Assembly: GCF_900188395.1 (NCBI RefSeq)
Contig: NZ_FZOB01000007.1
Coordinates: 28,720 to 92,719 of the forward strand
Direction: 5' to 3'
Source of the DNA: Desulfurobacterium atlanticum
Lineage (GTDB): Bacteria; Aquificota; Aquificia; Desulfurobacteriales; Desulfurobacteriaceae
DNA: 64,000 nucleotides
In this document: positions 1 to 64,000 of the stretch, one piece after another
Layout: each line of letters begins with the position of its first letter
How positions within the stretch are numbered: position 1 is the stretch's first letter
The notes under the pieces: generated by a model
Database searches by the model: none
Seen by the model: only the letters and a program-made list of their open reading frames with translations
Told to the model about the DNA's origin: nothing
Translations under genes and position numbers: made by a program

Positions 1-549
1 ATGGCTATTATTTTAATCCCCCTTGGGGTAGGTGAACTTATTATTGTTTACGGTTGGATGATAGTTCTTTCTGATAACGGCCTGATAAAACACCTTCTTC
101 ACTATATCGGAATTTCACATATGCCGAAACTTTTAAATACCCCTTTCAGTATGACAATTGGTTTTCTTTATGTTTCTTTTGTTTTTATGCTTCTTCCTAT
201 AATACAGGTACTTGAAAATCTTGATGACTCAATGATAGAAGCTGCCCTTGACCTTGGAGTGTCAAAGCTTGCTATTTTCAGAGAGATAATCATTCCGTTT
301 TCTATGTCAGGTATTATTTCTGGAGTAATCATGGTATTTACTCTCGTTATAGGTGATTTTCTCGTTCCAAATATATTGGGAGGTAAAAGCGCCCTCTGGT
401 TTACGGAGATTATTTACGATAACTTTCTTACAACATTAAACTGGAACCTTGGTTCTGCTTTTGGCTTTCTGCTTCTCCTTGGTGCTGTTATTGTGATATG
501 GATACTTATAAAAATTTCCGGTCAGGATTACGAGAGGGTTATTAGATGA
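1..549 (+). CDS. ABC importer permease, PotB-like (5' end cut by window)
   Basis: Inner-membrane permease of a spermidine/putrescine-type (PotB/PhnU-like) ABC importer. It carries the permease signature that docks on the ATPase, seen as EAALDLGVSKLAIFREIIIP around residues 80-99, and several hydrophobic helices. Only 182 residues are present against roughly 280 for the family, and the first visible ATG lies inside a membrane segment, so the true start is almost certainly upstream of the window. The stop overlaps the next permease in an ATGA junction, which is the usual arrangement for a PotB/PotC heterodimer. The substrate cannot be read from the permease. Confidence 0.85.
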   Translation: MAIILIPLGVGELIIVYGWMIVLSDNGLIKHLLHYIGISHMPKLLNTPFSMTIGFLYVSFVFMLLPIIQVLENLDDSMIEAALDLGVSKLAIFREIIIPFSMSGIISGVIMVFTLVIGDFLVPNILGGKSALWFTEIIYDNFLTTLNWNLGSAFGFLLLLGAVIVIWILIKISGQDYERVIR

Positions 550-1391
550 TTAGAGGTATTGCTTCCAAAAGATATAACTTTACTGTTTCTTTCTTCGTGG
601 GACTATTTTTTGTCTTCTGGATACTACCCCTTTTTGTTATTTCTCTTCTTGCATTTAACGATGCAGATTATATAGGCTTTCCCTTCAAAGGATTTACTCT
701 TGATTGGTTCATAGGTTCAGGTAAAAAGGTGGGAGTGTTTCATAATCCTGATCTTTTACACGCAATAGTGGTTAGTGTGAAAACGGCAACTATTGTCTCT
801 GCTGTATCGCTTATAATTGCTACGGCTGCGGTTTTATACTTTGAAAAAGCAAAGTCAAAGGCTAAAAATATTCTTTACTATCTGGCTGTCTCTCCTCTTA
901 TAATTCCCGGTGTTATTCTTGGTATTGCTATACTTACCTTTGCCACCACTATTCTTTACTTTTTGCAGGACCATGCGTCTATTGACCTGACCGATTATCT
1001 TTCTCCCGGATTCTGGTTGGTTGTTATTGGACAGATTTCTTTTGTTACATCTTACAGTATGCTTATTATTCAGGCACAGATGAAGAAGTTTGATAGAACA
1101 TGGGAAGAAGCGGCCCTGAATCTTAAAGCCGGCCGCTTTGATATCTTACGGTATATTACCGTTCCCTTTTTAAAACCTGCTCTTATTAAAGCTTTCATTG
1201 CAGGATTTTTAATCAGTTTTTCAAACTTTAACACAACCGTTTTTCTTGTTGGTTCAGATCCGACTCTTCCTATCTATCTTTTCTCTCAGGTTAAGTATAA
1301 CCTCACTCCGGTTGTTAATGCAGTTTCATTTCTTATTATTCTGGTTATTACCTCCTTTGCGGTAATAGATTTCATCTTTAAGAGGGATTAA
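546..1391 (+). CDS. ABC importer permease, PotC-like
   Basis: Second permease of the same importer. At 281 residues it is full length for the PotC family, with about six hydrophobic helices and the coupling-loop motif EEAALNLKAGRFDILRYITV near residue 186. It starts in an ATGA overlap with the preceding permease, so the two are probably translated together and form the membrane heterodimer. A phosphodiesterase follows immediately, and a second importer set follows that. PotBC-type permeases move polyamines, but related PhnU/PhnV proteins move aminoethylphosphonate; the hydrolases next door make an organophosphate substrate the more attractive guess. Confidence 0.85.
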   Translation: MIRGIASKRYNFTVSFFVGLFFVFWILPLFVISLLAFNDADYIGFPFKGFTLDWFIGSGKKVGVFHNPDLLHAIVVSVKTATIVSAVSLIIATAAVLYFEKAKSKAKNILYYLAVSPLIIPGVILGIAILTFATTILYFLQDHASIDLTDYLSPGFWLVVIGQISFVTSYSMLIIQAQMKKFDRTWEEAALNLKAGRFDILRYITVPFLKPALIKAFIAGFLISFSNFNTTVFLVGSDPTLPIYLFSQVKYNLTPVVNAVSFLIILVITSFAVIDFIFKRD

Positions 1392-2168
1392 ATGAAAAAG
1401 TTGATTCACATAGCGGTTGATGGCTTGAGACCGGAAATGATTGATACAGGGCGCTGTAAATTTTTAAAATCTTTATCTGAAAAAGCTTTATATACAAATC
1501 AGATGCGTTCAGTAATTCCTCCCATTACTTTACCCTGTTTCTTTTCAATATTTCACGGGGTTAATCCTCTTACACACGGTGTTTTTTACAACATAATTCC
1601 TGAAAATTATACGGTTAAATCTCCAAACCTTTTTGATGTTTTAACGGATAACGGTATAAACACTATCTCTTTTTTTAACTGGAAAACTCTTGGAAAAAGT
1701 ATGGGAAAGAAGAAACCTTCAGGGGAAAAGGTGTTTATTGACGATTTAACAATAAAGGGAGATGTTGAAATTGTTGATAAGGTTATCTCTCTAAACGAGG
1801 AGAGAAAGTTACCTGATTTTATTTTTATCTATCTTGGAGCTCTTGATGAAGTTGGTCATAAATACGGCTGGCTTTCATCTGAATATGTAAAAACTGCCGA
1901 AGTGGTGGATTCCCTTATTGAAAAACTTTTTAGAGTTTTCAGTAAAGAGTGTGATTTTCTTATCCATAGCGACCATGGAGGTTATGAATTTGGCCACTAC
2001 GTTATTATGGAAGAGATAATGAACGTGCCTTTTATCTATTATTCTTCAGGGGAAAAGTTGGACACTCTGCAGAAATTGGCACCTTCCATCGTTGATATTG
2101 CTCCCATAGTTCTTTCTCGTTTTGGTATAGAAATTCCTGTTTCATGGGAAGGAAACAGCATTTTCTAA
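1392..2168 (+). CDS. Type I phosphodiesterase/nucleotide pyrophosphatase-like hydrolase
   Basis: Member of the alkaline-phosphatase superfamily (nucleotide pyrophosphatase/phosphodiesterase branch). The metal-binding Asp lies in IAVDGLRPEM near residue 9, the Thr nucleophile in PPITLPCFFS near residue 46, and later metal ligands in LDEVGHKYG and HSDHGGYEFGH. No signal peptide is visible, so it probably acts in the cytosol on an imported phosphodiester or on nucleotide derivatives. The start is directly behind the permease stop, with GAGGGA as Shine-Dalgarno. At 258 residues it is short for the family (commonly 300-450) but holds the core motifs. The substrate is unknown. Confidence 0.8.
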   Translation: MKKLIHIAVDGLRPEMIDTGRCKFLKSLSEKALYTNQMRSVIPPITLPCFFSIFHGVNPLTHGVFYNIIPENYTVKSPNLFDVLTDNGINTISFFNWKTLGKSMGKKKPSGEKVFIDDLTIKGDVEIVDKVISLNEERKLPDFIFIYLGALDEVGHKYGWLSSEYVKTAEVVDSLIEKLFRVFSKECDFLIHSDHGGYEFGHYVIMEEIMNVPFIYYSSGEKLDTLQKLAPSIVDIAPIVLSRFGIEIPVSWEGNSIF

Positions 2169-2254
2169 GTGCTGTTTTTTTCTTTTTTAACAAATTACTA
2201 ACAATTAATAGTTATCTTTTCTATCAAACTTTTAAGTTTATTTTCGGAGGTGTT

Positions 2255-3325
2255 ATGAAAAAAAGTAAATTTTTAAAATTTGCCTTTATTCCCACTGTAG
2301 CGATTGCTTTATCAGGTTGTTTTAATAATAATCAGAATGTTCAAAAAGAAGAAACCAAAAAACCAGAAGTTACACAGGAAAAGAAGCAACTTTCAGGAAC
2401 TATCAACTTTTACACGTCCCTTCCTAAAACTATAGCTCTTGAGATAGCTGATAGATATCATCAAAAACATCCTGAAATTACTGTAAACGTTTACAGAAGC
2501 GGCGCATCAAAGATAATGGCAAAACTCGGGGCTGAAATAGAAGCGGGTAAAGTGATGGCAGATGTTGTCTGGCTGGCAGACCCGGGGAACACAATTTTCC
2601 TTAAAAACAAAGGGGTGCTTTTAAAATACACTCCTGAAAATGCAGAAAAAGTTGCTTTTAAAGATAAGGATGGTTACTATTTCGCCGGAAGATTTATAGC
2701 TCCTGTTATAGCATTTAATACCGGAATTGTTAAAAATCCCCCGAAAAGTTTTAAAGTAATCTCTGAAAAAGAGTATAGGGATACCCTTCCTTCTCCGTGG
2801 AACAGAGCGAAAGGATGGTGTGCTATTCCCAATCCTCTATATTCAGGTTCTGCCCTTGCTTTTGCTTATGGTATGTATAAGCTTTACGGCTGGGATTACT
2901 TCAGGAGATTAAAAAATAATGGAGTGGTTGTTTTAAAAAGTAACGGTTCTGTAAAGAACGGAATACTTCAGGGAGAAAACCCTGTAGGCGTTACACTTGA
3001 TTATATGGTGAGACAGCAAAAGGCGAAAGGAATGAACATAGATTATCTCTATCCTGAAGATGGAACTGCTCTGATACCAAGCCCTATAGCTGTTTTAAAA
3101 ACAACTAAAAATCCTGAAGTTTCAAAGGATTTTGAAAACTTCCTTCTCTCAAAAGAGGTTCAAACTCTTCTTGCTGATAATTACATAATTCCTGCAAGGA
3201 GCGATATTTCTTCAGATAAAGTCCCCTCTATTGATTCTATAAAGAAAATAAACGTTGATTGGGATAAAGTTTCTGGAAACCTTGAAGAGATAAGAAACAA
3301 ATTTTCACAAATAATGCTCAAGTGA
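2255..3325 (+). CDS. Extracytoplasmic iron/phosphonate-type solute-binding lipoprotein
   Basis: Solute-binding component of an ABC importer, 356 residues. I chose the ATG behind CGGAGG because it gives a good lipoprotein signal: MKKSK, a hydrophobic stretch, then the lipobox LSGC with Cys22. An upstream in-frame start would overlap the previous gene and destroy this signal. The mature protein has the class of fold seen in FbpA/AfuA and PhnS binding proteins (GTINFYTSLPKTIALEIADR, then ADVVWLADPGN). It should hold substrate at the outer face of the inner membrane and hand it to the double permease encoded next. Whether the ligand is ferric iron or an organophosphate cannot be decided from sequence alone. 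Confidence 0.82.
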   Translation: MKKSKFLKFAFIPTVAIALSGCFNNNQNVQKEETKKPEVTQEKKQLSGTINFYTSLPKTIALEIADRYHQKHPEITVNVYRSGASKIMAKLGAEIEAGKVMADVVWLADPGNTIFLKNKGVLLKYTPENAEKVAFKDKDGYYFAGRFIAPVIAFNTGIVKNPPKSFKVISEKEYRDTLPSPWNRAKGWCAIPNPLYSGSALAFAYGMYKLYGWDYFRRLKNNGVVVLKSNGSVKNGILQGENPVGVTLDYMVRQQKAKGMNIDYLYPEDGTALIPSPIAVLKTTKNPEVSKDFENFLLSKEVQTLLADNYIIPARSDISSDKVPSIDSIKKINVDWDKVSGNLEEIRNKFSQIMLK

Positions 3326-3335
3326 TGGAGTCTAT

Positions 3336-5015
3336 ATGTCCGAGAGGTCTTTAAGGGAGAGATTTTCTCTCCCGTTATCTGAAATTCAGATTTTATGGGT
3401 TTTTACTCTTTTTGTTTTAATTATTACAACTTTTTATCCTTTTGCACTCCTTGTGTTTAAAAGTATTACCGGAGTAAGGAGTGAAGAAGTTCTAAAAGCT
3501 GTTCTTACAGACAGAGAAACTTATGTTTACACATTTAATACTATTAAACTTGCTGTTTTTGTAACGGTTTTAGCTATTATACTTGGAGTTCCTTCTGCTT
3601 TTCTTGTCTCAAGGACAGATATTTATTCCCGAAAAATTTTAAAATTTTTAATAGTTCTCTCTTTCACTCTTCCCCCTTATGTAAGTGCTATAGCATGGAT
3701 ACAGCTTGCGGCACCTTATTCAGGATATTTAAATAGATTTTTTCACCTTTTTGGTTTTCCTGCTGATTTCATCAATATTTACTCTTTCTGGGGAATAGTC
3801 CTTGTAATGGCTATCAAGTATTATATCTATGTGTTTTTGACAACTTCAGCTTCACTTGAACAGATAGACCCTTCTCTTGAAGAAGCAGCCAGAATGAGCG
3901 GAGCTTCACCTTTTAAAGCTTCCCTTTTAACACTTAAACTGGTCATTCCGTCCATAGCTTCAGGAGCTCTTCTTGTTTTTATAGCTACATGTGCAAACTT
4001 TGGAATTCCTGCTTTAATTGGCGAAAGGGCTAACTTTTATGTTCTAACAACTAAAATTTACAGTGCCCTTTCTATTCCAGACCTTGACAGGGCTGTAATA
4101 CTTTCTCTTTTCCTGATAGTGATAACTGCGGTTGTTCTTCTGATTCAGAAAAAAGTTTCACATGGAAAACACTATACAACTGTTACCGGGAAAGCTTCTC
4201 GTCCGTCGTTATTAAAACTTGGTAAAGTAAAAATTGCTGTATCTTTACTTCTTTATATAGTGCTTTTTATTACGACTGTAGTCCCTATATCTTCTCTCTT
4301 TTTCAGTGCATTACTTAAAACTCCTGTAGCACCATTAACTTCTGTAGATTCGTACACGTTATCAAATTTTCTATTTGTTATTTTCAAGGATCCTTCCACG
4401 ACAGAGGCTATAAAAACAAGTTTCTTTTCTTCTGCTCTTGCAGCTTCAGTTATCACAGTTTTTGGAGCACTTATTGCATACATAGTGGTTAAAACCGATA
4501 TAAAAGGAAGAACGATTATAGATTTTCTCTCTTCCATTCCTTATATTTTGCCGGGCACGGTTGTTGGAGTTGCAATAATAGTGGCTTTTATAAAATTTCC
4601 TTTCTTTGAGACTTTGTGGATTTTACCGTTTGCTTACTTCATCAGGTATCTTTCCTATGGAGTTAGAACGGTTACAGGTTCCCTGCTTCAGATAGATAAA
4701 ACTCTTGAAGAAGCTTCTTTCATGTCCGGAGCTTCATGGGTGCAGACCTTTAAAAACATAATTTATCCTCTGTTAAAATCCGGGTTGCTTGCTGCATGGA
4801 TACTTGTTTTTATTCCTGCTTTAAGTGAACTTACCGTTTCCATAATCATATATCCGCCGCAGCATCCTACCATAGGGGTTGCAACGTATAATCTTATGGA
4901 AGAGGGGTCATACAGCTTTGCTTATGCTCTTTCAGCTCTTGTTACATTAATTGTTGTTGTTTCTTACGGAATTGTTACCAGAATCACCGGAAAATTTGCC
5001 GGAAGGAGAATTTAA
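3336..5015 (+). CDS. Double-domain ABC permease, FbpB/PhnUV-like
   Basis: A 559-residue permease made of two fused transmembrane modules, as in FbpB/AfuB iron transporters and ThiP. Each half has a coupling motif: EEAARMSGASPFKASLLTLK near residue 183 and EEASFMSGASWVQTFKNIIY near residue 457. It therefore acts as a complete membrane channel without needing the PotB/PotC pair upstream. The stop overlaps the start of the ATPase gene by one base (TAATG), and the binding-protein gene precedes it by ten bases. Binding protein, double permease and ATPase form one complete importer. Confidence 0.88.
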   Translation: MSERSLRERFSLPLSEIQILWVFTLFVLIITTFYPFALLVFKSITGVRSEEVLKAVLTDRETYVYTFNTIKLAVFVTVLAIILGVPSAFLVSRTDIYSRKILKFLIVLSFTLPPYVSAIAWIQLAAPYSGYLNRFFHLFGFPADFINIYSFWGIVLVMAIKYYIYVFLTTSASLEQIDPSLEEAARMSGASPFKASLLTLKLVIPSIASGALLVFIATCANFGIPALIGERANFYVLTTKIYSALSIPDLDRAVILSLFLIVITAVVLLIQKKVSHGKHYTTVTGKASRPSLLKLGKVKIAVSLLLYIVLFITTVVPISSLFFSALLKTPVAPLTSVDSYTLSNFLFVIFKDPSTTEAIKTSFFSSALAASVITVFGALIAYIVVKTDIKGRTIIDFLSSIPYILPGTVVGVAIIVAFIKFPFFETLWILPFAYFIRYLSYGVRTVTGSLLQIDKTLEEASFMSGASWVQTFKNIIYPLLKSGLLAAWILVFIPALSELTVSIIIYPPQHPTIGVATYNLMEEGSYSFAYALSALVTLIVVVSYGIVTRITGKFAGRRI

Positions 5016-6073
5016 TGGGTGTTCTTGTTCTTGAAAATGTGAGAAAAAGCTATAAAGATGTTGAAATTTTAAAGAGAATAAGCCTTGATGTTGAGAAGGG
5101 AGAGTTTTTAACACTTCTGGGCCCATCAGGTTGTGGGAAAACAACCACCTTAAGAATAATTGCAGGCCTTGAAGTGCCCACATCGGGCAGGGTTGTTGTA
5201 GATGGAAAAATTTTTTCCGCTCCGAAGGAGAAAATCTTCATTCCCCCTGAAAAAAGAAATATAGGTATGGTTTTTCAAAGTTATGCTGTCTGGCCTCATA
5301 TGACGGTGTTTGATAATATAGTTTATCCTTTAAAAATTCGTAAACTCAAAAAACAGGAGATAGAAAGGAAAGTCAAGGACGCTCTCAATATGGTAAGACT
5401 TAGCGGACTTGAAAGGCGCTATCCTCACCAGCTTTCAGGGGGACAGCAGCAAAGGGTTGCCCTAGCAAGAGCACTTGTTATGAATCCCAAAATAATGCTT
5501 CTTGATGAACCTTTGTCAAACCTTGATGCCAAACTAAGAGAAGAGATGCGGTTTGAGATAAAGGATTTACAAAAAAGAACCGGCATAACAATCATCTATG
5601 TTACCCATGACCAGACTGAAGCTATGGCAATGAGTGATAGGGTAGTGGTTATGAAAAATGGTGAGATAAGACAGATAGGCACTCCTATGGAAATATATAA
5701 AAATCCTGTGGATACGTTTGTTGCCGACTTTATAGGAAGTGCAAACTTTATTACTCCGAAGAAAGTTGAAAAGTGCGGAAATTGCTTGGAAATCTCCTTT
5801 TTAAACAGGAAATTGACGGTTGCTAAACTTCCTCATGAGAAAATTAAAGTTGTTGTAAGACCGTCAGAGATAGAGCTTTCAAAAGAAAAACTGACCGATT
5901 CTATTGACGGAAGAGTTGTTGCAAGTTCGTTTTTAGGTGAATTTAACATGTATAAAGTTATGTTGGAAAAGGATTTAGTTTTAACTGTGATAAGTGATAG
6001 GAAAGATTTTGAAACAGGAGATACTGTTTTTGTTAAGATTAAAAACTGTGTTGTAGTTGCTGACAGAGATTGA
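5015..6073 (+). CDS. ABC importer ATPase, PotA/FbpC family
   Basis: ATP-binding subunit that powers the importer. Visible motifs are Walker A GPSGCGKTT (residues 33-41), the Q-loop in VFQSYAVWPHM, signature LSGGQQQRVALARAL, Walker B IMLLDEPLSNLD, and the switch His in YVTHDQTEAMAMS. A C-terminal TOBE-like domain (about 240-352) is typical of the PotA/FbpC/MalK group. At 352 residues it is normal in length. It is the only ATPase in the visible part of the cluster; a second one for the PotBC-like pair may lie upstream of the window, or this subunit may serve both. Confidence 0.9.
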   Translation: MGVLVLENVRKSYKDVEILKRISLDVEKGEFLTLLGPSGCGKTTTLRIIAGLEVPTSGRVVVDGKIFSAPKEKIFIPPEKRNIGMVFQSYAVWPHMTVFDNIVYPLKIRKLKKQEIERKVKDALNMVRLSGLERRYPHQLSGGQQQRVALARALVMNPKIMLLDEPLSNLDAKLREEMRFEIKDLQKRTGITIIYVTHDQTEAMAMSDRVVVMKNGEIRQIGTPMEIYKNPVDTFVADFIGSANFITPKKVEKCGNCLEISFLNRKLTVAKLPHEKIKVVVRPSEIELSKEKLTDSIDGRVVASSFLGEFNMYKVMLEKDLVLTVISDRKDFETGDTVFVKIKNCVVVADRD

Positions 6074-6080
6074 GGGCTTT

Positions 6081-7532
6081 ATGGTTAAAGTTGCTCATAT
6101 AAGTGATACCCATATAACTTATGGAAACGCTTTCAACAGAACCGCTTTTGATATAGCTATTGAAAAAATAAACAAGAGTGATGTTGACCTTGTTATTCAC
6201 ACGGGTGATGTAACAGACCAGGGTCTAAGAGACGAATATGAGTATGCAGCATTTCTATTTAACAAAATTGAAAAGCCTTTAATAGTTGTTCCTGGAAATC
6301 ACGATGTCAGAAATGTCGGTTATGAACTTTTTGACCGCTTTTTTGGGCAATTTTTTAAAAAAGTGGAAGTTGGAGGAATCTCTTTTATTCCGATTGATAC
6401 TACCGTGCCGGATGTTGGAGACGGTGAGCTTGATTTTTACGAGATGGAAAGATTAAAGGAAAAACTTTTTGAAGAAAAAGAAACTATAAAAGTTGTTATT
6501 GGGCATCACCATCTCTTTCCGCTTCCCTTTACAGGCAGAGAGAGAAATGTAATTTCTAACAGCGGTGACCTTATTGAGCTTTTTAACTCTTCAGGTGTTG
6601 CTGCCTATCTTTCAGGACATAAACATGTTTTTAATGTGTATAAACTTTCTGATACGGTAGTGATAAATGCTGGTGCCGTTTCGTGCAGGAAAACAAGAAA
6701 AGGAGATGTGAACAGTTTTAATTTTATAAATTTTGACAATTTTACAAATGGAGTAGATGTTACGGTAATTGCTGAATATATTGATGGAAGTAGAGAAAGG
6801 AAGATTTTCTCTATCCCTGAGAAAAGTAAAGCTATTTCTGATAAAGGTGCAAAACTTCTTACTATCGTTCAGATAAGTAATACCTGCGTATCGGACAGAT
6901 TTTATTTCAGACAGGACGTTATGGAAAAGGGGATAGAGACTATTAACAAAATTAACCCCGATTTTGTAATTCACTGCGGGAACATTGTGGATGCAGGAGT
7001 GGAGCGCTATTTTGAAAGAGCGGTTGCTTTGCTGAGTAATTTAAAATCGTCTTTAATGGTCGTGCCCGGCAGAAACGATTTTTCATTTAACGGAGACATC
7101 TTTTTCTTTCGTTATTTTTCTCTTAAACCTTTTGAAACCGAAAAGATTAAGTTCGTTCCTGTTGTGACGGTAAATAAAGATGCTAAAACGGGAAGACTTG
7201 GAAGAAGCGGTTTGAAATTTCTTAAAAAGGAGCTTGAAACAGAAAAAGAAAAAATTGTTTATCTTCATCACAACCTTCTTCCCGTTCCGCACAATAGAGA
7301 AACAGGAATTCTTGAAGATGCAGGAGATATTATTAAGCTCCTGATAGATAAAGGGGTAAAACTTGTCCTTACAGGTTATGGAGATAACAGCTTTTTTACT
7401 AAACTGGAAAACGTTTCTTTTGTGAATTCAGGAAGTTTTTCATGGGAGCTTCACAACAATCCCGCTGGTTTCTCCTTTAATCTAATAGAGATTTATGAAA
7501 ATGATGTCTGTGTTAAAGAAATTTATTTTTAG
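6081..7532 (+). CDS. Tandem metallophosphoesterase, second domain degenerate
   Basis: Calcineurin-like phosphoesterase of about 483 residues with two domains. I start it at the ATG behind GAGGGC. Domain 1 (about 1-245) has every metal-site motif: HISDTH, HTGDVTD, PGNHD, GHHHLFP and GHKH. Domain 2 (about 255-483) keeps the fold pattern but the same sites read QISNTC, HCGNIVD, PGRND, LHHNLLP and TGYGD, so most metal ligands are gone. It has no signal peptide and is probably cytosolic. Domain 1 resembles CpdA/GpdQ-type phosphodiesterases. Together with the phosphodiesterase upstream it suggests degradation of imported phosphodiesters; the real substrate is unknown. Confidence 0.82.
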   Translation: MVKVAHISDTHITYGNAFNRTAFDIAIEKINKSDVDLVIHTGDVTDQGLRDEYEYAAFLFNKIEKPLIVVPGNHDVRNVGYELFDRFFGQFFKKVEVGGISFIPIDTTVPDVGDGELDFYEMERLKEKLFEEKETIKVVIGHHHLFPLPFTGRERNVISNSGDLIELFNSSGVAAYLSGHKHVFNVYKLSDTVVINAGAVSCRKTRKGDVNSFNFINFDNFTNGVDVTVIAEYIDGSRERKIFSIPEKSKAISDKGAKLLTIVQISNTCVSDRFYFRQDVMEKGIETINKINPDFVIHCGNIVDAGVERYFERAVALLSNLKSSLMVVPGRNDFSFNGDIFFFRYFSLKPFETEKIKFVPVVTVNKDAKTGRLGRSGLKFLKKELETEKEKIVYLHHNLLPVPHNRETGILEDAGDIIKLLIDKGVKLVLTGYGDNSFFTKLENVSFVNSGSFSWELHNNPAGFSFNLIEIYENDVCVKEIYF

Positions 7533-8485
7533 TTTGCTGTTTTTATTTCCTTGAGATTTTCCAAAAGCTCTCTACAGCTTTTGCTTCTCATCACTTTTTC
7601 GTTCAGCTTTGCTTTTCCTCTTATCCCTTTAAAAAGCTGGACAATCTGCATCTTTATCTCTTTGCAGGCTTTTTCTTTCTTCATAAACTCCCACATCATC
7701 TCAAGTTCCTGCAGGATAAACTCTATCCTTTCGGAAAATGTGGCTTTGTAGTCTCTTCTCTCTTTAAACTCTTTAAATATCCACGGGTTTGATACTGCTC
7801 CCCTTCCTGCCATCACACCGTCACATCCTGTCTCTTCAAACATCCTTTCAACATCTTTCCATTTCCATACATCGCCGCTTCCGACTATCGGCACAGGACT
7901 TAATTTTTTCAAATCCTTTATCCTTTCCCACCTTGCTTTTCCTGAAAAAAGCTCTGTGGAAAGTCGCGGGTGAAGGGCTATAAGGGAAACACCGCCTTCT
8001 ATAAGGTTTTCGGCTATCTTTTCAAGATTGTCCTCTTTAAATCCAAGTCTGATTTTTGCCGTTACAGGAATGTTGTAAGGTTTTAAAGCGGCAACCGTTT
8101 CTCTGATTATCTCTTTCATTATTTCAGGATACTGAAGAAGGTAAGCAGCGGATTTTGATTTTAAAACCTTTTTGACAGAACATCCAAAGTTTATATCTAT
8201 CGCGTCTGGCCTGCATTTTTCAGCAACAATTTCGGCAGCTTTTGCTATCTCTTCCGGATTTCTTCCGTAAAGCTGAAGGTGAATCGGTCTTTCCTCTTCG
8301 GTAAAGTAGGCAAGTTCTCTTTCTATTCCTTTGTAGATTATCCCCGTTGCGTTCATAAGTTCAGAGTAAACTCTATCTGCTCCAAGCCGCCTGCAAAGTC
8401 TTCTGAACGCTGAATGGGTGTAACCTGCCATGGGAGCAAGGATTATCTCTTTACCTTTAAACAGTTTATACCTCCTCTGTCGCAA
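7529..8485 (-). CDS. dus: tRNA-dihydrouridine synthase
   Basis: Flavin enzyme that reduces uridines to dihydrouridine in tRNA. It has the Dus hallmarks: LAPMAGYTHSAFRRL at the FMN-binding N-terminus, DINFGCSVKKVLKSKSAAYL with the catalytic Cys, and the phosphate-binding VGSGDVWKW and GAVSNPWIF. The start is unusual. The coordinate given uses a TTG inside the preceding gene, but the only good Shine-Dalgarno (AGGAGG) lies after that TTG and points to a CTG at 8464, seven codons further in. It is the last gene of a three-gene operon with the ComDE-like and radical SAM genes, and converges with the phosphoesterase gene. Confidence 0.9.
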   Translation of the reverse strand: MRQRRYKLFKGKEIILAPMAGYTHSAFRRLCRRLGADRVYSELMNATGIIYKGIERELAYFTEEERPIHLQLYGRNPEEIAKAAEIVAEKCRPDAIDINFGCSVKKVLKSKSAAYLLQYPEIMKEIIRETVAALKPYNIPVTAKIRLGFKEDNLEKIAENLIEGGVSLIALHPRLSTELFSGKARWERIKDLKKLSPVPIVGSGDVWKWKDVERMFEETGCDGVMAGRGAVSNPWIFKEFKERRDYKATFSERIEFILQELEMMWEFMKKEKACKEIKMQIVQLFKGIRGKAKLNEKVMRSKSCRELLENLKEIKTAN

Positions 8486-9326
8486 GTCTTAAACCCAATT
8501 TTTCGGCAAACCGGTAAACTTCCTGAAACTCTTCAGGTGTTACTCTTCTTGCTATTTCGGGGAACTCCTTTGCTCTGAAGGCTGGAAAATACTGCTCCAT
8601 AACGTTTACATAGGCATCTCTTCCGAGATTTTCAGCTATCCATTTTAGAATCTCTTTACTATCCTCTGTGAATCCTGGCATCACAAGATGCCTTATAATC
8701 AAGCCTTTTGTAGCTATTTTGCGGGTATCGGTTTTTAGATTTCCAACCTGGCGGAACATCTCTTTTACCGCTTCCTTTACAACTTCAGGATAATCCGGTG
8801 CAAGAAGGTATTTTTTTGCAAACTCTCTGTTAAATGTTTTTATATCCGGCATGTAGATGTCTATCAATCCTTCAATTTTCTTTAAAGTTTCAACCTTCTC
8901 GTAGCCTCCGCAGTTATAGACTATCGGAACGGTTAATCCCTTTTCCTTTGCTTTTATGATTCCTTCTGCTATAAGCGGTATCTGGTGGGTGGGAGTAACA
9001 AAATTTATGTTATGGCATCCCCGACCTTGAAGGTAAAGCATAATGTTTACAAGGTCTTTAACATCAATCTCTTCTCCTTCTGCGTAATGGGAAATATCAA
9101 AGTTCTGACAGAATACACAGCCTAAATTGCATCCGGAGAGAAATATTGTTCCCGAACCTCCCACACCTGTTAAAACAGGTTCTTCTCCAAAATGAGGAAA
9201 TGCAGAGGCAACTTTGAGTTTATCTCTTACTTTACAAAAGCCTGTTTCTTTTCTTCTGTCAACCCTGCAATCTCTCGGACAGAGAGTACAGGAGGAGAAA
9301 ACGTTTTCGGGAAAAGGGTTATTCAC
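8466..9326 (-). CDS. Radical SAM protein, PflX/pyruvate formate-lyase activase-like
   Basis: Radical SAM enzyme of 286 residues. The CxxxCxxC cluster motif is in SGCNLGCVFCQN (about residues 65-76), and a preceding Cys-rich stretch (SSCTLCPRDCRVD, then GFCKV) matches the N-terminal region of the PflX/YjjW-like activase family. The GTG start lies in an eight-base overlap with the ComDE-like gene (GTGAATAA), with GGAGTG just upstream as ribosome-binding site. Family members are thought to activate glycyl-radical enzymes or to modify other proteins; no glycyl-radical enzyme is seen in this window, so the target is unknown. Confidence 0.85.
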   Translation of the reverse strand: MNNPFPENVFSSCTLCPRDCRVDRRKETGFCKVRDKLKVASAFPHFGEEPVLTGVGGSGTIFLSGCNLGCVFCQNFDISHYAEGEEIDVKDLVNIMLYLQGRGCHNINFVTPTHQIPLIAEGIIKAKEKGLTVPIVYNCGGYEKVETLKKIEGLIDIYMPDIKTFNREFAKKYLLAPDYPEVVKEAVKEMFRQVGNLKTDTRKIATKGLIIRHLVMPGFTEDSKEILKWIAENLGRDAYVNVMEQYFPAFRAKEFPEIARRVTPEEFQEVYRFAEKLGLRLATEEV

Positions 9327-10464
9327 CTTTCACTCCTTCAAGTATCTCTTCTGGCGTAAGCGGTATTGTGTCAACTTTCTCATTGCCGGGATTAACCACA
9401 ACCTGAAGGAATCTTTTCCCGTTTAAAAGCCATTCAATCTTATCCCGCAGTTTTAACCTTTCCCATACACAGTCTGTCTCTTTAAATCCCATTCCCCTTG
9501 CCACAACTTCAACATCGGCTGTTGAGAAGTTAAAGTTTTCCTGGTCTCCCGTACTTCCCCATGTGCCGTTATCAACACAGAAGATTTTAAAGTTTTCTTT
9601 TCCATAAACTGCACAGGTTGCAATGGTTCCTGTATTCATAAGCAGAGAACCGTCACCGTCTATTGAGATAACGTTTCTCTCTGTTGCGATTGAGTAGCCT
9701 AAAGCGATAGATGAAACCAGCCCGAGACTTCCCAGCATATAAAAGACAGGATTTTTAACATTGAGTATCTTTTTAAGATGGTAAACTTCCCTTGCAGGAA
9801 ATCCTATGTTTGCAAACAGTGTGATTTTGCTGTCATCTGTCTCTTTAAGAAACAGAAGAAGTTCTGATAGGGCTTCAAACCTTCTCATATCGGGGTTTTC
9901 TATCTCTTTTTCAATTTTTACTTCTACTACTTTCTTTCTTTCCTTCTCAAATACAGGATTTTTACACTCTTCACCTTCAAAAAGTGCAGGGGATAATAGT
10001 ATCGCCACAGGAATTCTCTCTTTAAAGGCTCTATCAATTGCACTCGGAATCAAGTGAAGTGAATTTTTGTCATACACCTTTATAACAGGGACATTACACG
10101 CTTTAAAAATGTTTTCAACCGTCTCTCCCATCAGAACCTGCGGAACTATTTTCTCTTTGTAGATACCTCTGTGAGACACAAAAATTGGTAAAGGTATATT
10201 GTAAGTTTTTATAAGTGTTATAAGTGCTCCTATGATGTTTCCCACACCTGAAGATTGGATAAACATGGCGTATCTTTTCTTTCCAAGGAAAAGGCCGGCC
10301 GCTATTCCCAATCCTTCCTCTTCCCTTGTTAGTTTTATATGCTTTTCCTTATAGTTTGAATCAAATTGCTGGAGGAGGGATTTAATTCTGTCACAGGGAA
10401 GGGAAAGAGCGTAATCTATCTTCGCTCCTTTTAAAACACCTAATATAAATGACGATACTTCCAT
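9319..10464 (-). CDS. comDE: Sulfopyruvate decarboxylase-like ThDP enzyme, fused alpha-beta (ComDE type)
   Basis: Thiamine-diphosphate enzyme of 381 residues. The first half (about 1-170) resembles the ComD alpha subunit: SLPCDRIKSLL, LTREEEGLGIAAG with the conserved Glu, SSGVGN and SHRG. The second half (about 195-381) resembles ComE: MLGSLGLVSS, the ThDP/Mg motif GDGSLLMN beginning at residue 270, and GTWGSTGDQ. In methanogens the enzyme turns sulfopyruvate into sulfoacetaldehyde for coenzyme M, with separate or fused subunits. Phosphonopyruvate decarboxylase is the closest alternative, so the substrate is uncertain. It is the first gene of its operon and diverges from hslU across a 125-base gap. 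Confidence 0.72.
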   Translation of the reverse strand: MEVSSFILGVLKGAKIDYALSLPCDRIKSLLQQFDSNYKEKHIKLTREEEGLGIAAGLFLGKKRYAMFIQSSGVGNIIGALITLIKTYNIPLPIFVSHRGIYKEKIVPQVLMGETVENIFKACNVPVIKVYDKNSLHLIPSAIDRAFKERIPVAILLSPALFEGEECKNPVFEKERKKVVEVKIEKEIENPDMRRFEALSELLLFLKETDDSKITLFANIGFPAREVYHLKKILNVKNPVFYMLGSLGLVSSIALGYSIATERNVISIDGDGSLLMNTGTIATCAVYGKENFKIFCVDNGTWGSTGDQENFNFSTADVEVVARGMGFKETDCVWERLKLRDKIEWLLNGKRFLQVVVNPGNEKVDTIPLTPEEILEGVKGE

Positions 10465-10589
10465 TTCCTGCCCCTTAAATGCTGTTTTTTGAATAATAGC
10501 AAACCTTTTATTGCCTGAGATAGATTAAATCATAAATATAGTTGATAAAATAGTTTAAATCTCATTAAATCTCAACAGATGGAGGTTGG

Positions 10590-12011
10590 ATGTTTAAGAA
10601 CATATTCAGAAAAAAGGAAAATGACGGATTTCTCACTCCGAAGCAGATAGTAGAAGAGCTTGATAAATACATAGTCGGGCAAAAAGAGGCTAAAAAGGCT
10701 GTAGCTGTTGCCCTTAGAAACCGCTGGAGAAGACAGAGACTTCCTGAAGATATGAGAGAAGAAGTGGCGCCCAAAAACATAATTATGATTGGTCCCACAG
10801 GAGTGGGAAAAACAGAGATAGCAAGGAGACTGGCAAAGCTTGTTAACGCTCCTTTTGTAAAGGTGGAAGCGACAAAGTTTACAGAAGTCGGTTATGTTGG
10901 TAGAGATGTTGAATCAATGATAAGAGACCTTGTTGAAATAGCGGTTAACATGGTTAAAGAGGAGAAGATAGAGGAAGTCAAGCAGAAAGCCCGGGAGATG
11001 GCTTACGATAGAATTGCTGAGTATCTTGTGCCGGAACCTTCAAAGAAAGCTCCTTCTTTTGAGAATCTTTTTGACGTTTTCCTTCCCCAGCAGCAGAAAA
11101 GAAGGGAAGAACCTGATTTTTCAGAGGTGAAAAAAGAAAAGGAAAGGTATAGAAAGCTTGTTAAAGAAGGGAAACTTGATGAAGAGGAGATAGAAATCCC
11201 TGTAACCGTTGAAACAACACCAAATATCGGTGTTATAGGTATCGGGCCTGGTATGGGAGCAGATGCTGGAAATATTCAGGATTTACTCTCTTCAATCTTT
11301 CCAAAACCGAAAAAGCTCAGAAAGATGAAGATAAAAGAAGCGATAAAGTATCTTGAGCAGGAAGAGGCACAAAAGCTGATAGATATGGATGAAGTTATAA
11401 AGGAAGCGATAAACAGGGTGGAAAACCACGGAATAGTGTTTATAGATGAGATAGACAAGGTTGCAGCAAAAGGTGGTGGTAAAGGACCGGATGTATCAAG
11501 AGAGGGAGTTCAAAGAGACCTTCTCCCTATAGTTGAAGGGTGTAAAGTGCCTACAAAATACGGTCTTATAAAAACAGACCATATTCTTTTTATAGCAGCT
11601 GGAGCGTTTCATATTGCAAAACCTTCAGACCTTCTTCCTGAGCTTCAGGGAAGATTTCCTATAAGGGTTGAACTGAAACCTCTTACAAAGGAGGACTTTA
11701 TAAGAATTCTTACAGAGCCGAAGAACGCCCTTACAAAACAGTATGTTGAGCTTCTTAAAACAGAAGGCGTTGAGATTGAGTTTACGCAGGACGGAATTGA
11801 AGAGATAGCTAAAATGGCAGAGGAAGCAAATACAAAGGCGGAAAATATAGGTGCAAGAAGGCTTCACACCGTTCTTGAAAGGTTGCTTGAAGATGTTTCT
11901 TTCAACGCTCCCGATATGAAGGGAGAAAAGGTTGTTATAGACAGTAAGTATGTAAGGGAGAAACTTGGCAACATTATTGAAGATGAAGATTTAACCAGAT
12001 ATATTCTTTGA
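10590..12011 (+). CDS. hslU: ATP-dependent protease ATPase subunit HslU
   Basis: AAA+ unfoldase that feeds substrates to the HslV peptidase in the cytosol. The N-terminal [17 protein letters not shown] is typical. Walker A GPTGVGKT spans residues 68-75, and Walker B FIDEID is near residue 285. The I-domain (about 100-240) separates them, and the C-terminal tail ends in DEDLTRYIL, the segment that docks into HslV. The length of 473 is normal. The ATG is preceded by GGAGG. hslV, which often lies directly upstream of hslU, is not in this window: the upstream neighbour is the divergent ComDE-like gene. An M24 peptidase gene follows ten bases downstream. Confidence 0.96.
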
Positions 12012-12021
12012 GGTTTTTTGT

Positions 12022-13041
12022 ATGGGAAATGTTGAGAAAGTTGCGTATAAAGTTGGAAAATTTGGAGATTTTTATGTCTCGTTTGATGTTAAGGAGATTC
12101 TTTACCTGATATCTTTTCAGCTCTCCTTTGGATTTGTAGCTGTTTCTTCAAAAGGAGAAGGGTTTTTGTTTACAGATAAGCGTTATCTTAATAAGGCTAA
12201 AGAAGAGGTAGAAGGGTTTAAAGTTTTTGAGTGGAAAGGAATTGATGCTTTAAAAAGTTTCTTTGAAGGTAAGATATTAATCGTTGATCCTGATAGGATG
12301 AAACTTTCAATGTTCAATCAGCTTTCCGGGCAATTTCAAATTGTTCAGGTAAAAAATTTTCTAAAAGAGTTTCGTATGGTTAAATCGGAAACAGAAATTT
12401 ACTGTATAGGAAGAGCGGTGGCTGTTGCCGAACAGGCTTTAAAGGATGTTCTTCACCTTCTTAAACCAGGAATTACAGAGTATCAGTTCAGGAAAGCCCT
12501 TGTAGAAAGACTATTCTATTACGGAAGTGAAGAGGCTTTTGAGACAATAGTTGCTTCTGGAAAAGGGAGTGCAATTCCCCACTGGAAAACATCCCAGAAA
12601 GAGATAAAAAACGGTGATGTTGTTATTGTTGATTTTGGAGCAGTGTTTAACGGTTATGTTTCTGATATAACAAGAACTTTTCTTGTCGGTGATGTTCCTT
12701 CAGATATGAAGGAGATTTACGATGTTGTTCTTGAAGCTCAACTTAAAGGTATAAAAACTATAAAAGCGGGAGTTTCGTGTAAAAAAGTTGATAAAATTGT
12801 CAGGGATTTTATCTCAGAAAGGGGATATGGGGAGTATTTTATTCACGGGACAGGTCACGGAATAGGAGTTGAGGTTCATGAGTATCCCGTGCTTAATCCC
12901 CGCTCTGAGGATGTTTTATCTGAAAGGGCTGTTGTAACTGTTGAACCGGGTATCTACCTGCCCGAGCTTGGCGGTGTAAGGATTGAAGATGATGTGATGG
13001 TTGTTGACAAAGGGGTTTCCCTTGTAACGCTTGAAAAGTAG
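12022..13041 (+). CDS. M24 metallopeptidase, Xaa-Pro aminopeptidase/dipeptidase
   Basis: Cytosolic dimetal peptidase of 339 residues that probably removes N-terminal residues next to proline. An N-terminal creatinase-like domain (about 1-110) precedes the pita-bread catalytic domain. The metal ligands are visible in order: VDFGAVFNGYVSDITRTF (two Asp), the His in HGTGHGIG, the Glu in TVEPGIYLPELGGVRIEDD, and the final Glu. The catalytic loop FETIVASGKGSAIPH matches PepP/PepQ proteins. It is co-directional with hslU and fabG and probably belongs to the same transcript. Choosing between PepP and PepQ would need a tree. Confidence 0.88.
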   Translation: MGNVEKVAYKVGKFGDFYVSFDVKEILYLISFQLSFGFVAVSSKGEGFLFTDKRYLNKAKEEVEGFKVFEWKGIDALKSFFEGKILIVDPDRMKLSMFNQLSGQFQIVQVKNFLKEFRMVKSETEIYCIGRAVAVAEQALKDVLHLLKPGITEYQFRKALVERLFYYGSEEAFETIVASGKGSAIPHWKTSQKEIKNGDVVIVDFGAVFNGYVSDITRTFLVGDVPSDMKEIYDVVLEAQLKGIKTIKAGVSCKKVDKIVRDFISERGYGEYFIHGTGHGIGVEVHEYPVLNPRSEDVLSERAVVTVEPGIYLPELGGVRIEDDVMVVDKGVSLVTLEK

Positions 13042-13058
13042 CTTTATAAGGAGGATAG

Positions 13059-13793
13059 ATGGGAAGGGTAATAGATATTTCAGGGAAAGTTGCACTTGTA
13101 ACCGGAGGAACGAGAGGGATCGGAAAAGCGATAGCAGTTGCATTAAAAGAAGCCGGAGCAACCGTCTATATAACAGGTACAAATGAAGAAAAGACAAAAG
13201 CGGTTGCCAGAGAGATAGGTGTAAATGGTTTAAAAATGAATGTTTGCGACAGAGAAGAGGTAAAGGAAAAGGTAGCCTTAATCGTGGAAAAAGAAGGAAA
13301 AATAGATATTCTTGTTAATAATGCAGGAATAACAAGAGATACGCTCTTTATGAGAATGAAAGATGAAGATTGGGACAGTGTGATAGATACAAACTTAAAT
13401 GGCGTTTATAACGTAACAAGGCAGGTTATTCCTGTTATGATGAAAAAACGTAGTGGTTGTGTAGTAAATATCTCATCTGTTGTAGGGTTTACAGGAAATC
13501 CCGGTCAGGTTAACTATTCAGCCACAAAATCTGCTCTTATAGGATTTACCAAATCTCTTGCAAAAGAGGTAGCCTCAAGGGGGATAAGGGTTAACACCGT
13601 TGCTCCGGGATACATAACAACAGATATGACAGAAAAGATACCTGAAAAGGTGAAGGAAGCACTTGTAAAATCCATTCCGATGAGAAGAGAGGGAGAACCT
13701 TCTGAAATTGCTGATACTGTTCTTTTCCTTGTTTCTGATATGGCATCTTACATAACAGGCACCACAATCCATGTTAATGGTGGACTTTTCTAA
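13059..13793 (+). CDS. fabG: 3-oxoacyl-[acyl-carrier-protein] reductase
   Basis: Short-chain dehydrogenase that reduces 3-oxoacyl-ACP with NADPH in fatty-acid elongation. The cofactor motif TGGTRGIG is at residues 15-22, NNAGITRD near residue 87, the catalytic Ser in NISSVVGF, and the Tyr-x3-Lys pair in NYSATKSAL near residue 153. At 244 residues it is standard length. GGAGG precedes the ATG. The acyl carrier protein gene follows 47 bases downstream, the usual fabG-acpP order, but fabD and fabF are not adjacent here. Confidence 0.95.
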   Translation: MGRVIDISGKVALVTGGTRGIGKAIAVALKEAGATVYITGTNEEKTKAVAREIGVNGLKMNVCDREEVKEKVALIVEKEGKIDILVNNAGITRDTLFMRMKDEDWDSVIDTNLNGVYNVTRQVIPVMMKKRSGCVVNISSVVGFTGNPGQVNYSATKSALIGFTKSLAKEVASRGIRVNTVAPGYITTDMTEKIPEKVKEALVKSIPMRREGEPSEIADTVLFLVSDMASYITGTTIHVNGGLF

Positions 13794-13808
13794 AAGTAGG
13801 AATATAAT
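13781..13808 (+). promoter_or_regulatory. Possible acpP promoter
   Basis: TGGACT, a 16-base spacer and a perfect TATAAT lie across the end of fabG, 33 bases before acpP. Acyl carrier protein often has its own promoter to reach high expression. The -35 box is weak, so this is tentative. Confidence 0.35.
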
Positions 13809-13840
13809 TTCCACTACCAACTATTTAAGGGAGGTTTAAT

Positions 13841-14077
13841 ATGGCAGAAAACATCGAAGAAAAGGTGAAAGAACTTATCGCCGATAGACTTGGAGTTGAC
13901 CCTGAAGAGGTAACACCAGAAGCTTCTTTTGTAGAAGATCTTGGTGCAGATTCTCTTGACACAGTTGAGCTTGTTATGGCTCTTGAAGAAGAGTTTGGAA
14001 TTGAAATTCCTGACGAAGATGCTGAAAAGATTCAGACAGTTGGTGATGCGATAGAATACATTAAAAATCACACTTAA
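13841..14077 (+). CDS. acpP: Acyl carrier protein
   Basis: Small acidic carrier protein of 78 residues that holds the growing fatty acyl chain on a 4'-phosphopantetheine arm. The attachment serine is Ser38 in [18 protein letters not shown], exactly the family motif. A strong Shine-Dalgarno (GGGAGG) precedes the ATG. A palindromic hairpin follows within 20 bases, so the fabG-acpP unit probably ends here. Confidence 0.97.
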
Positions 14078-14092
14078 AAGTAAATCACTTCA

Positions 14093-14112
14093 AAGGGAGC
14101 TTAAGCTCCCTT
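14093..14112 (+). terminator. Palindromic hairpin after acpP
   Basis: A perfect 20-base palindrome (arms AAGGGAGCTT and its complement) lies 15 bases past the acpP stop. There is no clean T-tract, only a pyrimidine-rich run, so it may be a weak terminator or an RNA-stabilising hairpin. Confidence 0.5.
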
Positions 14113-14207
14113 CCCTGCCCAATTTTCCCATTTCTTTCAATTTAAAAAAAGTTTACAATTAATTTTAAAAGTTTCATTTTTAAAATCCAACTTTTCTTGG
14201 GAGAAAA

Positions 14208-15179
14208 ATGAGTGTTTTCATAAGAGACATCTATCAAATGCCACAGGGACAGGAGTTTGAAGATTTTTTTCTTATTGAGAGTGCCGAAATAAAAAAACAC
14301 AGAACAGGAGAACCGTATTTAAGGCTTATCATCTCTGACAGAACAGGAACCCTTCCTGTTTTATGGTGGAAACCGCCAAAAGATGCTGACCTTACAATTT
14401 TTAAAAAGGGCGATGTTGTTTTTATCTCTGCTTATGTTGAAATTTTTCAGGGAAATGTTCAGCCGAAAATAAAATCCATGCGGCATGCTCAGGAAGGGGA
14501 ATTTGCCGAAGATAAATTCATATCAAAAAGCCGCTTTGATATAGAAGAGCAGTTTACAAAGCTGCTTGAGATTATAGAGACTATCAAAAATCCTTATCTT
14601 AAGAAGCTTCTTGAAGTGATATTCTACGATGATGAAATATCTTCTGCCTTTACAAAAGCTCCAGGCGGAAAGTTTATCCATCACGCTTCAATAGGGGGAC
14701 TTATTGAACACACTCTTGGAGTTGTGGAAATATGTGAAGTTGTTGCAAAACGTTATAAAAGTATAGACAGAGACCTTTTAATAACAGCGGCTATTTTGCA
14801 CGATATAGGGAAAATTCACGAATACAGCATTAAAATTGCGATAGATAGAACAGATGAAGGGATTCTTCTTGGTCATATCTATACCGGTAGTGAGCTGATA
14901 GCTAAAAAGATAGATGAAATAGAAGGTTTTCCAAAAGAATTAAAAATGAAACTTCTCCACTGTATCCTCTCTCACCACGGAGAGTATGAATATGGTTCTC
15001 CAAAAAGACCAAAAACACTTGAAGCTGTGGCGCTCCACTTCGCAGATGCCCTTGATTCAAAAGTGAAAGGGTATGAAGAGCATATAGAGAGGGAACTTGG
15101 AGAAGAAAAGGGCTGGACCAAAAGACACTTTGCCTATGATGTTCCTATCTATTTTGACGGGGAGATAAACTATGAATAG
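14208..15179 (+). CDS. YhaM-like 3'-5' exoribonuclease (OB-fold plus HD domain)
   Basis: Protein of 323 residues with an N-terminal OB-fold nucleic-acid-binding domain (about 10-95, including RTGTLPVLWW) and a C-terminal HD phosphohydrolase domain (about 150-300). HD ligands are seen in KFIHHASIGGLIEHTLGV, in AILHDIGKIHEYS and in ILSHHGEYEYGSPKRPKT. The order and spacing match YhaM, which degrades single-stranded RNA and DNA from the 3' end. The gene opens a new group after the acpP hairpin, and its stop overlaps purM by eight bases (ATGAATAG), which implies coupled translation with purine synthesis genes. YhaM is best studied in Firmicutes; a different HD nuclease role is possible. Confidence 0.82.
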   Translation: MSVFIRDIYQMPQGQEFEDFFLIESAEIKKHRTGEPYLRLIISDRTGTLPVLWWKPPKDADLTIFKKGDVVFISAYVEIFQGNVQPKIKSMRHAQEGEFAEDKFISKSRFDIEEQFTKLLEIIETIKNPYLKKLLEVIFYDDEISSAFTKAPGGKFIHHASIGGLIEHTLGVVEICEVVAKRYKSIDRDLLITAAILHDIGKIHEYSIKIAIDRTDEGILLGHIYTGSELIAKKIDEIEGFPKELKMKLLHCILSHHGEYEYGSPKRPKTLEAVALHFADALDSKVKGYEEHIERELGEEKGWTKRHFAYDVPIYFDGEINYE

Positions 15180-16206
15180 GAAAAAACTAACCTATAAGGA
15201 TGCCGGCGTTGACATTGAAGCTGGAGATACTCTGGTTGAAAAAATAAAGCCCTTTGCAAAGAGAACGTTTGATAAAAATGTTCTTGCAGGGATTGGCGGA
15301 TTTGGTGCAGGATACCTTCTACCGGAAGGATACAAGAAGCCGGTTCTTGTCTCAGGCACTGATGGAGTGGGAACAAAGTTAAAGGTTGCCCAGATGTCAA
15401 GCATTCACGATACAATCGGTATAGACCTTGTAGCTATGTGTGTGAACGATATTTTAACAGTGGGAGCCAAACCCCTTTTTTTCCTTGATTACTTTGCCAC
15501 CGGAAAGCTTTCTGTTGATGTTGCCGCCGATGTTGTTAAAGGAATTGCAAAAGGTTGCGAAATGGCAGGCTGTGCCCTTATAGGCGGTGAAACAGCCGAA
15601 ATGCCAGATTTTTACCCAGAAGGTGAGTATGACCTTGCAGGGTTTGTTGTGGGAATAGTTGATAGAGACAGATACATCACAGGAGAAAATATAGAAGCAG
15701 GAGATAAAATTTTAGGAATAGCATCTTCAGGTATCCACAGTAACGGCTACTCTCTTGTGAGAAAGCTGTTTTTTGAAATTTTGAGCCTTGGAATTGACGA
15801 TGAGCTGGAAGAACTTGGAGGAAAAGTTTCCGATATTCTTCTAACACCTACAAAAATTTATGTTAAGTCTGTTCTTGAGCTTATTTCAAATATTGAAGTT
15901 AAAGGCCTTGCCCACATAACAGGTGGAGGGATTCCCGGAAATCTTGTCAGGATTCTTCCGGAAGGGAGAAAAGCCGTTATCAGGAAAGATTCCTGGGAAA
16001 TTCTACCGATATTTAGGTTTATACAGGAAAAAGGGAATGTTCCTGAGGATGAGATGTTCAGGACATTTAATATGGGTATAGGTATGTGTGCTGTGGTCTC
16101 TCCTGATAATTTTAAAGAAGCTGTTGCTGTACTTGAGCAGGCCGGAGAGAAGGTTTTTGTGATAGGGGAAATAGTTGAAGGTGAAAGAAAGGTGGAAATG
16201 CTATGA
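15172..16206 (+). CDS. purM: Phosphoribosylformylglycinamidine cyclo-ligase
   Basis: AIR synthetase, the fifth step of de novo purine synthesis, which closes the imidazole ring using ATP. The family signature SGTDGVGTKLKVA (residues 61-73) and the phosphate-binding GGETAEMP and HITGGGIPGN are present. It has 344 residues, the normal length. The ATG lies in the last eight bases of the YhaM-like gene and purN starts four bases before the purM stop, so three genes are tightly coupled. Confidence 0.96.
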   Translation: MNRKKLTYKDAGVDIEAGDTLVEKIKPFAKRTFDKNVLAGIGGFGAGYLLPEGYKKPVLVSGTDGVGTKLKVAQMSSIHDTIGIDLVAMCVNDILTVGAKPLFFLDYFATGKLSVDVAADVVKGIAKGCEMAGCALIGGETAEMPDFYPEGEYDLAGFVVGIVDRDRYITGENIEAGDKILGIASSGIHSNGYSLVRKLFFEILSLGIDDELEELGGKVSDILLTPTKIYVKSVLELISNIEVKGLAHITGGGIPGNLVRILPEGRKAVIRKDSWEILPIFRFIQEKGNVPEDEMFRTFNMGIGMCAVVSPDNFKEAVAVLEQAGEKVFVIGEIVEGERKVEML

Positions 16207-16850
16207 GAATAGCCGTTTTTGCTTCCGGTCGTGGAACCAACTTTGAAAAGATAGCAGACGGAATCGTTTCAGGTAAGATAAATGGAGAGATAGCTTTACT
16301 TTTTACAGACAGAAAAGAGGCTCCTGTTATAGAAAAGGCAAAAGAAAGAGGGATAGAAGTTGTTTTTCTTTCTCCCTCAAAGTTTGAAAGTAGAGAATCT
16401 TATGATAGAGAAATTTTAAACATTCTTGAAAGATATAAGATTGATCTTATCTGTCTTGCAGGTTATATGAGAATAGTAACTCCTGTTTTGATAGAACCGT
16501 TTAAACACAGAATTTTGAACATTCATCCTTCTCTTCTTCCTGCTTTTCCCGGTTTAAACGTTCAGAAAAAAGCTGTTGATTACGGCGTGAAAATTTCAGG
16601 AGCTACCGTTCATATTGTTGATACAGGTGTTGACACAGGTCCGGTTGTTGTTCAGGCTGCTGTTCCTGTTGATATTAATGATACAGATAAATCTCTTTCT
16701 GAAAAAATCTTAAGATGGGAACACCGCATCTATCCTCAGGCTGTTAAGTGGTTTGTTGATGGAAGGGTAAAAGTAGTAGGAAGGAAGGTTGTCATTGAAG
16801 GAGCGGATTATACCTCTTTGCCTGCTGTTCCTGCACTGGAGGATTTTTGA
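16203..16850 (+). CDS. purN: Phosphoribosylglycinamide formyltransferase (folate-dependent)
   Basis: GAR transformylase, the third step of purine synthesis, using 10-formyl-tetrahydrofolate. The N-terminal SGRGTNF binds the ribose phosphate. The catalytic Asn and His are in NIHPSLLPAFPG (residues 106-117) and the catalytic Asp is in VDTGVDTGPVV. The length of 215 residues is typical. It starts in an ATGA overlap with purM. The stop (TGA) overlaps by one base the ATG of the M16-like gene. Confidence 0.95.
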   Translation: MRIAVFASGRGTNFEKIADGIVSGKINGEIALLFTDRKEAPVIEKAKERGIEVVFLSPSKFESRESYDREILNILERYKIDLICLAGYMRIVTPVLIEPFKHRILNIHPSLLPAFPGLNVQKKAVDYGVKISGATVHIVDTGVDTGPVVVQAAVPVDINDTDKSLSEKILRWEHRIYPQAVKWFVDGRVKVVGRKVVIEGADYTSLPAVPALEDF

Positions 16851-18058
16851 TGGAGATTTGTAAGATAAACGGTATAGATGTGATTATCAATCCTGTTGAT
16901 GAGCTTGACATAACTTCAGTTGTTATATTTTCTGAAAACGGCAGTATAACTGACGAAAAAGGAAAAGCCGGAACAACGTTTTTATCTTTAAGAGTTGGAT
17001 TAAAAAGAAGCGAAAAGAAAACTTCAAAAGAGATAGCCTTTATAACAGAACCTTACGGTTCAACAATATCACCTGATACAGGAAAAGATTTTTCCACAAT
17101 CTCTTTTCAAACAGTATCAGAAGGAGTGTCTTTATACTTTGAGATATTTTCAGAACTTATAACAGAGCCTGCATTTACAGATGAAGATTTTATGATAGAA
17201 AAGGAGACGCTTCTTGCATCTATAAGAGGAAGGCTTGAAAGTCCGTTTTCTTTTGGATATGAACATTTTCAGCTTTTAACGTATAAAGGAACACCTTACG
17301 AAAATATTCCTTACGGCACTTTAAATACTGTTGTTCCGATAACAAAAACCGATATAGAAAATAGATATAAAGAGTTTTTCAAAACCGGTAAGTTCACAGT
17401 GTCCATTTCCGGAAAGATACCTGATGGTATTGAAAAGCTTATAGAAAACCTGCCGATTTCCTGTGAAGGAAAAGTTTTTGTTAACTTCAGTGCTCCGATA
17501 GAAAATACAGAGAGTGTAAATCTTTGTAGAAAAGGCTCAACCCAAACATTTATTTTAAGGGGATACGAAGCTCCTTCTGTTAAAAACTGGGAAGACTATG
17601 TCGCTTTTAAGCTTTTAAACACAATTGTTGGAGAAGGATTTAACTCCATAATGTTTAAAGAACTGAGAGAGAAAAAGGGGCTTGCCTATTCAACAGGTTC
17701 TTTCTTCCCTTCTTCTCTTTTTACAGGAAGATTTGTCCTTTATATAGGTACCTCACCTGATAAAGAGAAAACAGCTTTAAAAGGGATGGATGAGATTATC
17801 GGCAATCTTCCTTCACTTATTACAGAGGAAAATCTTACAAGAGCAAAGAATTACATAGAAGGAACATACCTTCTTGACCATGAGACAAGGCTTAGAAAAG
17901 CCTGGTATTGTGGATGGTGGAACGTTTTAAAAGAAAATCCCGATTTTGACAGAAAATATCTTGAGAAGTTAAAAGCTGTTCCCCTTTCAAAATTGGAAGA
18001 ACTATCAGAAAAATTGGCTCAAAAACCGTATCATCAGGTTATTGTCTGTGATGGATAG
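16850..18058 (+). CDS. M16B (insulinase-family) protein lacking the zinc motif
   Basis: Protein of 402 residues with the two-half M16 architecture, but the HxxEH motif expected within the first 60 residues is absent: that region reads GKAGTTFLSLRVGLKRS. It does keep the C-terminal half motif EKKGLAYSTGSFF, which supplies the Arg/Tyr-type substrate residues in M16B heterodimers. It is therefore best read as the non-catalytic partner of a heterodimeric peptidase, or as a protein with a new role. No signal peptide is seen. I chose the ATG that forms a TGATG junction with purN; an earlier TTG is possible. A catalytic partner is not present in the window. Confidence 0.72.
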   Translation: MEICKINGIDVIINPVDELDITSVVIFSENGSITDEKGKAGTTFLSLRVGLKRSEKKTSKEIAFITEPYGSTISPDTGKDFSTISFQTVSEGVSLYFEIFSELITEPAFTDEDFMIEKETLLASIRGRLESPFSFGYEHFQLLTYKGTPYENIPYGTLNTVVPITKTDIENRYKEFFKTGKFTVSISGKIPDGIEKLIENLPISCEGKVFVNFSAPIENTESVNLCRKGSTQTFILRGYEAPSVKNWEDYVAFKLLNTIVGEGFNSIMFKELREKKGLAYSTGSFFPSSLFTGRFVLYIGTSPDKEKTALKGMDEIIGNLPSLITEENLTRAKNYIEGTYLLDHETRLRKAWYCGWWNVLKENPDFDRKYLEKLKAVPLSKLEELSEKLAQKPYHQVIVCDG

Positions 18059-18542
18059 GGTAATAGTTGTCAGTGCATGTCTTCTTGGTGTTGGATGCAG
18101 GTATGACGGCAGGAAAAATCTGTGTAAAGAAGTGGTTGCATTGAAAGATAGCTTTTTTCTCCTTCCTGTATGTCCTGAGCAACTTGGAGGACTGCCAACT
18201 CCAAGACCTCCTGCAAAAATATACGGAGGTGATGGGTTCAGTGTGATAGAGGGAGAAGGTAGGGTTTTAACTGTAGAAAGAAAAATAGATGTTACATCTG
18301 AATTTTTGAAAGGAGCTGTTGAAAGTGTAAAATTAGCTGATATTTATAAAGAAAAAGTTGTCTGTGTAATTTTAAAAGAAAGAAGTCCTTCCTGCGGGGT
18401 AAAAACCATATATAATTTTAATTCAGATACTTTAAAACAGGGTAAAGGCGTTGCAGCCGCTTTATTTATAAGGAACGGTTATAAAGTTATAAGCTCAGAA
18501 GAGCTTGAAAAGATAAAAAAACTTAAAAGGGAGTTTAAATGA
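18051..18542 (+). CDS. DUF523 family protein
   Basis: Small protein of about 163 residues, recognised by VVSACLLGVGCRYDG at the N-terminus, then LPVCPEQLGGLPTPRPPAKI and LKERSPSCGV. The conserved Cys residues suggest a metal or cluster site, but the function of the family is unknown to me. The ATG overlaps the end of the M16-like gene by eight bases, and a GTG three bases earlier is also possible. The stop overlaps the flavoprotein gene by four bases. Confidence 0.8.
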   Translation: MDRVIVVSACLLGVGCRYDGRKNLCKEVVALKDSFFLLPVCPEQLGGLPTPRPPAKIYGGDGFSVIEGEGRVLTVERKIDVTSEFLKGAVESVKLADIYKEKVVCVILKERSPSCGVKTIYNFNSDTLKQGKGVAAALFIRNGYKVISSEELEKIKKLKREFK

Positions 18543-19612
18543 GCAGATTACCAGAACTTGTTATAGCTGATTTAAAGCCGAAATATCCTATTATTCAGGG
18601 TGGAATGGGAGCAAAGGTTTCCCTTCATAAACTTGCAGCTGCTGTTGCAAATGCCGGTGGTATGGGAGTTATCTCTGCTGTTTTACTTCAGGAAAAGGAC
18701 AGAAAAAAAGAACCGAAAAAAACGTGTAAAGGTAAAGACCTTGAGTCTCTTGGAATGAAACCTTACCTTTACGCCACAGAACTCGCTGAAGAGATAAAGA
18801 AAGCAAAAGAGCTTGCTCCTGATGGTATTATAGGGGTAAATATAATGTATGCTCTTACCCATTTTTATGAGCTCTTACTTACTGCAATAGATGCTGGTGC
18901 GGATTTTATAATTCAGGGTGCAGGCTTTGGAAAAGATGTTTTTAAAATATGTAAAACGTTTGATATTCCTCTTATTGAAATTGTTTCAACTCCAAAAGGT
19001 GCTGCTCTTTCAGAAAGACTTGGGGCTTCCGCTGTAATAGTTGAAAGTGTTGAGGCCGGTGGCCATCTTGGAACAGATAAAAGCTTGTGGGAAGTTCTTC
19101 CAGATATAGTTAAAGCTGTAAAAAAGATTCCTGTAATTGCGGCTGGTGGTATATTTGACGGTAAGGATATGGCAAAGGCTTTTGAGATGGGAGCAAAAGG
19201 TGTTCAGATAGCTACAAGGTTCATTGCAACCTATGAGTGTGATGCTGACCAGAGATTCAAGGATTACATAATTCAGGCAAAACCTGAAGATTCAATTTTT
19301 ATAAAGAGTCCTGTTGGAATGCCCGCTCACGCTGTGAGGAATCCTTTTACAGACAGACTTGAAAAAGAGGGTAGAATTCCTCATAGTTGTGATTACAACT
19401 GTTTGAAGACATGTGCAAAGGCAGATTCTATCTACTGCATAGCAGATGCACTTCTTGCTTCTGCAGCAGGAGATGTTGAAAATGGACTTGTCTTTTCAGG
19501 AAGTAATGTTGGACGGGTAAACAGGATGTATCATGTTAAAGAACTAATTGAAGAGCTTGTGAAAGAGTGTGAAGAGGAACTTGAAAAGAGAAACCTTAAT
19601 TTCGGGGGGTAA
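18539..19612 (+). CDS. Nitronate monooxygenase-family flavoprotein
   Basis: FMN-dependent TIM-barrel protein of 357 residues in the 2-nitropropane dioxygenase/FabK superfamily. Visible motifs are PIIQGGMGAKVS at the N-terminus, IIQGAGFG mid-protein, the Gly-rich VEAGGHLG, and the phosphate-binding AAGGIFDG and GAKGVQIATRF. The C-terminal part has an unusual Cys cluster (PHSCDYNCLKTCAKADSIYC, about residues 283-302) that could bind a metal or Fe-S centre. It may detoxify nitronates, or act as an enoyl-ACP reductase given the fatty-acid genes upstream; sequence alone does not decide. It overlaps its neighbours by four bases and one base. Confidence 0.8.
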   Translation: MSRLPELVIADLKPKYPIIQGGMGAKVSLHKLAAAVANAGGMGVISAVLLQEKDRKKEPKKTCKGKDLESLGMKPYLYATELAEEIKKAKELAPDGIIGVNIMYALTHFYELLLTAIDAGADFIIQGAGFGKDVFKICKTFDIPLIEIVSTPKGAALSERLGASAVIVESVEAGGHLGTDKSLWEVLPDIVKAVKKIPVIAAGGIFDGKDMAKAFEMGAKGVQIATRFIATYECDADQRFKDYIIQAKPEDSIFIKSPVGMPAHAVRNPFTDRLEKEGRIPHSCDYNCLKTCAKADSIYCIADALLASAAGDVENGLVFSGSNVGRVNRMYHVKELIEELVKECEEELEKRNLNFGG

Positions 19613-20427
19613 TGATGAAAAAATGGATTTTTGTAGTTATGCCTTTACTTTTTGCCGGTTGTGTGTCCAATCAGCCTTCTAACGTTAATACCACTCCTCA
19701 ACAGGTAAAGGTTGATAAGTATAAAGAGCTGGAACAAAGACTTGCTGCTGTTGAAAATAGAGTTTCGCAGATTGAAGCTAAAACAGTTGAAAACGGTGCA
19801 AGGATTAAAACTCTTAATGAAAGAGTGGCAAGAATAGAGGACAGACTGGTCTCAGACGAGAAAGACATTTATGACCTTAAAAAGAAAGTTGAAAAGGCAG
19901 AAAAGGTTATAAATGAGATTACAGTATCCCTTAATGCCACTGAACAAAAAGAGGAAACGGGAACAAAAGAGCAACCCTTACCTATTGTAGAACAGCCTTC
20001 TCAGGAGGTGCAGACACCGGAAGTTGTGAATGTTTCCGATGAGGATATTTACAAAAAAGCGTTTAATGCTATGGAAACTGGAGAGCTTGATACTGCGAAG
20101 ATTCTGTTTGAAACACTCGTAAAAAGATATCCTGACAGTCCACTTGCAGATAATGCTCTCTACTGGATAGGAGAAATTTTCTACTCTCACGGTGATTACG
20201 CCACAGCTCTTAACTACTTTAAGCAAGTTGTTGATAACTATTCAAAATACTATCCCTCACCTAAAGGGAACAAAGTTCCTGCAGCACTATTAAAAGAAGC
20301 TCTCTGCTATAAAGGCCTTGGTGATTATGCTCAGGCTAAAAAACTTTTAAAAACTCTTATAAGCAAATATCCTTCTACAAACGAATCAGCTATAGCCAAA
20401 GTAAAACTTATGGAGCTTGGAGATTAA
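19612..20427 (+). CDS. CpoB/YbgF-like TPR lipoprotein with coiled coil
   Basis: Exported protein of 271 residues. The signal (KKWIFVVMPLLFAGC) ends in a lipobox with Cys at about residue 17. A coiled coil follows (about 35-110, heptads such as LEQRLAAVENRVSQIEAK). The C-terminal 120 residues are tetratricopeptide repeats of the YbgF type (IYKKAFNAMETGELDTAKIL, then YPDSPLADNALYWIGEIFY). This is the domain order of CpoB, which works with the Tol-Pal system in envelope division, although CpoB is usually soluble in the periplasm. No tol or pal genes are adjacent. A run of six G serves as Shine-Dalgarno. Confidence 0.82.
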   Translation: MMKKWIFVVMPLLFAGCVSNQPSNVNTTPQQVKVDKYKELEQRLAAVENRVSQIEAKTVENGARIKTLNERVARIEDRLVSDEKDIYDLKKKVEKAEKVINEITVSLNATEQKEETGTKEQPLPIVEQPSQEVQTPEVVNVSDEDIYKKAFNAMETGELDTAKILFETLVKRYPDSPLADNALYWIGEIFYSHGDYATALNYFKQVVDNYSKYYPSPKGNKVPAALLKEALCYKGLGDYAQAKKLLKTLISKYPSTNESAIAKVKLMELGD

Positions 20428-20430
20428 AGA

Positions 20431-20835
20431 ATGGATGAAAAACAATTAAGAGTAAAAGGCCTTGCATATAGAGGACTTGATTTATGGCTTAACCTTGAAC
20501 TTTCAAAGTTCAGACCAGACAGCCAGTATGAGCAGGTAAATAGTTTTATCGCACAGAGATTTAAGACCGACAACCCTAATCCGCTTCTTAAAATTTTAGG
20601 GCTTCTTGAAATGGCTCTAATAGAAGATGCTTTAAGCGGTAAAAACTACTTCACGGAAGAGGAAAGAGAACAGGTTATTAAAGAGGTGGTAGAATCTCTT
20701 GCAAAAGATTTTCCTGATATTTTAAAAGAGATAGAAAAGATGGCTGATGACATAAATGGTAAAATTACTCAGTTGAAAGAACTTTCACAGAAGTACAGAG
20801 AGAATATGGAGGAAGATGAATGTCAGGGAAAATAA
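20431..20835 (+). CDS. Hypothetical helical protein
   Basis: Soluble protein of 134 residues that I do not recognise. It is predicted to be mostly helical, charged and without a signal peptide or membrane segment; the last third ([20 protein letters not shown]) looks like a coiled coil. It lies three bases after the CpoB-like gene and overlaps inositol-phosphate synthase by 16 bases, so it is translated in the same operon. Nothing in the sequence shows a catalytic site. Confidence 0.7.
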
Positions 20836-21917
20836 AGGTTGCAATAGTGGGTGTTGGTAATTGTGCAAGTTCTCTTATTCAGGGGATTTACTACTATAAA
20901 GATAAATCTCCGGAAGAGTTTTCAGGGTTGATGCACTTTGATGTTGGTGGTTATAAGCCCTGGGATATAGAGATAGTTGCTGCTTTTGATATTGACAAAA
21001 GAAAGGTAGGGAAAGATGTAGGTAAAGCAATTTTTGAAAAGCCTAACTGCACAGCTGTTTTCTGCCCGGATGTTCCTGAGATGGGTGTTGAGGTTCAGAT
21101 GGGACCTGTTCTTGATGGATTTGCAGAACACATGAACGATTATCCGGAAGACCAGAGGTTTGTTGTTGCTGATAAAGAACCTGTTGATGTTACAAAGGTT
21201 TTGAAGGAATCTGGTGCAGAGGTTGTAATAAACTACCTTCCTGTTGGTTCTGAAGAAGCTACAAGGTTCTATGCTCAGTGTGCCCTTGACGCAGGATGTG
21301 CATTTGTTAACTGTATTCCTGTGTTTATAGCTTCAGACAGTGAATGGGCAAGGAAGTTTGAAGAAAAAGGGCTTCCTATAGTTGGAGATGACATAAAGTC
21401 TCAGGTAGGAGCAACTATTACTCACAGAGTGCTTGCAACTCTTATGTCTGATAGAGGCGTTGCCATAGACAGAACATATCAGCTTAACTTCGGCGGAAAC
21501 ACCGACTTTCTCAATATGCTGGAGAGAAAAAGGTTAAAAACCAAAAAAGTTTCCAAGACAGAAGCTGTTCGTTCCCTGATTCCTTATCCTATTGCCAATG
21601 ATAACATTCACATCGGACCGAGTGATTATGTTCCGTGGCTCAAGGATAATAAAATAGCATACATAAGGCTTGAAGGAAGGCTCTTTGGTGATGTTCCTAT
21701 GTATATAGAGCTTAAGCTATCTGTGGAGGATTCACCAAACAGTGCCGGTTCAGCTATTGATGCTATAAGATGTGCCAAGCTTGGTCTTGACAGGAAAATT
21801 GGTGGACCACTTTATTCAATTTCCTCTTATACAATGAAACATCCGCCAATTCAGTATCCTGATTGGAAAGCGAAAGAGCTTGTTGATGGCTTTATTAAAG
21901 GTGAAGTAGAGAGATAA
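20820..21917 (+). CDS. ino1: Inositol-3-phosphate synthase
   Basis: Makes myo-inositol 3-phosphate (1L-myo-inositol 1-phosphate) from glucose 6-phosphate with NAD. It is the short prokaryotic type, 365 residues, with the NAD-binding [13 protein letters not shown] near the N-terminus, [25 protein letters not shown], and the Lys/Asn-rich catalytic region [11 protein letters not shown]. Thermophilic Aquificota and archaea use the product for di-myo-inositol phosphate or for inositol lipids; which applies here is inference. The ATG lies inside the preceding gene behind GGAGGA. A strong terminator follows, so it closes a plus-strand operon. Confidence 0.92.
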
Positions 21918-21933
21918 AAAAATTTTTAAATCA

Positions 21934-21955
21934 AAGGGGGCTTTTTGGCCCCCTT
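21934..21955. terminator. Bidirectional intrinsic terminator
   Basis: Eight-base-pair GC-rich stem (AAGGGGGC with GCCCCCTT) and a six-base loop, flanked by A-rich and T-rich runs on both sides. It sits between the convergent ino1 and mtnP genes and could serve both. Confidence 0.8.
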
Positions 21956-21957
21956 AA

Positions 21958-22812
21958 TTAAATTCTGTCTTTTATTAAAAGTTCAAGTCTCTTAAATACT
22001 TCTTCAGTTATGTATTCTTTCTTTGTTTGAATTGCTCCTACAAGGGCTGTTCTTGCGTAGGAGTTTTCAATATCTTCAGGTTTAAGTGTTTCTATAACGC
22101 GTTTTAACATTCTTTTTGCGTTTTCTATGTTTTTAGCCATTGTTGCAAGAACCTTTTCAACGTTAACTTCTTCGCCCTCTTTCCACACGTCATAGTCTGT
22201 TGCAAGAGCTACTGCAGAGTAAGGAATTTCCGCTTCTCTTGCAAGCTTTGCTTCAGGAATGTTTGTCATTCCTATAACATCAACACCCCAGCTTCTGTAT
22301 ATTTTTGATTCAGCTTTTGTTGAAAATTGAGGTCCTTCTATACAGATGTATGTTCCTTCTCTGTGAACAGGGATTCCTTCTTCTATACAGGCTTTATAAA
22401 CTATCTCATTTAGAAGTTCACATGTTGGTTTATCAAACGGTATATGAGCTACAATGCCATTTCCGAAGAATGTGGAAGGTCTGCTTTTTGTCCTGTCAAA
22501 ATACTGAGTAACAATAACAAAATCACCAGGTTTTATCTCTTCTTTCATTGAACCGACAGCACTTACTGAAATTATCGCATCAACACCGAGCATTTTAAAT
22601 CCGTAAATGTTTGCTCTGTAAGGCACTTCGGATGGAAGGTATATGTGTCCTCTCCCGTGTCTTGGAAGAAAGTAAACGTCTTTTCCTGCAAGCTTACCGT
22701 GAATGTAAGCATCTGAAGGTTTTCCGAAAGGAGTTTCAAGTGTTATCTCTTCCACATCGGTTAATCCTTCAATGTTGTAAAGGCCGCTTCCTCCGATAAT
22801 TCCTATCTTCAT
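21958..22812 (-). CDS. mtnP: S-methyl-5'-thioadenosine phosphorylase
   Basis: Cleaves methylthioadenosine to adenine and methylthioribose 1-phosphate for methionine salvage. Family features are IGGSGLYNIEG at the N-terminus, the phosphate site LPRHGRGH, and the base-binding region GTYICIEGPQFSTKAES followed by VIGMTNIPEAKLAREAEI. It is 284 residues, normal for the family. GGAGG precedes the ATG. It is the last gene of the minus-strand group rlmD-pyrD-small protein-mtnP and ends just before a terminator. Confidence 0.93.
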   Translation of the reverse strand: MKIGIIGGSGLYNIEGLTDVEEITLETPFGKPSDAYIHGKLAGKDVYFLPRHGRGHIYLPSEVPYRANIYGFKMLGVDAIISVSAVGSMKEEIKPGDFVIVTQYFDRTKSRPSTFFGNGIVAHIPFDKPTCELLNEIVYKACIEEGIPVHREGTYICIEGPQFSTKAESKIYRSWGVDVIGMTNIPEAKLAREAEIPYSAVALATDYDVWKEGEEVNVEKVLATMAKNIENAKRMLKRVIETLKPEDIENSYARTALVGAIQTKKEYITEEVFKRLELLIKDRI

Positions 22813-22824
22813 TTCAAGCCTCCT

Positions 22825-23121
22825 CTATTTTCTAAAGGTTATCTCTTTTACACCTTCAATTTTTACTATCGTTCCCATTCCCCATACATTGATAACTTTA
22901 TCACCGTCATTATCAACGCCTTCAAGAATTTTTATTGTTATGTTTTTAACCCCGTTTCCCCCTATATCTTCTGCCTGCTGCTCAAGCATGGAGACCACTC
23001 TCATAACAGGGTCTATAGGAAGTTCACCGTTAAACCAGTTTTTTTCTTTTTGCTGAATAAACGCGTATGCGATGTTTAAAACTTCGTGATTTTGTGGAAT
23101 TTCTCCAAATGAGAGTATCAC
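22825..23121 (-). CDS. Small conserved-looking protein of unknown function
   Basis: Protein of about 98 residues. I use the GTG start directly behind GGAGGTGTAAA; a longer reading would begin inside the gap with no ribosome-binding site. The sequence has no signal peptide. Its C-terminal half reads as beta strands (NITIKILEGVDNDGDKVINV, then GTIVKIEGVKEITFRK). I do not recognise the family. It sits between pyrD and mtnP with short spacers and is probably co-transcribed. Confidence 0.65.
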   Translation of the reverse strand: MILSFGEIPQNHEVLNIAYAFIQQKEKNWFNGELPIDPVMRVVSMLEQQAEDIGGNGVKNITIKILEGVDNDGDKVINVWGMGTIVKIEGVKEITFRK

Positions 23122-23178
23122 TTTACACCTCCAGATTGTTGTTTGTTTAAATTCTACAAGATTCAACCAGTCTGATGT

Positions 23179-24090
23179 TTATATCTGTAATTTTCCTTTT
23201 ATTTCTTCTACTGATGAAAACCCTTTTTTCTCAAGGTATTTTTTGATTCCGTCTGCAATTTTAACTGCAATGTCAGGGTCTATAAAATTGGCAGTTCCAA
23301 CCTGAACAGAAGATGCTCCTGCTATTATAAATTCAACTGCATCTTCCCATGAGCTTATGCCACCTATCCCTATTATCGGAATGGAGACCGCCTTTGCTAT
23401 CTGATAGACCATTCTTAAAGCTACAGGTTTTATCGCAGGGCCCGACAGTCCACCTATCACATTTCTTATTCTCGGTCTGAAAGAGTCTATATCTATTGCC
23501 ATTCCTATCAGCGTGTTTATTGCAGATATTCCGTCAGCTCCGGCAGATTCAACCGCTTTTGCTATCTTTACGATATCGGTAACATTTGGAGATAGCTTTA
23601 TGATTACAGGTTTGTCGGTGGCTTTTTTTACGATTTCTGTTATCCTTGCCGCTTCATCAGGGTCTGTTCCAAATGCAAGTCCACCTTTTTTCACATTTGG
23701 ACAGGATATGTTAACTTCAATTAAATGAACACCCTCCACTCCTTTTAGTGCTTTTGCCACAGCTTCATACTCTTCATAGGTGGTTCCGTATATGTTGGCA
23801 ACAATTTTCACTTTGTAATTTTTAAGTTGTGGAACTATTTTTTCCACAAAATAATCCACTCCCGGATTTTGCAAACCTATCGCATTTAACATTCCTGACG
23901 GTGTTTCCCAGATTCTCGGCGGAGGGTTTCCCTCTCTTGGAGTTGCCGAAAGTCCTTTTACGCAGATGGCTCCTATTTTATTAAGGTCTGTTAAGTTTTC
24001 ATATTCAAGTCCGAATCCAAACGTTCCAGATGCGGTCCAGACAGGAGTTTCAAATTTTATCCCGAATAGGTTTACACTTATATCTGCCAT
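23179..24090 (-). CDS. pyrD: Dihydroorotate dehydrogenase, class 1B catalytic subunit
   Basis: FMN enzyme oxidising dihydroorotate to orotate in pyrimidine synthesis. Visible are VWTASGTFGFG at the N-terminus, NAIGLQNPGV, the active-site Cys in EVNISCPNVKKGG, and FMN phosphate-binding GIGGISSWEDAVEF and GASSVQVGTA. At 303 residues with an active-site Cys rather than Ser it is the 1B type, which normally pairs with the PyrK electron-transfer subunit; pyrK is not in the window. Its ATG overlaps the rlmD stop by one base. pyrE lies separately at 30325. Confidence 0.93.
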   Translation of the reverse strand: MADISVNLFGIKFETPVWTASGTFGFGLEYENLTDLNKIGAICVKGLSATPREGNPPPRIWETPSGMLNAIGLQNPGVDYFVEKIVPQLKNYKVKIVANIYGTTYEEYEAVAKALKGVEGVHLIEVNISCPNVKKGGLAFGTDPDEAARITEIVKKATDKPVIIKLSPNVTDIVKIAKAVESAGADGISAINTLIGMAIDIDSFRPRIRNVIGGLSGPAIKPVALRMVYQIAKAVSIPIIGIGGISSWEDAVEFIIAGASSVQVGTANFIDPDIAVKIADGIKKYLEKKGFSSVEEIKGKLQI

Positions 24091-25367
24091 TATCTCACCT
24101 TCCTTAAAAAGGCTATCGTTTCTATGTGATAAGTTTGAGGGAACATATCTATAAGCTTTGATTTTTCCATATGGATACCGTGCTGATAGAAAAGGGCTAT
24201 GTCTCTTGCTAATGTAGCAGGGTTGCAGGAAACATAAATAATTCTTTTTAGTCTTGGAAGAGAAGATATTTCCCTTATGATACGTTGACTCAACCCGCTT
24301 CTTGGCGGGTCTATGACAACCAGGTCGGGGCTGTTTTCCTTTATTATTTCTATGCCCTCTTCTGTTTCTCTGCAGAAAAAAGAGATGTTTCTAAGTCCGT
24401 TAATATCTTTGTTATAAAGAGCATCGCTTATGGCTGAAAAGCTTGCCTCTATTCCAAAAGCTTTGTGCACATATCTTCCAACAGGTATTGTTAATGTTCC
24501 AACACCGCAGTAAAGGTCTGCTGCAAGAAGATACTGATATTCCATCGCTCCTTGTGAAACTTTCTTTATGAGATTTTCAACCTGAAATCTGTTTACTTGA
24601 AAGAATGAGTCTGCACTTACTCTGAATTTGAATTTATCAATCTTTTCGTAGGTAAAGTCTTTCCCGAAAAACTTTATCCTTTCCGGATATCCTGATTCTC
24701 CCGATTTGTATATTCCAAAACCTACAAGGTTGACATTAAGCATATCCTTTATATCATCAAGAGTAAGGTCAATCTTTTTAAACTTTCCGTGATAAACAAT
24801 TTTAAGGATTACTTCATCTTTATTTGATGAGTATATGTGAAACTCGTTAGGTTCTGTTGGAAGAAGAGAAGCCAATTTTTTTAAGCCTTTTATGGCCTGA
24901 GAAAGGTTTTCTTTTAAAATATCACATCTATCTATATCAACAACTTCGTGAGTCCCTTTGGCGAAGAATCCGACTTTGCCGTTTTTTACTTTAAACTGAG
25001 CTCTATTTCTGTAGTGCCACGGATTTGGTGAGGGGATTACTTCGTCAATATTAGGCTTTTTTATTCTTCCAATTTTCTGAAGGTTTTCTTCAAGAATAGC
25101 CCTTTTAGCTTCTACCTGAGCTTCATAATCAAGATGCTGCCAATCACAGCCTCCACATTTTCCAAAATAGGGACATCTTGGTTCTATCCGATTTTTTCCT
25201 TTCTTTACAATTTTCTTTATTCGTCCCTCACTATATCCGCTCTTTTTTAAAGTTTCCTCTATTTCAACAACATCTCCGGGAGCAGTAAAAGGAACAAAAA
25301 ATGTCCTTCCCTGAAATCTTCCAAGACCTTTTCCACCGTAAACAAGTTTTTCTATTTCAAGTTGCAA
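24090..25367 (-). CDS. rlmD: 23S rRNA (uracil-5-)-methyltransferase, RlmD/RumA family
   Basis: SAM-dependent enzyme that makes 5-methyluridine in 23S rRNA, or in tRNA for some family members. An N-terminal TRAM domain (about 1-58) is followed by Fe-S ligands C65, C71 and C74 in CPYFGKCGGCDW, with a fourth Cys in DRCDIL. SAM-binding DLYCGVGTLTIPVG and the catalytic Cys in YVSCNPATLARD are present, as is the PPRSG motif. At 425 residues it is typical. It starts with TTG behind AGGAGG. It is first in the four-gene minus-strand operon, downstream of the hsp20 terminator. Confidence 0.92.
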   Translation of the reverse strand: MQLEIEKLVYGGKGLGRFQGRTFFVPFTAPGDVVEIEETLKKSGYSEGRIKKIVKKGKNRIEPRCPYFGKCGGCDWQHLDYEAQVEAKRAILEENLQKIGRIKKPNIDEVIPSPNPWHYRNRAQFKVKNGKVGFFAKGTHEVVDIDRCDILKENLSQAIKGLKKLASLLPTEPNEFHIYSSNKDEVILKIVYHGKFKKIDLTLDDIKDMLNVNLVGFGIYKSGESGYPERIKFFGKDFTYEKIDKFKFRVSADSFFQVNRFQVENLIKKVSQGAMEYQYLLAADLYCGVGTLTIPVGRYVHKAFGIEASFSAISDALYNKDINGLRNISFFCRETEEGIEIIKENSPDLVVIDPPRSGLSQRIIREISSLPRLKRIIYVSCNPATLARDIALFYQHGIHMEKSKLIDMFPQTYHIETIAFLRKVR

Positions 25368-25410
25368 TAAAACCTCCTGATAAAGCTTGATGGGTAAAAT
25401 TTTACCATCT

Positions 25411-25443
25411 TAAAAAACAAAAGGGGCGCCTGAGCGCCCCTTT
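25411..25443 (-). terminator. Intrinsic terminator after hsp20
   Basis: Ten-base-pair stem (AAAGGGGCGC with its complement) and a four-base loop. Read on the minus strand it is followed by a T-rich run (TTTTGTTTTTT), so it terminates hsp20 transcription ahead of rlmD. Confidence 0.85.
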
Positions 25444-25467
25444 CATAATTTCCAACTATTTTTAAAA

Positions 25468-25965
25468 TTACTTTTCTTCCTTTCCTTTGTTCCCCTTTTC
25501 TTCTGGCTCTTTTACGATAATTTTAACCTCTTTTCTTGCAGAGTCAGCTTTTGGAAGTCTTATTTCAAGAATGCCCCTGTCATAGGTTGCTTCTATTCCC
25601 TCTTCTTTTACCTCTACTGGAAGAGGTATAATTCTTTGAAACTCTCCATAAAATGTTTCACTGAAGAACACATTATCTTTTTCTTCCTTCTGCTCCTGCT
25701 TTTTGACACCACGGATTATAAGGTGGTTTCCTCTGACTCTTACATCTATACTGTCCTTGTCTATTCCAGGCATTTCCGCTCTTACAACAAGCTCATCAGG
25801 TGTTTCATACATCTCTATCTTTGGTTCAAATCCCATTTCAAATCCGGGAATTTCTCCAAATCCTCTTGTAAGTTCAGCAAGCATTCTTTCCATCTCTTTT
25901 GAGATTCTGAAGAAATCTTCAAATGGATCGTATCCGCCTCTTCTTCCAAAAAATCCTCCAAACAT
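25468..25965 (-). CDS. Hsp20/alpha-crystallin family small heat shock protein
   Basis: ATP-independent holdase chaperone of about 165 residues. The alpha-crystallin domain spans about 48-145: EMYETPDELVVRAEMPGID at its start, then GNHLIIRGVKK, and the closing GILEIRLPKADS. The N-terminus is Gly/Phe-rich (FGGFFGRRGGYDPFEDFF) and the C-terminal tail is highly charged, which is common in thermophiles. Of the adjacent GTG and ATG I prefer the ATG, better spaced from GGGAGG. It is a single-gene unit with its own terminator; no CIRCE-type inverted repeat is visible upstream. Confidence 0.92.
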   Translation of the reverse strand: MFGGFFGRRGGYDPFEDFFRISKEMERMLAELTRGFGEIPGFEMGFEPKIEMYETPDELVVRAEMPGIDKDSIDVRVRGNHLIIRGVKKQEQKEEKDNVFFSETFYGEFQRIIPLPVEVKEEGIEATYDRGILEIRLPKADSARKEVKIIVKEPEEKGNKGKEEK

Positions 25966-26083
25966 CACTCCCTCCCTTAAAAAGATGTTTTAGATTTCAT
26001 TAAGTTCAGTTTTAAATATAGACGGAAGGTGTTTAATCGTCAAGGATATAAAAGGGAAAAGGGGAACCATTTCACCTAATGTT

Positions 26084-26746
26084 TTAATCTCTTCTTTCAC
26101 CAAAAAGGTTTAGAAGTGCAAGAAAGAGATTTATAAGGTCAAGATAAAGAGCAAGTGCACCGAAAAACGCATTGCCATCTGTGTATGCCATCTCTTCAAG
26201 CCTTTGAATGTCGTAAGCTGTAAGGCCTAAAAACACTATAACCGTAATTACACTTATAACGATCCCAAATCCTGCAGATTTGATAAGAAATACGTTAAGA
26301 AGGGATGCAATTACGACTCCTATCAGACCGACAAAGAGATAGGTGCCAAATTTTCTGAAATCCACTTTTTTGGTTAATGCAAGAATGGCCATTATTCCAA
26401 AGAGAAATCCGGCAGAGGCAAATGCCGTTATGATTGATGCTCCGGTATAAACATAGAATATTGGGGCAAGCATTACTCCTTCAAGGGCAGAGAAAAGGTA
26501 AAAAGTTATACCTGCAAAGATCCCGTTGTTTCTTAAAACTCCTGTTAAAATAACAAGAACAAAACTTGCTATTCCAAATCCTATAAGCCCGAAAGTGCCT
26601 ATTTTTGCCCAAAGACCTATAGCAAGGGTCATATAAGCTGAGATAGCTGTAAGTAGTAGTCCTAAAAACATGTTGAGAAACACTTTTGACAAAAAGGCAT
26701 TAAAATCTCTTGTTTCTACCCTTTCCATCTGATAGATTCTGTTCAT
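26084..26746 (-). CDS. Bax inhibitor-1/YccA family membrane protein
   Basis: Integral membrane protein of 220 residues with about seven hydrophobic helices covering residues 20-215. The family is recognised by the N-terminal helix pattern, the central SALEGVMLAPIFYVYTG and the late motif VFLGLTAYDIQRLEEMAY. Bacterial members are proton-sensitive calcium-leak channels or modulators of membrane proteolysis (YccA with FtsH); no specific role can be assigned here. AGGAGGAAAATA precedes the ATG. It is divergent from rplU and appears to be a single-gene unit. Confidence 0.9.
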   Translation of the reverse strand: MNRIYQMERVETRDFNAFLSKVFLNMFLGLLLTAISAYMTLAIGLWAKIGTFGLIGFGIASFVLVILTGVLRNNGIFAGITFYLFSALEGVMLAPIFYVYTGASIITAFASAGFLFGIMAILALTKKVDFRKFGTYLFVGLIGVVIASLLNVFLIKSAGFGIVISVITVIVFLGLTAYDIQRLEEMAYTDGNAFFGALALYLDLINLFLALLNLFGERRD

Positions 26747-26836
26747 TATTTTCCTCCTTTCTACTGGAAATTTTCCGACTAGTAAATATATTACTTCTGA
26801 ACGGTAAAGTTTTATGTAAATAAGGAATATTTACTC

Positions 26837-26864
26837 TTGACCTAAATAGGGGTTTTGTTATAAA
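26837..26864 (+). promoter_or_regulatory. Promoter of rplU-rpmA
   Basis: TTGACC, a 16-base spacer and TATAAA form a good sigma-70 type promoter about 42 bases upstream of the rplU ATG. Confidence 0.65.
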
Positions 26865-26905
26865 TTACACTTCCGCTTTAAATTCTTTTTTTTGGAGGGC
26901 TCGTA

Positions 26906-27214
26906 ATGTATGCAGTTGTTAAAACTGGCGGGAAACAGTATGTAGTTGAACCCGGTCAGGTTTTAAAGGTTGAAAAGATAAACCTACCTGAGGGTTCAGA
27001 GGTTGAACTTGAAACTCTTATGATAAGAAATGATGATGGTTCTGTGAAACTTGGTGAAGAAGTTAAAAATGCTAAAGTTAAAGCTACTGTTGTAAGACAC
27101 GGAAAAGGAAAGAAAATTATAGTTTTTAAGTACAAAGCTAAAAAGCATTACCAGAGGAAAGCTGGTCATCGCCAGCACTTTACAGAGCTTAAAATTGAAG
27201 AGATTGTAAGCTAA
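26906..27214 (+). CDS. rplU: 50S ribosomal protein L21
   Basis: Large-subunit ribosomal protein of 102 residues. [24 protein letters not shown]-type N-terminus and the C-terminal RNA-binding region [19 protein letters not shown] are characteristic. GGAGGG precedes the ATG. It forms the usual pair with rpmA 13 bases downstream. The GTPase gene obgE that often follows this pair is absent here; a convergent DsbC-like gene follows instead. Confidence 0.97.
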
Positions 27215-27227
27215 CTGGAGGTTTATC

Positions 27228-27485
27228 ATGGCACATAAGAAAGGTATGGGTTCTACCAAGAACGGTAGAGATTCTATTGGTAAAAGACTTGGCGTTAAAA
27301 GGCACGACGGACAGGTTGTAAAAGCCGGAAACATTCTTGTAAGGCAGAGAGGAACAAGCATCCATCCAGGTGCAAATGTTGGATTGGGTAAAGATTACAC
27401 TCTTTTTGCTCTTGTTGATGGTATCGTTAAGTTTGAAAGAAGAAGAAATAAGAAAGTTGTAAGTGTATATCCTTTAGATAACTAA
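27228..27485 (+). CDS. rpmA: 50S ribosomal protein L27
   Basis: Large-subunit protein of 85 residues near the peptidyl-transferase centre. It starts [16 protein letters not shown], so it is the form without the cleaved N-terminal extension found in Firmicutes, and it has the standard [24 protein letters not shown] precedes the ATG. Its stop overlaps by three bases the stop of the convergent DsbC-like gene. Confidence 0.97.
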
Positions 27486-28210
27486 TTCTGGGGCTTTGCC
27501 CCCTCTTTCTTTTCGTACTCTTTAATTACTTCTTTCACGCTGTTTTCTCCAAAGTATACGTTTCCGTTTTCGGTGATGAAAACAGGAGTAGAGGTTAAAC
27601 CTCTTGCTTTAAGTTTGTCCATTGTGCTCCATACCTTCAATTTTCCTGAGGTGCACACTTTCCCTCTGTAGTTTCCTTCCATAAAGTTTTTTATGTTTCC
27701 GTGAGAACAGATAAACTTTATGGCTTTTTCTTCAGCCTCTTTTGAGGAGAACGGAGCAAGTATAAATTTCAGTTTTATTCCGTTTTCAAAAAACAGCTTC
27801 ATCTTTTTACTGCTTTTTCTACACGCTTCACATTCAGGGTCAACTATTACATAAACATATCTTTTACCTTCTCCCGCTTCAAAACTTACCGATTTTTCAA
27901 GAAAATTCATAAACTCTTTATCAATTTTTCTATCCGGTAGCTTGAATATCAGACCCTGAATAAGGTAACGTGCTTTTTCATCTATAAAAAAGTTTCCTTC
28001 CTGTGTGATAACCCTGCAGAATCCATCAATACCAATAGGATAGACAGCTTTTACCTTTATGGGTTTCCTAAATGTTAGTAAAAGCTGTTTTTCAACATCG
28101 CCGATCTTAGGGCACCCTTTCCCGTATGCAGATACTGTTACCGCTGTGAAGAATAGAATAACCTTCAATATTAGTTTCATAATAAAAAATTTTACCATAC
28201 GAACTTTCAT
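27482..28210 (-). CDS. DsbC-like periplasmic thiol-disulfide protein
   Basis: Exported thioredoxin-fold protein of up to 242 residues. Three in-frame ATGs at residues 1, 5 and 11 are possible and none has a clear Shine-Dalgarno; the third gives the neatest signal peptide ([20 protein letters not shown]). The active site is CEAC in [17 protein letters not shown], preceded by a DsbC-like N-terminal region (about 35-110), and the cis-Pro is in [11 protein letters not shown]. DsbC/DsbG proteins shuffle or reduce disulfides in the periplasm. Other Cys residues (FICSHG, GKVCTSG) match the second pair seen in DsbC. Family assignment is fairly secure, specific role is not. Confidence 0.78.
27490..27510 (+). 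terminator. Probable terminator of rplU-rpmA
   Basis: Five-base-pair GGGGC/GCCCC stem with a TTT loop followed by a pyrimidine-rich CTCTTTCTTTT run, directly after the rpmA stop. It lies inside the 3' end of the convergent DsbC-like gene. Confidence 0.5.
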
Positions 28211-28255
28211 CTTTTTAGTGAGGAGAGTTTTAGTCAGTAGAGTTGATATTAATCG

Positions 28256-28261
28256 TATAAT
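28256..28261 (+). promoter_or_regulatory. Candidate -10 element upstream of the C-GCAxxG-like gene
   Basis: A perfect TATAAT lies 40 bases before the start codon. The matching -35 region is poor, so only the -10 box is called. Confidence 0.35.
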
Positions 28262-28300
28262 TCATATATTACAGATAACCAAGTTTTTCAGGAGGATTGT

Positions 28301-28858
28301 ATGGAGTTTTCTTCAATCGTTAAGAATATGGAGTTTTACAGAAACATTTGTGGGAAAAGGGAGATAAAAAGGGAAGATGTGGATTTTGAAGAGATTGCAA
28401 AGAATGCCTATGAAGGTTATAAAAAGGTAGGGTGTGAATTTGGTGTCATAACGTCTGTTTCAGCTGCTCTTGGAATTGATATTGATTTTGAGAAAGTTAT
28501 GGAAATTAAAAAGGAACTGCCTTTTAAATGGGGGGCTGTTTGCGGAGCTGTTACAGGTGCGTTTGTGCTGTTCTCTCTTCTTCTTGAAGAATCGGATTTT
28601 GAAGAAGCTGCAAAAAAGATAATAAAATTTCACAACGAAACTCCGCTACCACATTATGGAGGTAATGGAACTGCTGTTCCAAAGGCAAGTGCCGATTCAA
28701 TACTTTGCAGGGATTCAATTTTAAACTGGACCCGTAAAACAGGAATACCTGTGAGAAGTCCTTTAAGAAGTGAAAGATGTGGAAGAGTTACTGCAGACAT
28801 AGCTGTTGAGACTTTGAATATTATTTTTGAAAAACTGCCAGTTTCTATTTCTTTATGA
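28301..28858 (+). CDS. C_GCAxxG_C_C-like putative redox protein
   Basis: Protein of 185 residues resembling the putative redox-active C_GCAxxG_C_C family. Cys residues occur at KKVGCEFGVI, in the central WGAVCGAVTGAFV, in DSILCRDSI and in RSERCGRVTADIA. The central motif reads CGAVTGA, so the family's GCAxxG is only partly matched. There is no signal peptide. GGAGG precedes the ATG. The cysteines suggest Fe-S or heme binding, which is inference. It stands alone, with the DsbC-like gene diverging upstream. Confidence 0.65.
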   Translation: MEFSSIVKNMEFYRNICGKREIKREDVDFEEIAKNAYEGYKKVGCEFGVITSVSAALGIDIDFEKVMEIKKELPFKWGAVCGAVTGAFVLFSLLLEESDFEEAAKKIIKFHNETPLPHYGGNGTAVPKASADSILCRDSILNWTRKTGIPVRSPLRSERCGRVTADIAVETLNIIFEKLPVSISL

Positions 28859-28872
28859 TTTTAACGCTGTTT

Positions 28873-28901
28873 TTGTGGAAATAGTTTCCTTCGGTTATAA
28901 A
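28873..28901 (+). promoter_or_regulatory. Candidate promoter of the acidic protein gene
   Basis: TTGTGG, a 17-base spacer and TATAAA lie 33 bases upstream of the next start codon. Confidence 0.5.
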
Positions 28902-28934
28902 TTAACCTAAACGTGTTTTGAAACTGGAGGAATT

Positions 28935-29309
28935 ATGGAAGAGAAACTTAAAAGAGAGGAACTGGCAGAACTGATGGCAACAGTTCTTGAGATGGAAGGT
29001 TTTGAGGTTTATGATGTTGAAACAGATGAAGAGTATAAACCTGATTTTCTTGCTGTTTATAAGGATGAAGAGGTTGAGTATCAGATAGCCGTTCAGGTAG
29101 AAGATTGTGAATCATTGAATTCCTCTTTAGCAGAAGAGAGAGCCAAAGCTATAGCTGAACACTGCCGTCAATCAGGTGAAGGATTCTTCATTTCTGTTCC
29201 TCTTGAGTGCGAAAAAGAAGCTCAGGATAAGCTAAAAGAGTGGGAAATAGAAGATGTAGCTGAACTTGTCCCTATAGGTCTTGAGTTTGAGGAAGAAGAG
29301 GAGGAGTAA
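28935..29309 (+). CDS. Acidic hypothetical protein
   Basis: Protein of 124 residues, very acidic, ending in a run of seven Glu broken by none. I do not recognise it. The stretch EEYKPDFLAVYKDEEVEYQI followed by AVQVED resembles the strand order of restriction-endonuclease-like folds (PD then an acidic strand), but the usual ExK is replaced by VED, so activity is doubtful. No signal peptide or membrane segment. GGAGG precedes the ATG. It is probably a single-gene unit or leads the radical SAM gene 47 bases downstream. Confidence 0.65.
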   Translation: MEEKLKREELAELMATVLEMEGFEVYDVETDEEYKPDFLAVYKDEEVEYQIAVQVEDCESLNSSLAEERAKAIAEHCRQSGEGFFISVPLECEKEAQDKLKEWEIEDVAELVPIGLEFEEEEEE

Positions 29310-29356
29310 AGAGTAGTAAATTTGCTGCTCCTCACATCAATATTTAAGAGGCAGAG

Positions 29357-30280
29357 GTGGAAATTAGATTTAAAACTTTCTCCAATTATTTAAAAGAGAT
29401 ATTCAAGGAGAGGGTTTTTAGGGTTACAGTTGACGCCGGATTCACCTGCCCAAACAGAGACGGAACAAAAGGAATTCAGGGGTGTATCTACTGTTATTCT
29501 GGTTCTGAATACAATCCTGAAAAGCGGCAAAAGGGTATAAGGGAGCAGATAGAGGAAGGGATAGAAAGAGCCAGAAAAAGGTATAAAGCTGATAAGTTTC
29601 TCGTCTATTTTCAGGCTTATACCAACACATACGCTCCGATTGAAAAGCTGAAAAAAATCTATGATGAGATAAAGAATTTTCCCGAAGTGGTGGGAATTAT
29701 AGTAGGAACAAGACCGGATGCTGTGTCTTATGAAGTGCTTAAGCTCATAAATAGTTATACCGAGAATTATCTTGTGTGGATAGAGTACGGTCTTGAAAGT
29801 CCTCACTTTAAGTCGCTTCAATGGATGAATCGGGGTCACGGATTTTCAGATTTTCTAAATGCTTTTAATCTTACAAGAAAGTTTCCTTCAATAAACATTT
29901 GTGTTCACATAATTTTAGGGCTTCCTGTTGAAACAAGGGAAGAGATGCTTGAAACAGCAGACATCCTCGCAGCTTTAAAGATTGATGGAGTGAAAATACA
30001 CCCTTTACACGTGATAAAAGGGACCCCTTTAGAAAAGCTTTATCTTAACTATCCTTTTTCTCTCATGAAAGAGGAAGAGTATGTTGACCTTGTTGTTGAC
30101 TTTATAGAGAGGCTACATCCTGATACTGTAGTTCAGCGTATTACCGGAGAAGCTCCTTCAGAACTTTTAATTGCTCCTTCATGGTGCAGTCAAAATTCAA
30201 AAAATAGATTGATAAACAGAATAAGAGAGAGATTTATTGAAAGAGATACATATCAGGGGAAAAATTGCAAATTCTGCTAA
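29357..30280 (+). CDS. Radical SAM protein, YhcC/TIGR01212 type
   Basis: Radical SAM protein of 307 residues. The cluster motif is the family's extended form, with Cys in FTCPNRDGTKG and in GCIYCYSG. Further conserved stretches are FQAYTNTYAP, VGTRPDAV, WIEYGLES and HIILGLPVETREEM. It ends in a Cys-containing tail (NCKFC) typical of YhcC. The reaction of this family is not known to me. It uses GTG behind GAGG; no earlier start fits. Confidence 0.88.
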   Translation: MEIRFKTFSNYLKEIFKERVFRVTVDAGFTCPNRDGTKGIQGCIYCYSGSEYNPEKRQKGIREQIEEGIERARKRYKADKFLVYFQAYTNTYAPIEKLKKIYDEIKNFPEVVGIIVGTRPDAVSYEVLKLINSYTENYLVWIEYGLESPHFKSLQWMNRGHGFSDFLNAFNLTRKFPSINICVHIILGLPVETREEMLETADILAALKIDGVKIHPLHVIKGTPLEKLYLNYPFSLMKEEEYVDLVVDFIERLHPDTVVQRITGEAPSELLIAPSWCSQNSKNRLINRIRERFIERDTYQGKNCKFC

Positions 30281-30324
30281 AATCTTGAAACAGTTTTTCT
30301 GGTAAACAGTTTTAGGAGGTTTAC

Positions 30325-30915
30325 ATGCTTACAGAAGAGGAAATAAAAGAGATATTCCTGAAAACAGATGCGTTCCTAGAAGGTCATTTCCTTCTTTCAA
30401 GCGGTCTTCACAGTCCTTACTATCTTCAGTGTGCTAAAGTTTTGCAATATCCAGAATTTGCCGAGATTTTATGCAGGGAGATAGGTGATAAGGTAAAGGA
30501 GCTTGATGTTGAGATAGATTTTGTAATAGCCCCGGCAATAGGTGGAATTATCGTTTCCTATGAAACAGCAAGGCACCTTGGGGTAAGGGGAATATTTGCC
30601 GAGCGAAAAGATGGTGTTAACCTTATCTTAAGGAGAGGATTTGAAATAAAACCTGGAGAAAAAGCACTTGTAGTTGAAGATGTTGTTACAACAGGAAAAT
30701 CAACAAAAGAAACAATGGAAGTGGTAAAATCCTGCGGTGGAGAAGTTGTCGCAGTGGCAAGTCTTGTTGATAGAAGCGGGGGAAGTGTGGATTTTGGGGT
30801 TCCCTTTGTAACTTTGTGGAGCCTTGAAGTTCCTGCATATAAGCCTGAAAGTTGCCCTATATGTAGAGAAGGAAAGATACCCCTTGAAAAACCTGGAAGC
30901 AGAAAAATAGTTTAG
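30325..30915 (+). CDS. pyrE: Orotate phosphoribosyltransferase
   Basis: Joins orotate to PRPP in UMP synthesis. The PRPP-binding motif is ALVVEDVVTTGKST (about residues 114-127), with FLLSSGLHSPYYLQC near the N-terminus. At 196 residues it is the bacterial short form, and it has extra Cys near the end (PESCPICREGK), a feature of some thermophile enzymes. TTAGGAGG precedes the ATG. The polyprenyl synthase gene follows after ten bases. Confidence 0.94.
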   Translation: MLTEEEIKEIFLKTDAFLEGHFLLSSGLHSPYYLQCAKVLQYPEFAEILCREIGDKVKELDVEIDFVIAPAIGGIIVSYETARHLGVRGIFAERKDGVNLILRRGFEIKPGEKALVVEDVVTTGKSTKETMEVVKSCGGEVVAVASLVDRSGGSVDFGVPFVTLWSLEVPAYKPESCPICREGKIPLEKPGSRKIV

Positions 30916-30925
30916 GAAGGGGCTT

Positions 30926-31900
30926 ATGAAGATATTTAAACCGTTTGAAGTTATAAAAAATGAACTCTACGCCTGTGAAGAGTTTGCTGAGAATCTTTTA
31001 AGGTCTGATGTTAAATCTGTTCTTGAAGCGGGCGGTTATATTTTTAATAGCGGTGGAAAAAGGGTAAGACCTGGATTAACCATACTTTCTGGGAAACTTT
31101 TCAATCCTGACGATAAAAAGTTAATTCCTGTAGCCATTGCGATGGAGTATATTCACACGGCTACTCTACTTCACGATGATATTGTTGACGGAGCTTCTTT
31201 AAGGCGCGGAAAGCCTTCTGCAAATGCAGTTTTTGGCAATGATGTGGCTGTTCTTGTAGGTGATTATATGTTTGCTCAGGGAGTTTCAACATTTGCCACA
31301 TACGGAGGTGTTGAGGTTCTTCAAAGAGCCCTTGATGCTATAAGGGATATGTCAGAAGGTGAACTTAAACAGCTTGAGATGATAGGTAATGTGGATTTAA
31401 CAGAAGAAGATTACTTTGACATTATCTATCGTAAAACTGCATCTCTCCTTTCAACCTGTTGTGAAGCTGGAGCTATTATCGGTGGTGCTGACAGGAAGCA
31501 AAAGCTTTCCATGAGGGACTTTGGAAAATTTATAGGGTATGCGTTTCAACTTGTTGATGATGCTTTTGATTATATTTCAGATGAAGAAACTATAGGAAAA
31601 CCTGCTGGAAACGATATTCGGGAAGGAAAAATAACATATCCTTTTATAGCTGTTCGTGATACTTTAAGAGAAGAGGAGAAAAATAGGGTTGAAGAAATTT
31701 TCAACTCTCAAAATCCATCAAAAAGTGATATAAATTATATAAGGGAAATCGTTATAGAGCGGGGTGGGGTTGATAAAACGTTATCTCTTGCAAGGGAGTA
31801 TGTTGGGAAAGCCAAGGCTTTGCTTGATGATATAGATGATTCTATTTATAAAAATTCCCTTAAAGAGATAGCAGATTTTATAGTTGCCAGAACATACTAA
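30926..31900 (+). CDS. ispB: Polyprenyl diphosphate synthase (IspB-like)
   Basis: Long-chain trans-prenyltransferase that builds the isoprenoid side chain of menaquinone. The first Asp-rich motif is LLHDDIVDGASLRRGKPSAN (about residues 81-100), and the second is LVDDAFDY followed by IGKPAGNDIREGK. At 324 residues it fits octaprenyl or heptaprenyl synthases of the single-chain type; the product length cannot be read off safely. It is downstream of pyrE and ahead of a structured non-coding hairpin. Confidence 0.9.
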   Translation: MKIFKPFEVIKNELYACEEFAENLLRSDVKSVLEAGGYIFNSGGKRVRPGLTILSGKLFNPDDKKLIPVAIAMEYIHTATLLHDDIVDGASLRRGKPSANAVFGNDVAVLVGDYMFAQGVSTFATYGGVEVLQRALDAIRDMSEGELKQLEMIGNVDLTEEDYFDIIYRKTASLLSTCCEAGAIIGGADRKQKLSMRDFGKFIGYAFQLVDDAFDYISDEETIGKPAGNDIREGKITYPFIAVRDTLREEEKNRVEEIFNSQNPSKSDINYIREIVIERGGVDKTLSLAREYVGKAKALLDDIDDSIYKNSLKEIADFIVARTY

Positions 31901-31918
31901 TAGTTACTATCTTAATTA

Positions 31919-31982
31919 GGAAGGTGCTCTCCCATCTCCACACCTCCTGGAGATTTCCAGAAGAGGTTGGGAGGGGCCTTTC
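31919..31982 (+). other. Bulged RNA hairpin after ispB, function unknown
   Basis: The transcript can fold into a long bulged hairpin. Outer pairing is AAGG with CCTT, then CTCTCCCA (31927-31934) with TGGGAGGG (31968-31975). After a 7-base bulge come ACCTC with GAGGT and CTGG with CCAG around an AGATTT loop. It is not followed by a clean T-tract. It may be an attenuator, a processed leader or an unfamiliar RNA. It does not match tRNA, and I see no SRP RNA consensus. Confidence 0.45.
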
Positions 31983-32036
31983 CTTTCTATTGTGAAATTT
32001 ATTTGATTTCAGCAGGAAATATTTGAGAGGGAAATT

Positions 32037-32690
32037 ATGGTCTTTACAGACAGAAAAGAAGCAGGAAAGCTTCTTGCAGAAGCCATTATAAATAAATATG
32101 ATGGAACTCTTGTTTCACCGGTTGTTGTTGCTATCCCGCGAGGGGGAGTTGTTGTGGCAGAACCTGTGGCTGAAGCTTTAAATGCACCTTTAACCCTTAT
32201 CTTCCCGCGAAAAATAGGAGCTCCTTTCAATGAAGAGTATGCGATAGGTGCTGTAACAGAAAGCGGCTTTGTTCTCTTGAATCCTGATATTACAGATGAT
32301 GTAGCGGCGCGGCTTGGAATCACCAGAGAATATATTGAGAAAAAAGCCTTTGAAGAGATGGAGGAGATAAAAAGGAGAAAGGAAAAATTCAGGGTAAGTG
32401 ATATTAATATGAAGGATAGAGATGTGATTCTTGTTGATGACGGAATAGCCACAGGGCTTACAGTTAAAGCAGCTATTATGGAACTAAAAAACAAAAAACC
32501 GAGAAGGATTATACTGGCAATTCCTGTCATGCCGGCTGAAAAGGTTGACGAGTTCAGGTCTATTGTTGATGATCTTATAGTTTTATATCCTGCTCCGTTT
32601 TTCAGGGCTGTGGGGCAGTTTTACAGTCAGTTTCCACAAACAGATGATAGTGAAGTTATAGAAATTCTTGAGAAGTTTAAAGGAAAATGA
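32037..32690 (+). CDS. Predicted phosphoribosyltransferase (COG1926 type)
   Basis: Protein of 217 residues with the type I phosphoribosyltransferase fold. The N-terminal half has VVVAIPRGGVVVAEPVA and PRKIGAPFNEEYAIGAV; the PRPP-binding loop is VILVDDGIATGLTVKAAI. The base-recognition region is unlike named family members, so the substrate is unknown. The ATG is preceded by GAGAGGG. Its stop overlaps the rarA start (ATGATG), so the two are coupled. Confidence 0.82.
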   Translation: MVFTDRKEAGKLLAEAIINKYDGTLVSPVVVAIPRGGVVVAEPVAEALNAPLTLIFPRKIGAPFNEEYAIGAVTESGFVLLNPDITDDVAARLGITREYIEKKAFEEMEEIKRRKEKFRVSDINMKDRDVILVDDGIATGLTVKAAIMELKNKKPRRIILAIPVMPAEKVDEFRSIVDDLIVLYPAPFFRAVGQFYSQFPQTDDSEVIEILEKFKGK

Positions 32691-33973
32691 TGGAAACTCT
32701 CTTTTCAAAAGGAAAACGTCCACTTCCTTACAGACTTCAGCCTGAAACACTTGATGAGTTCATAGGTCAGTCCCACATTCTCGGTAAAGGTAAACCTTTA
32801 AGAAATTTGATAGAGAAAGACGCTGTTAAGTCTTCAGTATTCTGGGGGGAACCGGGAACGGGAAAAACAACTCTTGCAAGACTTATTGCAAAACTGTCCA
32901 GGGCAGAGTTTATAGAAATTAACGCTGTAACTTCAAACATAAAAGAGATAAAAGAAGCTCTAAAAAGAGGAAAAGCAAACTTTGAATTAGGAAAGAAAAC
33001 TATACTTTTTATTGATGAGATTCACCGTTTCAATAAAATTCAGCAGGATGCCCTATTGCCAGACATTGAAGCTGGAAACGTTATTCTGGTAGGGGCATCA
33101 ACGGAAAATCCCTACTTTTCCCTTGTTCCGGCTCTTCGCTCTCGTGTAAAGCTTTATAAGTTTAATCCTCTGTCTGTTAAAGAGATAAAAAAGCTTCTCA
33201 GATGGGCTTTGACAGATAGAAGAGGGTTAAGAGATAAAAAACTTAAAATTTCCGAAGAAAATCTTGAGCTTATTGCACGGCTGAGCGGTGGAGATGGAAG
33301 GAAAGCTCTTAATTTTCTTGAGGAGATAGCATCCCTTGTGCCGGTTGGAGCAGAAATTACCAGGGAGATAATTGAAGAGGTAGCATACGGAGAAACTACC
33401 GGATACGGCAAAGGGGATTACCATTACGATATTATTTCCGCTTTTATAAAATCTGTCAGGGGTAGTGATGTTGATGCTGCCCTTTACTATCTTGCAAGGA
33501 TGTTAAAGGGCGGTGAAGACCCTATGTTTATAGCAAGAAGGCTTGTTATCCTGGCATCGGAAGATATAGGAAATGCCAATCCAGAAGCCCTTCTCATTTC
33601 AAACGCCGCAATGAACATAGTTTCAAAGATAGGAATGCCAGAGGCTGCATTAACACTTGCACAGGCTACAATTTACCTTGCCATGAGTCCAAAATCCAAC
33701 GCTGTTTACCGTTCTATTGGTAAGGCTCTTGAAGCGGTTGAGTCAGGGGATATTCTGCCAGTTCCTTTACATTTGAAGGATTCCCATTATGAGGGAGCAA
33801 AGAAGCTTAATCACGGGAAAGGATATCTTTATCCTCATAATTTTCCTCGCCATTACGTGAAGCAGAAATATCTGTCTGAAGACAGGAAATTTTACACTGA
33901 TGACGGGATAGGTTTTGAAAAACAGCTTAAAATTTGGCTAAAGGAGATGATGGAAGATGAGAATAACGGGTAA
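32687..33973 (+). CDS. rarA: Replication-associated recombination protein RarA (MgsA)
   Basis: AAA+ ATPase of 428 residues that acts at stalled replication forks. The N-terminal RPLPYRLQPETLDEFIGQSH is diagnostic; Walker A is GEPGTGKTT, Walker B FIDEIHRF, with sensor 1 in GASTENPYFS. The C-terminal oligomerisation region has DVDAALYYLARMLKGGEDP and ASEDIGNANPEAL. It starts in an overlap with the phosphoribosyltransferase gene, and its end overlaps aroE by 17 bases. Confidence 0.94.
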   Translation: MMETLFSKGKRPLPYRLQPETLDEFIGQSHILGKGKPLRNLIEKDAVKSSVFWGEPGTGKTTLARLIAKLSRAEFIEINAVTSNIKEIKEALKRGKANFELGKKTILFIDEIHRFNKIQQDALLPDIEAGNVILVGASTENPYFSLVPALRSRVKLYKFNPLSVKEIKKLLRWALTDRRGLRDKKLKISEENLELIARLSGGDGRKALNFLEEIASLVPVGAEITREIIEEVAYGETTGYGKGDYHYDIISAFIKSVRGSDVDAALYYLARMLKGGEDPMFIARRLVILASEDIGNANPEALLISNAAMNIVSKIGMPEAALTLAQATIYLAMSPKSNAVYRSIGKALEAVESGDILPVPLHLKDSHYEGAKKLNHGKGYLYPHNFPRHYVKQKYLSEDRKFYTDDGIGFEKQLKIWLKEMMEDENNG

Positions 33974-34796
33974 AACTGAAGTTTATGGAATATTTGGCTT
34001 TCCTGTTAAACACTCTCTTTCACCGTTAATGCAAACTGCAGCGTTTAGGGCACTTGGCATAGATGCTGTTTATGTACCTTTTGAAGTTTCTCCGGAAAAT
34101 CTTGATAAAGCGGTAGAAGGCTTGAAGGCTATGAACATTAAGGGAGTAAATGTTACAGTTCCGCTTAAAGAGAGAATTATTCCCTATCTTGATAGTATAG
34201 ATAAGACTGCTGAGTTTATGGGAGCGGCTAATACGGTAAAGAACATTGATGGAAAACTTTACGGTTACAATACTGACGGAGATGGATTTGTTGATTCTCT
34301 TATAGAAGAAGGTATTGAAGTTAGAGACAGAAAAGTTCTTATTATCGGGGCAGGTGGTTCAGCGAAGGCTATCGCTTATGCCCTTTTAAAAAGTGGAGTT
34401 AACAGGATTGTAATAGCGAACAGAACAATTGAAAAAGCAGAGAGTCTCGCTGATAAGTTAAAAGGAATTGGTGATGTAAATACAGTTTCTCTTTTAAACA
34501 TAAATTCTGTTATTGATAAGTTTGACATTCTAATAAATACAACATCTGTTGGAATGGAAGAAGATGACCCATTCCTATTTGATTACAACCATATAAAATC
34601 TTATATGGTTGTGGTTGACATTATTTACAAACCTTTTGAAACAAAACTTTTAAAAGTGGCAAAATCAAAAGGTGCAAAAACCATAAACGGTCTTGGAATG
34701 CTTATTCATCAGGGAGCAAGGGCTTTTAAAATCTGGACCGGTAAAGAAGCTCCTGTTGAAGTGATGAGAAAAGTGCTTTTAGAAGGATTGAAATGA
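33957..34796 (+). CDS. aroE: Shikimate dehydrogenase
   Basis: NADPH-dependent reduction of 3-dehydroshikimate in aromatic amino-acid synthesis. The shikimate-binding GFPVKHSLSPLMQ is at the N-terminus, the catalytic Lys is in GVNVTVPLKE, and the dinucleotide-binding GAGGSAKA is near residue 130. It has 279 residues, the normal length. The ATG lies inside the end of rarA, and the stop overlaps the MgtC-like gene by four bases. Confidence 0.95.
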   Translation: MRITGKTEVYGIFGFPVKHSLSPLMQTAAFRALGIDAVYVPFEVSPENLDKAVEGLKAMNIKGVNVTVPLKERIIPYLDSIDKTAEFMGAANTVKNIDGKLYGYNTDGDGFVDSLIEEGIEVRDRKVLIIGAGGSAKAIAYALLKSGVNRIVIANRTIEKAESLADKLKGIGDVNTVSLLNINSVIDKFDILINTTSVGMEEDDPFLFDYNHIKSYMVVVDIIYKPFETKLLKVAKSKGAKTINGLGMLIHQGARAFKIWTGKEAPVEVMRKVLLEGLK

Positions 34797-36082
34797 TAGA
34801 AATGCTTAAAAGCTTTGTTTCTACCCCTTTGATGGAGCAGTTTCAGGTTTACTTTATGTCTGTACTTTTTGGTGGTTTGATAGGAATAGAGAGAGAATAT
34901 AAAAAGCAGAGAGAAGGAACTCCGGCTTTCGGGGGAATAAGAACTTTTATTCTGCTTTCTCTTATAGGAACTGTTTCTGCTGATATTTCAAGTAGAGGTT
35001 ATTCTTTTCTGCTTCCTGTATCTTTTCTTACGGTAGCTTCATTTATTCTCTGGGCTCAAAAACATGAACAGGAATCGGGATTAACGTCGGAGTTTGCCGC
35101 CCTTTTAACCTATCTTGTAGGTATTCTTTCTTTTTTTAGAGAATTTCAGCTTTCAGCGGTTATCTCAATAGCTGTGTTTTCTGTTTTAACCTTTAAAAAG
35201 CAGATGCATGATTTTGTTAAACATATAACCCTTGAAGATTTTGTTGCGTTTTTAAAGTTTGCCGTTGTTTCTATTATCATCTATCCACTTTTTCCTGATA
35301 AACCCTTATTTGGAGTTAATCTTAAAGATGTTTGGGCTATGGTAGTTGTTATATCTTCTATAGATTTTGTTGGGTATATACTTACAAAGTTTGTGGGAAG
35401 CAAAAAAGGTTCTGTTATTACAGGCTTAATAGGAGGTCTTGTTTCAAGTACAGCTGTTGCTGTAACTCTTTCCAAATATGCTAAAAGAACTCCTTTATTT
35501 ATTAAAGAGTATGCTGCAGGTATTGTGGGAGCTTCTGCAATAATGTTTTTAAGAATACTTATTCTTATCTTTATAGTAAGCCCTGTGCTTTTAAAGTATT
35601 TTATTCTTCCATGTCTGATGGCTACCACTTTGGGGTTTGTCTTTGTGTTTAAAAATGCGAAACTCAAAACGAAGCAGGGAGAGAAAATAGAAGTTCATAA
35701 TCCTTATGAGCTTTCAAATGCCCTGAAATTTGGATTTCTTTTTGGAGTTATCCTTTTTATTACGAAATTTGCTGTTAAATACGCTGGAGCATGGGGTCTT
35801 TTTGCGGTTTCTGCTATTTCTGGTCTTTCAGATGTGGATGCCATAACTTTATCCCTTGCAAAACTTTCTGCTTCAAACGAAATAGGGGTTTTTGTAGCGG
35901 TAATTGGTATATTTTTAGCTGCTACGGTAAATACACTGTTTAAATGGTTTTTAACCCTGTTTGCAGGTGATAGATCTGTTTTTAAAGAAACCTCAACAGG
36001 GTTTATTCTGCTAATTTTAGGGGAGTTAACAGGAATAGTTTTAATTCTTTTTGGATTTCTACATGAAGGCATGAAAATTTAG
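34793..36082 (+). CDS. MgtC/SapB N-terminal domain and DUF4010 membrane protein
   Basis: Membrane protein of 429 residues with about twelve hydrophobic helices. The N-terminal part (about 15-145) is MgtC/SapB-like: [20 protein letters not shown] and [12 protein letters not shown]. The C-terminal part (about 170-410) is DUF4010-like, with the repeated patterns [17 protein letters not shown] and [18 protein letters not shown]. Its physiological role is not established. It is convergent with panD; their stops overlap by four bases. Confidence 0.82.
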
Positions 36083-36459
36083 ACCATTAACCCACCTGAA
36101 CTTGAAGATACTTTTACAGGTTTGTTTTCTTCATCTACAAGAACCACTGTTGGTTCAAAGTTTTCTATTTCATTCTCTTCAAGCTCACAGTAAGAGACTA
36201 TTATCACTTTATCACCTACCTGGGCTTTTCTTGCAGCAGCACCGTTTAGACAAATTACTCCACTTCCTGGCTCTCCTGGAATTACGTAGGTTGAAAATCT
36301 TTCACCGTTTGTAATGTTGTATATATCAACCTTCTCATACGGAAGAATATCAGCTATTTTCATAAGAGATTCATCTATTGTTATGCTGCCTTCATAGTGA
36401 AGGTCTGCCTGCGTTACCGTGGCTCTGTGTATTTTTGATTTAAACATGAATCTTCTCAT
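36079..36459 (-). CDS. panD: Aspartate 1-decarboxylase proenzyme
   Basis: Makes beta-alanine for pantothenate and CoA. The proenzyme cleaves itself at Gly24-Ser25 in [10 protein letters not shown] to form the pyruvoyl cofactor, and the site is intact. I start at the ATG behind AGGAGAAACTG, giving 126 residues, the family's usual length; a longer reading adds 23 residues that no homologue should have. [15 protein letters not shown] is also typical. It is a single-gene unit on the minus strand. Confidence 0.93.
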
Positions 36460-36492
36460 CAGTTTCTCCTGATATGCTTTAAAGTTCTGACG

Positions 36493-36521
36493 AGAATAAA
36501 TATATGTAAATTCAGTGTAAA
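36493..36521 (-). promoter_or_regulatory. Candidate panD promoter
   Basis: Read on the minus strand: TTTACA, a 17-base spacer and TATTCT, about 35 bases ahead of the panD start. Confidence 0.45.
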
Positions 36522-36530
36522 TTTGCAAAT

Positions 36531-36551
36531 GGAGGAGGAAGATCCTCCTCC
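36531..36551 (-). terminator. Hairpin between the membrane-protein gene and panD
   Basis: A perfect nine-base-pair stem (GGAGGAGGA with TCCTCCTCC) and a three-base loop lie just after the stop of the upstream minus-strand gene. The T-tract is weak, so efficiency is uncertain. Confidence 0.6.
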
Positions 36552-36556
36552 AAATT

Positions 36557-37099
36557 TTATTTCATCTCTTCAGCTACTTTTTTTACGATTTGGGCTATGT
36601 AGTATCCAGCTAAAAGTTCAAGTCCCCACACAAGAAGGGTTGGTATCGCAGCTCCAAATGTTAAAGCTTTTACAACAAGAGCTATCGGTGCTGCCACTAT
36701 TATGTTCATTTCAAAAATCAGGGTAAGTGTCAGCAGAAGGAAAAATCCCATGTAATAGGTGTATTTGAACGGTTCAAGGGAGTTGTACCAGATGGTAAGA
36801 AGAGAAGCGATGCTTAGCTCTTTTATTTTCTCAACAGGTTCTTTCACTTTGTTTATAAGGTTCTCTTTACTGATTTCCTCTCCTTTGAGGAATTGTGAGG
36901 CCATATTTGCAACACTACCGTAGCCGAATATCAGTCTGTTTGCAAACAACCAGAATCCTATAAGTCCTATTGTGAATGCGGCAGTTTCAGGGTTTGATGC
37001 TGCAATCATTATCAGCGCGGCAAATCCAAATGCAGCAGCGGCAACGGCTATTCCGAAAAGTATCATGAATAACCACCATAAAATCCTTTCTTTATTCAT
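36557..37099 (-). CDS. Hypothetical four-to-five-helix membrane protein
   Basis: Membrane protein of 180 residues that I do not recognise. Hydrophobic segments lie at about 8-33, 40-60, 112-130 and 133-170, separated by a charged cytosolic-type loop (residues 68-95, [20 protein letters not shown]). There is no lipobox and no catalytic motif. Its ATG overlaps the stop of the secreted-protein gene by one base, so the two are translated together. The pair diverges from the DUF505 gene and I treat all four genes as one locus. Confidence 0.7.
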
Positions 37100-37599
37100 T
37101 ATTTACCTTCCTCCTTTTTTAATTTTTGTGAGAAGTTTGGTTTTGGTGTCTTTTCTCCCATCGTGAATGGATGAATTATTGTGTAAAGGTCTCTGGTAAC
37201 AGGTGTTACGTAGGTAAATGTTGCAAGAACAGCATCTCCAATTTCAAGTTTTTCGGTGCCGGGTTTAAGCTTTAAAACAACTTTTGTTACAGCACCTGGT
37301 GCAAGAACTACTTTTACAGGAATGTTTGATAGAACATATCCTTTTTCTTTAGAGTTTTTGCCGGGTGTGAAGATGAAAGATTCCTCCACAATTGTAAGGG
37401 GCATCCCTCCCGGGTTTAGCATCTCATAGGTTAGTTCATGTTTTTCCTTGTTGTAGGTTACATTTGTAACTATAGGGGATGCCGGGATGGAAGCTACTAC
37501 CTTGGCAACACTAACTCCTGTGAAAAATGTTCCTATACTCCATCCAAGGATAAGCCCTATGGTGGTTAGTAGTGCTAATAGAGTCGCTGGCTTTCTCAT
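37099..37599 (-). CDS. Hypothetical membrane-anchored protein with beta-sandwich-like domain
   Basis: Protein of 166 residues with one N-terminal hydrophobic anchor (about 8-37, ALLTTIGLILGWSIGTFF) and a periplasmic-side domain rich in predicted strands (about 45-150), for example VTNVTYNKEKHELTYEMLNP and VVLAPGAVTKVVLKLKPGTE. The pattern of a conserved NPGG turn and alternating strands resembles LEA-type or immunoglobulin-like sandwiches, but I cannot name the family. GGAGGAGG precedes the ATG. It leads a two-gene unit with the four-helix membrane protein. Confidence 0.7.
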   Translation of the reverse strand: MRKPATLLALLTTIGLILGWSIGTFFTGVSVAKVVASIPASPIVTNVTYNKEKHELTYEMLNPGGMPLTIVEESFIFTPGKNSKEKGYVLSNIPVKVVLAPGAVTKVVLKLKPGTEKLEIGDAVLATFTYVTPVTRDLYTIIHPFTMGEKTPKPNFSQKLKKEEGK

Positions 37600-37636
37600 T
37601 TCCTCCTCCTTTGTGTTATGTTTTCTAACGTGATCT

Positions 37637-37665
37637 AATTTAATAATCTAAAATATCGTTGTCAA
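37637..37665 (-). promoter_or_regulatory. Candidate minus-strand promoter of the membrane-protein pair
   Basis: Perfect TTGACA, a 17-base spacer and TAAATT on the minus strand, about 40 bases upstream of the secreted-protein gene. Confidence 0.5.
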
Positions 37666-37688
37666 TGTAATTTTTATTAATATTTTAG

Positions 37689-37734
37689 TTGACTTCAAAC
37701 AATATTTGATATATCTTACAATATGGAATAATAA
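37689..37734 (+). promoter_or_regulatory. Candidate plus-strand promoters of the DUF505 gene
   Basis: Two overlapping choices: TTGACT with TATCTT (17-base spacer), or TTGATA with TAATAA (17-base spacer). Both point into the DUF505 gene. With the opposite promoter this makes a compact, AT-rich, divergent control region. Confidence 0.45.
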
Positions 37735-37767
37735 AAATGATAAAAATTTCAGAATCCGGAGGTGGAT

Positions 37768-39702
37768 ATGGTAATCAGAAAAGAACATGCTCTTGCCCTT
37801 ATGAGATTGAAAGAGATGGAAGAAGGCAAGTTTTATACTGTGCCTGAAGGTGAAGAAGCTCCTTTTATAGAGCTTGAAATGGCAAATCTTGCAAGGATGG
37901 GTAATCCTTTTGAGTATGTTTTAACCTATTGGGGAGAAGTCCTTGTAAATACTCTTTCTGAAATGGTAGAAAAAGGTCTAATAGCTCATCCTGAAAAGTG
38001 GGATGATGAGTTTAGATGGATCGGAACAGAAGTTATTGCAATGATAGATGCTTCTATAAAAAATGGAGATATCTGTGGTGGTCTCATAGAAAAGGAACTT
38101 TCAAAAAGAGGATTTGTTGAAGAGAAGAAGATTGAGAAAAAGGGAACTTTTAAAGTTGTAAATGATTTCGGAAAAGCTATTATGGACATATTTAACAATG
38201 CAACTCCACGCCTTATAGTGAGTAGGGAATTGAAGGAATTTATTAAAAACGCTCCAACCGGTCCGGCGGAAAGTTCCTTTATAAAAGGAGAAAGTAGATT
38301 CCCTCTTATTCTTGAATCTATGAGATTGATAGCTTTTTCTGTACCGACTTCTGATGTTTATACATTCACGGCATTGGGAGAGAAGGTTAAACAGGCGTGT
38401 GAGCTTATACCCCCTGTAAGGGATGTGATTATTTCTGAGGACATTATGGATACGCTGGCAGAGTGTTTTGATGAGGGTATAGACGCTGTTGATGAAGAAG
38501 GAAAAGAGCTTCTCTGGGAACTTGCACTTGTTGATGATAAAGGAGAGCTTTTACCTGCGGGAGAAGCTTTGCTTGAAGTTTATAGAGTGTGGAGGGATAG
38601 AGAGTCTCTTCCTGTGAAAACGGTGGATGTGGAAGCAATAGATGCAGAGCTTTTAAAAGGAATAGAGGAAGTGTGGGAGAAAAATAAGGAGAATCCGGAA
38701 GTTGTTCCAACTGTGGAAGAGCTCGTTCACTATCTTTTCTATAAGCCTTTAAAAGAGTACAAACATGTACTTGAACATTACGGTAGAAGGCTGTATCAGG
38801 ATTTAGGTTATCAAAAGAAAGAAGAAATTAAGAAAAAGTTTGAAGAGGTTAAAACGGCAGAAGAGCTGTTTAAAAGCTTTTATGAAAAGGGTAATCAGTG
38901 GTATGAGAAACTCTTTGATATTGTTCAGGAGAGTCTTTATACCCTGGAATCTTTCGGAATTATTAAGTCGTCAGACCACAATGGTAAAAAAGTTCACAGG
39001 TTAACAGAGTGGGGAGAAAAGATTCTTCAAGATATGAAGAGGAGAGGTTTCAGAAGAATCTCATCTACTGCTGTTAAGTCTATAACCATTAAACACAGGG
39101 TTTTTGGTGCGCCGAATGTTGATTGGTATGAAGAAGCAGTGAATGCTCAGCTTGTTGGTGGTGGAGAGCCAACAGAAGCCGGAAAGCTTTATGAAGAAGT
39201 TGCTTATAAAGCTAAAAGACTTCCTCACATTACACGATTTGAACTTCAGGTGCTTCATAAGATACCGGAAAGAGGTTACTTTATTGATAATCTTTACGAA
39301 GAGTTTGATGAAACCTGGCATGAGGAGATAGAGTTTGCGATTAATAAACTTGAAGCAAGAGGTTATATAGATATTCTTCCAAATAGAGCAATTGTTTTAA
39401 CAGAGGTTGGAAGTTTGATTAAGAGAGCACTTGCAGGGACGCCTGAAGGCTTTGGTAATCCAATAACACCTCTTGGTGTCAGGGTGCTTGATGCTTTGAG
39501 GAAGGTAGGAACTCTTTATGTGAAAGAGCAGAAGATAAGAGTCCTTCCTAAAAATCTTAAAGAGGCGATTAAGCTTTCGGGACTTGATGAGGAAACCTTT
39601 GGAAAAGAACTTCTTATTTTGAAAAATGCTAAACTTGTTGGTAAAAACAGCATAAACGAAGCAGGTCTTCTTGTTCTTGAAGCTCTTGATAAACTTAACT
39701 AA
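37768..39702 (+). CDS. DUF505 family protein with repeated winged-helix-like segments
   Basis: Protein of about 644 residues. I start at the ATG behind CCGGAGG; the GTG two codons earlier overlaps that site. It resembles the DUF505 family, known to me only as an uncharacterised group in thermophilic bacteria and archaea. A short pattern recurs along the chain: strand, Leu/Val-Thr, then x-x-G-x-x-x-x-x-x-L, as in YTFTALGEKVKQACEL, HRLTEWGEKILQDMKR, IVLTEVGSLIKRALAG and SINEAGLLVLEALDKL. These look like the wing and last helix of winged-helix modules, so nucleic-acid or protein binding is plausible. No signal peptide. A second unknown gene follows 21 bases later. Confidence 0.75.
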   Translation: MVIRKEHALALMRLKEMEEGKFYTVPEGEEAPFIELEMANLARMGNPFEYVLTYWGEVLVNTLSEMVEKGLIAHPEKWDDEFRWIGTEVIAMIDASIKNGDICGGLIEKELSKRGFVEEKKIEKKGTFKVVNDFGKAIMDIFNNATPRLIVSRELKEFIKNAPTGPAESSFIKGESRFPLILESMRLIAFSVPTSDVYTFTALGEKVKQACELIPPVRDVIISEDIMDTLAECFDEGIDAVDEEGKELLWELALVDDKGELLPAGEALLEVYRVWRDRESLPVKTVDVEAIDAELLKGIEEVWEKNKENPEVVPTVEELVHYLFYKPLKEYKHVLEHYGRRLYQDLGYQKKEEIKKKFEEVKTAEELFKSFYEKGNQWYEKLFDIVQESLYTLESFGIIKSSDHNGKKVHRLTEWGEKILQDMKRRGFRRISSTAVKSITIKHRVFGAPNVDWYEEAVNAQLVGGGEPTEAGKLYEEVAYKAKRLPHITRFELQVLHKIPERGYFIDNLYEEFDETWHEEIEFAINKLEARGYIDILPNRAIVLTEVGSLIKRALAGTPEGFGNPITPLGVRVLDALRKVGTLYVKEQKIRVLPKNLKEAIKLSGLDEETFGKELLILKNAKLVGKNSINEAGLLVLEALDKLN

Positions 39703-39723
39703 ACCTTATTTGGGGAGGGAAAA

Positions 39724-40797
39724 ATGGGAAGAATCTACGGAAAGGTTGAAACACCAGAGGATATAAAAAGAATCAACTGTATCATCAGAGACGAAATGCT
39801 TGAGGTAAGCTCTGTTGAAGAGCTTACCGATTTAAAAAAACGTTCTGATTATCTTTGCACGCTGACCTATTCTCCTTTCTGGCTTAAAAAGTTTGGACCT
39901 ATGATTGAAAAACTCAGGGAGGTTGCTCTTGAGGAAAACAGGGTAACTGTTCGTCTTGCAAATTACGTTTCTGCATACAACAACTGGGGAAAAAGTTACG
40001 ATCCGTGGGGCAGGGATGAAAAGACAATAGAGGAGAGACTGAAAGAGATTCCACAGGAGATTATAAAAGAGATTCAGGAAACAGTAGTTGATTTAAAACT
40101 TTCTCCGGAGATTCTTGAAGAACTTCGTAGAGATTTTTGCTGCATAAGAAAAGGTATGATACTTGCTGATTCTTCCGAGCTTCTGACAAAGTTGAAAAAG
40201 CAGGCTGATATAATTGTAGCGATTACCCACCTTAAAGATTTTAGAGAAAGGTTTGAAGAAATTCTTGATAAGATTGATGAGATTGTTAAAGTGGAGGAGG
40301 AAAGAACCGTTAAGCTTGCTAACATAATTTCTGAAGTTAACGGATGGAAAGTGATTTATGAAGTCTGGGATGAGAGTGATATAAGAGAGGATGAAACGCT
40401 TGAGCAGTATGTTGAAAGGCTTCTTGAAGAGGAGGAGAAAGCTCAGAAGTACATACCAACAGAGGCAAAATATAAAGAAGGAAAGGTTCTCTGGCTTGTT
40501 TATAAACATCCAAAGAGAAACAGAGAATACGCAAAGAGAATTTATATTCCCGGAACAGCACGTAACATTAAAATGGAAGGTCCTGGAGTGTTTAAAAACA
40601 GGTTTGGCAGGGAAGTTTATGGAGTTAAAATCGTTTATGAGGCAAATATACGGCCTACAGTTATTCATATAGGAGATAGAACCATTCATCTGCCTGAGAG
40701 ATGGGTTAAAAGAGAAAAAGTTGTTCCCCTTCCGGAAGGGGCTTCCAACATAAGGCTTCTTGAAGAAAGGCCACCGGTTGCTTATCCTGTTGCTTAG
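39724..40797 (+). CDS. Hypothetical protein with an internal duplication
   Basis: Soluble protein of 357 residues that I do not recognise. Residues about 13-95 and 133-215 are a duplicated helical module: both contain the order IR-x-x-M, S-x-x-E-L-x-x-LKK, T-V-(R/K)-LAN, then N-x-W and a final W (TVRLANYVSAYNNW and TVKLANIISEVNGW). The C-terminal 130 residues are strand-rich (GKVLWLVYKHPKRN, YGVKIVYEANIRPTVIHIGD). No signal peptide. GGGGAGGG precedes the ATG. It is co-transcribed with the DUF505 gene and ends at a strong terminator. Confidence 0.75.
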   Translation: MGRIYGKVETPEDIKRINCIIRDEMLEVSSVEELTDLKKRSDYLCTLTYSPFWLKKFGPMIEKLREVALEENRVTVRLANYVSAYNNWGKSYDPWGRDEKTIEERLKEIPQEIIKEIQETVVDLKLSPEILEELRRDFCCIRKGMILADSSELLTKLKKQADIIVAITHLKDFRERFEEILDKIDEIVKVEEERTVKLANIISEVNGWKVIYEVWDESDIREDETLEQYVERLLEEEEKAQKYIPTEAKYKEGKVLWLVYKHPKRNREYAKRIYIPGTARNIKMEGPGVFKNRFGREVYGVKIVYEANIRPTVIHIGDRTIHLPERWVKREKVVPLPEGASNIRLLEERPPVAYPVA

Positions 40798-40820
40798 CTT
40801 CAGTGTGTAGTTTAGTTTTA

Positions 40821-40850
40821 GCCCCGACACTGTCGGGGCGTTTTTATTTT
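40821..40850 (+). terminator. Intrinsic terminator of the DUF505 operon
   Basis: Eight-base-pair stem GCCCCGAC/GTCGGGGC with a three-base loop, followed by GTTTTTATTTT. It lies 24 bases past the stop. Confidence 0.92.
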
Positions 40851-40885
40851 ATAATGACCTATATTTTGTAGGTGCAATTTTGTCT

Positions 40886-40895
40886 TGTGAGGTAT
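40886..40895 (+). repeat. Target-site duplication, left copy
   Basis: TGTGAGGTAT directly abuts the left end of the MITE-like element and is repeated exactly at its right end. Confidence 0.75.
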
Positions 40896-41040
40896 GAGGC
40901 TGTTTGAAAAATGGCTATGAACTTTAAGAGATCCTTCGGGCTTTGCCCTCAGGATGACTTTCTTCGTCATTCTGAGGCTGCTTTGCAGCCGAAGAATCTC
41001 AATACCTTTTAGAAACAAATGAGAATTTTCAAACACTCTC
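40896..41040. mobile_element. MITE-like element, 145 bp
   Basis: Non-coding element with 15-base terminal inverted repeats, GAGGCTGTTTGAAAA at the left and the complement of GAGAGTGTTTGAAAA at the right (13 of 15 matching). It is flanked by an exact 10-bp direct repeat. The core is a large palindrome holding smaller hairpins. No ORF is present, so it would need a transposase supplied in trans. A 9-12 bp duplication is typical of some IS4-family elements, which suggests a source family but does not prove it. It lies between a terminator and the start of the M20 gene. Confidence 0.75.
40928..41000. repeat. Nested palindrome core of the element
   Basis: The outer arms GAGATCCTTCGG and CCGAAGAATCTC pair with one mismatch. 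The inner arms CCTCAGGATGAC and GTCATTCTGAGG also pair with one mismatch. Small hairpins GGGCTTTGCCC and GGCTGCTTTGCAGCC sit in each half. From memory, very similar CTCAGGATGAC/CCGAAGAATCTC palindromes are scattered through many bacterial genomes. Confidence 0.75.
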
Positions 41041-41050
41041 TGTGAGGTAT
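41041..41050 (+). repeat. Target-site duplication, right copy; contains ribosome-binding site
   Basis: Second copy of TGTGAGGTAT. The GTGAGG inside it is the Shine-Dalgarno of the M20 gene, with the ATG ten bases further on, so the duplication kept the site intact. Confidence 0.75.
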
Positions 41051-41056
41051 TGGGTT

Positions 41057-42247
41057 ATGAATTTTATAGGAGAAGCAAAAAAGATAAAAGATTTTATAGT
41101 TAACTACAGAAGAATTGTCCATCAATATCCTGAGATTTCCGGCAGGGAGTTTAGAACTTCAGAGTTTGTAGCAGAAACGCTAAAAGAGATAGGAGTTGAT
41201 GAAGTTTATGAGGGTTTTGGAAGAACAATAGGTGTGGTGGGAATTATAAAGGGAAAGGGAGATAAAACTGTTGCCCTTCGTGCTGATATGGATGCTCTTC
41301 CGGTAAAGGAGGAAACGGGAAAATCTTACGCTTCTAAAGTTGAAGGGGTAATGCACGCTTGCGGTCACGATGCTCATGTGGCGATGGTTTTAGGTGCTGC
41401 TAAACTTCTTGTGAATATTAAAAATCAACTTAAAGGTAATGTAAAACTTATATTTCAGCCGTGTGAGGAGAGACAGGACTGCCGCGGTGCTAAAAGGTTG
41501 ATAGATGCGGGAGTTTTAAAGAATCCGGATGTAAATGTGATTTTTGGTATTCATGTAAATCCTGAGCTTGAAACAGGTAAAGTTGCAACATGTACAGGTC
41601 CTGTTCTTGCATCTTCTGATGTGTTTTCAGTAAAAATTTTTGGAAAAGGAACCCACGCTTCAAAACCTCATAAGGGAATAGATACCGTTTTAATTGCTTC
41701 TCAGGTTGTTAATACACTTCACCATATTGTAAGCCGCAGGGTTGATCCTCTTGACCCGGTTGTTCTTACAATAGGGACGATTAAAGGTGGAGAAGCGGAA
41801 AACATAATTCCTGAAGTTGTTGAACTTAAAGGGACAGTTAGAACGTTAAATGAAAAGATAAGGAAAGAAATACCTATCTGGATTGAAGAGGCTTTAAAAG
41901 GGATTACAACTGCCTACGGTGGAAAGTATGAATTTAACTATCAGGAAGGAACTCCGCCGCTTATAAACGATGAAAAAACGGCTCTTTTTACTATTGAAGA
42001 GATTGTTAAACTGTTGGGAAGGGAGAATTTTGTGTATCTAAAAAAACCTTCTATGGGCGGAGAAGATTTTGCTGAGTATCTTAAATTTGTTCCCGGGGTT
42101 TACCTTCGTCTTGGCACTGGAAATCGTGAAAAGGGAACAACATTTCCGCTCCATAGCCCAAAGTTTGATATTGATGAAGATGCTCTTCCTGTTGGAACAG
42201 CCGTTTTATCCTATTTAGCTTTCAGGTGGCTTGAGAAAAATGGTTGA
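41057..42247 (+). CDS. M20 family amidohydrolase (hippurate/N-acyl-amino-acid hydrolase type)
   Basis: Zinc amidohydrolase of about 396 residues that removes an acyl or similar group from amino acids. Metal ligands are in GVMHACGHDAHVAMVLG and in QPCEERQDCRGAKRLID (the Glu-Glu pair), and a late His is in FPLHSPKFDID. A dimerisation domain lies at about 185-300. I use the ATG ten bases after GTGAGG; a GTG five codons earlier would overlap that site. Related proteins include HipO, YxeP and N-acetyl-diaminopimelate deacetylase; dapF nearby on the other strand gives only weak support for a lysine-pathway role. The 5' leader contains the MITE-like element. Confidence 0.87.
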   Translation: MNFIGEAKKIKDFIVNYRRIVHQYPEISGREFRTSEFVAETLKEIGVDEVYEGFGRTIGVVGIIKGKGDKTVALRADMDALPVKEETGKSYASKVEGVMHACGHDAHVAMVLGAAKLLVNIKNQLKGNVKLIFQPCEERQDCRGAKRLIDAGVLKNPDVNVIFGIHVNPELETGKVATCTGPVLASSDVFSVKIFGKGTHASKPHKGIDTVLIASQVVNTLHHIVSRRVDPLDPVVLTIGTIKGGEAENIIPEVVELKGTVRTLNEKIRKEIPIWIEEALKGITTAYGGKYEFNYQEGTPPLINDEKTALFTIEEIVKLLGRENFVYLKKPSMGGEDFAEYLKFVPGVYLRLGTGNREKGTTFPLHSPKFDIDEDALPVGTAVLSYLAFRWLEKNG

Positions 42248-42680
42248 GAAGTGATTTTTCGTGATGCAGGAGAATCTTTTTAAGTTTTACTCCGGCAGAG
42301 AAGCCTCCCTTTCCGTCTCTTGCCACCACTCTGTGGCAGGGTATCACAAGAGGGAACGGGTTTCTTTTTAAAGCCTGCCCAACTGCTCTTGGATGAGTGT
42401 TGATAAGTTTTGCTACTTCTTTGTAAGTTACTGTTTTTCCCGGTGGAATATTTTTGACAATTTCCAGAACTTTTTGCTGAAAGGGTGTTAATTTAGAAAT
42501 TTCTATTTCTACTCCTTCAATTTTTCCGCTTGATTCAAAACGTTTAAACCTGCCTATCAGAATTTCCGAACCTGAATCTTTACCTTTTTTAGCAGAAAGC
42601 TCCACCTTTTTTACTGTTAAATTTGAATCGTGATAAACAGTTGCGGTTATTCCAAAAGAGAAAACCACTGTTGTTACCAT
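42222..42680 (-). CDS. ogt: Methylated-DNA-[protein]-cysteine S-methyltransferase
   Basis: Suicide repair protein of 152 residues that takes methyl groups off O6-methylguanine. The acceptor is Cys115 in the PCHR motif (LVIPCHRVVA), preceded by the recognition-helix region THPRAVGQALKRNPFP. The N-terminal domain is reduced, as in small thermophile Ogt proteins. It directly follows the uracil-DNA glycosylase gene, making a DNA-repair pair at the end of the dapF operon. The 3' end overlaps the convergent M20 gene by 26 bases. Confidence 0.92.
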   Translation of the reverse strand: MVTTVVFSFGITATVYHDSNLTVKKVELSAKKGKDSGSEILIGRFKRFESSGKIEGVEIEISKLTPFQQKVLEIVKNIPPGKTVTYKEVAKLINTHPRAVGQALKRNPFPLVIPCHRVVARDGKGGFSAGVKLKKILLHHEKSLLNHFSQAT

Positions 42681-43352
42681 CTAAATCATTCCAGCTTTTC
42701 TCAGGCCAAGCTCAAGGTCTTTCTGGAAGTCAGATTCTCCCCTTCTATTTCTTAACAGATATGCGGGGTGGAATGTTGGAATTACTGTAATTCCGTTGAT
42801 GTTAAACTCTTTTCCTCTTATTTTTGAGATGGCTGTTTTTTCTGGAAGATTGAGTATTGTTCTTGCAGCAAAAGCGCCAAGGCAGATGATAACTTTTGGC
42901 TTTATTATCTCTATCTGTTTTTCAAGGTAGGGGTAACATGCTTTTATTTCATCAGGATTAGGGTTACGGTTCTTTGGTGGTCTGCACTTTATGATGTTGG
43001 TTATATAAACCCTGTCCCTGTCTATTCCGAAGAGGTTTAAAAACCTTGTGAGAAGCTGGCCTGCCCTTCCAACAAAAGGTCTCCCCTGCAGGTCTTCCTG
43101 TTCTCCCGGTGCTTCTCCAACAAACATAAGATTTGCCTTCGGGTTTCCCTCTCCAAATACAACGTTTGTTCGTGTTTGGGCAAGGCGGCATTTTTTACAC
43201 TTTAAAATCTCTTCTTTAAGTTTTTCAAGTAATTCTTCTGTGTTTCTGTGTAAAGGTTTTTGTTCTTCTATTTCCTCTTTATCCATCTTTATCCTTATCT
43301 CCTCATAACCTATTTCATTTAAGAAATGAATTAACTGAGCGATTTTATCCAA
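42681..43352 (-). CDS. udg: Uracil-DNA glycosylase, family 4
   Basis: Removes uracil from DNA, important where cytosine deaminates fast at high temperature. Family-4 marks are the motif GEAPGEQEDLQGRPFVGRAG, the late HPAYLLRN, and the four Fe-S cysteines (CKKC and later CRPPKNRNPNPDEIKAC). I choose a TTG start that overlaps the dapF stop by eight bases (TTGGATAA), because AGGAGG lies six bases before it; the longer ATG reading would place that site inside the gene. This gives 223 residues, close to family length. Confidence 0.92.
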   Translation of the reverse strand: MDKIAQLIHFLNEIGYEEIRIKMDKEEIEEQKPLHRNTEELLEKLKEEILKCKKCRLAQTRTNVVFGEGNPKANLMFVGEAPGEQEDLQGRPFVGRAGQLLTRFLNLFGIDRDRVYITNIIKCRPPKNRNPNPDEIKACYPYLEKQIEIIKPKVIICLGAFAARTILNLPEKTAISKIRGKEFNINGITVIPTFHPAYLLRNRRGESDFQKDLELGLRKAGMI

Positions 43353-44169
43353 GAATTTCCTCCTTGATTGTTCCATCACATATCCATGAAGTGTTTCCTT
43401 CAAGATAAACTTCTTTTAGATTTTCGTCAAAATATACTGTCAACTCTTCGCCGGAGCGGGTTAATACTTTTACAGGGGAGGTGGCACCGAAAAGTTTTGA
43501 AAAAGCGATAGCTGATGCAACAGAACCTGTGCCACAGGCAAGAGTTTCTCCTTCCACACCCCGTTCATAAGTTCTTACGTAAAGCTTTCCATTTTTATAC
43601 TCTGCAAAATTTACGTTTGTTCCTTCAGGTTGAAAAAGTTTGTGATATCTAATTTCCTTTCCGATAGAGTTGACATCTACGTTTTCTATATTATCCACAA
43701 AAATTACAAAATGGGGCACACCGGTATTAAGAAAAGCACCGGCTATTTCCTTGCTTTCAGTAGGGACTTTCAAATGGAGATTTATGTCGTAGGGTCTTGT
43801 AAGAAGAACTTTTACTGTTTTGCAGCTGACGGTTGCCTTTATTATCCCGGCTCCTGTTTCAAACTGCATCTTTTCTGGTGCTATACCTTTCTCATAAGCA
43901 TACCTTGCTGCGCACCGTGCTCCGTTTCCGCACATGGTGGCTGTAGAACCGTCAGAGTTGAAAAACTGCCACCTGAAATTAACAGTTTCAGAGTTCTCTA
44001 TTAAAATGAGGCCGTCAGCTCCCACTCCCTTTTTTCTGTTGCATACAGTTTTTACGAACACTTCTATTGGAATATTTTTCTCGCTCAGGAAATTTGAAAT
44101 CCAATTTTCTCTATTATCTATTATGATGAAATCGTTACCTGTTCCTTCAAGTTTTGAAAATTCAAGCAC
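43345..44169 (-). CDS. dapF: Diaminopimelate epimerase
   Basis: Converts LL- to meso-diaminopimelate for lysine and peptidoglycan. The N-terminal FSKLEGTGNDF is diagnostic. The two catalytic cysteines are in MCGNGARCAARY (Cys80) and in TLACGTGSVASA (about Cys217). I use the GTG behind AAAGGAG, giving 274 residues, the normal length; a longer reading adds about 39 non-homologous residues. The start overlaps the end of the DUF2062 gene by eight bases, and the stop overlaps the glycosylase gene by eight bases. Confidence 0.93.
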   Translation of the reverse strand: MLEFSKLEGTGNDFIIIDNRENWISNFLSEKNIPIEVFVKTVCNRKKGVGADGLILIENSETVNFRWQFFNSDGSTATMCGNGARCAARYAYEKGIAPEKMQFETGAGIIKATVSCKTVKVLLTRPYDINLHLKVPTESKEIAGAFLNTGVPHFVIFVDNIENVDVNSIGKEIRYHKLFQPEGTNVNFAEYKNGKLYVRTYERGVEGETLACGTGSVASAIAFSKLFGATSPVKVLTRSGEELTVYFDENLKEVYLEGNTSWICDGTIKEEILG

Positions 44170-44659
44170 TCTGAACAGTCTCCTTTTTTCTGTTTTTAAA
44201 GGAGACAATGAATTTCTTAAATCCGAAGTAGGAAAGAATTGAGAAAATGATTCCCAGAAAAATACCACCAACAAATGTTGGAACAATAAGGGAAATACCG
44301 GTTGAAAGAAGCTTAGAAACAGATATGGTTTTTAAAGATATCGGTGCTACCTTTATACCAATAAACTTCAGGATGGAACATCCCACGTAGTAATCAATTA
44401 TTAATACTGGAACAGTAGTCCACGGATTTGTAACATGTGTTCCTATTGCGGCAGCTACTTTACTTACTCGTGCTAATGTGGCTATGGTAATGGCTATCAA
44501 GACCTGAAATCCATTTACAGGTAGAAATCCTATAAAAACGCCAAGTGCCAATCCTCTGGCTGCTTCTTCAGGTTGCTCTCTGAGTTCAAGCAGCTTTTTA
44601 ATGTAAAACCTTATTGAAAATAGACTTTTAATTTTATGTTTGTACTTTCTCCAGTTCAT
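44162..44659 (-). CDS. DUF2062 membrane protein
   Basis: Small membrane protein of 165 residues with about four helices. DUF2062 is recognised by EQPEEAARGLALGVFIGFLP, followed by VAAAIGTHVTNPWTTVPVLI. Basic residues at both ends suggest both termini face the cytosol. The family has no established function to my knowledge; members often sit near envelope or lipid genes. It is the first gene of the dapF-udg-ogt group. Confidence 0.85.
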   Translation of the reverse strand: MNWRKYKHKIKSLFSIRFYIKKLLELREQPEEAARGLALGVFIGFLPVNGFQVLIAITIATLARVSKVAAAIGTHVTNPWTTVPVLIIDYYVGCSILKFIGIKVAPISLKTISVSKLLSTGISLIVPTFVGGIFLGIIFSILSYFGFKKFIVSFKNRKKETVQSA

Positions 44660-44682
44660 TATGTTGTCAATTTTACCAGATT

Positions 44683-46089
44683 TTAGAAGTAAATGTTACA
44701 GGATGAGAAAATTCCCCCGTGGGGTGGATTAATCTCTTCATCTTTGCCAAGGATATTTTGATAAAATCCACCAGCTTCAATTCCAAAGTATTCATTCATT
44801 CCAAGCTCAAAAGACAGAAAAGGCCTTACAAAACTGAAACTTGCATCCTCTTTATCGTTAAATCCGTAGTATCCTATAAAAACACCGGTTGAAATAGAGA
44901 TAACCTTGTTTCCAGCCATCCATAAAAACTCTTTCTCGTTTTTTCTGAAAAGCTTAAGGCCTAATCCTGCCCTGATTTCTGTTCCTGAACGAGAAAAACT
45001 GTGTCCGGCAGAAATATTCCAGAAAAGTTTGAAAAGTGGAACATTTTTAAAATTGAAAAACTGGTGGTATTCCAGATAACCTGTGTTAAACGAGGAACTG
45101 AAACCAATTTTTACTGAGCGATTAAAAGTTTTCTCAAAGTTCCACAGCTTTATCTCTTTTTTTATTTCTCTTCCCTTTTTTACTTTAACAGTAAAAACTC
45201 TTGTTTCGTAATCTCTATATCCTTCAACTTTGATACTGTAATCTCTTTCATGGAGGTCTTCTATGGTGACGGCGTTTCCTTTTCTCTCCCCGTTTACATA
45301 GATTGTACCTTCCCCTTTTGTTATAAATATTGTGATTTTTCCGGGAAGTTTTTCATACACTTTGTGCTTTCCTGATGAAAGATTCGTGATTGTGGTGTCA
45401 ATTAAAAGAGTGCACTCTTTACACGATTTTACTTTTTCTTTTAATTTTTTCAGGTTGTTGATACTCTCTGTTACTTTTTCGTTAAACTGGTCAAAATCCA
45501 TTCTGTTTTCAGAAACAAGCAGTATATATTCATTTAATTTTAGTTCTGTATCCTTTATTGCTGCTTTTGTAAGGGATATATATTTTTCATTCAGTGTTTC
45601 GTAATAAAGATTGATGGGCAATTTAACTCCTGTAAGGGCTCCAACTTTTGATATCTGGAATAGTTGTTCTTTTATCTCCTCTATCTGTTTAAAAGAGCTT
45701 GCTGTCTTTATTGATTTAACAAGGTTAAGGTATAGAGTTTTTATGCCGTTTCTGTAATCAGCTTTACTGATAAACGCTATATAATATCCATTACACCTTT
45801 TTATTGAGACACCTATAAGTGGAAGCTCTGTAAGTGTCAGAGTTTCTCCGCGGTAACTTTTAGTGTATCCGTTACGGTTTTTTGAAACCTTCTTTACCGA
45901 TTTTGACTTTATAAAGGTGTAGATGTTCTTAGCAAGATTTTTTCTTGCTTCTTCCTGCGTTTTTCCAAAACTGCAGAAATAGCTCTCTCCAAGGGCTTCA
46001 CAGGAGCAATTTAGAGTTTGTCCTGCGGAAGGTTTTACTGCTCCAAACAGGATGAGAAGAACAAAAATTATTTTACTTAATTTTTCCAT
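44683..46089 (-). CDS. Exported PEGA-domain protein with a C-terminal barrel-like region
   Basis: Protein of 468 residues with a signal peptide (KIIFVLLILFGAVKPSAGQ). The N-terminal part (about 25-115) resembles LPP20-type domains (CEALGESYFCSFGKTQEEAR). A helical middle section follows (about 120-230). A PEGA domain spans about 248-310 (GEGTIYVNGERKGNAVTIED, then RDYSIKVEGYRDYETRVF). The last 150 residues alternate as outer-membrane strands do and end in Phe (CNIYF), the usual beta-barrel end signal. It is probably an outer-membrane protein; its function is unknown. It is divergent from the type II secretion operon next to it. Confidence 0.75.
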   Translation of the reverse strand: MEKLSKIIFVLLILFGAVKPSAGQTLNCSCEALGESYFCSFGKTQEEARKNLAKNIYTFIKSKSVKKVSKNRNGYTKSYRGETLTLTELPLIGVSIKRCNGYYIAFISKADYRNGIKTLYLNLVKSIKTASSFKQIEEIKEQLFQISKVGALTGVKLPINLYYETLNEKYISLTKAAIKDTELKLNEYILLVSENRMDFDQFNEKVTESINNLKKLKEKVKSCKECTLLIDTTITNLSSGKHKVYEKLPGKITIFITKGEGTIYVNGERKGNAVTIEDLHERDYSIKVEGYRDYETRVFTVKVKKGREIKKEIKLWNFEKTFNRSVKIGFSSSFNTGYLEYHQFFNFKNVPLFKLFWNISAGHSFSRSGTEIRAGLGLKLFRKNEKEFLWMAGNKVISISTGVFIGYYGFNDKEDASFSFVRPFLSFELGMNEYFGIEAGGFYQNILGKDEEINPPHGGIFSSCNIYF

Positions 46090-46158
46090 CTACATTCCCC
46101 AGGTTGCAGACTTACGAAGGAAATTTTAGCACAGTTTTTATATTTAGGCCTTTAATCT

Positions 46159-46167
46159 TGCTATAAT
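46159..46167 (+). promoter_or_regulatory. Extended -10 promoter of the type II secretion operon
   Basis: TGCTATAAT, an extended -10 element with a perfect TATAAT, lies 34 bases before gspG. No good -35 box is needed with this form. Confidence 0.55.
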
Positions 46168-46200
46168 CTAAATTCCACAGTTACTTTTAGGAGGTAAATA

Positions 46201-46602
46201 GTGAGAAAAGCCTTTACGCTTATAGAACTTCTTGTTGTCGTTGTTATTCTTTCTCTTCTTGCTGCTATCGTTGTTCCAAAGCTTACAGGAAGAGTTGATG
46301 AAACAAAGGTAAAAACAACCAAAGTGCAGCTTAAAGAGATAAAGAGAGCACTTGAGATGTATAAGCTTGATAACGGTATGTATCCGACAACTTCTCAAGG
46401 TTTGAAAGCCCTTGTGGAGAATCCGGAAACGCCTCCTGTCCCTTCCCACTGGCGTCAATACCTTAATGCTGTTCCAAAGGACGGCTGGGGGAACGATTTT
46501 GTGTATATCTCTCCTGCTGATAAACACCCTTTTGAGTTAAAGTCAAAGGGTCCTGATGGAGAACTTGGGACGGAGGACGATATATCTGTATGGGACCGGT
46601 AG
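46201..46602 (+). CDS. gspG: Type II secretion major pseudopilin GspG
   Basis: Main subunit of the type II secretion pseudopilus. A short class III leader (MRKA, then FTLIELLVVVVILSLLAA) is the prepilin peptidase site. The C-terminal domain has YKLDNGMYPTTSQGLKALVE and the calcium-loop region DGWGNDFVYISP and GPDGELGTEDDISVW, all typical of GspG. The cleavage site is atypical: Ala rather than Gly precedes Phe. At 133 residues it is normal length. It starts with GTG behind TTAGGAGG. It opens an eleven-gene operon. Confidence 0.94.
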   Translation: MRKAFTLIELLVVVVILSLLAAIVVPKLTGRVDETKVKTTKVQLKEIKRALEMYKLDNGMYPTTSQGLKALVENPETPPVPSHWRQYLNAVPKDGWGNDFVYISPADKHPFELKSKGPDGELGTEDDISVWDR

Positions 46603-46901
46603 AAAAGGGGTTTACTCTTCTTGAGGTTGTTGTTGCGGTGGCTGTTCTTGCGGTGGGGGCTTCTGTCCTTCTTTATGTTGCATCAAACAGCACTAACAGG
46701 GTTTATCAATCTGAAAGCAGAATCAGTGCTTTACAGCTTATAAAGAGAAAGGTATACGATATAGATGCTAACGGAACTTTGAATGGTTTTACTATTGAAG
46801 AGAAGGATAAAACCTTTGATTTAGGAGTGAAGGAAAGGAAGTTTATTGTGAAGGATAAAAATGGAAAAGAGGTTTTAACGTTTTACTATTATGAAAAGTA
46901 G
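46590..46901 (+). CDS. gspI: Minor pseudopilin GspI-like
   Basis: Minor pseudopilin of 103 residues. The leader and first helix are VEKG, then FTLLEVVVAVAVLAVGASVL, with the Gly/Phe cleavage site and Glu5. A short strand-rich C-terminal domain follows (NGFTIEEKDKTFDL). The identity as GspI comes from size, helix sequence and its place between gspG and gspJ; GspH is apparently missing. It overlaps gspG by 13 bases. Confidence 0.82.
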   Translation: MGPVEKGFTLLEVVVAVAVLAVGASVLLYVASNSTNRVYQSESRISALQLIKRKVYDIDANGTLNGFTIEEKDKTFDLGVKERKFIVKDKNGKEVLTFYYYEK

Positions 46902-47415
46902 AAAAGGTGTTACTCTTCTTGAGCTTCTTATAGTTGTTACGCTGTTTGCCGTTATATTCTCTGCGGTGGAGTTTCTCTTTTCTGGAACAATTTTCTCTTC
47001 TGCATCCCTTTCTTCAAGGGTGAATAAAGATACTGAAGCTATATCTTTTTACTCTCAGCTTTCAGCCCAGCTTTTCTCCTCTTTTAATCCCCGCAGGGAG
47101 AATTTTCTTCTTGACAGCGACACTCTTTCCTTTTACACTCTTTCTCCCCTTTTCTATCCTTGCGGAGTGAGAGCAGAATACAGGTTTAAAAAGGATAACG
47201 GCACAGTAGAAGTTGTTTATGAAGAGTTTCCATACCCTGACGGAAGACTTGGGGAAGAGGGAAAAAGAAAGGTTGTAATTGGCAGGTTTTCTGATGTTAA
47301 GTTTTATGTGTATGTAAACGGTGAGTGGAAAGATGCTTACAGGGGAAGCTTTCAAGGTATAGGAAAAGTAGAGATTGACGGGAGAGAATACATTATAACC
47401 GGAAAGGTGAAATGA
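46891..47415 (+). CDS. gspJ: Minor pseudopilin GspJ-like
   Basis: Minor pseudopilin of 174 residues with a class III leader (MKSRKG, then VTLLELLIVVTLFAVIFSAV) and a larger strand-rich C-terminal domain, as expected of GspJ. It forms the pilus tip with GspI and GspK. The start overlaps gspI by 11 bases and the stop overlaps gspK by four. Confidence 0.82.
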   Translation: MKSRKGVTLLELLIVVTLFAVIFSAVEFLFSGTIFSSASLSSRVNKDTEAISFYSQLSAQLFSSFNPRRENFLLDSDTLSFYTLSPLFYPCGVRAEYRFKKDNGTVEVVYEEFPYPDGRLGEEGKRKVVIGRFSDVKFYVYVNGEWKDAYRGSFQGIGKVEIDGREYIITGKVK

Positions 47416-48278
47416 TTCTTATAGTTGTTCTTATGGTTCTTGCATCCTTAACGGTTGCAGTTACAGAGACAGCCGATGATTCCTATTTTTTGCAAAGATA
47501 TACTGATATTCTTTTACAGAAGGAGCAGATAATGGCTTTTGCTGATGGAATTTCAGCAGGTGTTATAACACTTTTTTCTTATGATGACAGCAATGTGGAT
47601 TACTACGGTGAATACTGGACCTATCCTGTTCCTTTTTCCCTTCATGGGATAGGTCTTAACGTTGAGATAGAGGATGAAGAGAGATACTTGAATCCTAATA
47701 TTCTTGTTGAAAACGGCAAAGTTAACGAGAAAGCGAGAGAGATTTTTAACAGACTTTTTGAGATAACAGGCATAGGTTCTGAAATGACGGAAAAGCTTAT
47801 TGAGTGGATTGCTCCTTCTGATGTTGATGATGGTTTAAAGCACGCTCCTTTTGATACTACAGAGGAGATAAAACTTATAGAAGGAGTTACTCCCGAGATT
47901 TATAACGGAAGGATTGAAGATGGGGAGTTTAAGCCGGGTCTTCGTTCTCTTCTTTCTGTCTGGAGCAGCGGTAAAGTTAACATAAACACAGCATCAAAGT
48001 GGATTCTTATGGCTCTTGATAGTGAAATAGATGAAAACCTTGCAGCTAAAATAATATCCTATCGTGAGAAGAAACCGTTTAAAAAGGTTGATGATCTTAT
48101 TAACGTTGATGGTGTAACATCTGATATTATCTATAGGATAAAACCGTTTGCAGATGTGAGAAGCAGTCATTTTCTTGCAAGGGCACAGATAGATATTGGT
48201 GATACCAGTTATACAGTTGAAATTCTTTTTGTTAGAAGTGGTGGAACGCTTAAAGAGGTCTGGAGAAGGATAAGGTGA
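47412..48278 (+). CDS. gspK: Minor pseudopilin GspK-like without a normal prepilin leader
   Basis: Tip pseudopilin of 288 residues. The C-terminal part has helix-hairpin-helix-like KVNINTASKWILMALDSEID and INVDGVTSDIIYRIKPFA, diagnostic for GspK. The N-terminus is odd: from the only standard start it reads MILIVVLMVLASLTVAVTE, so the hydrophobic helix begins at once with no charged leader and no Gly before a cleavage site. The upstream frame encodes NRKGE before that Met, but no ATG, GTG or TTG precedes it before a stop. Either the protein is not processed or an unusual start codon (an ATA is available) is used. Confidence 0.82.
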   Translation: MILIVVLMVLASLTVAVTETADDSYFLQRYTDILLQKEQIMAFADGISAGVITLFSYDDSNVDYYGEYWTYPVPFSLHGIGLNVEIEDEERYLNPNILVENGKVNEKAREIFNRLFEITGIGSEMTEKLIEWIAPSDVDDGLKHAPFDTTEEIKLIEGVTPEIYNGRIEDGEFKPGLRSLLSVWSSGKVNINTASKWILMALDSEIDENLAAKIISYREKKPFKKVDDLINVDGVTSDIIYRIKPFADVRSSHFLARAQIDIGDTSYTVEILFVRSGGTLKEVWRRIR

Positions 48279-49321
48279 TAGTTAAAGTTGTTCTTGGACA
48301 AAGTGAAGCTGTTTTTGAGGTGAACCCTTTAAAAGGTAAAGTGTTTGTTTGTGATAAAAAAAAGTATGACAGGCTTTTTGCACTTTTGCCTGTTGAAAAA
48401 ACTTCTTTCAGGATAAACGATTTTCCGTTCCGTGACAGGAGAAAGATAAGAAAGATTATTGAGGGAGAGATAAAACACAATCCTTTATTTCAGGGAAAAG
48501 AGGTTTTAAGCCGCTCCATCTTCTTTGATACACCTGAAGGTGTGAGAGTGTTTACTGTGATAACTTTTAAAGAGGAGGTGGATGCTCTCTCTTCGTTAAA
48601 GCCTGATGTTATTGACAGTGAAGCGGTGGCTCTTTTAAGGGTCTTGCTGTTTAAAGGGGAGCGGGACGGCAGGTTTATTTTTGAGAAGGATAAGGGAGCT
48701 TTTGTTATAGAGTTAAAAAACGGGCTTCCTGAAAAGGTTTATCTATCAAAAGGGCAGGAAACGGGTAAGAAAGTTGAAGTTGATGGAGTTTCTGTAGAAA
48801 ACCTTCCACTTCTTGGCTCGGCTCTCCAGATACTGGAAAACAGGGAGATAAACTTCTTAAAAGAGGAAGGAGAATCTTTTGAAATGCCCCTTTTAAAAGG
48901 AGCATTTTTGCTTTCTGTATTCCTTTCACTACTTATAGGTGGTTTTCTTTACAGGGGACATCTTTTCAGTTTAAAGATAGATGAGATTAAAGAAGCGGAA
49001 AAGAAACTTTTTGCACAAAAATTTCCCGGGATTCCTCCTGTTGACCCTTTTTCTCAGCTAAAAGGGATGGTGGCTACAGTAAAGCCGACTTTAAAAAAGG
49101 ATGCTGTTGATGTTTTAAATGAGATAGGTAAAAGCAAACCGTTTAATGTAAAACTTATAAAAATTCAGGTATCTGATAGAAGTATCTCTCTAGAAGGAGA
49201 AGCTCCTGATATTAATACTGTTGATAAATTTAAAAATAAACTTAAAAACTATGAGATGAAAATAGTTGAGACTGTTAGTTTCAAAGATAAGGTGAGATTT
49301 AAACTTCAGGGACGGTATTAA
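48275..49321 (+). CDS. gspL: Type II secretion protein GspL-like
   Basis: Inner-membrane platform component of 348 residues linking the GspE ATPase to the pseudopilus. A cytoplasmic actin-like domain (about 1-205) is followed by one membrane helix (about 210-228, GAFLLSVFLSLLIGGFLY) and a periplasmic ferredoxin-like domain (about 260-348). Sequence conservation in GspL is low, so the assignment relies on architecture and on its place between gspK and gspM. It starts with GTG, overlapping gspK by four bases. Confidence 0.78.
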   Translation: MIVKVVLGQSEAVFEVNPLKGKVFVCDKKKYDRLFALLPVEKTSFRINDFPFRDRRKIRKIIEGEIKHNPLFQGKEVLSRSIFFDTPEGVRVFTVITFKEEVDALSSLKPDVIDSEAVALLRVLLFKGERDGRFIFEKDKGAFVIELKNGLPEKVYLSKGQETGKKVEVDGVSVENLPLLGSALQILENREINFLKEEGESFEMPLLKGAFLLSVFLSLLIGGFLYRGHLFSLKIDEIKEAEKKLFAQKFPGIPPVDPFSQLKGMVATVKPTLKKDAVDVLNEIGKSKPFNVKLIKIQVSDRSISLEGEAPDINTVDKFKNKLKNYEMKIVETVSFKDKVRFKLQGRY

Positions 49322-49789
49322 ATGGTGGGAAAAATTAAAACCTACTTTTTTTCTCTTCAGGAGAAGGAGCGGTTTCTTCTGATAGTTATGATTTACGCTG
49401 TTATCATTCTTGGTGGCTTTTTTATCGTTTTACCAACTGCTTTAAACTTTTCAGAAGGGAAAAGGAAAATTTTAAAGGAAAAAGTTTTTGAATATTACCA
49501 CTTTAAAGAGCTTCTTGCTTCTTATATTCCTTTGGAAAGCAAAAAGAGCAAAGTTACAATTTCTCAAATTTCAAATATTGCTCAGAAAACCGGTATGAAA
49601 CAGTATATCTCTCTAATAAAGCCGATGGAGAAAGGGTTTGAAATAAAGGTTTCTGATGCTCCTTTTAATACATTTTCAGCTTTTCTTAAAGCTCTTAAAA
49701 AAGAGGGTATATCTGTTGTTTCCCTTAACGTAAACACTATTACAGGTGATGTTAAAGGTTATCTTGTTGTTTCAGAGGGCGGTGAATGA
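49322..49789 (+). CDS. gspM: Type II secretion protein GspM-like
   Basis: Small bitopic protein of 155 residues: a short cytosolic tail, one helix (about 20-40, LIVMIYAVIILGGFFIVLP) and a periplasmic domain of ferredoxin-like pattern. The N-terminal FFSLQEKERFLLIVMIYAVI resembles GspM. It sits immediately after gspL, the usual partner. The call rests on topology and position. Confidence 0.75.
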   Translation: MVGKIKTYFFSLQEKERFLLIVMIYAVIILGGFFIVLPTALNFSEGKRKILKEKVFEYYHFKELLASYIPLESKKSKVTISQISNIAQKTGMKQYISLIKPMEKGFEIKVSDAPFNTFSAFLKALKKEGISVVSLNVNTITGDVKGYLVVSEGGE

Positions 49790-50409
49790 AAAAGTTTTTA
49801 ATTTTTGCTATTACTGCTGTTGCTTTCTGTTTTGCTGGATTTCTTTACTTTTTCCCTGCAGATGTTACTGTGGAGAATCTGGTTTTTAAAATGGGAGGCA
49901 AAGTCTCTTCTGTAAAAGGAAACGGGTTTTCTATTTCTCTTAATGATGTTGAATTTAAAGGATTAAAGATAGATTCTGTAACAGTTGAAAATAAAATTTT
50001 AAGTGTTGTTTTAAGATTTGATAACGATAGTTTTTCAACTTTTAGTTTTTTAGACAGGAAACTTTCTGTGAATTTAAACAGGTTGCCGTTTATCTTTGAT
50101 AACGGACAGGTGAGGGGAACTGGAGATTTAACCTGTAAGGGAGTGGTTTCTGTTGAAACTCTCAAAGGAAACCTTGAAGGTCAGATTAAGGTTTTAAAAG
50201 GTTATTACAACGGTATAAGTATTGGGAGTATAAGCGGAAAGTTTCAGTATAAAGATGGGAAGGTTAAAGCGTCTTTTGAAAGTTCCATTTTTAAAGGAAA
50301 TCTTGACGGTGAGATTAAAAAGGACAAAGCTGGTGTTGTTTTTAAAGGTGTCTTTAGAGGAAGTGTGGCAGGAAGTAGAGTTGTTGAAAGAATTTCTTTC
50401 AGGATGTGA
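49786..50409 (+). CDS. gspN: Type II secretion protein GspN-like
   Basis: Protein of 207 residues with an N-terminal signal anchor (FLIFAITAVAFCFAGFLYFF) and a strand-rich periplasmic domain made of repeating hairpins (for example FKGNLDGEIKKDKAGVVFKG), as expected for GspN, which resembles AsmA-type proteins. It overlaps gspM by four bases and is followed at once by gspC. It is shorter than well-known GspN proteins (about 250), so confidence is moderate. Confidence 0.7.
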   Translation: MKKFLIFAITAVAFCFAGFLYFFPADVTVENLVFKMGGKVSSVKGNGFSISLNDVEFKGLKIDSVTVENKILSVVLRFDNDSFSTFSFLDRKLSVNLNRLPFIFDNGQVRGTGDLTCKGVVSVETLKGNLEGQIKVLKGYYNGISIGSISGKFQYKDGKVKASFESSIFKGNLDGEIKKDKAGVVFKGVFRGSVAGSRVVERISFRM

Positions 50410-51299
50410 GTATGGAAAAGTTTACGTTTCTTTTCGAAAATTATAAAGGTAGATTACTTCGCACTGTTCCTGTTTTTATTTATGCTTTGGCTTTTGCAGT
50501 TTTTGGTGTGTTTATAGGAGTTGTTTCAGGAGGTTTTGTTTTTGAAAAAATTTTCTCCATTGATTTAAGGCTTCCAGAAGTGGAAAGGAATAAGGAGATA
50601 AAAAAGAGTAAAGAATTTGATTATTCAGGTATTGATAAAGTTTTTGGAGCTTTAGAGGATAGAGGTGATAGGAATATTGAAGGGAAAACTGGAACACAGG
50701 AAAGTAGCGCAAATACAGGAAATATTAAGATAGCTGGAACACTTATAGCCGGTAAGGTTAAATATGCCATTGTTGAAACTGGAGACATAAGGAGAATTTT
50801 AAGAGAGGGGGAGCAGCTTGACGGCTTTAAATTGGTTAAAGTGGAGAAATTTTTTGTTGAGGTTGAGAAGGGGGGAAGAAGGTTTAAAATACGTGTGTTT
50901 GGTAAAGATTTTAAGGGTGTAGAGAGAAAAATTGAAAAATCTACCAGGCCATCTTCTGCAACCGTTCATTCTACTGCCCCAAAGGTGATTAAACTTGCCA
51001 GAGCTATGGTTGAGAAAGAAACAGCAGATATAGGTAAACTTTTAAAAGATGTAGCAATAATGCCTGTGCTAAGGGGTGGTAAAACGATAGGTTACAAATT
51101 TGCAAGGATAAAGCGGGGAAGCATTTTACGGAAAATTGGACTTAAGCCGGGAGATATTATTCTATCGGTTAATGATGTGCCTGTTACTACGGTGGATGAT
51201 ACTTTTAAGATTTATAACATTTTAAGGAACGAGGATACTGTTAAGGTGGAGCTTGAAAGGAGAGGACACAGGGAGGTGATAATCTATGAAATTAGATAG
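50406..51299 (+). CDS. gspC: Type II secretion protein GspC-like
   Basis: Inner-membrane protein of 297 residues connecting the platform to the secretin. One helix (about 22-45) is followed by a linker and a homology-region domain (about 110-175, IKIAGTLIAGKVKYAIVETG and IRRILREGEQLDGFKLVKVE). A PDZ domain closes the protein (about 220-297), with IKRGSILRKIGLKPGDIILS and VNDVPVTT. Start is GTG in a four-base overlap with gspN, or the ATG two codons later. Its 3' end overlaps gspD by 14 bases. Confidence 0.88.
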   Translation: MSMEKFTFLFENYKGRLLRTVPVFIYALAFAVFGVFIGVVSGGFVFEKIFSIDLRLPEVERNKEIKKSKEFDYSGIDKVFGALEDRGDRNIEGKTGTQESSANTGNIKIAGTLIAGKVKYAIVETGDIRRILREGEQLDGFKLVKVEKFFVEVEKGGRRFKIRVFGKDFKGVERKIEKSTRPSSATVHSTAPKVIKLARAMVEKETADIGKLLKDVAIMPVLRGGKTIGYKFARIKRGSILRKIGLKPGDIILSVNDVPVTTVDDTFKIYNILRNEDTVKVELERRGHREVIIYEIR

Positions 51300-53319
51300 G
51301 GGATTAGTTTCTTTGATACTTGCTTTTTCTGTCTGTGGAAGTTCTGCGGCAGCACCGTTTAATTTTAGGAGGGTTGATAGACCTCCCCGGGTAAGAGAGG
51401 CTTCTGCTGAGAAAAAAGAGGGTAATTTTGCAGTTGAAAATATTGATTTTAACGCTATTAAAAGAAGCGGAAAATTAACTTTGAACTTTGATAACATTGA
51501 TATTGCCACTCTTACCTATATGGCATCTCAGCTTGCAGGGAAAAACATTATAGTTCCTGATTCTCTCAAAGGTTCAGTTACTCTCATTTTTTCAGAACCT
51601 GTTTCCATAAAAGATTTCTGGAACATATACACTGCAATTTTAAGAACAAGAGGATATGCAATAGTTGATAAAGGTAAGTTTTATGAGGTTATTCCTGAAT
51701 CAAAGACACGGGGAGAAACACCGCCTCTTGAGAAAAAGTTTCTTTCTGGTGATGTTCTTGTTACCTACGTTTACAGATTTAAAAACGGTAATATTTCCAA
51801 TGTAGAAAAAGTTCTTGCAAAGATGAGGTCAAAAAGGGGGCATCTGCTTTTTTATAAGCCGACAAATATGGTGATAATTACAGATACTGCAGCTAACATA
51901 AAGAATTTTAAAGAGATTCTTTCCCTTATAGATTCTGCAGAAAAAGGAACAGATATAAAAGTTTATTCTCTTGAATACTCTTCTCCAACAGAGGTTGCTG
52001 CGGCACTTAAAACGGTTTTCTCTTCCTTTTCAAAAAGAGGAGTTCCTTTTGTTGTATATCCTGCAACTTCTTCGGGAAGTATAGCTGTAATGGCAAGGAA
52101 AGATCTATTTCCCAAAATAGAAGAGATTATTGAAAAGCTTGATGTTCCATCTTCACAGGAGGGAGAAAAGAAGTTTTACGTTATCTATCTTAAAAATTCA
52201 AAAGCAAAAGATCTTTCTGCTGTTTTAAATAAACTTGTTGCAAGTATTGCGGTCTTTTCCTCATCAAAGAAGAAAAAAACGGTTACCAGGCCTGGAACAA
52301 AGATAAAGATAGTGCCCGATGAATCCATTAACGCCCTTATAGTTTACGCAAATGAGAAGGAGTATAAAGCTATAAATGACCTTGTTTCTCAGCTTGACAG
52401 AAGAAGAAAACAGGTTCTTGTTTCCGTTTTTATAACAGAGGTTTCTCAGAAAGCTTTAAAAGAGATAGGGATAAGGTGGCAGGCTTTTGGAAAGAACGGT
52501 GGTGCTACCTTTAGAGGCGGGCTTTCAGATGCAGACTTTTTCTCTTCTATTGGAATGTCAAACTTTGCAGCTGGGTTTTTAAGCTCCTCGGGACAGTCGG
52601 TTAATATAGGTGGAACAAACGTATTTTTCCCGAACCTTCTTATGCTTTTTTCCCTTCTTGAGTCAGGAACAGGATTTAATGTTATTTCTGCTCCGAAACT
52701 TCTTACTATAAACAACAAAGAAGCAAAGATAGACGTTTCTCAGATTACCCCTTTTGCTGAAAGTTTAAAGTTTGATGTTAATGGAAATCCGATAATAAAC
52801 TACAGTTATAAACCTGTTGGTCTTGTGCTTAAAATAACACCTCACATTTCTGTTGATAAATCAATAGTTATGGAAACTCACCTTGAGGTGAACGATATTA
52901 TCGGTTACGAAAAGCCTGATATTGGCGGTATTCAGTATGTTGTTCCTATAACCTCAAAGAGAGAGCTTGATACAACCATAAAGATTCCAAACGGAAAAAC
53001 GATAGTCCTTGGCGGGTTAATTTCTAAAAAGACGATAAAAACGATGGAAGGGGTTCCTCTTCTCTCTTCTATACCTATTGTAGGGAATCTTTTTAAATAT
53101 AAATCTGAAGATAATCAAAAGACAAATCTCTTTATCTTTATGACACCTTTTGTTGTTGAAACTCCAGAGGATATAGCAAAAATAACTGAATGGCACAAAA
53201 AGATGAGTAAACTGTTTATAGAGAAGGAGAAAGAGCTTAGAAAGAGAAAAACAGAAGATGAATGGAAAAGCAATATAGTCAACAGTCCGAATTATGAAGG
53301 AAATAAAGATGAGAAGTGA
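51286..53319 (+). CDS. gspD: Type II secretion secretin GspD
   Basis: Outer-membrane channel of 677 residues with a signal peptide (GLVSLILAFSVCGSSAA). The N0 domain starts at about residue 63 (LTLNFDNIDIATLTYMASQL). Repeated N domains follow (VYRFKNGNISNVEKVLAKM, VYSLEYSSPTEVAAALKTV, VIYLKNSKAKDLSAVLNKL). The secretin core is at about 390-630, with VPITSKRELDTTIKIPNGKT and VLGGLISKKT. A charged C-terminal tail follows. No separate pilotin gene is recognised next to it. It sits between gspC and gspE. Confidence 0.95.
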   Translation: MKLDRGLVSLILAFSVCGSSAAAPFNFRRVDRPPRVREASAEKKEGNFAVENIDFNAIKRSGKLTLNFDNIDIATLTYMASQLAGKNIIVPDSLKGSVTLIFSEPVSIKDFWNIYTAILRTRGYAIVDKGKFYEVIPESKTRGETPPLEKKFLSGDVLVTYVYRFKNGNISNVEKVLAKMRSKRGHLLFYKPTNMVIITDTAANIKNFKEILSLIDSAEKGTDIKVYSLEYSSPTEVAAALKTVFSSFSKRGVPFVVYPATSSGSIAVMARKDLFPKIEEIIEKLDVPSSQEGEKKFYVIYLKNSKAKDLSAVLNKLVASIAVFSSSKKKKTVTRPGTKIKIVPDESINALIVYANEKEYKAINDLVSQLDRRRKQVLVSVFITEVSQKALKEIGIRWQAFGKNGGATFRGGLSDADFFSSIGMSNFAAGFLSSSGQSVNIGGTNVFFPNLLMLFSLLESGTGFNVISAPKLLTINNKEAKIDVSQITPFAESLKFDVNGNPIINYSYKPVGLVLKITPHISVDKSIVMETHLEVNDIIGYEKPDIGGIQYVVPITSKRELDTTIKIPNGKTIVLGGLISKKTIKTMEGVPLLSSIPIVGNLFKYKSEDNQKTNLFIFMTPFVVETPEDIAKITEWHKKMSKLFIEKEKELRKRKTEDEWKSNIVNSPNYEGNKDEK

Positions 53320-54733
53320 GCAGATACCTGTTGAGTTTATGAGAAGAAACCAGATTCTTCCCTGTGGGGATGGGAAGTTTTACATAACCAGAGCAACTCC
53401 CTTTTATATTCTTGAAGATTTAAGGCTTATATATGGCGAGTTTGAAACAGAGCTTATAGATGAGGATGCTTTTAATGAGAAGATGGAAGAGTATCTTTCC
53501 TCTATTGAAGGTAGTGTTGATGAAGAGGGGGAGATAGAAACCTCCTTTTCTGAAGACCTTCTTTCTGGTTCAGACGCTCCGATAATTCAGATGATAAACT
53601 CTATTTTCTTGAAAGCGATAAGGGTTAAGGCAAGTGATATCCATTTTGAGCCGTATGAAAGGGAAGTTGTTGTTAAGTTTCGCCTTGACGGTGTTTTGCA
53701 CGAGATAACAAGAATTCCTTCTAAAACCTACCAGAAAGTTGTTTCAAGGATTAAGGTTATTTCAAGGCTAAATGTTGCTGAGAAAAGGCTTCCTCAGGAT
53801 GGAAGAATAAGGGTAAACATAGGGAAAAAACAGATAGATATGAGGGTTTCAACTCTTCCGACAGTTTTCGGGGAAAGGGTTGTTATAAGGCTTCTTGATA
53901 AATCCCATAAGATTTTAACGCTTGAAGAGCTTGGATTTTCAGGAAAGGATTACGAAATTTTCAGCAGTGTAATTTCAAAGCCTTACGGACTTATTCTTGT
54001 TACAGGACCTACAGGTTCTGGTAAATCAACAACTCTTTACGCTGCACTTTTGAAAATTTTCTCTCCGACAAAAAACATATTGACAGTTGAAGACCCTGTG
54101 GAATATCAGATAGAAGGGATAAATCAGGTTCAGGTAAATCCTAAGATAGGTCTTACTTTTGCCACCGGTTTAAGGAGTATATTAAGGCAGGATCCTGATA
54201 TTATTATGATAGGTGAGATTAGAGATCTTGAAACTGCTGAAATTGCTGTTAGGGCTTCAATGACAGGACATCTTGTTCTTTCAACTCTTCATACAAACGA
54301 CGCTCCATCTTCCATCGCAAGGCTTACCGATATGGGGGTAGAGCCGTTTCTCATAGCTTCTTCTCTTGAGTGTGTTGTTGCTCAAAGGCTTGTTAGAAGG
54401 GTTTGTTCTGAGTGCAGCTATCCTTATACTCCTTCAGAGAAAGAGAGAGAACTGATAGAGAAGGTGCTTAAAAGGAAAGCTCCTGAAAAGCTTATAAAAG
54501 GTAAAGGCTGTGAAAAGTGCCTCGGGACAGGGTATAGTGGCAGAATAGGGATATACCAGCTTATGAGAGTGGATGAGGAAATGAAATCTCTTATAACCAG
54601 GACATCTGAAACCGATAGGATAAGGAAGCTTGCTTTTGATAAAGGGATGAAGACTCTTCTTCATGATGGACTTGAGAAAGTTGTTTCAGGGATTACAACT
54701 ATTGAGGAAGTTTTACAGGTGGCAGGAAGGTAG
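53309..54733 (+). CDS. gspE: Type II secretion ATPase GspE
   Basis: Cytoplasmic hexameric ATPase of about 474 residues that drives pseudopilus assembly. Walker A is GPTGSGKST near residue 232, with the Asp box VEDPVEYQIEGINQVQVN and the Walker B region IIMIGEIRDLETAEIAVRA. A tetracysteine zinc site is present (CSECSYPY and GCEKCLGTG). I prefer the second ATG, which has AAGGA upstream; an ATG five codons earlier lacks a site. It overlaps the end of gspD. Confidence 0.95.
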   Translation: MRSEQIPVEFMRRNQILPCGDGKFYITRATPFYILEDLRLIYGEFETELIDEDAFNEKMEEYLSSIEGSVDEEGEIETSFSEDLLSGSDAPIIQMINSIFLKAIRVKASDIHFEPYEREVVVKFRLDGVLHEITRIPSKTYQKVVSRIKVISRLNVAEKRLPQDGRIRVNIGKKQIDMRVSTLPTVFGERVVIRLLDKSHKILTLEELGFSGKDYEIFSSVISKPYGLILVTGPTGSGKSTTLYAALLKIFSPTKNILTVEDPVEYQIEGINQVQVNPKIGLTFATGLRSILRQDPDIIMIGEIRDLETAEIAVRASMTGHLVLSTLHTNDAPSSIARLTDMGVEPFLIASSLECVVAQRLVRRVCSECSYPYTPSEKERELIEKVLKRKAPEKLIKGKGCEKCLGTGYSGRIGIYQLMRVDEEMKSLITRTSETDRIRKLAFDKGMKTLLHDGLEKVVSGITTIEEVLQVAGR

Positions 54734-54741
54734 GAGAGTGG

Positions 54742-55929
54742 ATGCCGGTATTTGAGTATAGAGCGTTTGATAAAAGTGGAAAAGAGATAAAAGGAAAGGA
54801 AGAAGCTCTTTCACAGGAGCAGCTTCGTGCTGTTCTTGAGAGAAAGGGTTTAATTCCCTACGAGATAAAACCTGTTCAAAATGTTGAGAAAAGAAGTTTT
54901 TCTTTTAGAAGAAAGAGAATTTCTGATAGTGATGTGGCACTTATTCTTTATGAGATGGGAACACTTTTTGAGAAAGGCCTTCATATTACAGATATTTTTG
55001 ATATTCTTGCGAAACAGTTTGAAAACTCTCCTCTTGAAGAGGTTTTCCTCGTTGCCCGTTCAAAGGTTTCAGAGGGTATGCCAGTTGGAGAGGCGATGAG
55101 AGAAACAGGTGTTTTCCCGGATTTTGTTTCTGAGATGGTTCTTGCAGGGGAGGAGTCCGGGGCTCTTGGGAAGATTTTGATTTCCGCTGCTAAATTTGTT
55201 GAAAGGGAAACGGAGTTCAGAAATAAGATTAAAGGAGCTTTGACCTATCCTGTTATAGTTCTTGTTGTGGGTTTTCTTTCCATGTTTATAGTTATGAAGG
55301 TTGCTGTGCCAAAGATAGTAAAAATCTATACTCAGTTTAATCAGGATATTCCCGCTTCAACGAAAGCAGTGCTTTATTTTTCATTTTTTATCTCTTTTCT
55401 GTTTAAACTTTTACCTTTTGTGGCTGCTTTTCTATTTGTTTTTAGAAGAAAATTTCTTAATAAGGAAACTATTGACAGATTAAAACTGAAAATCCCTTTT
55501 TACAAGGATATACAGCTTTACTCCATATATACATCGTGGAGCAATACTTTATCTCTTTTACTTGGTGGCGGCTTGCCCCTTGATGAAGCTGTTGAGGTTG
55601 CAAACAAGACTGTGGGCAATGTTGAAATCAAGAAAAAGTTTGAACCGATTCCAGAATGGATAAGGGAGGGGAAAAGATTATCTGAGTATCTGCGCGTAGC
55701 AAAAGCCCTTCCTGACGCAGCAGTCCGTCTTATAATGATAGGGGAAGAAACGGGAGAGATGGAAGAGATGCTGTCTCTTGTAAGTTCCATTTACAGAAAA
55801 GAGACAGAAAAGATGGTAACCCTTTTCATGAGTTACCTTGAGCCTGCCACTCTCCTTGTTCTTGCTGTTTTTGTTGCATTCTTTGTATTTGCTACAATTT
55901 TACCGATATTTAACCTGACTGTTAAGTGA
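54742..55929 (+). CDS. gspF: Type II secretion platform protein GspF
   Basis: Polytopic inner-membrane protein of 395 residues with two GspF domains (about 62-185 and 265-390), each followed by hydrophobic helices. Typical stretches are YRAFDKSGKEIKGKEEA at the N-terminus, LLLGGGLPLDEAVEVANKT and VRLIMIGEETGEMEEMLSLV. It is the last gene of the operon. The prepilin peptidase (GspO) is not in the window. Confidence 0.95.
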   Translation: MPVFEYRAFDKSGKEIKGKEEALSQEQLRAVLERKGLIPYEIKPVQNVEKRSFSFRRKRISDSDVALILYEMGTLFEKGLHITDIFDILAKQFENSPLEEVFLVARSKVSEGMPVGEAMRETGVFPDFVSEMVLAGEESGALGKILISAAKFVERETEFRNKIKGALTYPVIVLVVGFLSMFIVMKVAVPKIVKIYTQFNQDIPASTKAVLYFSFFISFLFKLLPFVAAFLFVFRRKFLNKETIDRLKLKIPFYKDIQLYSIYTSWSNTLSLLLGGGLPLDEAVEVANKTVGNVEIKKKFEPIPEWIREGKRLSEYLRVAKALPDAAVRLIMIGEETGEMEEMLSLVSSIYRKETEKMVTLFMSYLEPATLLVLAVFVAFFVFATILPIFNLTVK

Positions 55930-55974
55930 TATTATTGTTCTTTGTGAATTTGATATTTGAGTCTGTCATAATTT

Positions 55975-55983
55975 TGCTATACT
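55975..55983 (+). promoter_or_regulatory. Extended -10 element upstream of the large lipoprotein gene
   Basis: TGCTATACT, an extended -10, has TTGAGT 15 bases upstream of its hexamer. A second TATAAT lies at 56041. Together they suggest separate transcription from the secretion operon. The 150-base gap holds nothing else I can name. Confidence 0.45.
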
Positions 55984-56080
55984 ATATATAGTGGAGGAAG
56001 TTTTTCTTGTAGAGATCTGTATATATTAAAGCTAATTTATTATAATTTAGGTTAGGGTTAAATGTTTTTGAGGGGGAGTC

Positions 56081-59000
56081 ATGAGAAAAAGACTTGAATT
56101 TCTAATGTTGCTGTTCTTGTTTTCGTCAATTTTAGTTACTGCTGGGTGTTTTGGAGGTTCGTCTGATAGTGACGATGCAGTATCCGGCACATATGATGCA
56201 AGTTCGGTGGAGACAATTTCCCAAGACACAACTGATGAAGCAACAGAAGAAGTATCGTTGGTATCTGCTAAAGTGGTTGGAGAGGTAGAGGGAGTTTCTG
56301 CTGCGAGTGTAAGACTTGTGGTTGATAAAAACGATAATGGAATATTTAGTGAGGACGATGGTGATATAGTTTATGCTTCTGTGACAGATGATAATGGTTT
56401 TTTTGCATTTACAGATGTAAAAATTCCTGATAGTGGTGTTAATGCTACTTTAACAGTTTCAAAAGATGGATATGCTGATTTTACAAAAGTTCTTAATCTT
56501 ATGCCTGATAGAAGTTCCATAACTATGAGAATATCTCTCGTTCCAGCTACTACAACAGTTATTCCTATAACAACAGATGTTAGAACTACAGGAAAAATTA
56601 CAATTGCCGTAAGTAAAGATGGGAATGTAAAAACTTTTATAGGGACTACGAGGGCGCCGCTTGATTTAAATGGAACAGACATTACCGTTTCTTTTGATAC
56701 ATCCTTACTTCCTTCAGATGTTACAGCAATAAAATCTTCTCTAAAGAACTTTGATTCTACAAATGAGTCGGACATAAAGTATTTTCCAGGAGAGTTTGCA
56801 GGAGAAGACCCTAATGGAAATGGAGAGGTTCTCCTTGATTCGGTTGTATTTTCTCTTGTAGATATTGAGAATCAAAATGGAGAACCGTTAAGATTTATAT
56901 CAACAAGAGAGGATACTTGTAACGTTGAGATTACAAGGTATCTTTCAGGTTCTGCTATAAAGAAAATTAAAGAGAGAGGAGATTTTGAACCTGATACTCC
57001 GGGCTGTCAGGTGCCGATTTATACCTATATCCCTCAAACTGGAAAATGGGATTATCTTGGTGTTGGTACTGTTATTGATTCTGGGTGGAATGAGGTAGGA
57101 ACCTGTGATGTTGATGAAAGTGGCTATTATTATCTAAAAATCTGTGCGGAAAATCCGGCCGTTACAAATTATTACAATCTTGATTATCCAGTTTACTTTT
57201 ATGAAATAAAGGAAGTTAAAGTTTGTTTTGTGACAAAGGGAACTAACGGAGAACCTGTAACTGATGGTTGGGTTTCTTTTACAGATGTGGGTATTTATCG
57301 TTATGCTTATTCTGACAGTAATGGAGTGGCAGCTATAAGTATTCCTGTTCAAACATCGGATGGTAATGTAACAACAGACACTCTGCAGGCTGCATATCCT
57401 GGTGGAGAGTTTTACTACAGGAATTACATATTGGGTGCTTATTATTCTGCTGATATTGCTGAAATTGCGGAATCTAAGAGGGAAGGTTGCGATTTTGAAA
57501 TTGTAAGAACAGTTCCCAATTCTCCTGTAGAGGTTACTGTCTATGCTAAGGATGAAAATGGTAATCCTGTTTCAGACAGGAATGTATGTCTTACAGATAA
57601 TTACTATTTCTATAACTGCAATAAAACCGACAGTAATGGAGTTACAACATTTTCTGTAAAACCTGAAAGGGAGTATACCGCCTATGGAGAGCACCTTGAA
57701 AGGGTATCTCAGCGTGTGACTGTTTCAAATCCTCAATCATTGGTCTTTACCTTAGAACATAAAAATAACCCACCAGATGTTTATCTATATGTTTATCCAG
57801 ATAGTGTAAAGACAGGAGGTGTTGTAAGCATTTATTTCAGTGCTTACGATAATGATTGGGATGATTTGAATGCTACTCTTAAATGTGATGGACAGGAAGT
57901 AACATCTTTTGATTATCTGTATTCCTATTCAGGATATTTGTATGGCTATGCTACGTGTACATTTGAAGACTCAGGAGATAAGAAAATTTCTGTTTCTGTA
58001 AGTGATGGGTATGATATAGCTAACAGAGAAGAAACAGTGTCTGTTGAGGAAGTTAATACTCCTCCTATTATCTACGGATATCAGTTTACGGATGAAAATG
58101 GAGGAAAAGTTTCTGCTGATGCTATTAAAGTTAATAGAACCTATACGGCCAGGATATTTGCTTATGATCCTGATGGAGATTCTTTAGCTTATGAGGAAAC
58201 TACTGGATTCTGTACCAATACTGGTGATGGAGAATTTAGCTGCAACTTTACTTCTCCTGGCAATTTTTCATTAAAGTTTACAGTTTCAGATGAGAAAGGA
58301 GGTATGGATTCTGTAGATATTGATATACAGGTGTCTGAAAACAAACCTCCGCGGATTGTATCATCATCTGTTGATAAGCTTGAGATTGAAAGTGGTGATA
58401 CTGTTAGTGTTTATGCTTATGTTGAAGATTTAGATAGCCAGGAACTTTCCATGGAATTAAAGGTGGGGAATACTACTGCGTCAGGAGTATGTTCTCAGGT
58501 TTCTTCTGGATATTTTTCCTGTAATGGTAGTATAGCTGTTTCAGGAGAGGAAGGAGAAACTTCTATAGAAATTACCGTTAAAGATAATGATGATTTAACA
58601 GATACGAGCAATCTTGCAGTAGTTGTTGGCACTATAAACGTTCCTCCAGTAATAGTTTCTGGATTGCCGGAAAATATTCAGTTATCTCCTGGAGATACGT
58701 ATACATTTTCAGTAACTGCAATAGACCCTGATGGGGATTCCCTTTCTTATAAATGGTATGTGAATGGAGAGCTTCAAGAAGAGGCAGGAAGAATCTTTTC
58801 TTATCAGTTTAATGAAGCAGGAACTTATACTGTAAAGCTTGAAGTGTCAGATGGTAAGAGTAAAGTGGACAGTATCTGCGGTGTAAGTGTTACAGATGGG
58901 AGTGATAAAATTACTATTAATGTAGGGCTTGCAGGTGTATATGTGTCTCTTCTTGATTCCAATATGACTGTGATTAAAACAGTAGAAACAGATGGAAGTG

Positions 59001-60538
59001 GTATTGCTGTATTTGACGGAGTGGGTTCCACAGCTTCAATTTCCATAACTTTATCCCCTGATGTTGTTTTAACAGAAGGTTATGTTTTTGATGTTTTTGT
59101 GGATAAACTGTATGAATATCTTTTCAATTCATTTAATGGTACCTTGTCTTCCTATGGTATAGATCAATGGGTACTGGAAAGGAAGTTTCCTGTTTCATTT
59201 TTTGAAGATATAGGTTATTTTGATAGTATTTCTCCTTCTTTACTTGATACAGATAGAGATGGATATCTTTCTATGGCTGAAATATATGATTTCGTATTAC
59301 AAACATATGATGATAATGGGGATGGAGAAGTTGAGCTTAAGGAGCTTGTTTCAGATAAGGTTTATGTGCAGGTTGATGTTCTGAAGGATCTACCATCTGG
59401 AACTTATGATTTATCAGGATTTTATCTTGAAGATATGGGAATTGGATACGAGTTAGGATATAACTTTGGTTATGATGTGGGCTATGGAATGAAATTTGTG
59501 AATCTTACTGTTACTGATGTAGCAGATTATTCCAATCTTAATATTTATCCTGTATATCCTGCTTCACATATTTTTTCCAATGTAACAAACAGCACTTACC
59601 AGATGCTTGTTTCTGTGCCTTTGCAAAATGATGGAAACTATTCTCTTTTCCTTGTGGCAAGTTTGTTTGATAATACTACGTGGAGTTACTATTCCAAATA
59701 CTACTTCTTTAAAGATAGGTCCGATGATAATCTATCAGTTTCTTTAAATGATTTTGTGGATGGAGTGCGTATATCTACCAATATAATTTCAAATGACACT
59801 ATCTGGGAAAATGTTGATATTGACGTGATTTATAAAGGGGTGATGTACTCCTATTTAGAAGCATACTTAAACATAGATGGAGAATATACTATTTATACTA
59901 TTCCACAGATTGAAGGGGCTGAATATTATATGGATTTCAATAGAGGAGAAATAACAGCTAATAGTTCTTTTCTATACAGGTCTGTAAGGAATATAGATTT
60001 AGGAGCATCTCTTCCTTCTTTCATGGATGTTTCTCCATATAGAACCAGGCTTATGGATGTTTATCTTTCACTTGATAATGAAACTTTGATTTTGACAGGT
60101 AACGATACATCTTCTGTTGATCTTGTTATTCACAATCGGGTAATAGCTGGAACTGTGAATGAAACATACTATCAGTGTGAGATGACCTTTATTAGTCCAT
60201 ATAAAGGAGATAACAGAATTACGATACCATCAGTTGCAGAAGTTATTCCTTCTGATGTTTATACCTCTTATGTAAAGACAGTGGAAGAAAATCCAGGCGC
60301 CTTAAGGAGCTATACAGGTGCATTGGATATGGAGGGTTTTGTATGGGGGGATTTTTCAATATTTGATGATGAGACAAGAGAGATTCGTGAAACTGAAATG
60401 TCACAATCAGAATGGATAGATTATACTGCTGATACACGGGTAGTTACAGATAGAAATATGCCTTTAAGTCAAAATGCTACAGAGGGGCACTTTATAGGTG
60501 GTTTCTTTGAAAAGATTGATGTTAATCTATTTAAGTAG
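56081..60538 (+). CDS. Large surface lipoprotein with PKD/Ig-like domains and EF-hand calcium loops
   Basis: Lipoprotein of 1485 residues. The signal ends in lipobox VTAGC with Cys23, followed by a Ser/Asp-rich linker. A carboxypeptidase-regulatory-like fold occupies about 65-155 (DKNDNGIFSEDDGD, then FAFTDVKIP). Several PKD/cadherin-like domains lie at about 560-960, with the repeated FAYDPDGDSLAYEET, AIDPDGDSLSYKWYVNGE and GTYTVKLEVSDG. A paired EF-hand-like stretch near 1055-1090 reads DTDRDGYLS and DDNGDGEVE. I count 25 N-x-S/T sequons, denser in the last third. It lies directly behind the type II secretion operon and may be a substrate, which is inference. Function: probably adhesion or polymer binding. 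Confidence 0.85.
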   Translation: MRKRLEFLMLLFLFSSILVTAGCFGGSSDSDDAVSGTYDASSVETISQDTTDEATEEVSLVSAKVVGEVEGVSAASVRLVVDKNDNGIFSEDDGDIVYASVTDDNGFFAFTDVKIPDSGVNATLTVSKDGYADFTKVLNLMPDRSSITMRISLVPATTTVIPITTDVRTTGKITIAVSKDGNVKTFIGTTRAPLDLNGTDITVSFDTSLLPSDVTAIKSSLKNFDSTNESDIKYFPGEFAGEDPNGNGEVLLDSVVFSLVDIENQNGEPLRFISTREDTCNVEITRYLSGSAIKKIKERGDFEPDTPGCQVPIYTYIPQTGKWDYLGVGTVIDSGWNEVGTCDVDESGYYYLKICAENPAVTNYYNLDYPVYFYEIKEVKVCFVTKGTNGEPVTDGWVSFTDVGIYRYAYSDSNGVAAISIPVQTSDGNVTTDTLQAAYPGGEFYYRNYILGAYYSADIAEIAESKREGCDFEIVRTVPNSPVEVTVYAKDENGNPVSDRNVCLTDNYYFYNCNKTDSNGVTTFSVKPEREYTAYGEHLERVSQRVTVSNPQSLVFTLEHKNNPPDVYLYVYPDSVKTGGVVSIYFSAYDNDWDDLNATLKCDGQEVTSFDYLYSYSGYLYGYATCTFEDSGDKKISVSVSDGYDIANREETVSVEEVNTPPIIYGYQFTDENGGKVSADAIKVNRTYTARIFAYDPDGDSLAYEETTGFCTNTGDGEFSCNFTSPGNFSLKFTVSDEKGGMDSVDIDIQVSENKPPRIVSSSVDKLEIESGDTVSVYAYVEDLDSQELSMELKVGNTTASGVCSQVSSGYFSCNGSIAVSGEEGETSIEITVKDNDDLTDTSNLAVVVGTINVPPVIVSGLPENIQLSPGDTYTFSVTAIDPDGDSLSYKWYVNGELQEEAGRIFSYQFNEAGTYTVKLEVSDGKSKVDSICGVSVTDGSDKITINVGLAGVYVSLLDSNMTVIKTVETDGSGIAVFDGVGSTASISITLSPDVVLTEGYVFDVFVDKLYEYLFNSFNGTLSSYGIDQWVLERKFPVSFFEDIGYFDSISPSLLDTDRDGYLSMAEIYDFVLQTYDDNGDGEVELKELVSDKVYVQVDVLKDLPSGTYDLSGFYLEDMGIGYELGYNFGYDVGYGMKFVNLTVTDVADYSNLNIYPVYPASHIFSNVTNSTYQMLVSVPLQNDGNYSLFLVASLFDNTTWSYYSKYYFFKDRSDDNLSVSLNDFVDGVRISTNIISNDTIWENVDIDVIYKGVMYSYLEAYLNIDGEYTIYTIPQIEGAEYYMDFNRGEITANSSFLYRSVRNIDLGASLPSFMDVSPYRTRLMDVYLSLDNETLILTGNDTSSVDLVIHNRVIAGTVNETYYQCEMTFISPYKGDNRITIPSVAEVIPSDVYTSYVKTVEENPGALRSYTGALDMEGFVWGDFSIFDDETREIRETEMSQSEWIDYTADTRVVTDRNMPLSQNATEGHFIGGFFEKIDVNLFK

Positions 60539-62075
60539 ATTTAGAAACTTAACATTTAAGGGGAAGTATTTGCTTCCCCTTTTTTTGTTTGGTTTTTCTG
60601 TTTCTTTGTCTTCTTTATACTGTTTTTCAAAGCTGCATGAATTCAAGGTTCCTTTTCCTGGTTCAGATACTGCTTTTTACTGGTATATTGGTAGTGTTTT
60701 AAAAGAACATGGGATAATGACTTTCCATATAAAGCAATACTTTTTTTCACCGTTATATGCATTCTGTTTCTATGTTTTTTCCCTGTTGGGGAATAGTGTT
60801 TCTCTTGCCTGCTTTTTTAGTTCTTTCTGTTTTTTAGTTTCAGGAATTGCTTTGTTTTTTCTTGTTAAAGAGATTTTTAATTCACGTGTGGCTGCAATTT
60901 CAACTTTACTGTTTTACATTTATAAACCTCTTGTCTTTTATTCGTTTTTACCATTGAAAACAATGCCGTTTATACTTCTAACTTTAGTTTTCCTTCTTTT
61001 TACTCTAAGGGGCTTTAATAAGGAAAAAAATATTTATTTTTTTCTTGCTGGACTTGTTTCAAGTTTTTCTCTTTCCCTTGAAGGCCTTTTTTTGCCTGTA
61101 TTTATTACGGTGCTTTGCTTTTTTATTTTTAAAGGAAAAAGTTACTTTAAAAGGTTAGGATTTCTTTTCATTGGTTTTTTTCTTGGATTTTTGCCTTTTG
61201 GTTTGAGAAGCTACTATGTTTCAAAGTCATTTCAAGTTGCCCCTTCTCTTTTAGGTATCCATTTTTATATAGGGAATACTTTAGGTTCAGATGGGGTATA
61301 TAAAAAGGTAAAAGATATTAGGCCAAATGCGTTTGGTCATTTTTACGATGCAAAGGCTATAGCTGAAAAGGAAACAGGTAAAAAATTAACTCCGTCACAG
61401 GTTAATCTTTTCTGGCTGAAAAAAAGCTTTTCAATAATTACTGAAAAGCCTACAAGATTTGTTTCCCTGTTTTTAAGAAAAATTTTGCTTACAGTTAATG
61501 ATTTTGAAGTGCCAAATAATTTTAATTTTTATATTATTTCTAAAAAGATTCCCACTATTAGATATAACATTTTTTCTTTTTCTGTACTTTTTTCTTTCAG
61601 TATGGCCGGAATTGTTCTATATATTTTAATTGAACGGAAGATAAATCTATTTCTTTTACTAACTTTGGTTTATTCGCTATCTCTCTCTCTGTTTTTTATT
61701 GCATCCCGCTATAGGTTGCTTTTAGCTGTGTTTCTTTTACCTTTTGCGGGTTTTTTTGTTGTTGAACTTCTTAGATTTCAGAACAGGAAAATTTTATTTG
61801 TTTCATTTATAACAGGGATTTTTGCCTTTATGCTTTCAAAGATACCCATTTTTTCAGAACAGGCACGTATGACGATTAATATAAGCTATGAGAGAAGATT
61901 AAGATATGCGGAAATTTTGGACAGAATAGATAAGCAATATAAGTATGCATCTATGGAAAGAAAGAGAAAACTACTTCTTAAAAAAGCTGGATTATTTTAT
62001 AGATTCAAAATGGAAGAAATAGCCGAATACTTAAGAAGAAATGCAAAGAATCTGGAGGGTAAAGGTGAAAAATAG
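60519..62075 (+). CDS. GT39-like membrane glycosyltransferase
   Basis: Integral membrane protein of about 518 residues with some ten to twelve helices. It resembles the dolichyl-phosphate-mannose/ArnT (GT39/PF13231) group: a conserved acidic residue in an early loop (FPGSDTAFYWYIGSVLKEHG), then YFFSPLYAFCFYVFSLLG, which mirrors the P-x-Y segment of that group. A charged C-terminal tail faces the cytosol. Such enzymes move a sugar from a lipid carrier onto protein or lipid outside the membrane. The start is uncertain: the ATG used lies within the lipoprotein gene and upstream of a terminator, and a GTG seven codons earlier or later TTG codons are alternatives. It lies between two sequon-rich lipoprotein genes. 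Confidence 0.65.
   Translation: MLIYLSRFRNLTFKGKYLLPLFLFGFSVSLSSLYCFSKLHEFKVPFPGSDTAFYWYIGSVLKEHGIMTFHIKQYFFSPLYAFCFYVFSLLGNSVSLACFFSSFCFLVSGIALFFLVKEIFNSRVAAISTLLFYIYKPLVFYSFLPLKTMPFILLTLVFLLFTLRGFNKEKNIYFFLAGLVSSFSLSLEGLFLPVFITVLCFFIFKGKSYFKRLGFLFIGFFLGFLPFGLRSYYVSKSFQVAPSLLGIHFYIGNTLGSDGVYKKVKDIRPNAFGHFYDAKAIAEKETGKKLTPSQVNLFWLKKSFSIITEKPTRFVSLFLRKILLTVNDFEVPNNFNFYIISKKIPTIRYNIFSFSVLFSFSMAGIVLYILIERKINLFLLLTLVYSLSLSLFFIASRYRLLLAVFLLPFAGFFVVELLRFQNRKILFVSFITGIFAFMLSKIPIFSEQARMTINISYERRLRYAEILDRIDKQYKYASMERKRKLLLKKAGLFYRFKMEEIAEYLRRNAKNLEGKGEK
60558..60587 (+). terminator. Intrinsic terminator inside the start of the next ORF
   Basis: Nine-base-pair stem AAGGGGAAG/CTTCCCCTT with a six-base loop and a T-rich tail, 20 bases past the lipoprotein stop. 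It also codes for KGKYLLPLFLF of the following membrane protein if that starts upstream. Confidence 0.88.
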
Positions 62076-62445
62076 AATAATTTTTCTGTGTTTGGTTGCT
62101 TTTCTTTTCTCAGCTTTAAGTTGCGTGAGGAAGGAGGAAATGATTTTGGGAAAGTTTACTCAAAAAGAAACTTTCCCAAAAATAGGAACCATAATTTCAC
62201 TTTCTGAAAATTTTACCGGGAAAAAAGTAGTTTTGAAAGTTAGATGCCTTGGTTGGAGGGATTGTCCTGATAGTGTTATGGTAACGAGAAGTGATGTTGT
62301 TATTGCTGATGATACTGGATGTATTTACGTTAAAGGTGGTTTAAGGAGAAATTTGTGGGGGAAGCAGCTTATTGTTCATGGGACTGTTCATGTTTTAAAA
62401 GGTAAACCATACATGGAGGTGGATAGTGTTGAAGTCAAGGAATAA
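62065..62445 (+). CDS. Small OB-fold-like lipoprotein
   Basis: Lipoprotein of 126 residues. I use GTG behind GGAGGGTAAAG, which gives a good signal (RIIFLCLVAFLFSALSC, lipobox LSC). The mature part (about 35-125) is strand-rich with the order seen in periplasmic OB-folds (TGKKVVLKVRCLGW, GCIYVKGGLRRNLWGKQLIV, KPYMEVDSVEV). Two Cys in the fold (RCLGWRDC) may form a disulfide. Function unknown. It overlaps its neighbours at both ends. Confidence 0.7.
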   Translation: MKNRIIFLCLVAFLFSALSCVRKEEMILGKFTQKETFPKIGTIISLSENFTGKKVVLKVRCLGWRDCPDSVMVTRSDVVIADDTGCIYVKGGLRRNLWGKQLIVHGTVHVLKGKPYMEVDSVEVKE

Positions 62446-63805
62446 AAAAAGAGGTATGGTTATTTTATATTTGCTTTTTACTTTGTTTTTATCTTTTTCT
62501 TTTTATTCCTGTGGTGAGTCTGAGAATCCTGTATCTTACACAGGGCAAGAAGAGTCTTACGATGTTGGAAATGAAACCTCTGAAATAGAGAATACTACTT
62601 CATCAGAAAACGGGACATCTGAAACAGAAGAGGCTATTTCATCGGAGAATGAAACATCAAAGAGAAAATGGACATTTATGGTTTTTTTAAATGGAGATAA
62701 CGACCTTGAAAATTATGCGATATCTGATTTTCTTGAAATGTCAGAAGTTGGTTCAACTGATGACGTTGCTATTGTTGTTCTTATGGACAGGATAGATGGT
62801 TACTCTGATGAATATGGAGACTGGACTGGGTGTAAACTGTTTTATGTAGAAGGAGGAATGACTCCTACACCTGAAAATGCTACCGGAGATTGGGGTGAAT
62901 GTAATATGGGAAGTAACGAAACATTATCGGAGTTTCTTTCTTATGTGTCTAAGAATTATCCTGCTGAACACTATGCTCTTGTTTTATGGGATCACGGTGA
63001 TGGATGGAGAAGTTTAAATGGATGGCCTGATGTTAAGTTGTTTAAGATTGCCGGGCTTGATGATACTGATTATGATGAGCTTTACATAGATGAAGTTCAA
63101 CAGGCATTAAAAACAACCAACGCTTCTCTTGATCTTATAGGTTTTGATGAGTGTTTGATGGCAATGGTAGAGGTTGCTTATGAGTTTAAGGATTTTGCTG
63201 ATGTTATGGTTGCTTCTGAAAATACGGAGCCTGGCGATGGATGGGATTATAAGCCGTTCCTTGAGAGTCTGATAAGTAATCCTGATATGAATGCAACAGA
63301 GTTGGGAAAAGATATTATTGATGCTTTTGGGGAATACTATAGCGGTTATCCAGTAGGTGCAACATTATCTCTGATAGACCTTGGAAAGCTTGAAGACCTT
63401 GGAGAAGCGATAGACCGATTTTCTCGTCTTTATCCTATGGATTGGAATGCAGTTAGTATTTCGCTAAATTCTGTTCAGACTTTTAATTATGATGATTACG
63501 TGGATGTTTATGACTTTTTTAAAAAAATAAATGAAAATACACCTATGGAAGGAGCAGAAAGCGTTTCAGGAGAGATACTTTCCCTTCTAAATGAAACAGT
63601 TATTTACAGTTTTAGTAGTTCAGATATTTCTGCTTCCGGTTTATCCATCTATTTTCCAGAGCCCACCTGGTGGGATGATTTTTATAACGATACCCAGCAT
63701 GATTTTGTAAATGATACTGCGTGGAACATCTTTCTCTGGAGATACTATACCGGTGATAATGTAGATTTTGAGCCTTATGAGTATTCTGCTAATGTTACAG
63801 AGTAA
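62426..63805 (+). CDS. Clostripain-family (C11) cysteine peptidase lipoprotein
   Basis: Lipoprotein of 459 residues with lipobox Cys29 (FSFYSC), then a Glu/Ser/Thr/Asn-rich linker (about 30-80). The C11 peptidase domain follows: KWTFMVFLNGDNDLENYA at its start, catalytic His190 in LVLWDHGDGW, and catalytic Cys243 in IGFDECLMAMVE. It should cleave proteins at the cell surface, often after Arg/Lys. The linker and domain hold 12 N-x-S/T sequons. I use GTG behind GGAGGT, which keeps the charged n-region; an ATG ten codons later is possible. It overlaps the OB-fold gene by 20 bases. Confidence 0.87.
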   Translation: MLKSRNKKRGMVILYLLFTLFLSFSFYSCGESENPVSYTGQEESYDVGNETSEIENTTSSENGTSETEEAISSENETSKRKWTFMVFLNGDNDLENYAISDFLEMSEVGSTDDVAIVVLMDRIDGYSDEYGDWTGCKLFYVEGGMTPTPENATGDWGECNMGSNETLSEFLSYVSKNYPAEHYALVLWDHGDGWRSLNGWPDVKLFKIAGLDDTDYDELYIDEVQQALKTTNASLDLIGFDECLMAMVEVAYEFKDFADVMVASENTEPGDGWDYKPFLESLISNPDMNATELGKDIIDAFGEYYSGYPVGATLSLIDLGKLEDLGEAIDRFSRLYPMDWNAVSISLNSVQTFNYDDYVDVYDFFKKINENTPMEGAESVSGEILSLLNETVIYSFSSSDISASGLSIYFPEPTWWDDFYNDTQHDFVNDTAWNIFLWRYYTGDNVDFEPYEYSANVTE

Positions 63806-64000
63806 AAGGAAAAAAGCAGGCAAAATTCTTTTTTGGTAGGGGGTGAGCACATTCTCCCCACCCTTTTCCAATACCCCCAGCCTATTAGCCACCACAAAAA
63901 CATCCTCAAGCAGCACAACAGGGAAACAAGCAACATTAAGATTAAACAAACAATCCCACTTACTCTTTAAAACCTCAAAAGGCGTTCTCCCATTCATACC
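63641..64000 (-). CDS. Probable transposase, C-terminal part only
   Basis: Reading frame entering from beyond the right edge on the minus strand. Its first visible residues, MNGRTPFEVLKSKWDCLF and then NLNVACFPVVLLEDVF, look like the tail that follows an integrase-core catalytic domain in IS481/IS3-like transposases. Similarity appears to fade near 63830; the rest runs antisense through the 3' end of the peptidase gene and is probably read-through past the element's end. Inverted repeats cannot be checked because the other end lies outside the window. Confidence 0.5.
   Translation of the reverse strand, partial: GMNGRTPFEVLKSKWDCLFNLNVACFPVVLLEDVFVVANRLGVLEKGGENVLTPYQKRILPAFFLLLCNISRILIRLKIYIITGIVSPEKDVPRSIIYKIMLGIVIKIIPPGGLWKIDG

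Follow-up and report, generated by a model that had tools for sequence, protein, structure and literature searches.

The 145-bp element in the M20 leader

The leader of an M20-family peptidase/amidohydrolase gene (41057..42247, + strand; PF01546, E 7e-43) raises the question of how one gene comes to have two copies of its Shine-Dalgarno sequence, one beside the gene and one orphaned upstream. In the window analysed here, a stretch of 64,000 nucleotides from genome G000, these copies lie within two 10-bp direct repeats, TGTGAGGTAT (40886..40895 and 41041..41050, + strand), which are identical, abut both ends of a 145-bp unit (40896..41040, + strand) without any gap, and constitute the only exact matches to this sequence on either strand of the 64-kb window. 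The right-hand repeat contains the working Shine-Dalgarno of the M20 gene, GAGGT, and three congeners have either GAGGT or GGGGT at the corresponding position. The unit is delimited by 15-nt terminal inverted repeats, GAGGCTGTTTGAAAA on the left (40896..40910, + strand) and GAGAGTGTTTGAAAA, read on the minus strand, on the right (41026..41040), which match at 13 of 15 positions (87% complementary) and enclose a nested palindromic core (GAGATCCTTCGG...CAGGATGAC / GTCATTCTGAGG...CCGAAGAATCTC; about 40928..41001, + strand). The original prediction had described a 145-bp non-coding element with these ends and an exact 10-bp flanking repeat, and all its coordinates proved to be exact.

The longest open reading frame wholly within the element spans 33 aa, and the element holds no transposase gene. 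This candidate reading frame, of 33 codons, is located at 40911-41012, preceded at a poor distance by the upstream Shine-Dalgarno copy. Folding of the 145-bp unit is stronger than that of shuffled sequences (z -4.9), in agreement with the suggestion that the core palindrome could form RNA structure. A scan of the window against Rfam yielded no family matches, and an exact search of a genome contig collection with a 32-base piece of the element, from which the window's own records were possibly excluded, returned no match.

The congeners G001, G002 and G003 carry the M20 gene at 77-83% identity, and comparison of the same locus revealed an empty site with a single Shine-Dalgarno in two of them, G001 and G002. 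The gene upstream of the M20 gene is 85-89% identical in these two genomes, both of which keep its intrinsic terminator (40821..40839, + strand); this upstream gene was looked for in G003 and not found. Between the terminator and the start codon, G001 and G002 have only a short leader containing TATATT and GAGAGGT. When the window flanks are joined at one repeat copy, the resulting leader aligns with those of G001 and G002 nearly gap-free, and the TATATT and Shine-Dalgarno of the G003 leader align as well. Because the joined-flank leader aligns with the leaders of the congeners, the ancestral site had one Shine-Dalgarno. Two earlier proposals are thereby borne out: that removing the element and one repeat copy restores a compact leader, and that the duplication copied the Shine-Dalgarno of the M20 gene, present once at the empty sites and twice around the element here.

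The promoter assignment required partial revision. The original prediction had described the old leader, separated from the gene by the insertion, as including a TATAAT at 40850; this box is not conserved in the relatives. The TATATT located 10 bp further downstream (40860..40865, + strand) is invariant in four genomes and, being conserved, is the likelier candidate for the -10 box; a sigma-70 scan recognised no promoter, so both boxes are candidates only. Since the conserved TATATT lies upstream of the insertion, the promoter should have been left intact. The element was also considered as a transcription terminator, but only the terminator of the upstream gene was recognised, and none within the element.

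Sister copies and the probable parent insertion sequence

A search of the G000 genome (1.74 Mb, 23 contigs) for copies of the element identified 19 full or nearly full-length copies, including that of the window, which are interspersed and have constant boundaries. After orienting, 15 of the 19 prove to lie between duplications of 10-12 bp that differ at no more than one position (10 of these 15 are exact), and one further copy has a 9-bp duplication with two mismatches. No recognisable duplication is present at three copies, namely L004, which lies near a contig end, and the degenerate L017 and L019. The copies are nearly all intergenic, the sole apparent overlap being that of L004 with a predicted short open reading frame. 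Its recurrence elsewhere in the genome with identical boundaries shows that the 145-bp unit is not a chance arrangement. The element is a true, non-coding MITE, as first proposed: it is multicopy, its other full copies share its ends and boundaries and have duplications of their own, and two relatives have an empty site at the M20 locus. Among the first 15 copies, identity averages 97%, and one copy matches that of the window at 100%, so the MITE spread recently; copies in G003, of the same genus, are more diverged, at 92% identity or less.

A search of relatives with the end pattern uncovered a 980-bp insertion sequence (IS) in about 20 copies in G005, a genome from another genus of the same family. 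The ends of this IS (GAGAGTGTTTGAAAA / GAGGGTGTTTGAAAA or close variants) share GAGRGTGTTTGAAAA with the ends of the MITE, and 13 of its sites show duplications of 9-12 bp, mostly 10-11. Its single open reading frame encodes a DDE transposase (PF01609, E 2e-9) that matches the NCBIfam IS5 model NF033579 with E 3e-60 and 204 bits, against a cut-off of 140. An IS256/mutator transposase (PF00872) was also looked for, with no more than a sub-threshold fragment coming up, and a sequence search of the PDB for relatives of the transposase returned none. In G005 (L103-L121) the reading frame lacks a stop codon within the IS: it continues through the right inverted repeat and terminates at a stop in the target DNA. 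Close relatives of the IS come from Desulfurobacteriaceae records, and G000 itself holds two copies, with 98.4% and 96.9% DNA identity to the G005 IS over all 980 bp, one of which is flanked by an exact 11-bp duplication. The anticipated IS with matching ends and duplications of about 10 bp is thus found both in a related genus and in G000, and so high a sequence identity between genera suggests that the IS was transferred horizontally in the recent past. In both G000 copies (L142 563-1542; L143 581-1560) the reading frame is interrupted after 270 codons by a shared in-frame TGA, at a cost of about 45 C-terminal residues, suggesting that the TGA arose before one IS was copied from the other, or that it spread by conversion. 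Because both copies carry this premature TGA, the MITE/IS family may now be immobile in G000 for want of an active transposase, and the mover would have been either a related IS or an intact copy of this one that existed earlier or is missing from the assembly.

The sites of the IS and of the MITE also share a target preference: outside the duplication, both favour ...T|TGACA on each side, read in the outward direction. A weight matrix trained on the 13 G005 IS sites alone and applied to the 15 G000 MITE sites gave a mean of 1.8, versus -5.8 at random nearby positions (z 6.2). In 5000 shuffles of the letters within the sites the mean never rose above -0.8, short of that observed, and much of the matrix signal was lost once the register was moved by one base. 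The window site has the highest matrix score of the 15 MITE sites, within the top 0.04% relative to random positions. This transfer of the matrix from one set of sites to the other constitutes the strongest evidence that the MITE would be moved by the IS transposase, or by one of equal specificity.

It is therefore highly probable that we are dealing with a non-autonomous MITE that depends for its movement, in trans, on the DDE transposase encoded by the 980-bp IS5-type IS with the same ends. Judging from sequence, that IS5-type transposase is probably the actual mover of the 145-bp element. The DDE transposase would cut and insert the element in trans, favouring a loose palindrome, TGTCA N~10 TGACA, and its cut would duplicate the central 9-12 bp. 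The M20 leader would have held such a target, TTGTCT-TGTGAGGTAT-TGGGTT, overlapping the Shine-Dalgarno, and because of this overlap one Shine-Dalgarno would have come to lie by the gene and an orphan upstream. As this well-suited target sequence overlaps GAGGT, the duplication is explainable without any link to translation, and target preference alone can account for the duplicated Shine-Dalgarno.

Possible effect on translation and alternative origins

If transcription of the gene still starts from the upstream promoter, as is likely, the insertion has made the M20 leader longer by about 155 nt. An 8-nt sequence in the element, CAATACCT, is exactly complementary to AGGTATTG across the Shine-Dalgarno, and folding predicts that the two pair. 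At 70 C, the AGG is predicted to be unpaired about 10% of the time with the element, versus about 50-70% without it; at 37 C, the Shine-Dalgarno is predicted to be mostly paired with or without the element. Because the predicted pairing lowers Shine-Dalgarno accessibility at 70 C, a modest drop in translation is possible, and the main effect of the insertion may be a longer, structured leader with translation modestly reduced through masking of the Shine-Dalgarno. The original view that translation was left intact is qualified by this predicted folding, in which the Shine-Dalgarno becomes somewhat less accessible. A Shine-Dalgarno-like sequence, CAGGAGG, directly adjoins a second MITE copy as well (C7:21642, L013). 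A broader reading would have the family repeatedly landing at Shine-Dalgarnos, here those of the M20 gene and of the gene by C7:21642, rebuilding them by duplication and inserting structured leaders that tune translation with the genes intact; we regard this as improbable.

The ends and duplications shared with the IS would fit a remnant of a full IS that arose through internal deletion, with the same mobilisation and another origin. Similarity between MITE and IS is, however, limited to the 15-18 terminal bases, with none convincing beyond them, and this origin has a slim chance of being correct. A slimmer one attaches to the proposal that the element is a cis-regulatory RNA of the M20 gene (a leader structure, attenuator or riboswitch) that merely resembles a transposon. 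Its strong fold and the CAATACCT/AGGTATTG complementarity, with predicted AGG accessibility falling to about 0.1 at 70 C, would suit such a role, but congeners with the M20 gene lack the element, its sequence occurs at 18 other places, it has no Rfam match, and the Shine-Dalgarno is largely paired at 37 C even in its absence.

Core-like repeats without the IS-like ends are clustered in G000 (C1:133-161 kb) and G001 (C1:240-266 kb), and GTCATTCTGAGG, absent from most of the 61 genomes searched, has 29 occurrences in G000 and 14 in G001. A literature search covering the core repeat and its spurious peptide found nothing relevant. The core is related to a separate, older palindromic repeat found in intergenic DNA of the genus; most simply, one copy of that repeat came to be flanked by IS-like ends. 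The original prediction had held that copies of the core without these ends and duplications would speak against a MITE; such copies do occur, as the older separate repeat, and the full copies nonetheless keep ends and duplications. Least credible of all is a REP/palindrome-type spread, by a Y1 transposase or recombination, with coincidental IS-like ends: the core does appear to derive from an older palindromic repeat common without these ends in G000 and G001, but the boundaries of the full copies fall exactly at the IS-like ends, their duplications are as long as those of the IS, and their sites follow its target preference without any shift in register; REP-type insertion is not known to make such duplications.

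Dense core-related palindromes were also observed in L144 (G000 C1:130000-145000) and L145 (C1:155000-164000), with nucleotidyltransferase-like gene pairs and polysaccharide genes, as judged from translations, nearby. Separately, a CRISPR-like array of regularly spaced repeats, GTCGTAATCCCTCACGTTTTTTAGGGCATTTCAAC, is located on G000 C2 (L031 1830-2400), where a MITE copy lies within a few hundred bases of it.

Relation to known mobile elements

For a MITE mobilised in trans by an IS, the MITEAba12/ISAba12 pair is, by analogy, a close structural precedent. MITEAba12 of Acinetobacter, with a length of 113 bp, 16-bp ends and 9-bp duplications, is attributed to ISAba12 (PMC6382973). In both systems the IS is of the DDE type and close to 1 kb long, the duplications span roughly one helical turn, and the MITE matches its IS at the ends only (PMC6382973). 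They differ in ends and host, the present element having 145 bp, 15-bp ends and mostly 10-11-bp duplications. The duplications of MITEAba12 show no sequence trend (PMC6382973), whereas a clear preference is apparent here just outside the duplication, and movement has been observed for MITEAba12 (PMC6382973), whereas we infer it for the 145-bp element. The small mobile repeats of RU type in enterobacteria are likewise short, MITE-like, intergenic and multicopy (PMC2759123, PMC2229807); their sequence is unrelated, and for the 145-bp element a probable mobilising IS has been identified.

The IS itself resembles the IS5 family in its transposase, which exceeds the NF033579 cut-off, and in its size of about 1 kb and single open reading frame. 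Duplications in the IS5 groups are usually 2-9 bp long, whereas this IS makes duplications of 9-12 bp, mostly 10-11, so that "IS5-type" is to be read as referring to the transposase only. The IS4 family is characterised by duplications of about 10 bp and a Y-(2)-R-(3)-E-(6)-K signature spacing (PMC2266710). The present IS is similar in its 9-12-bp duplications and in the Y-2-R-3-E-6-K spacing of its translated transposase (YRFRGLIESIFGEVK), but its ends, GAG..., fit none of the IS4 subgroups in PMC2266710, and it is shorter (980 bp). Because an IS4-like duplication length and YREK spacing accompany an IS5-type transposase, the border between IS4 and IS5 is blurred for this IS.

The element represents a new but ordinary MITE family, and a well-supported one. 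For one insertion, the empty sites, the sister copies and the probable parent IS have all been identified, adding to the Desulfurobacteriaceae a pair of MITE and IS whose target preference can be defined. The M20 locus provides a clean natural case of a 5'-leader insertion in which the gene keeps its Shine-Dalgarno because the target duplication rebuilds it.
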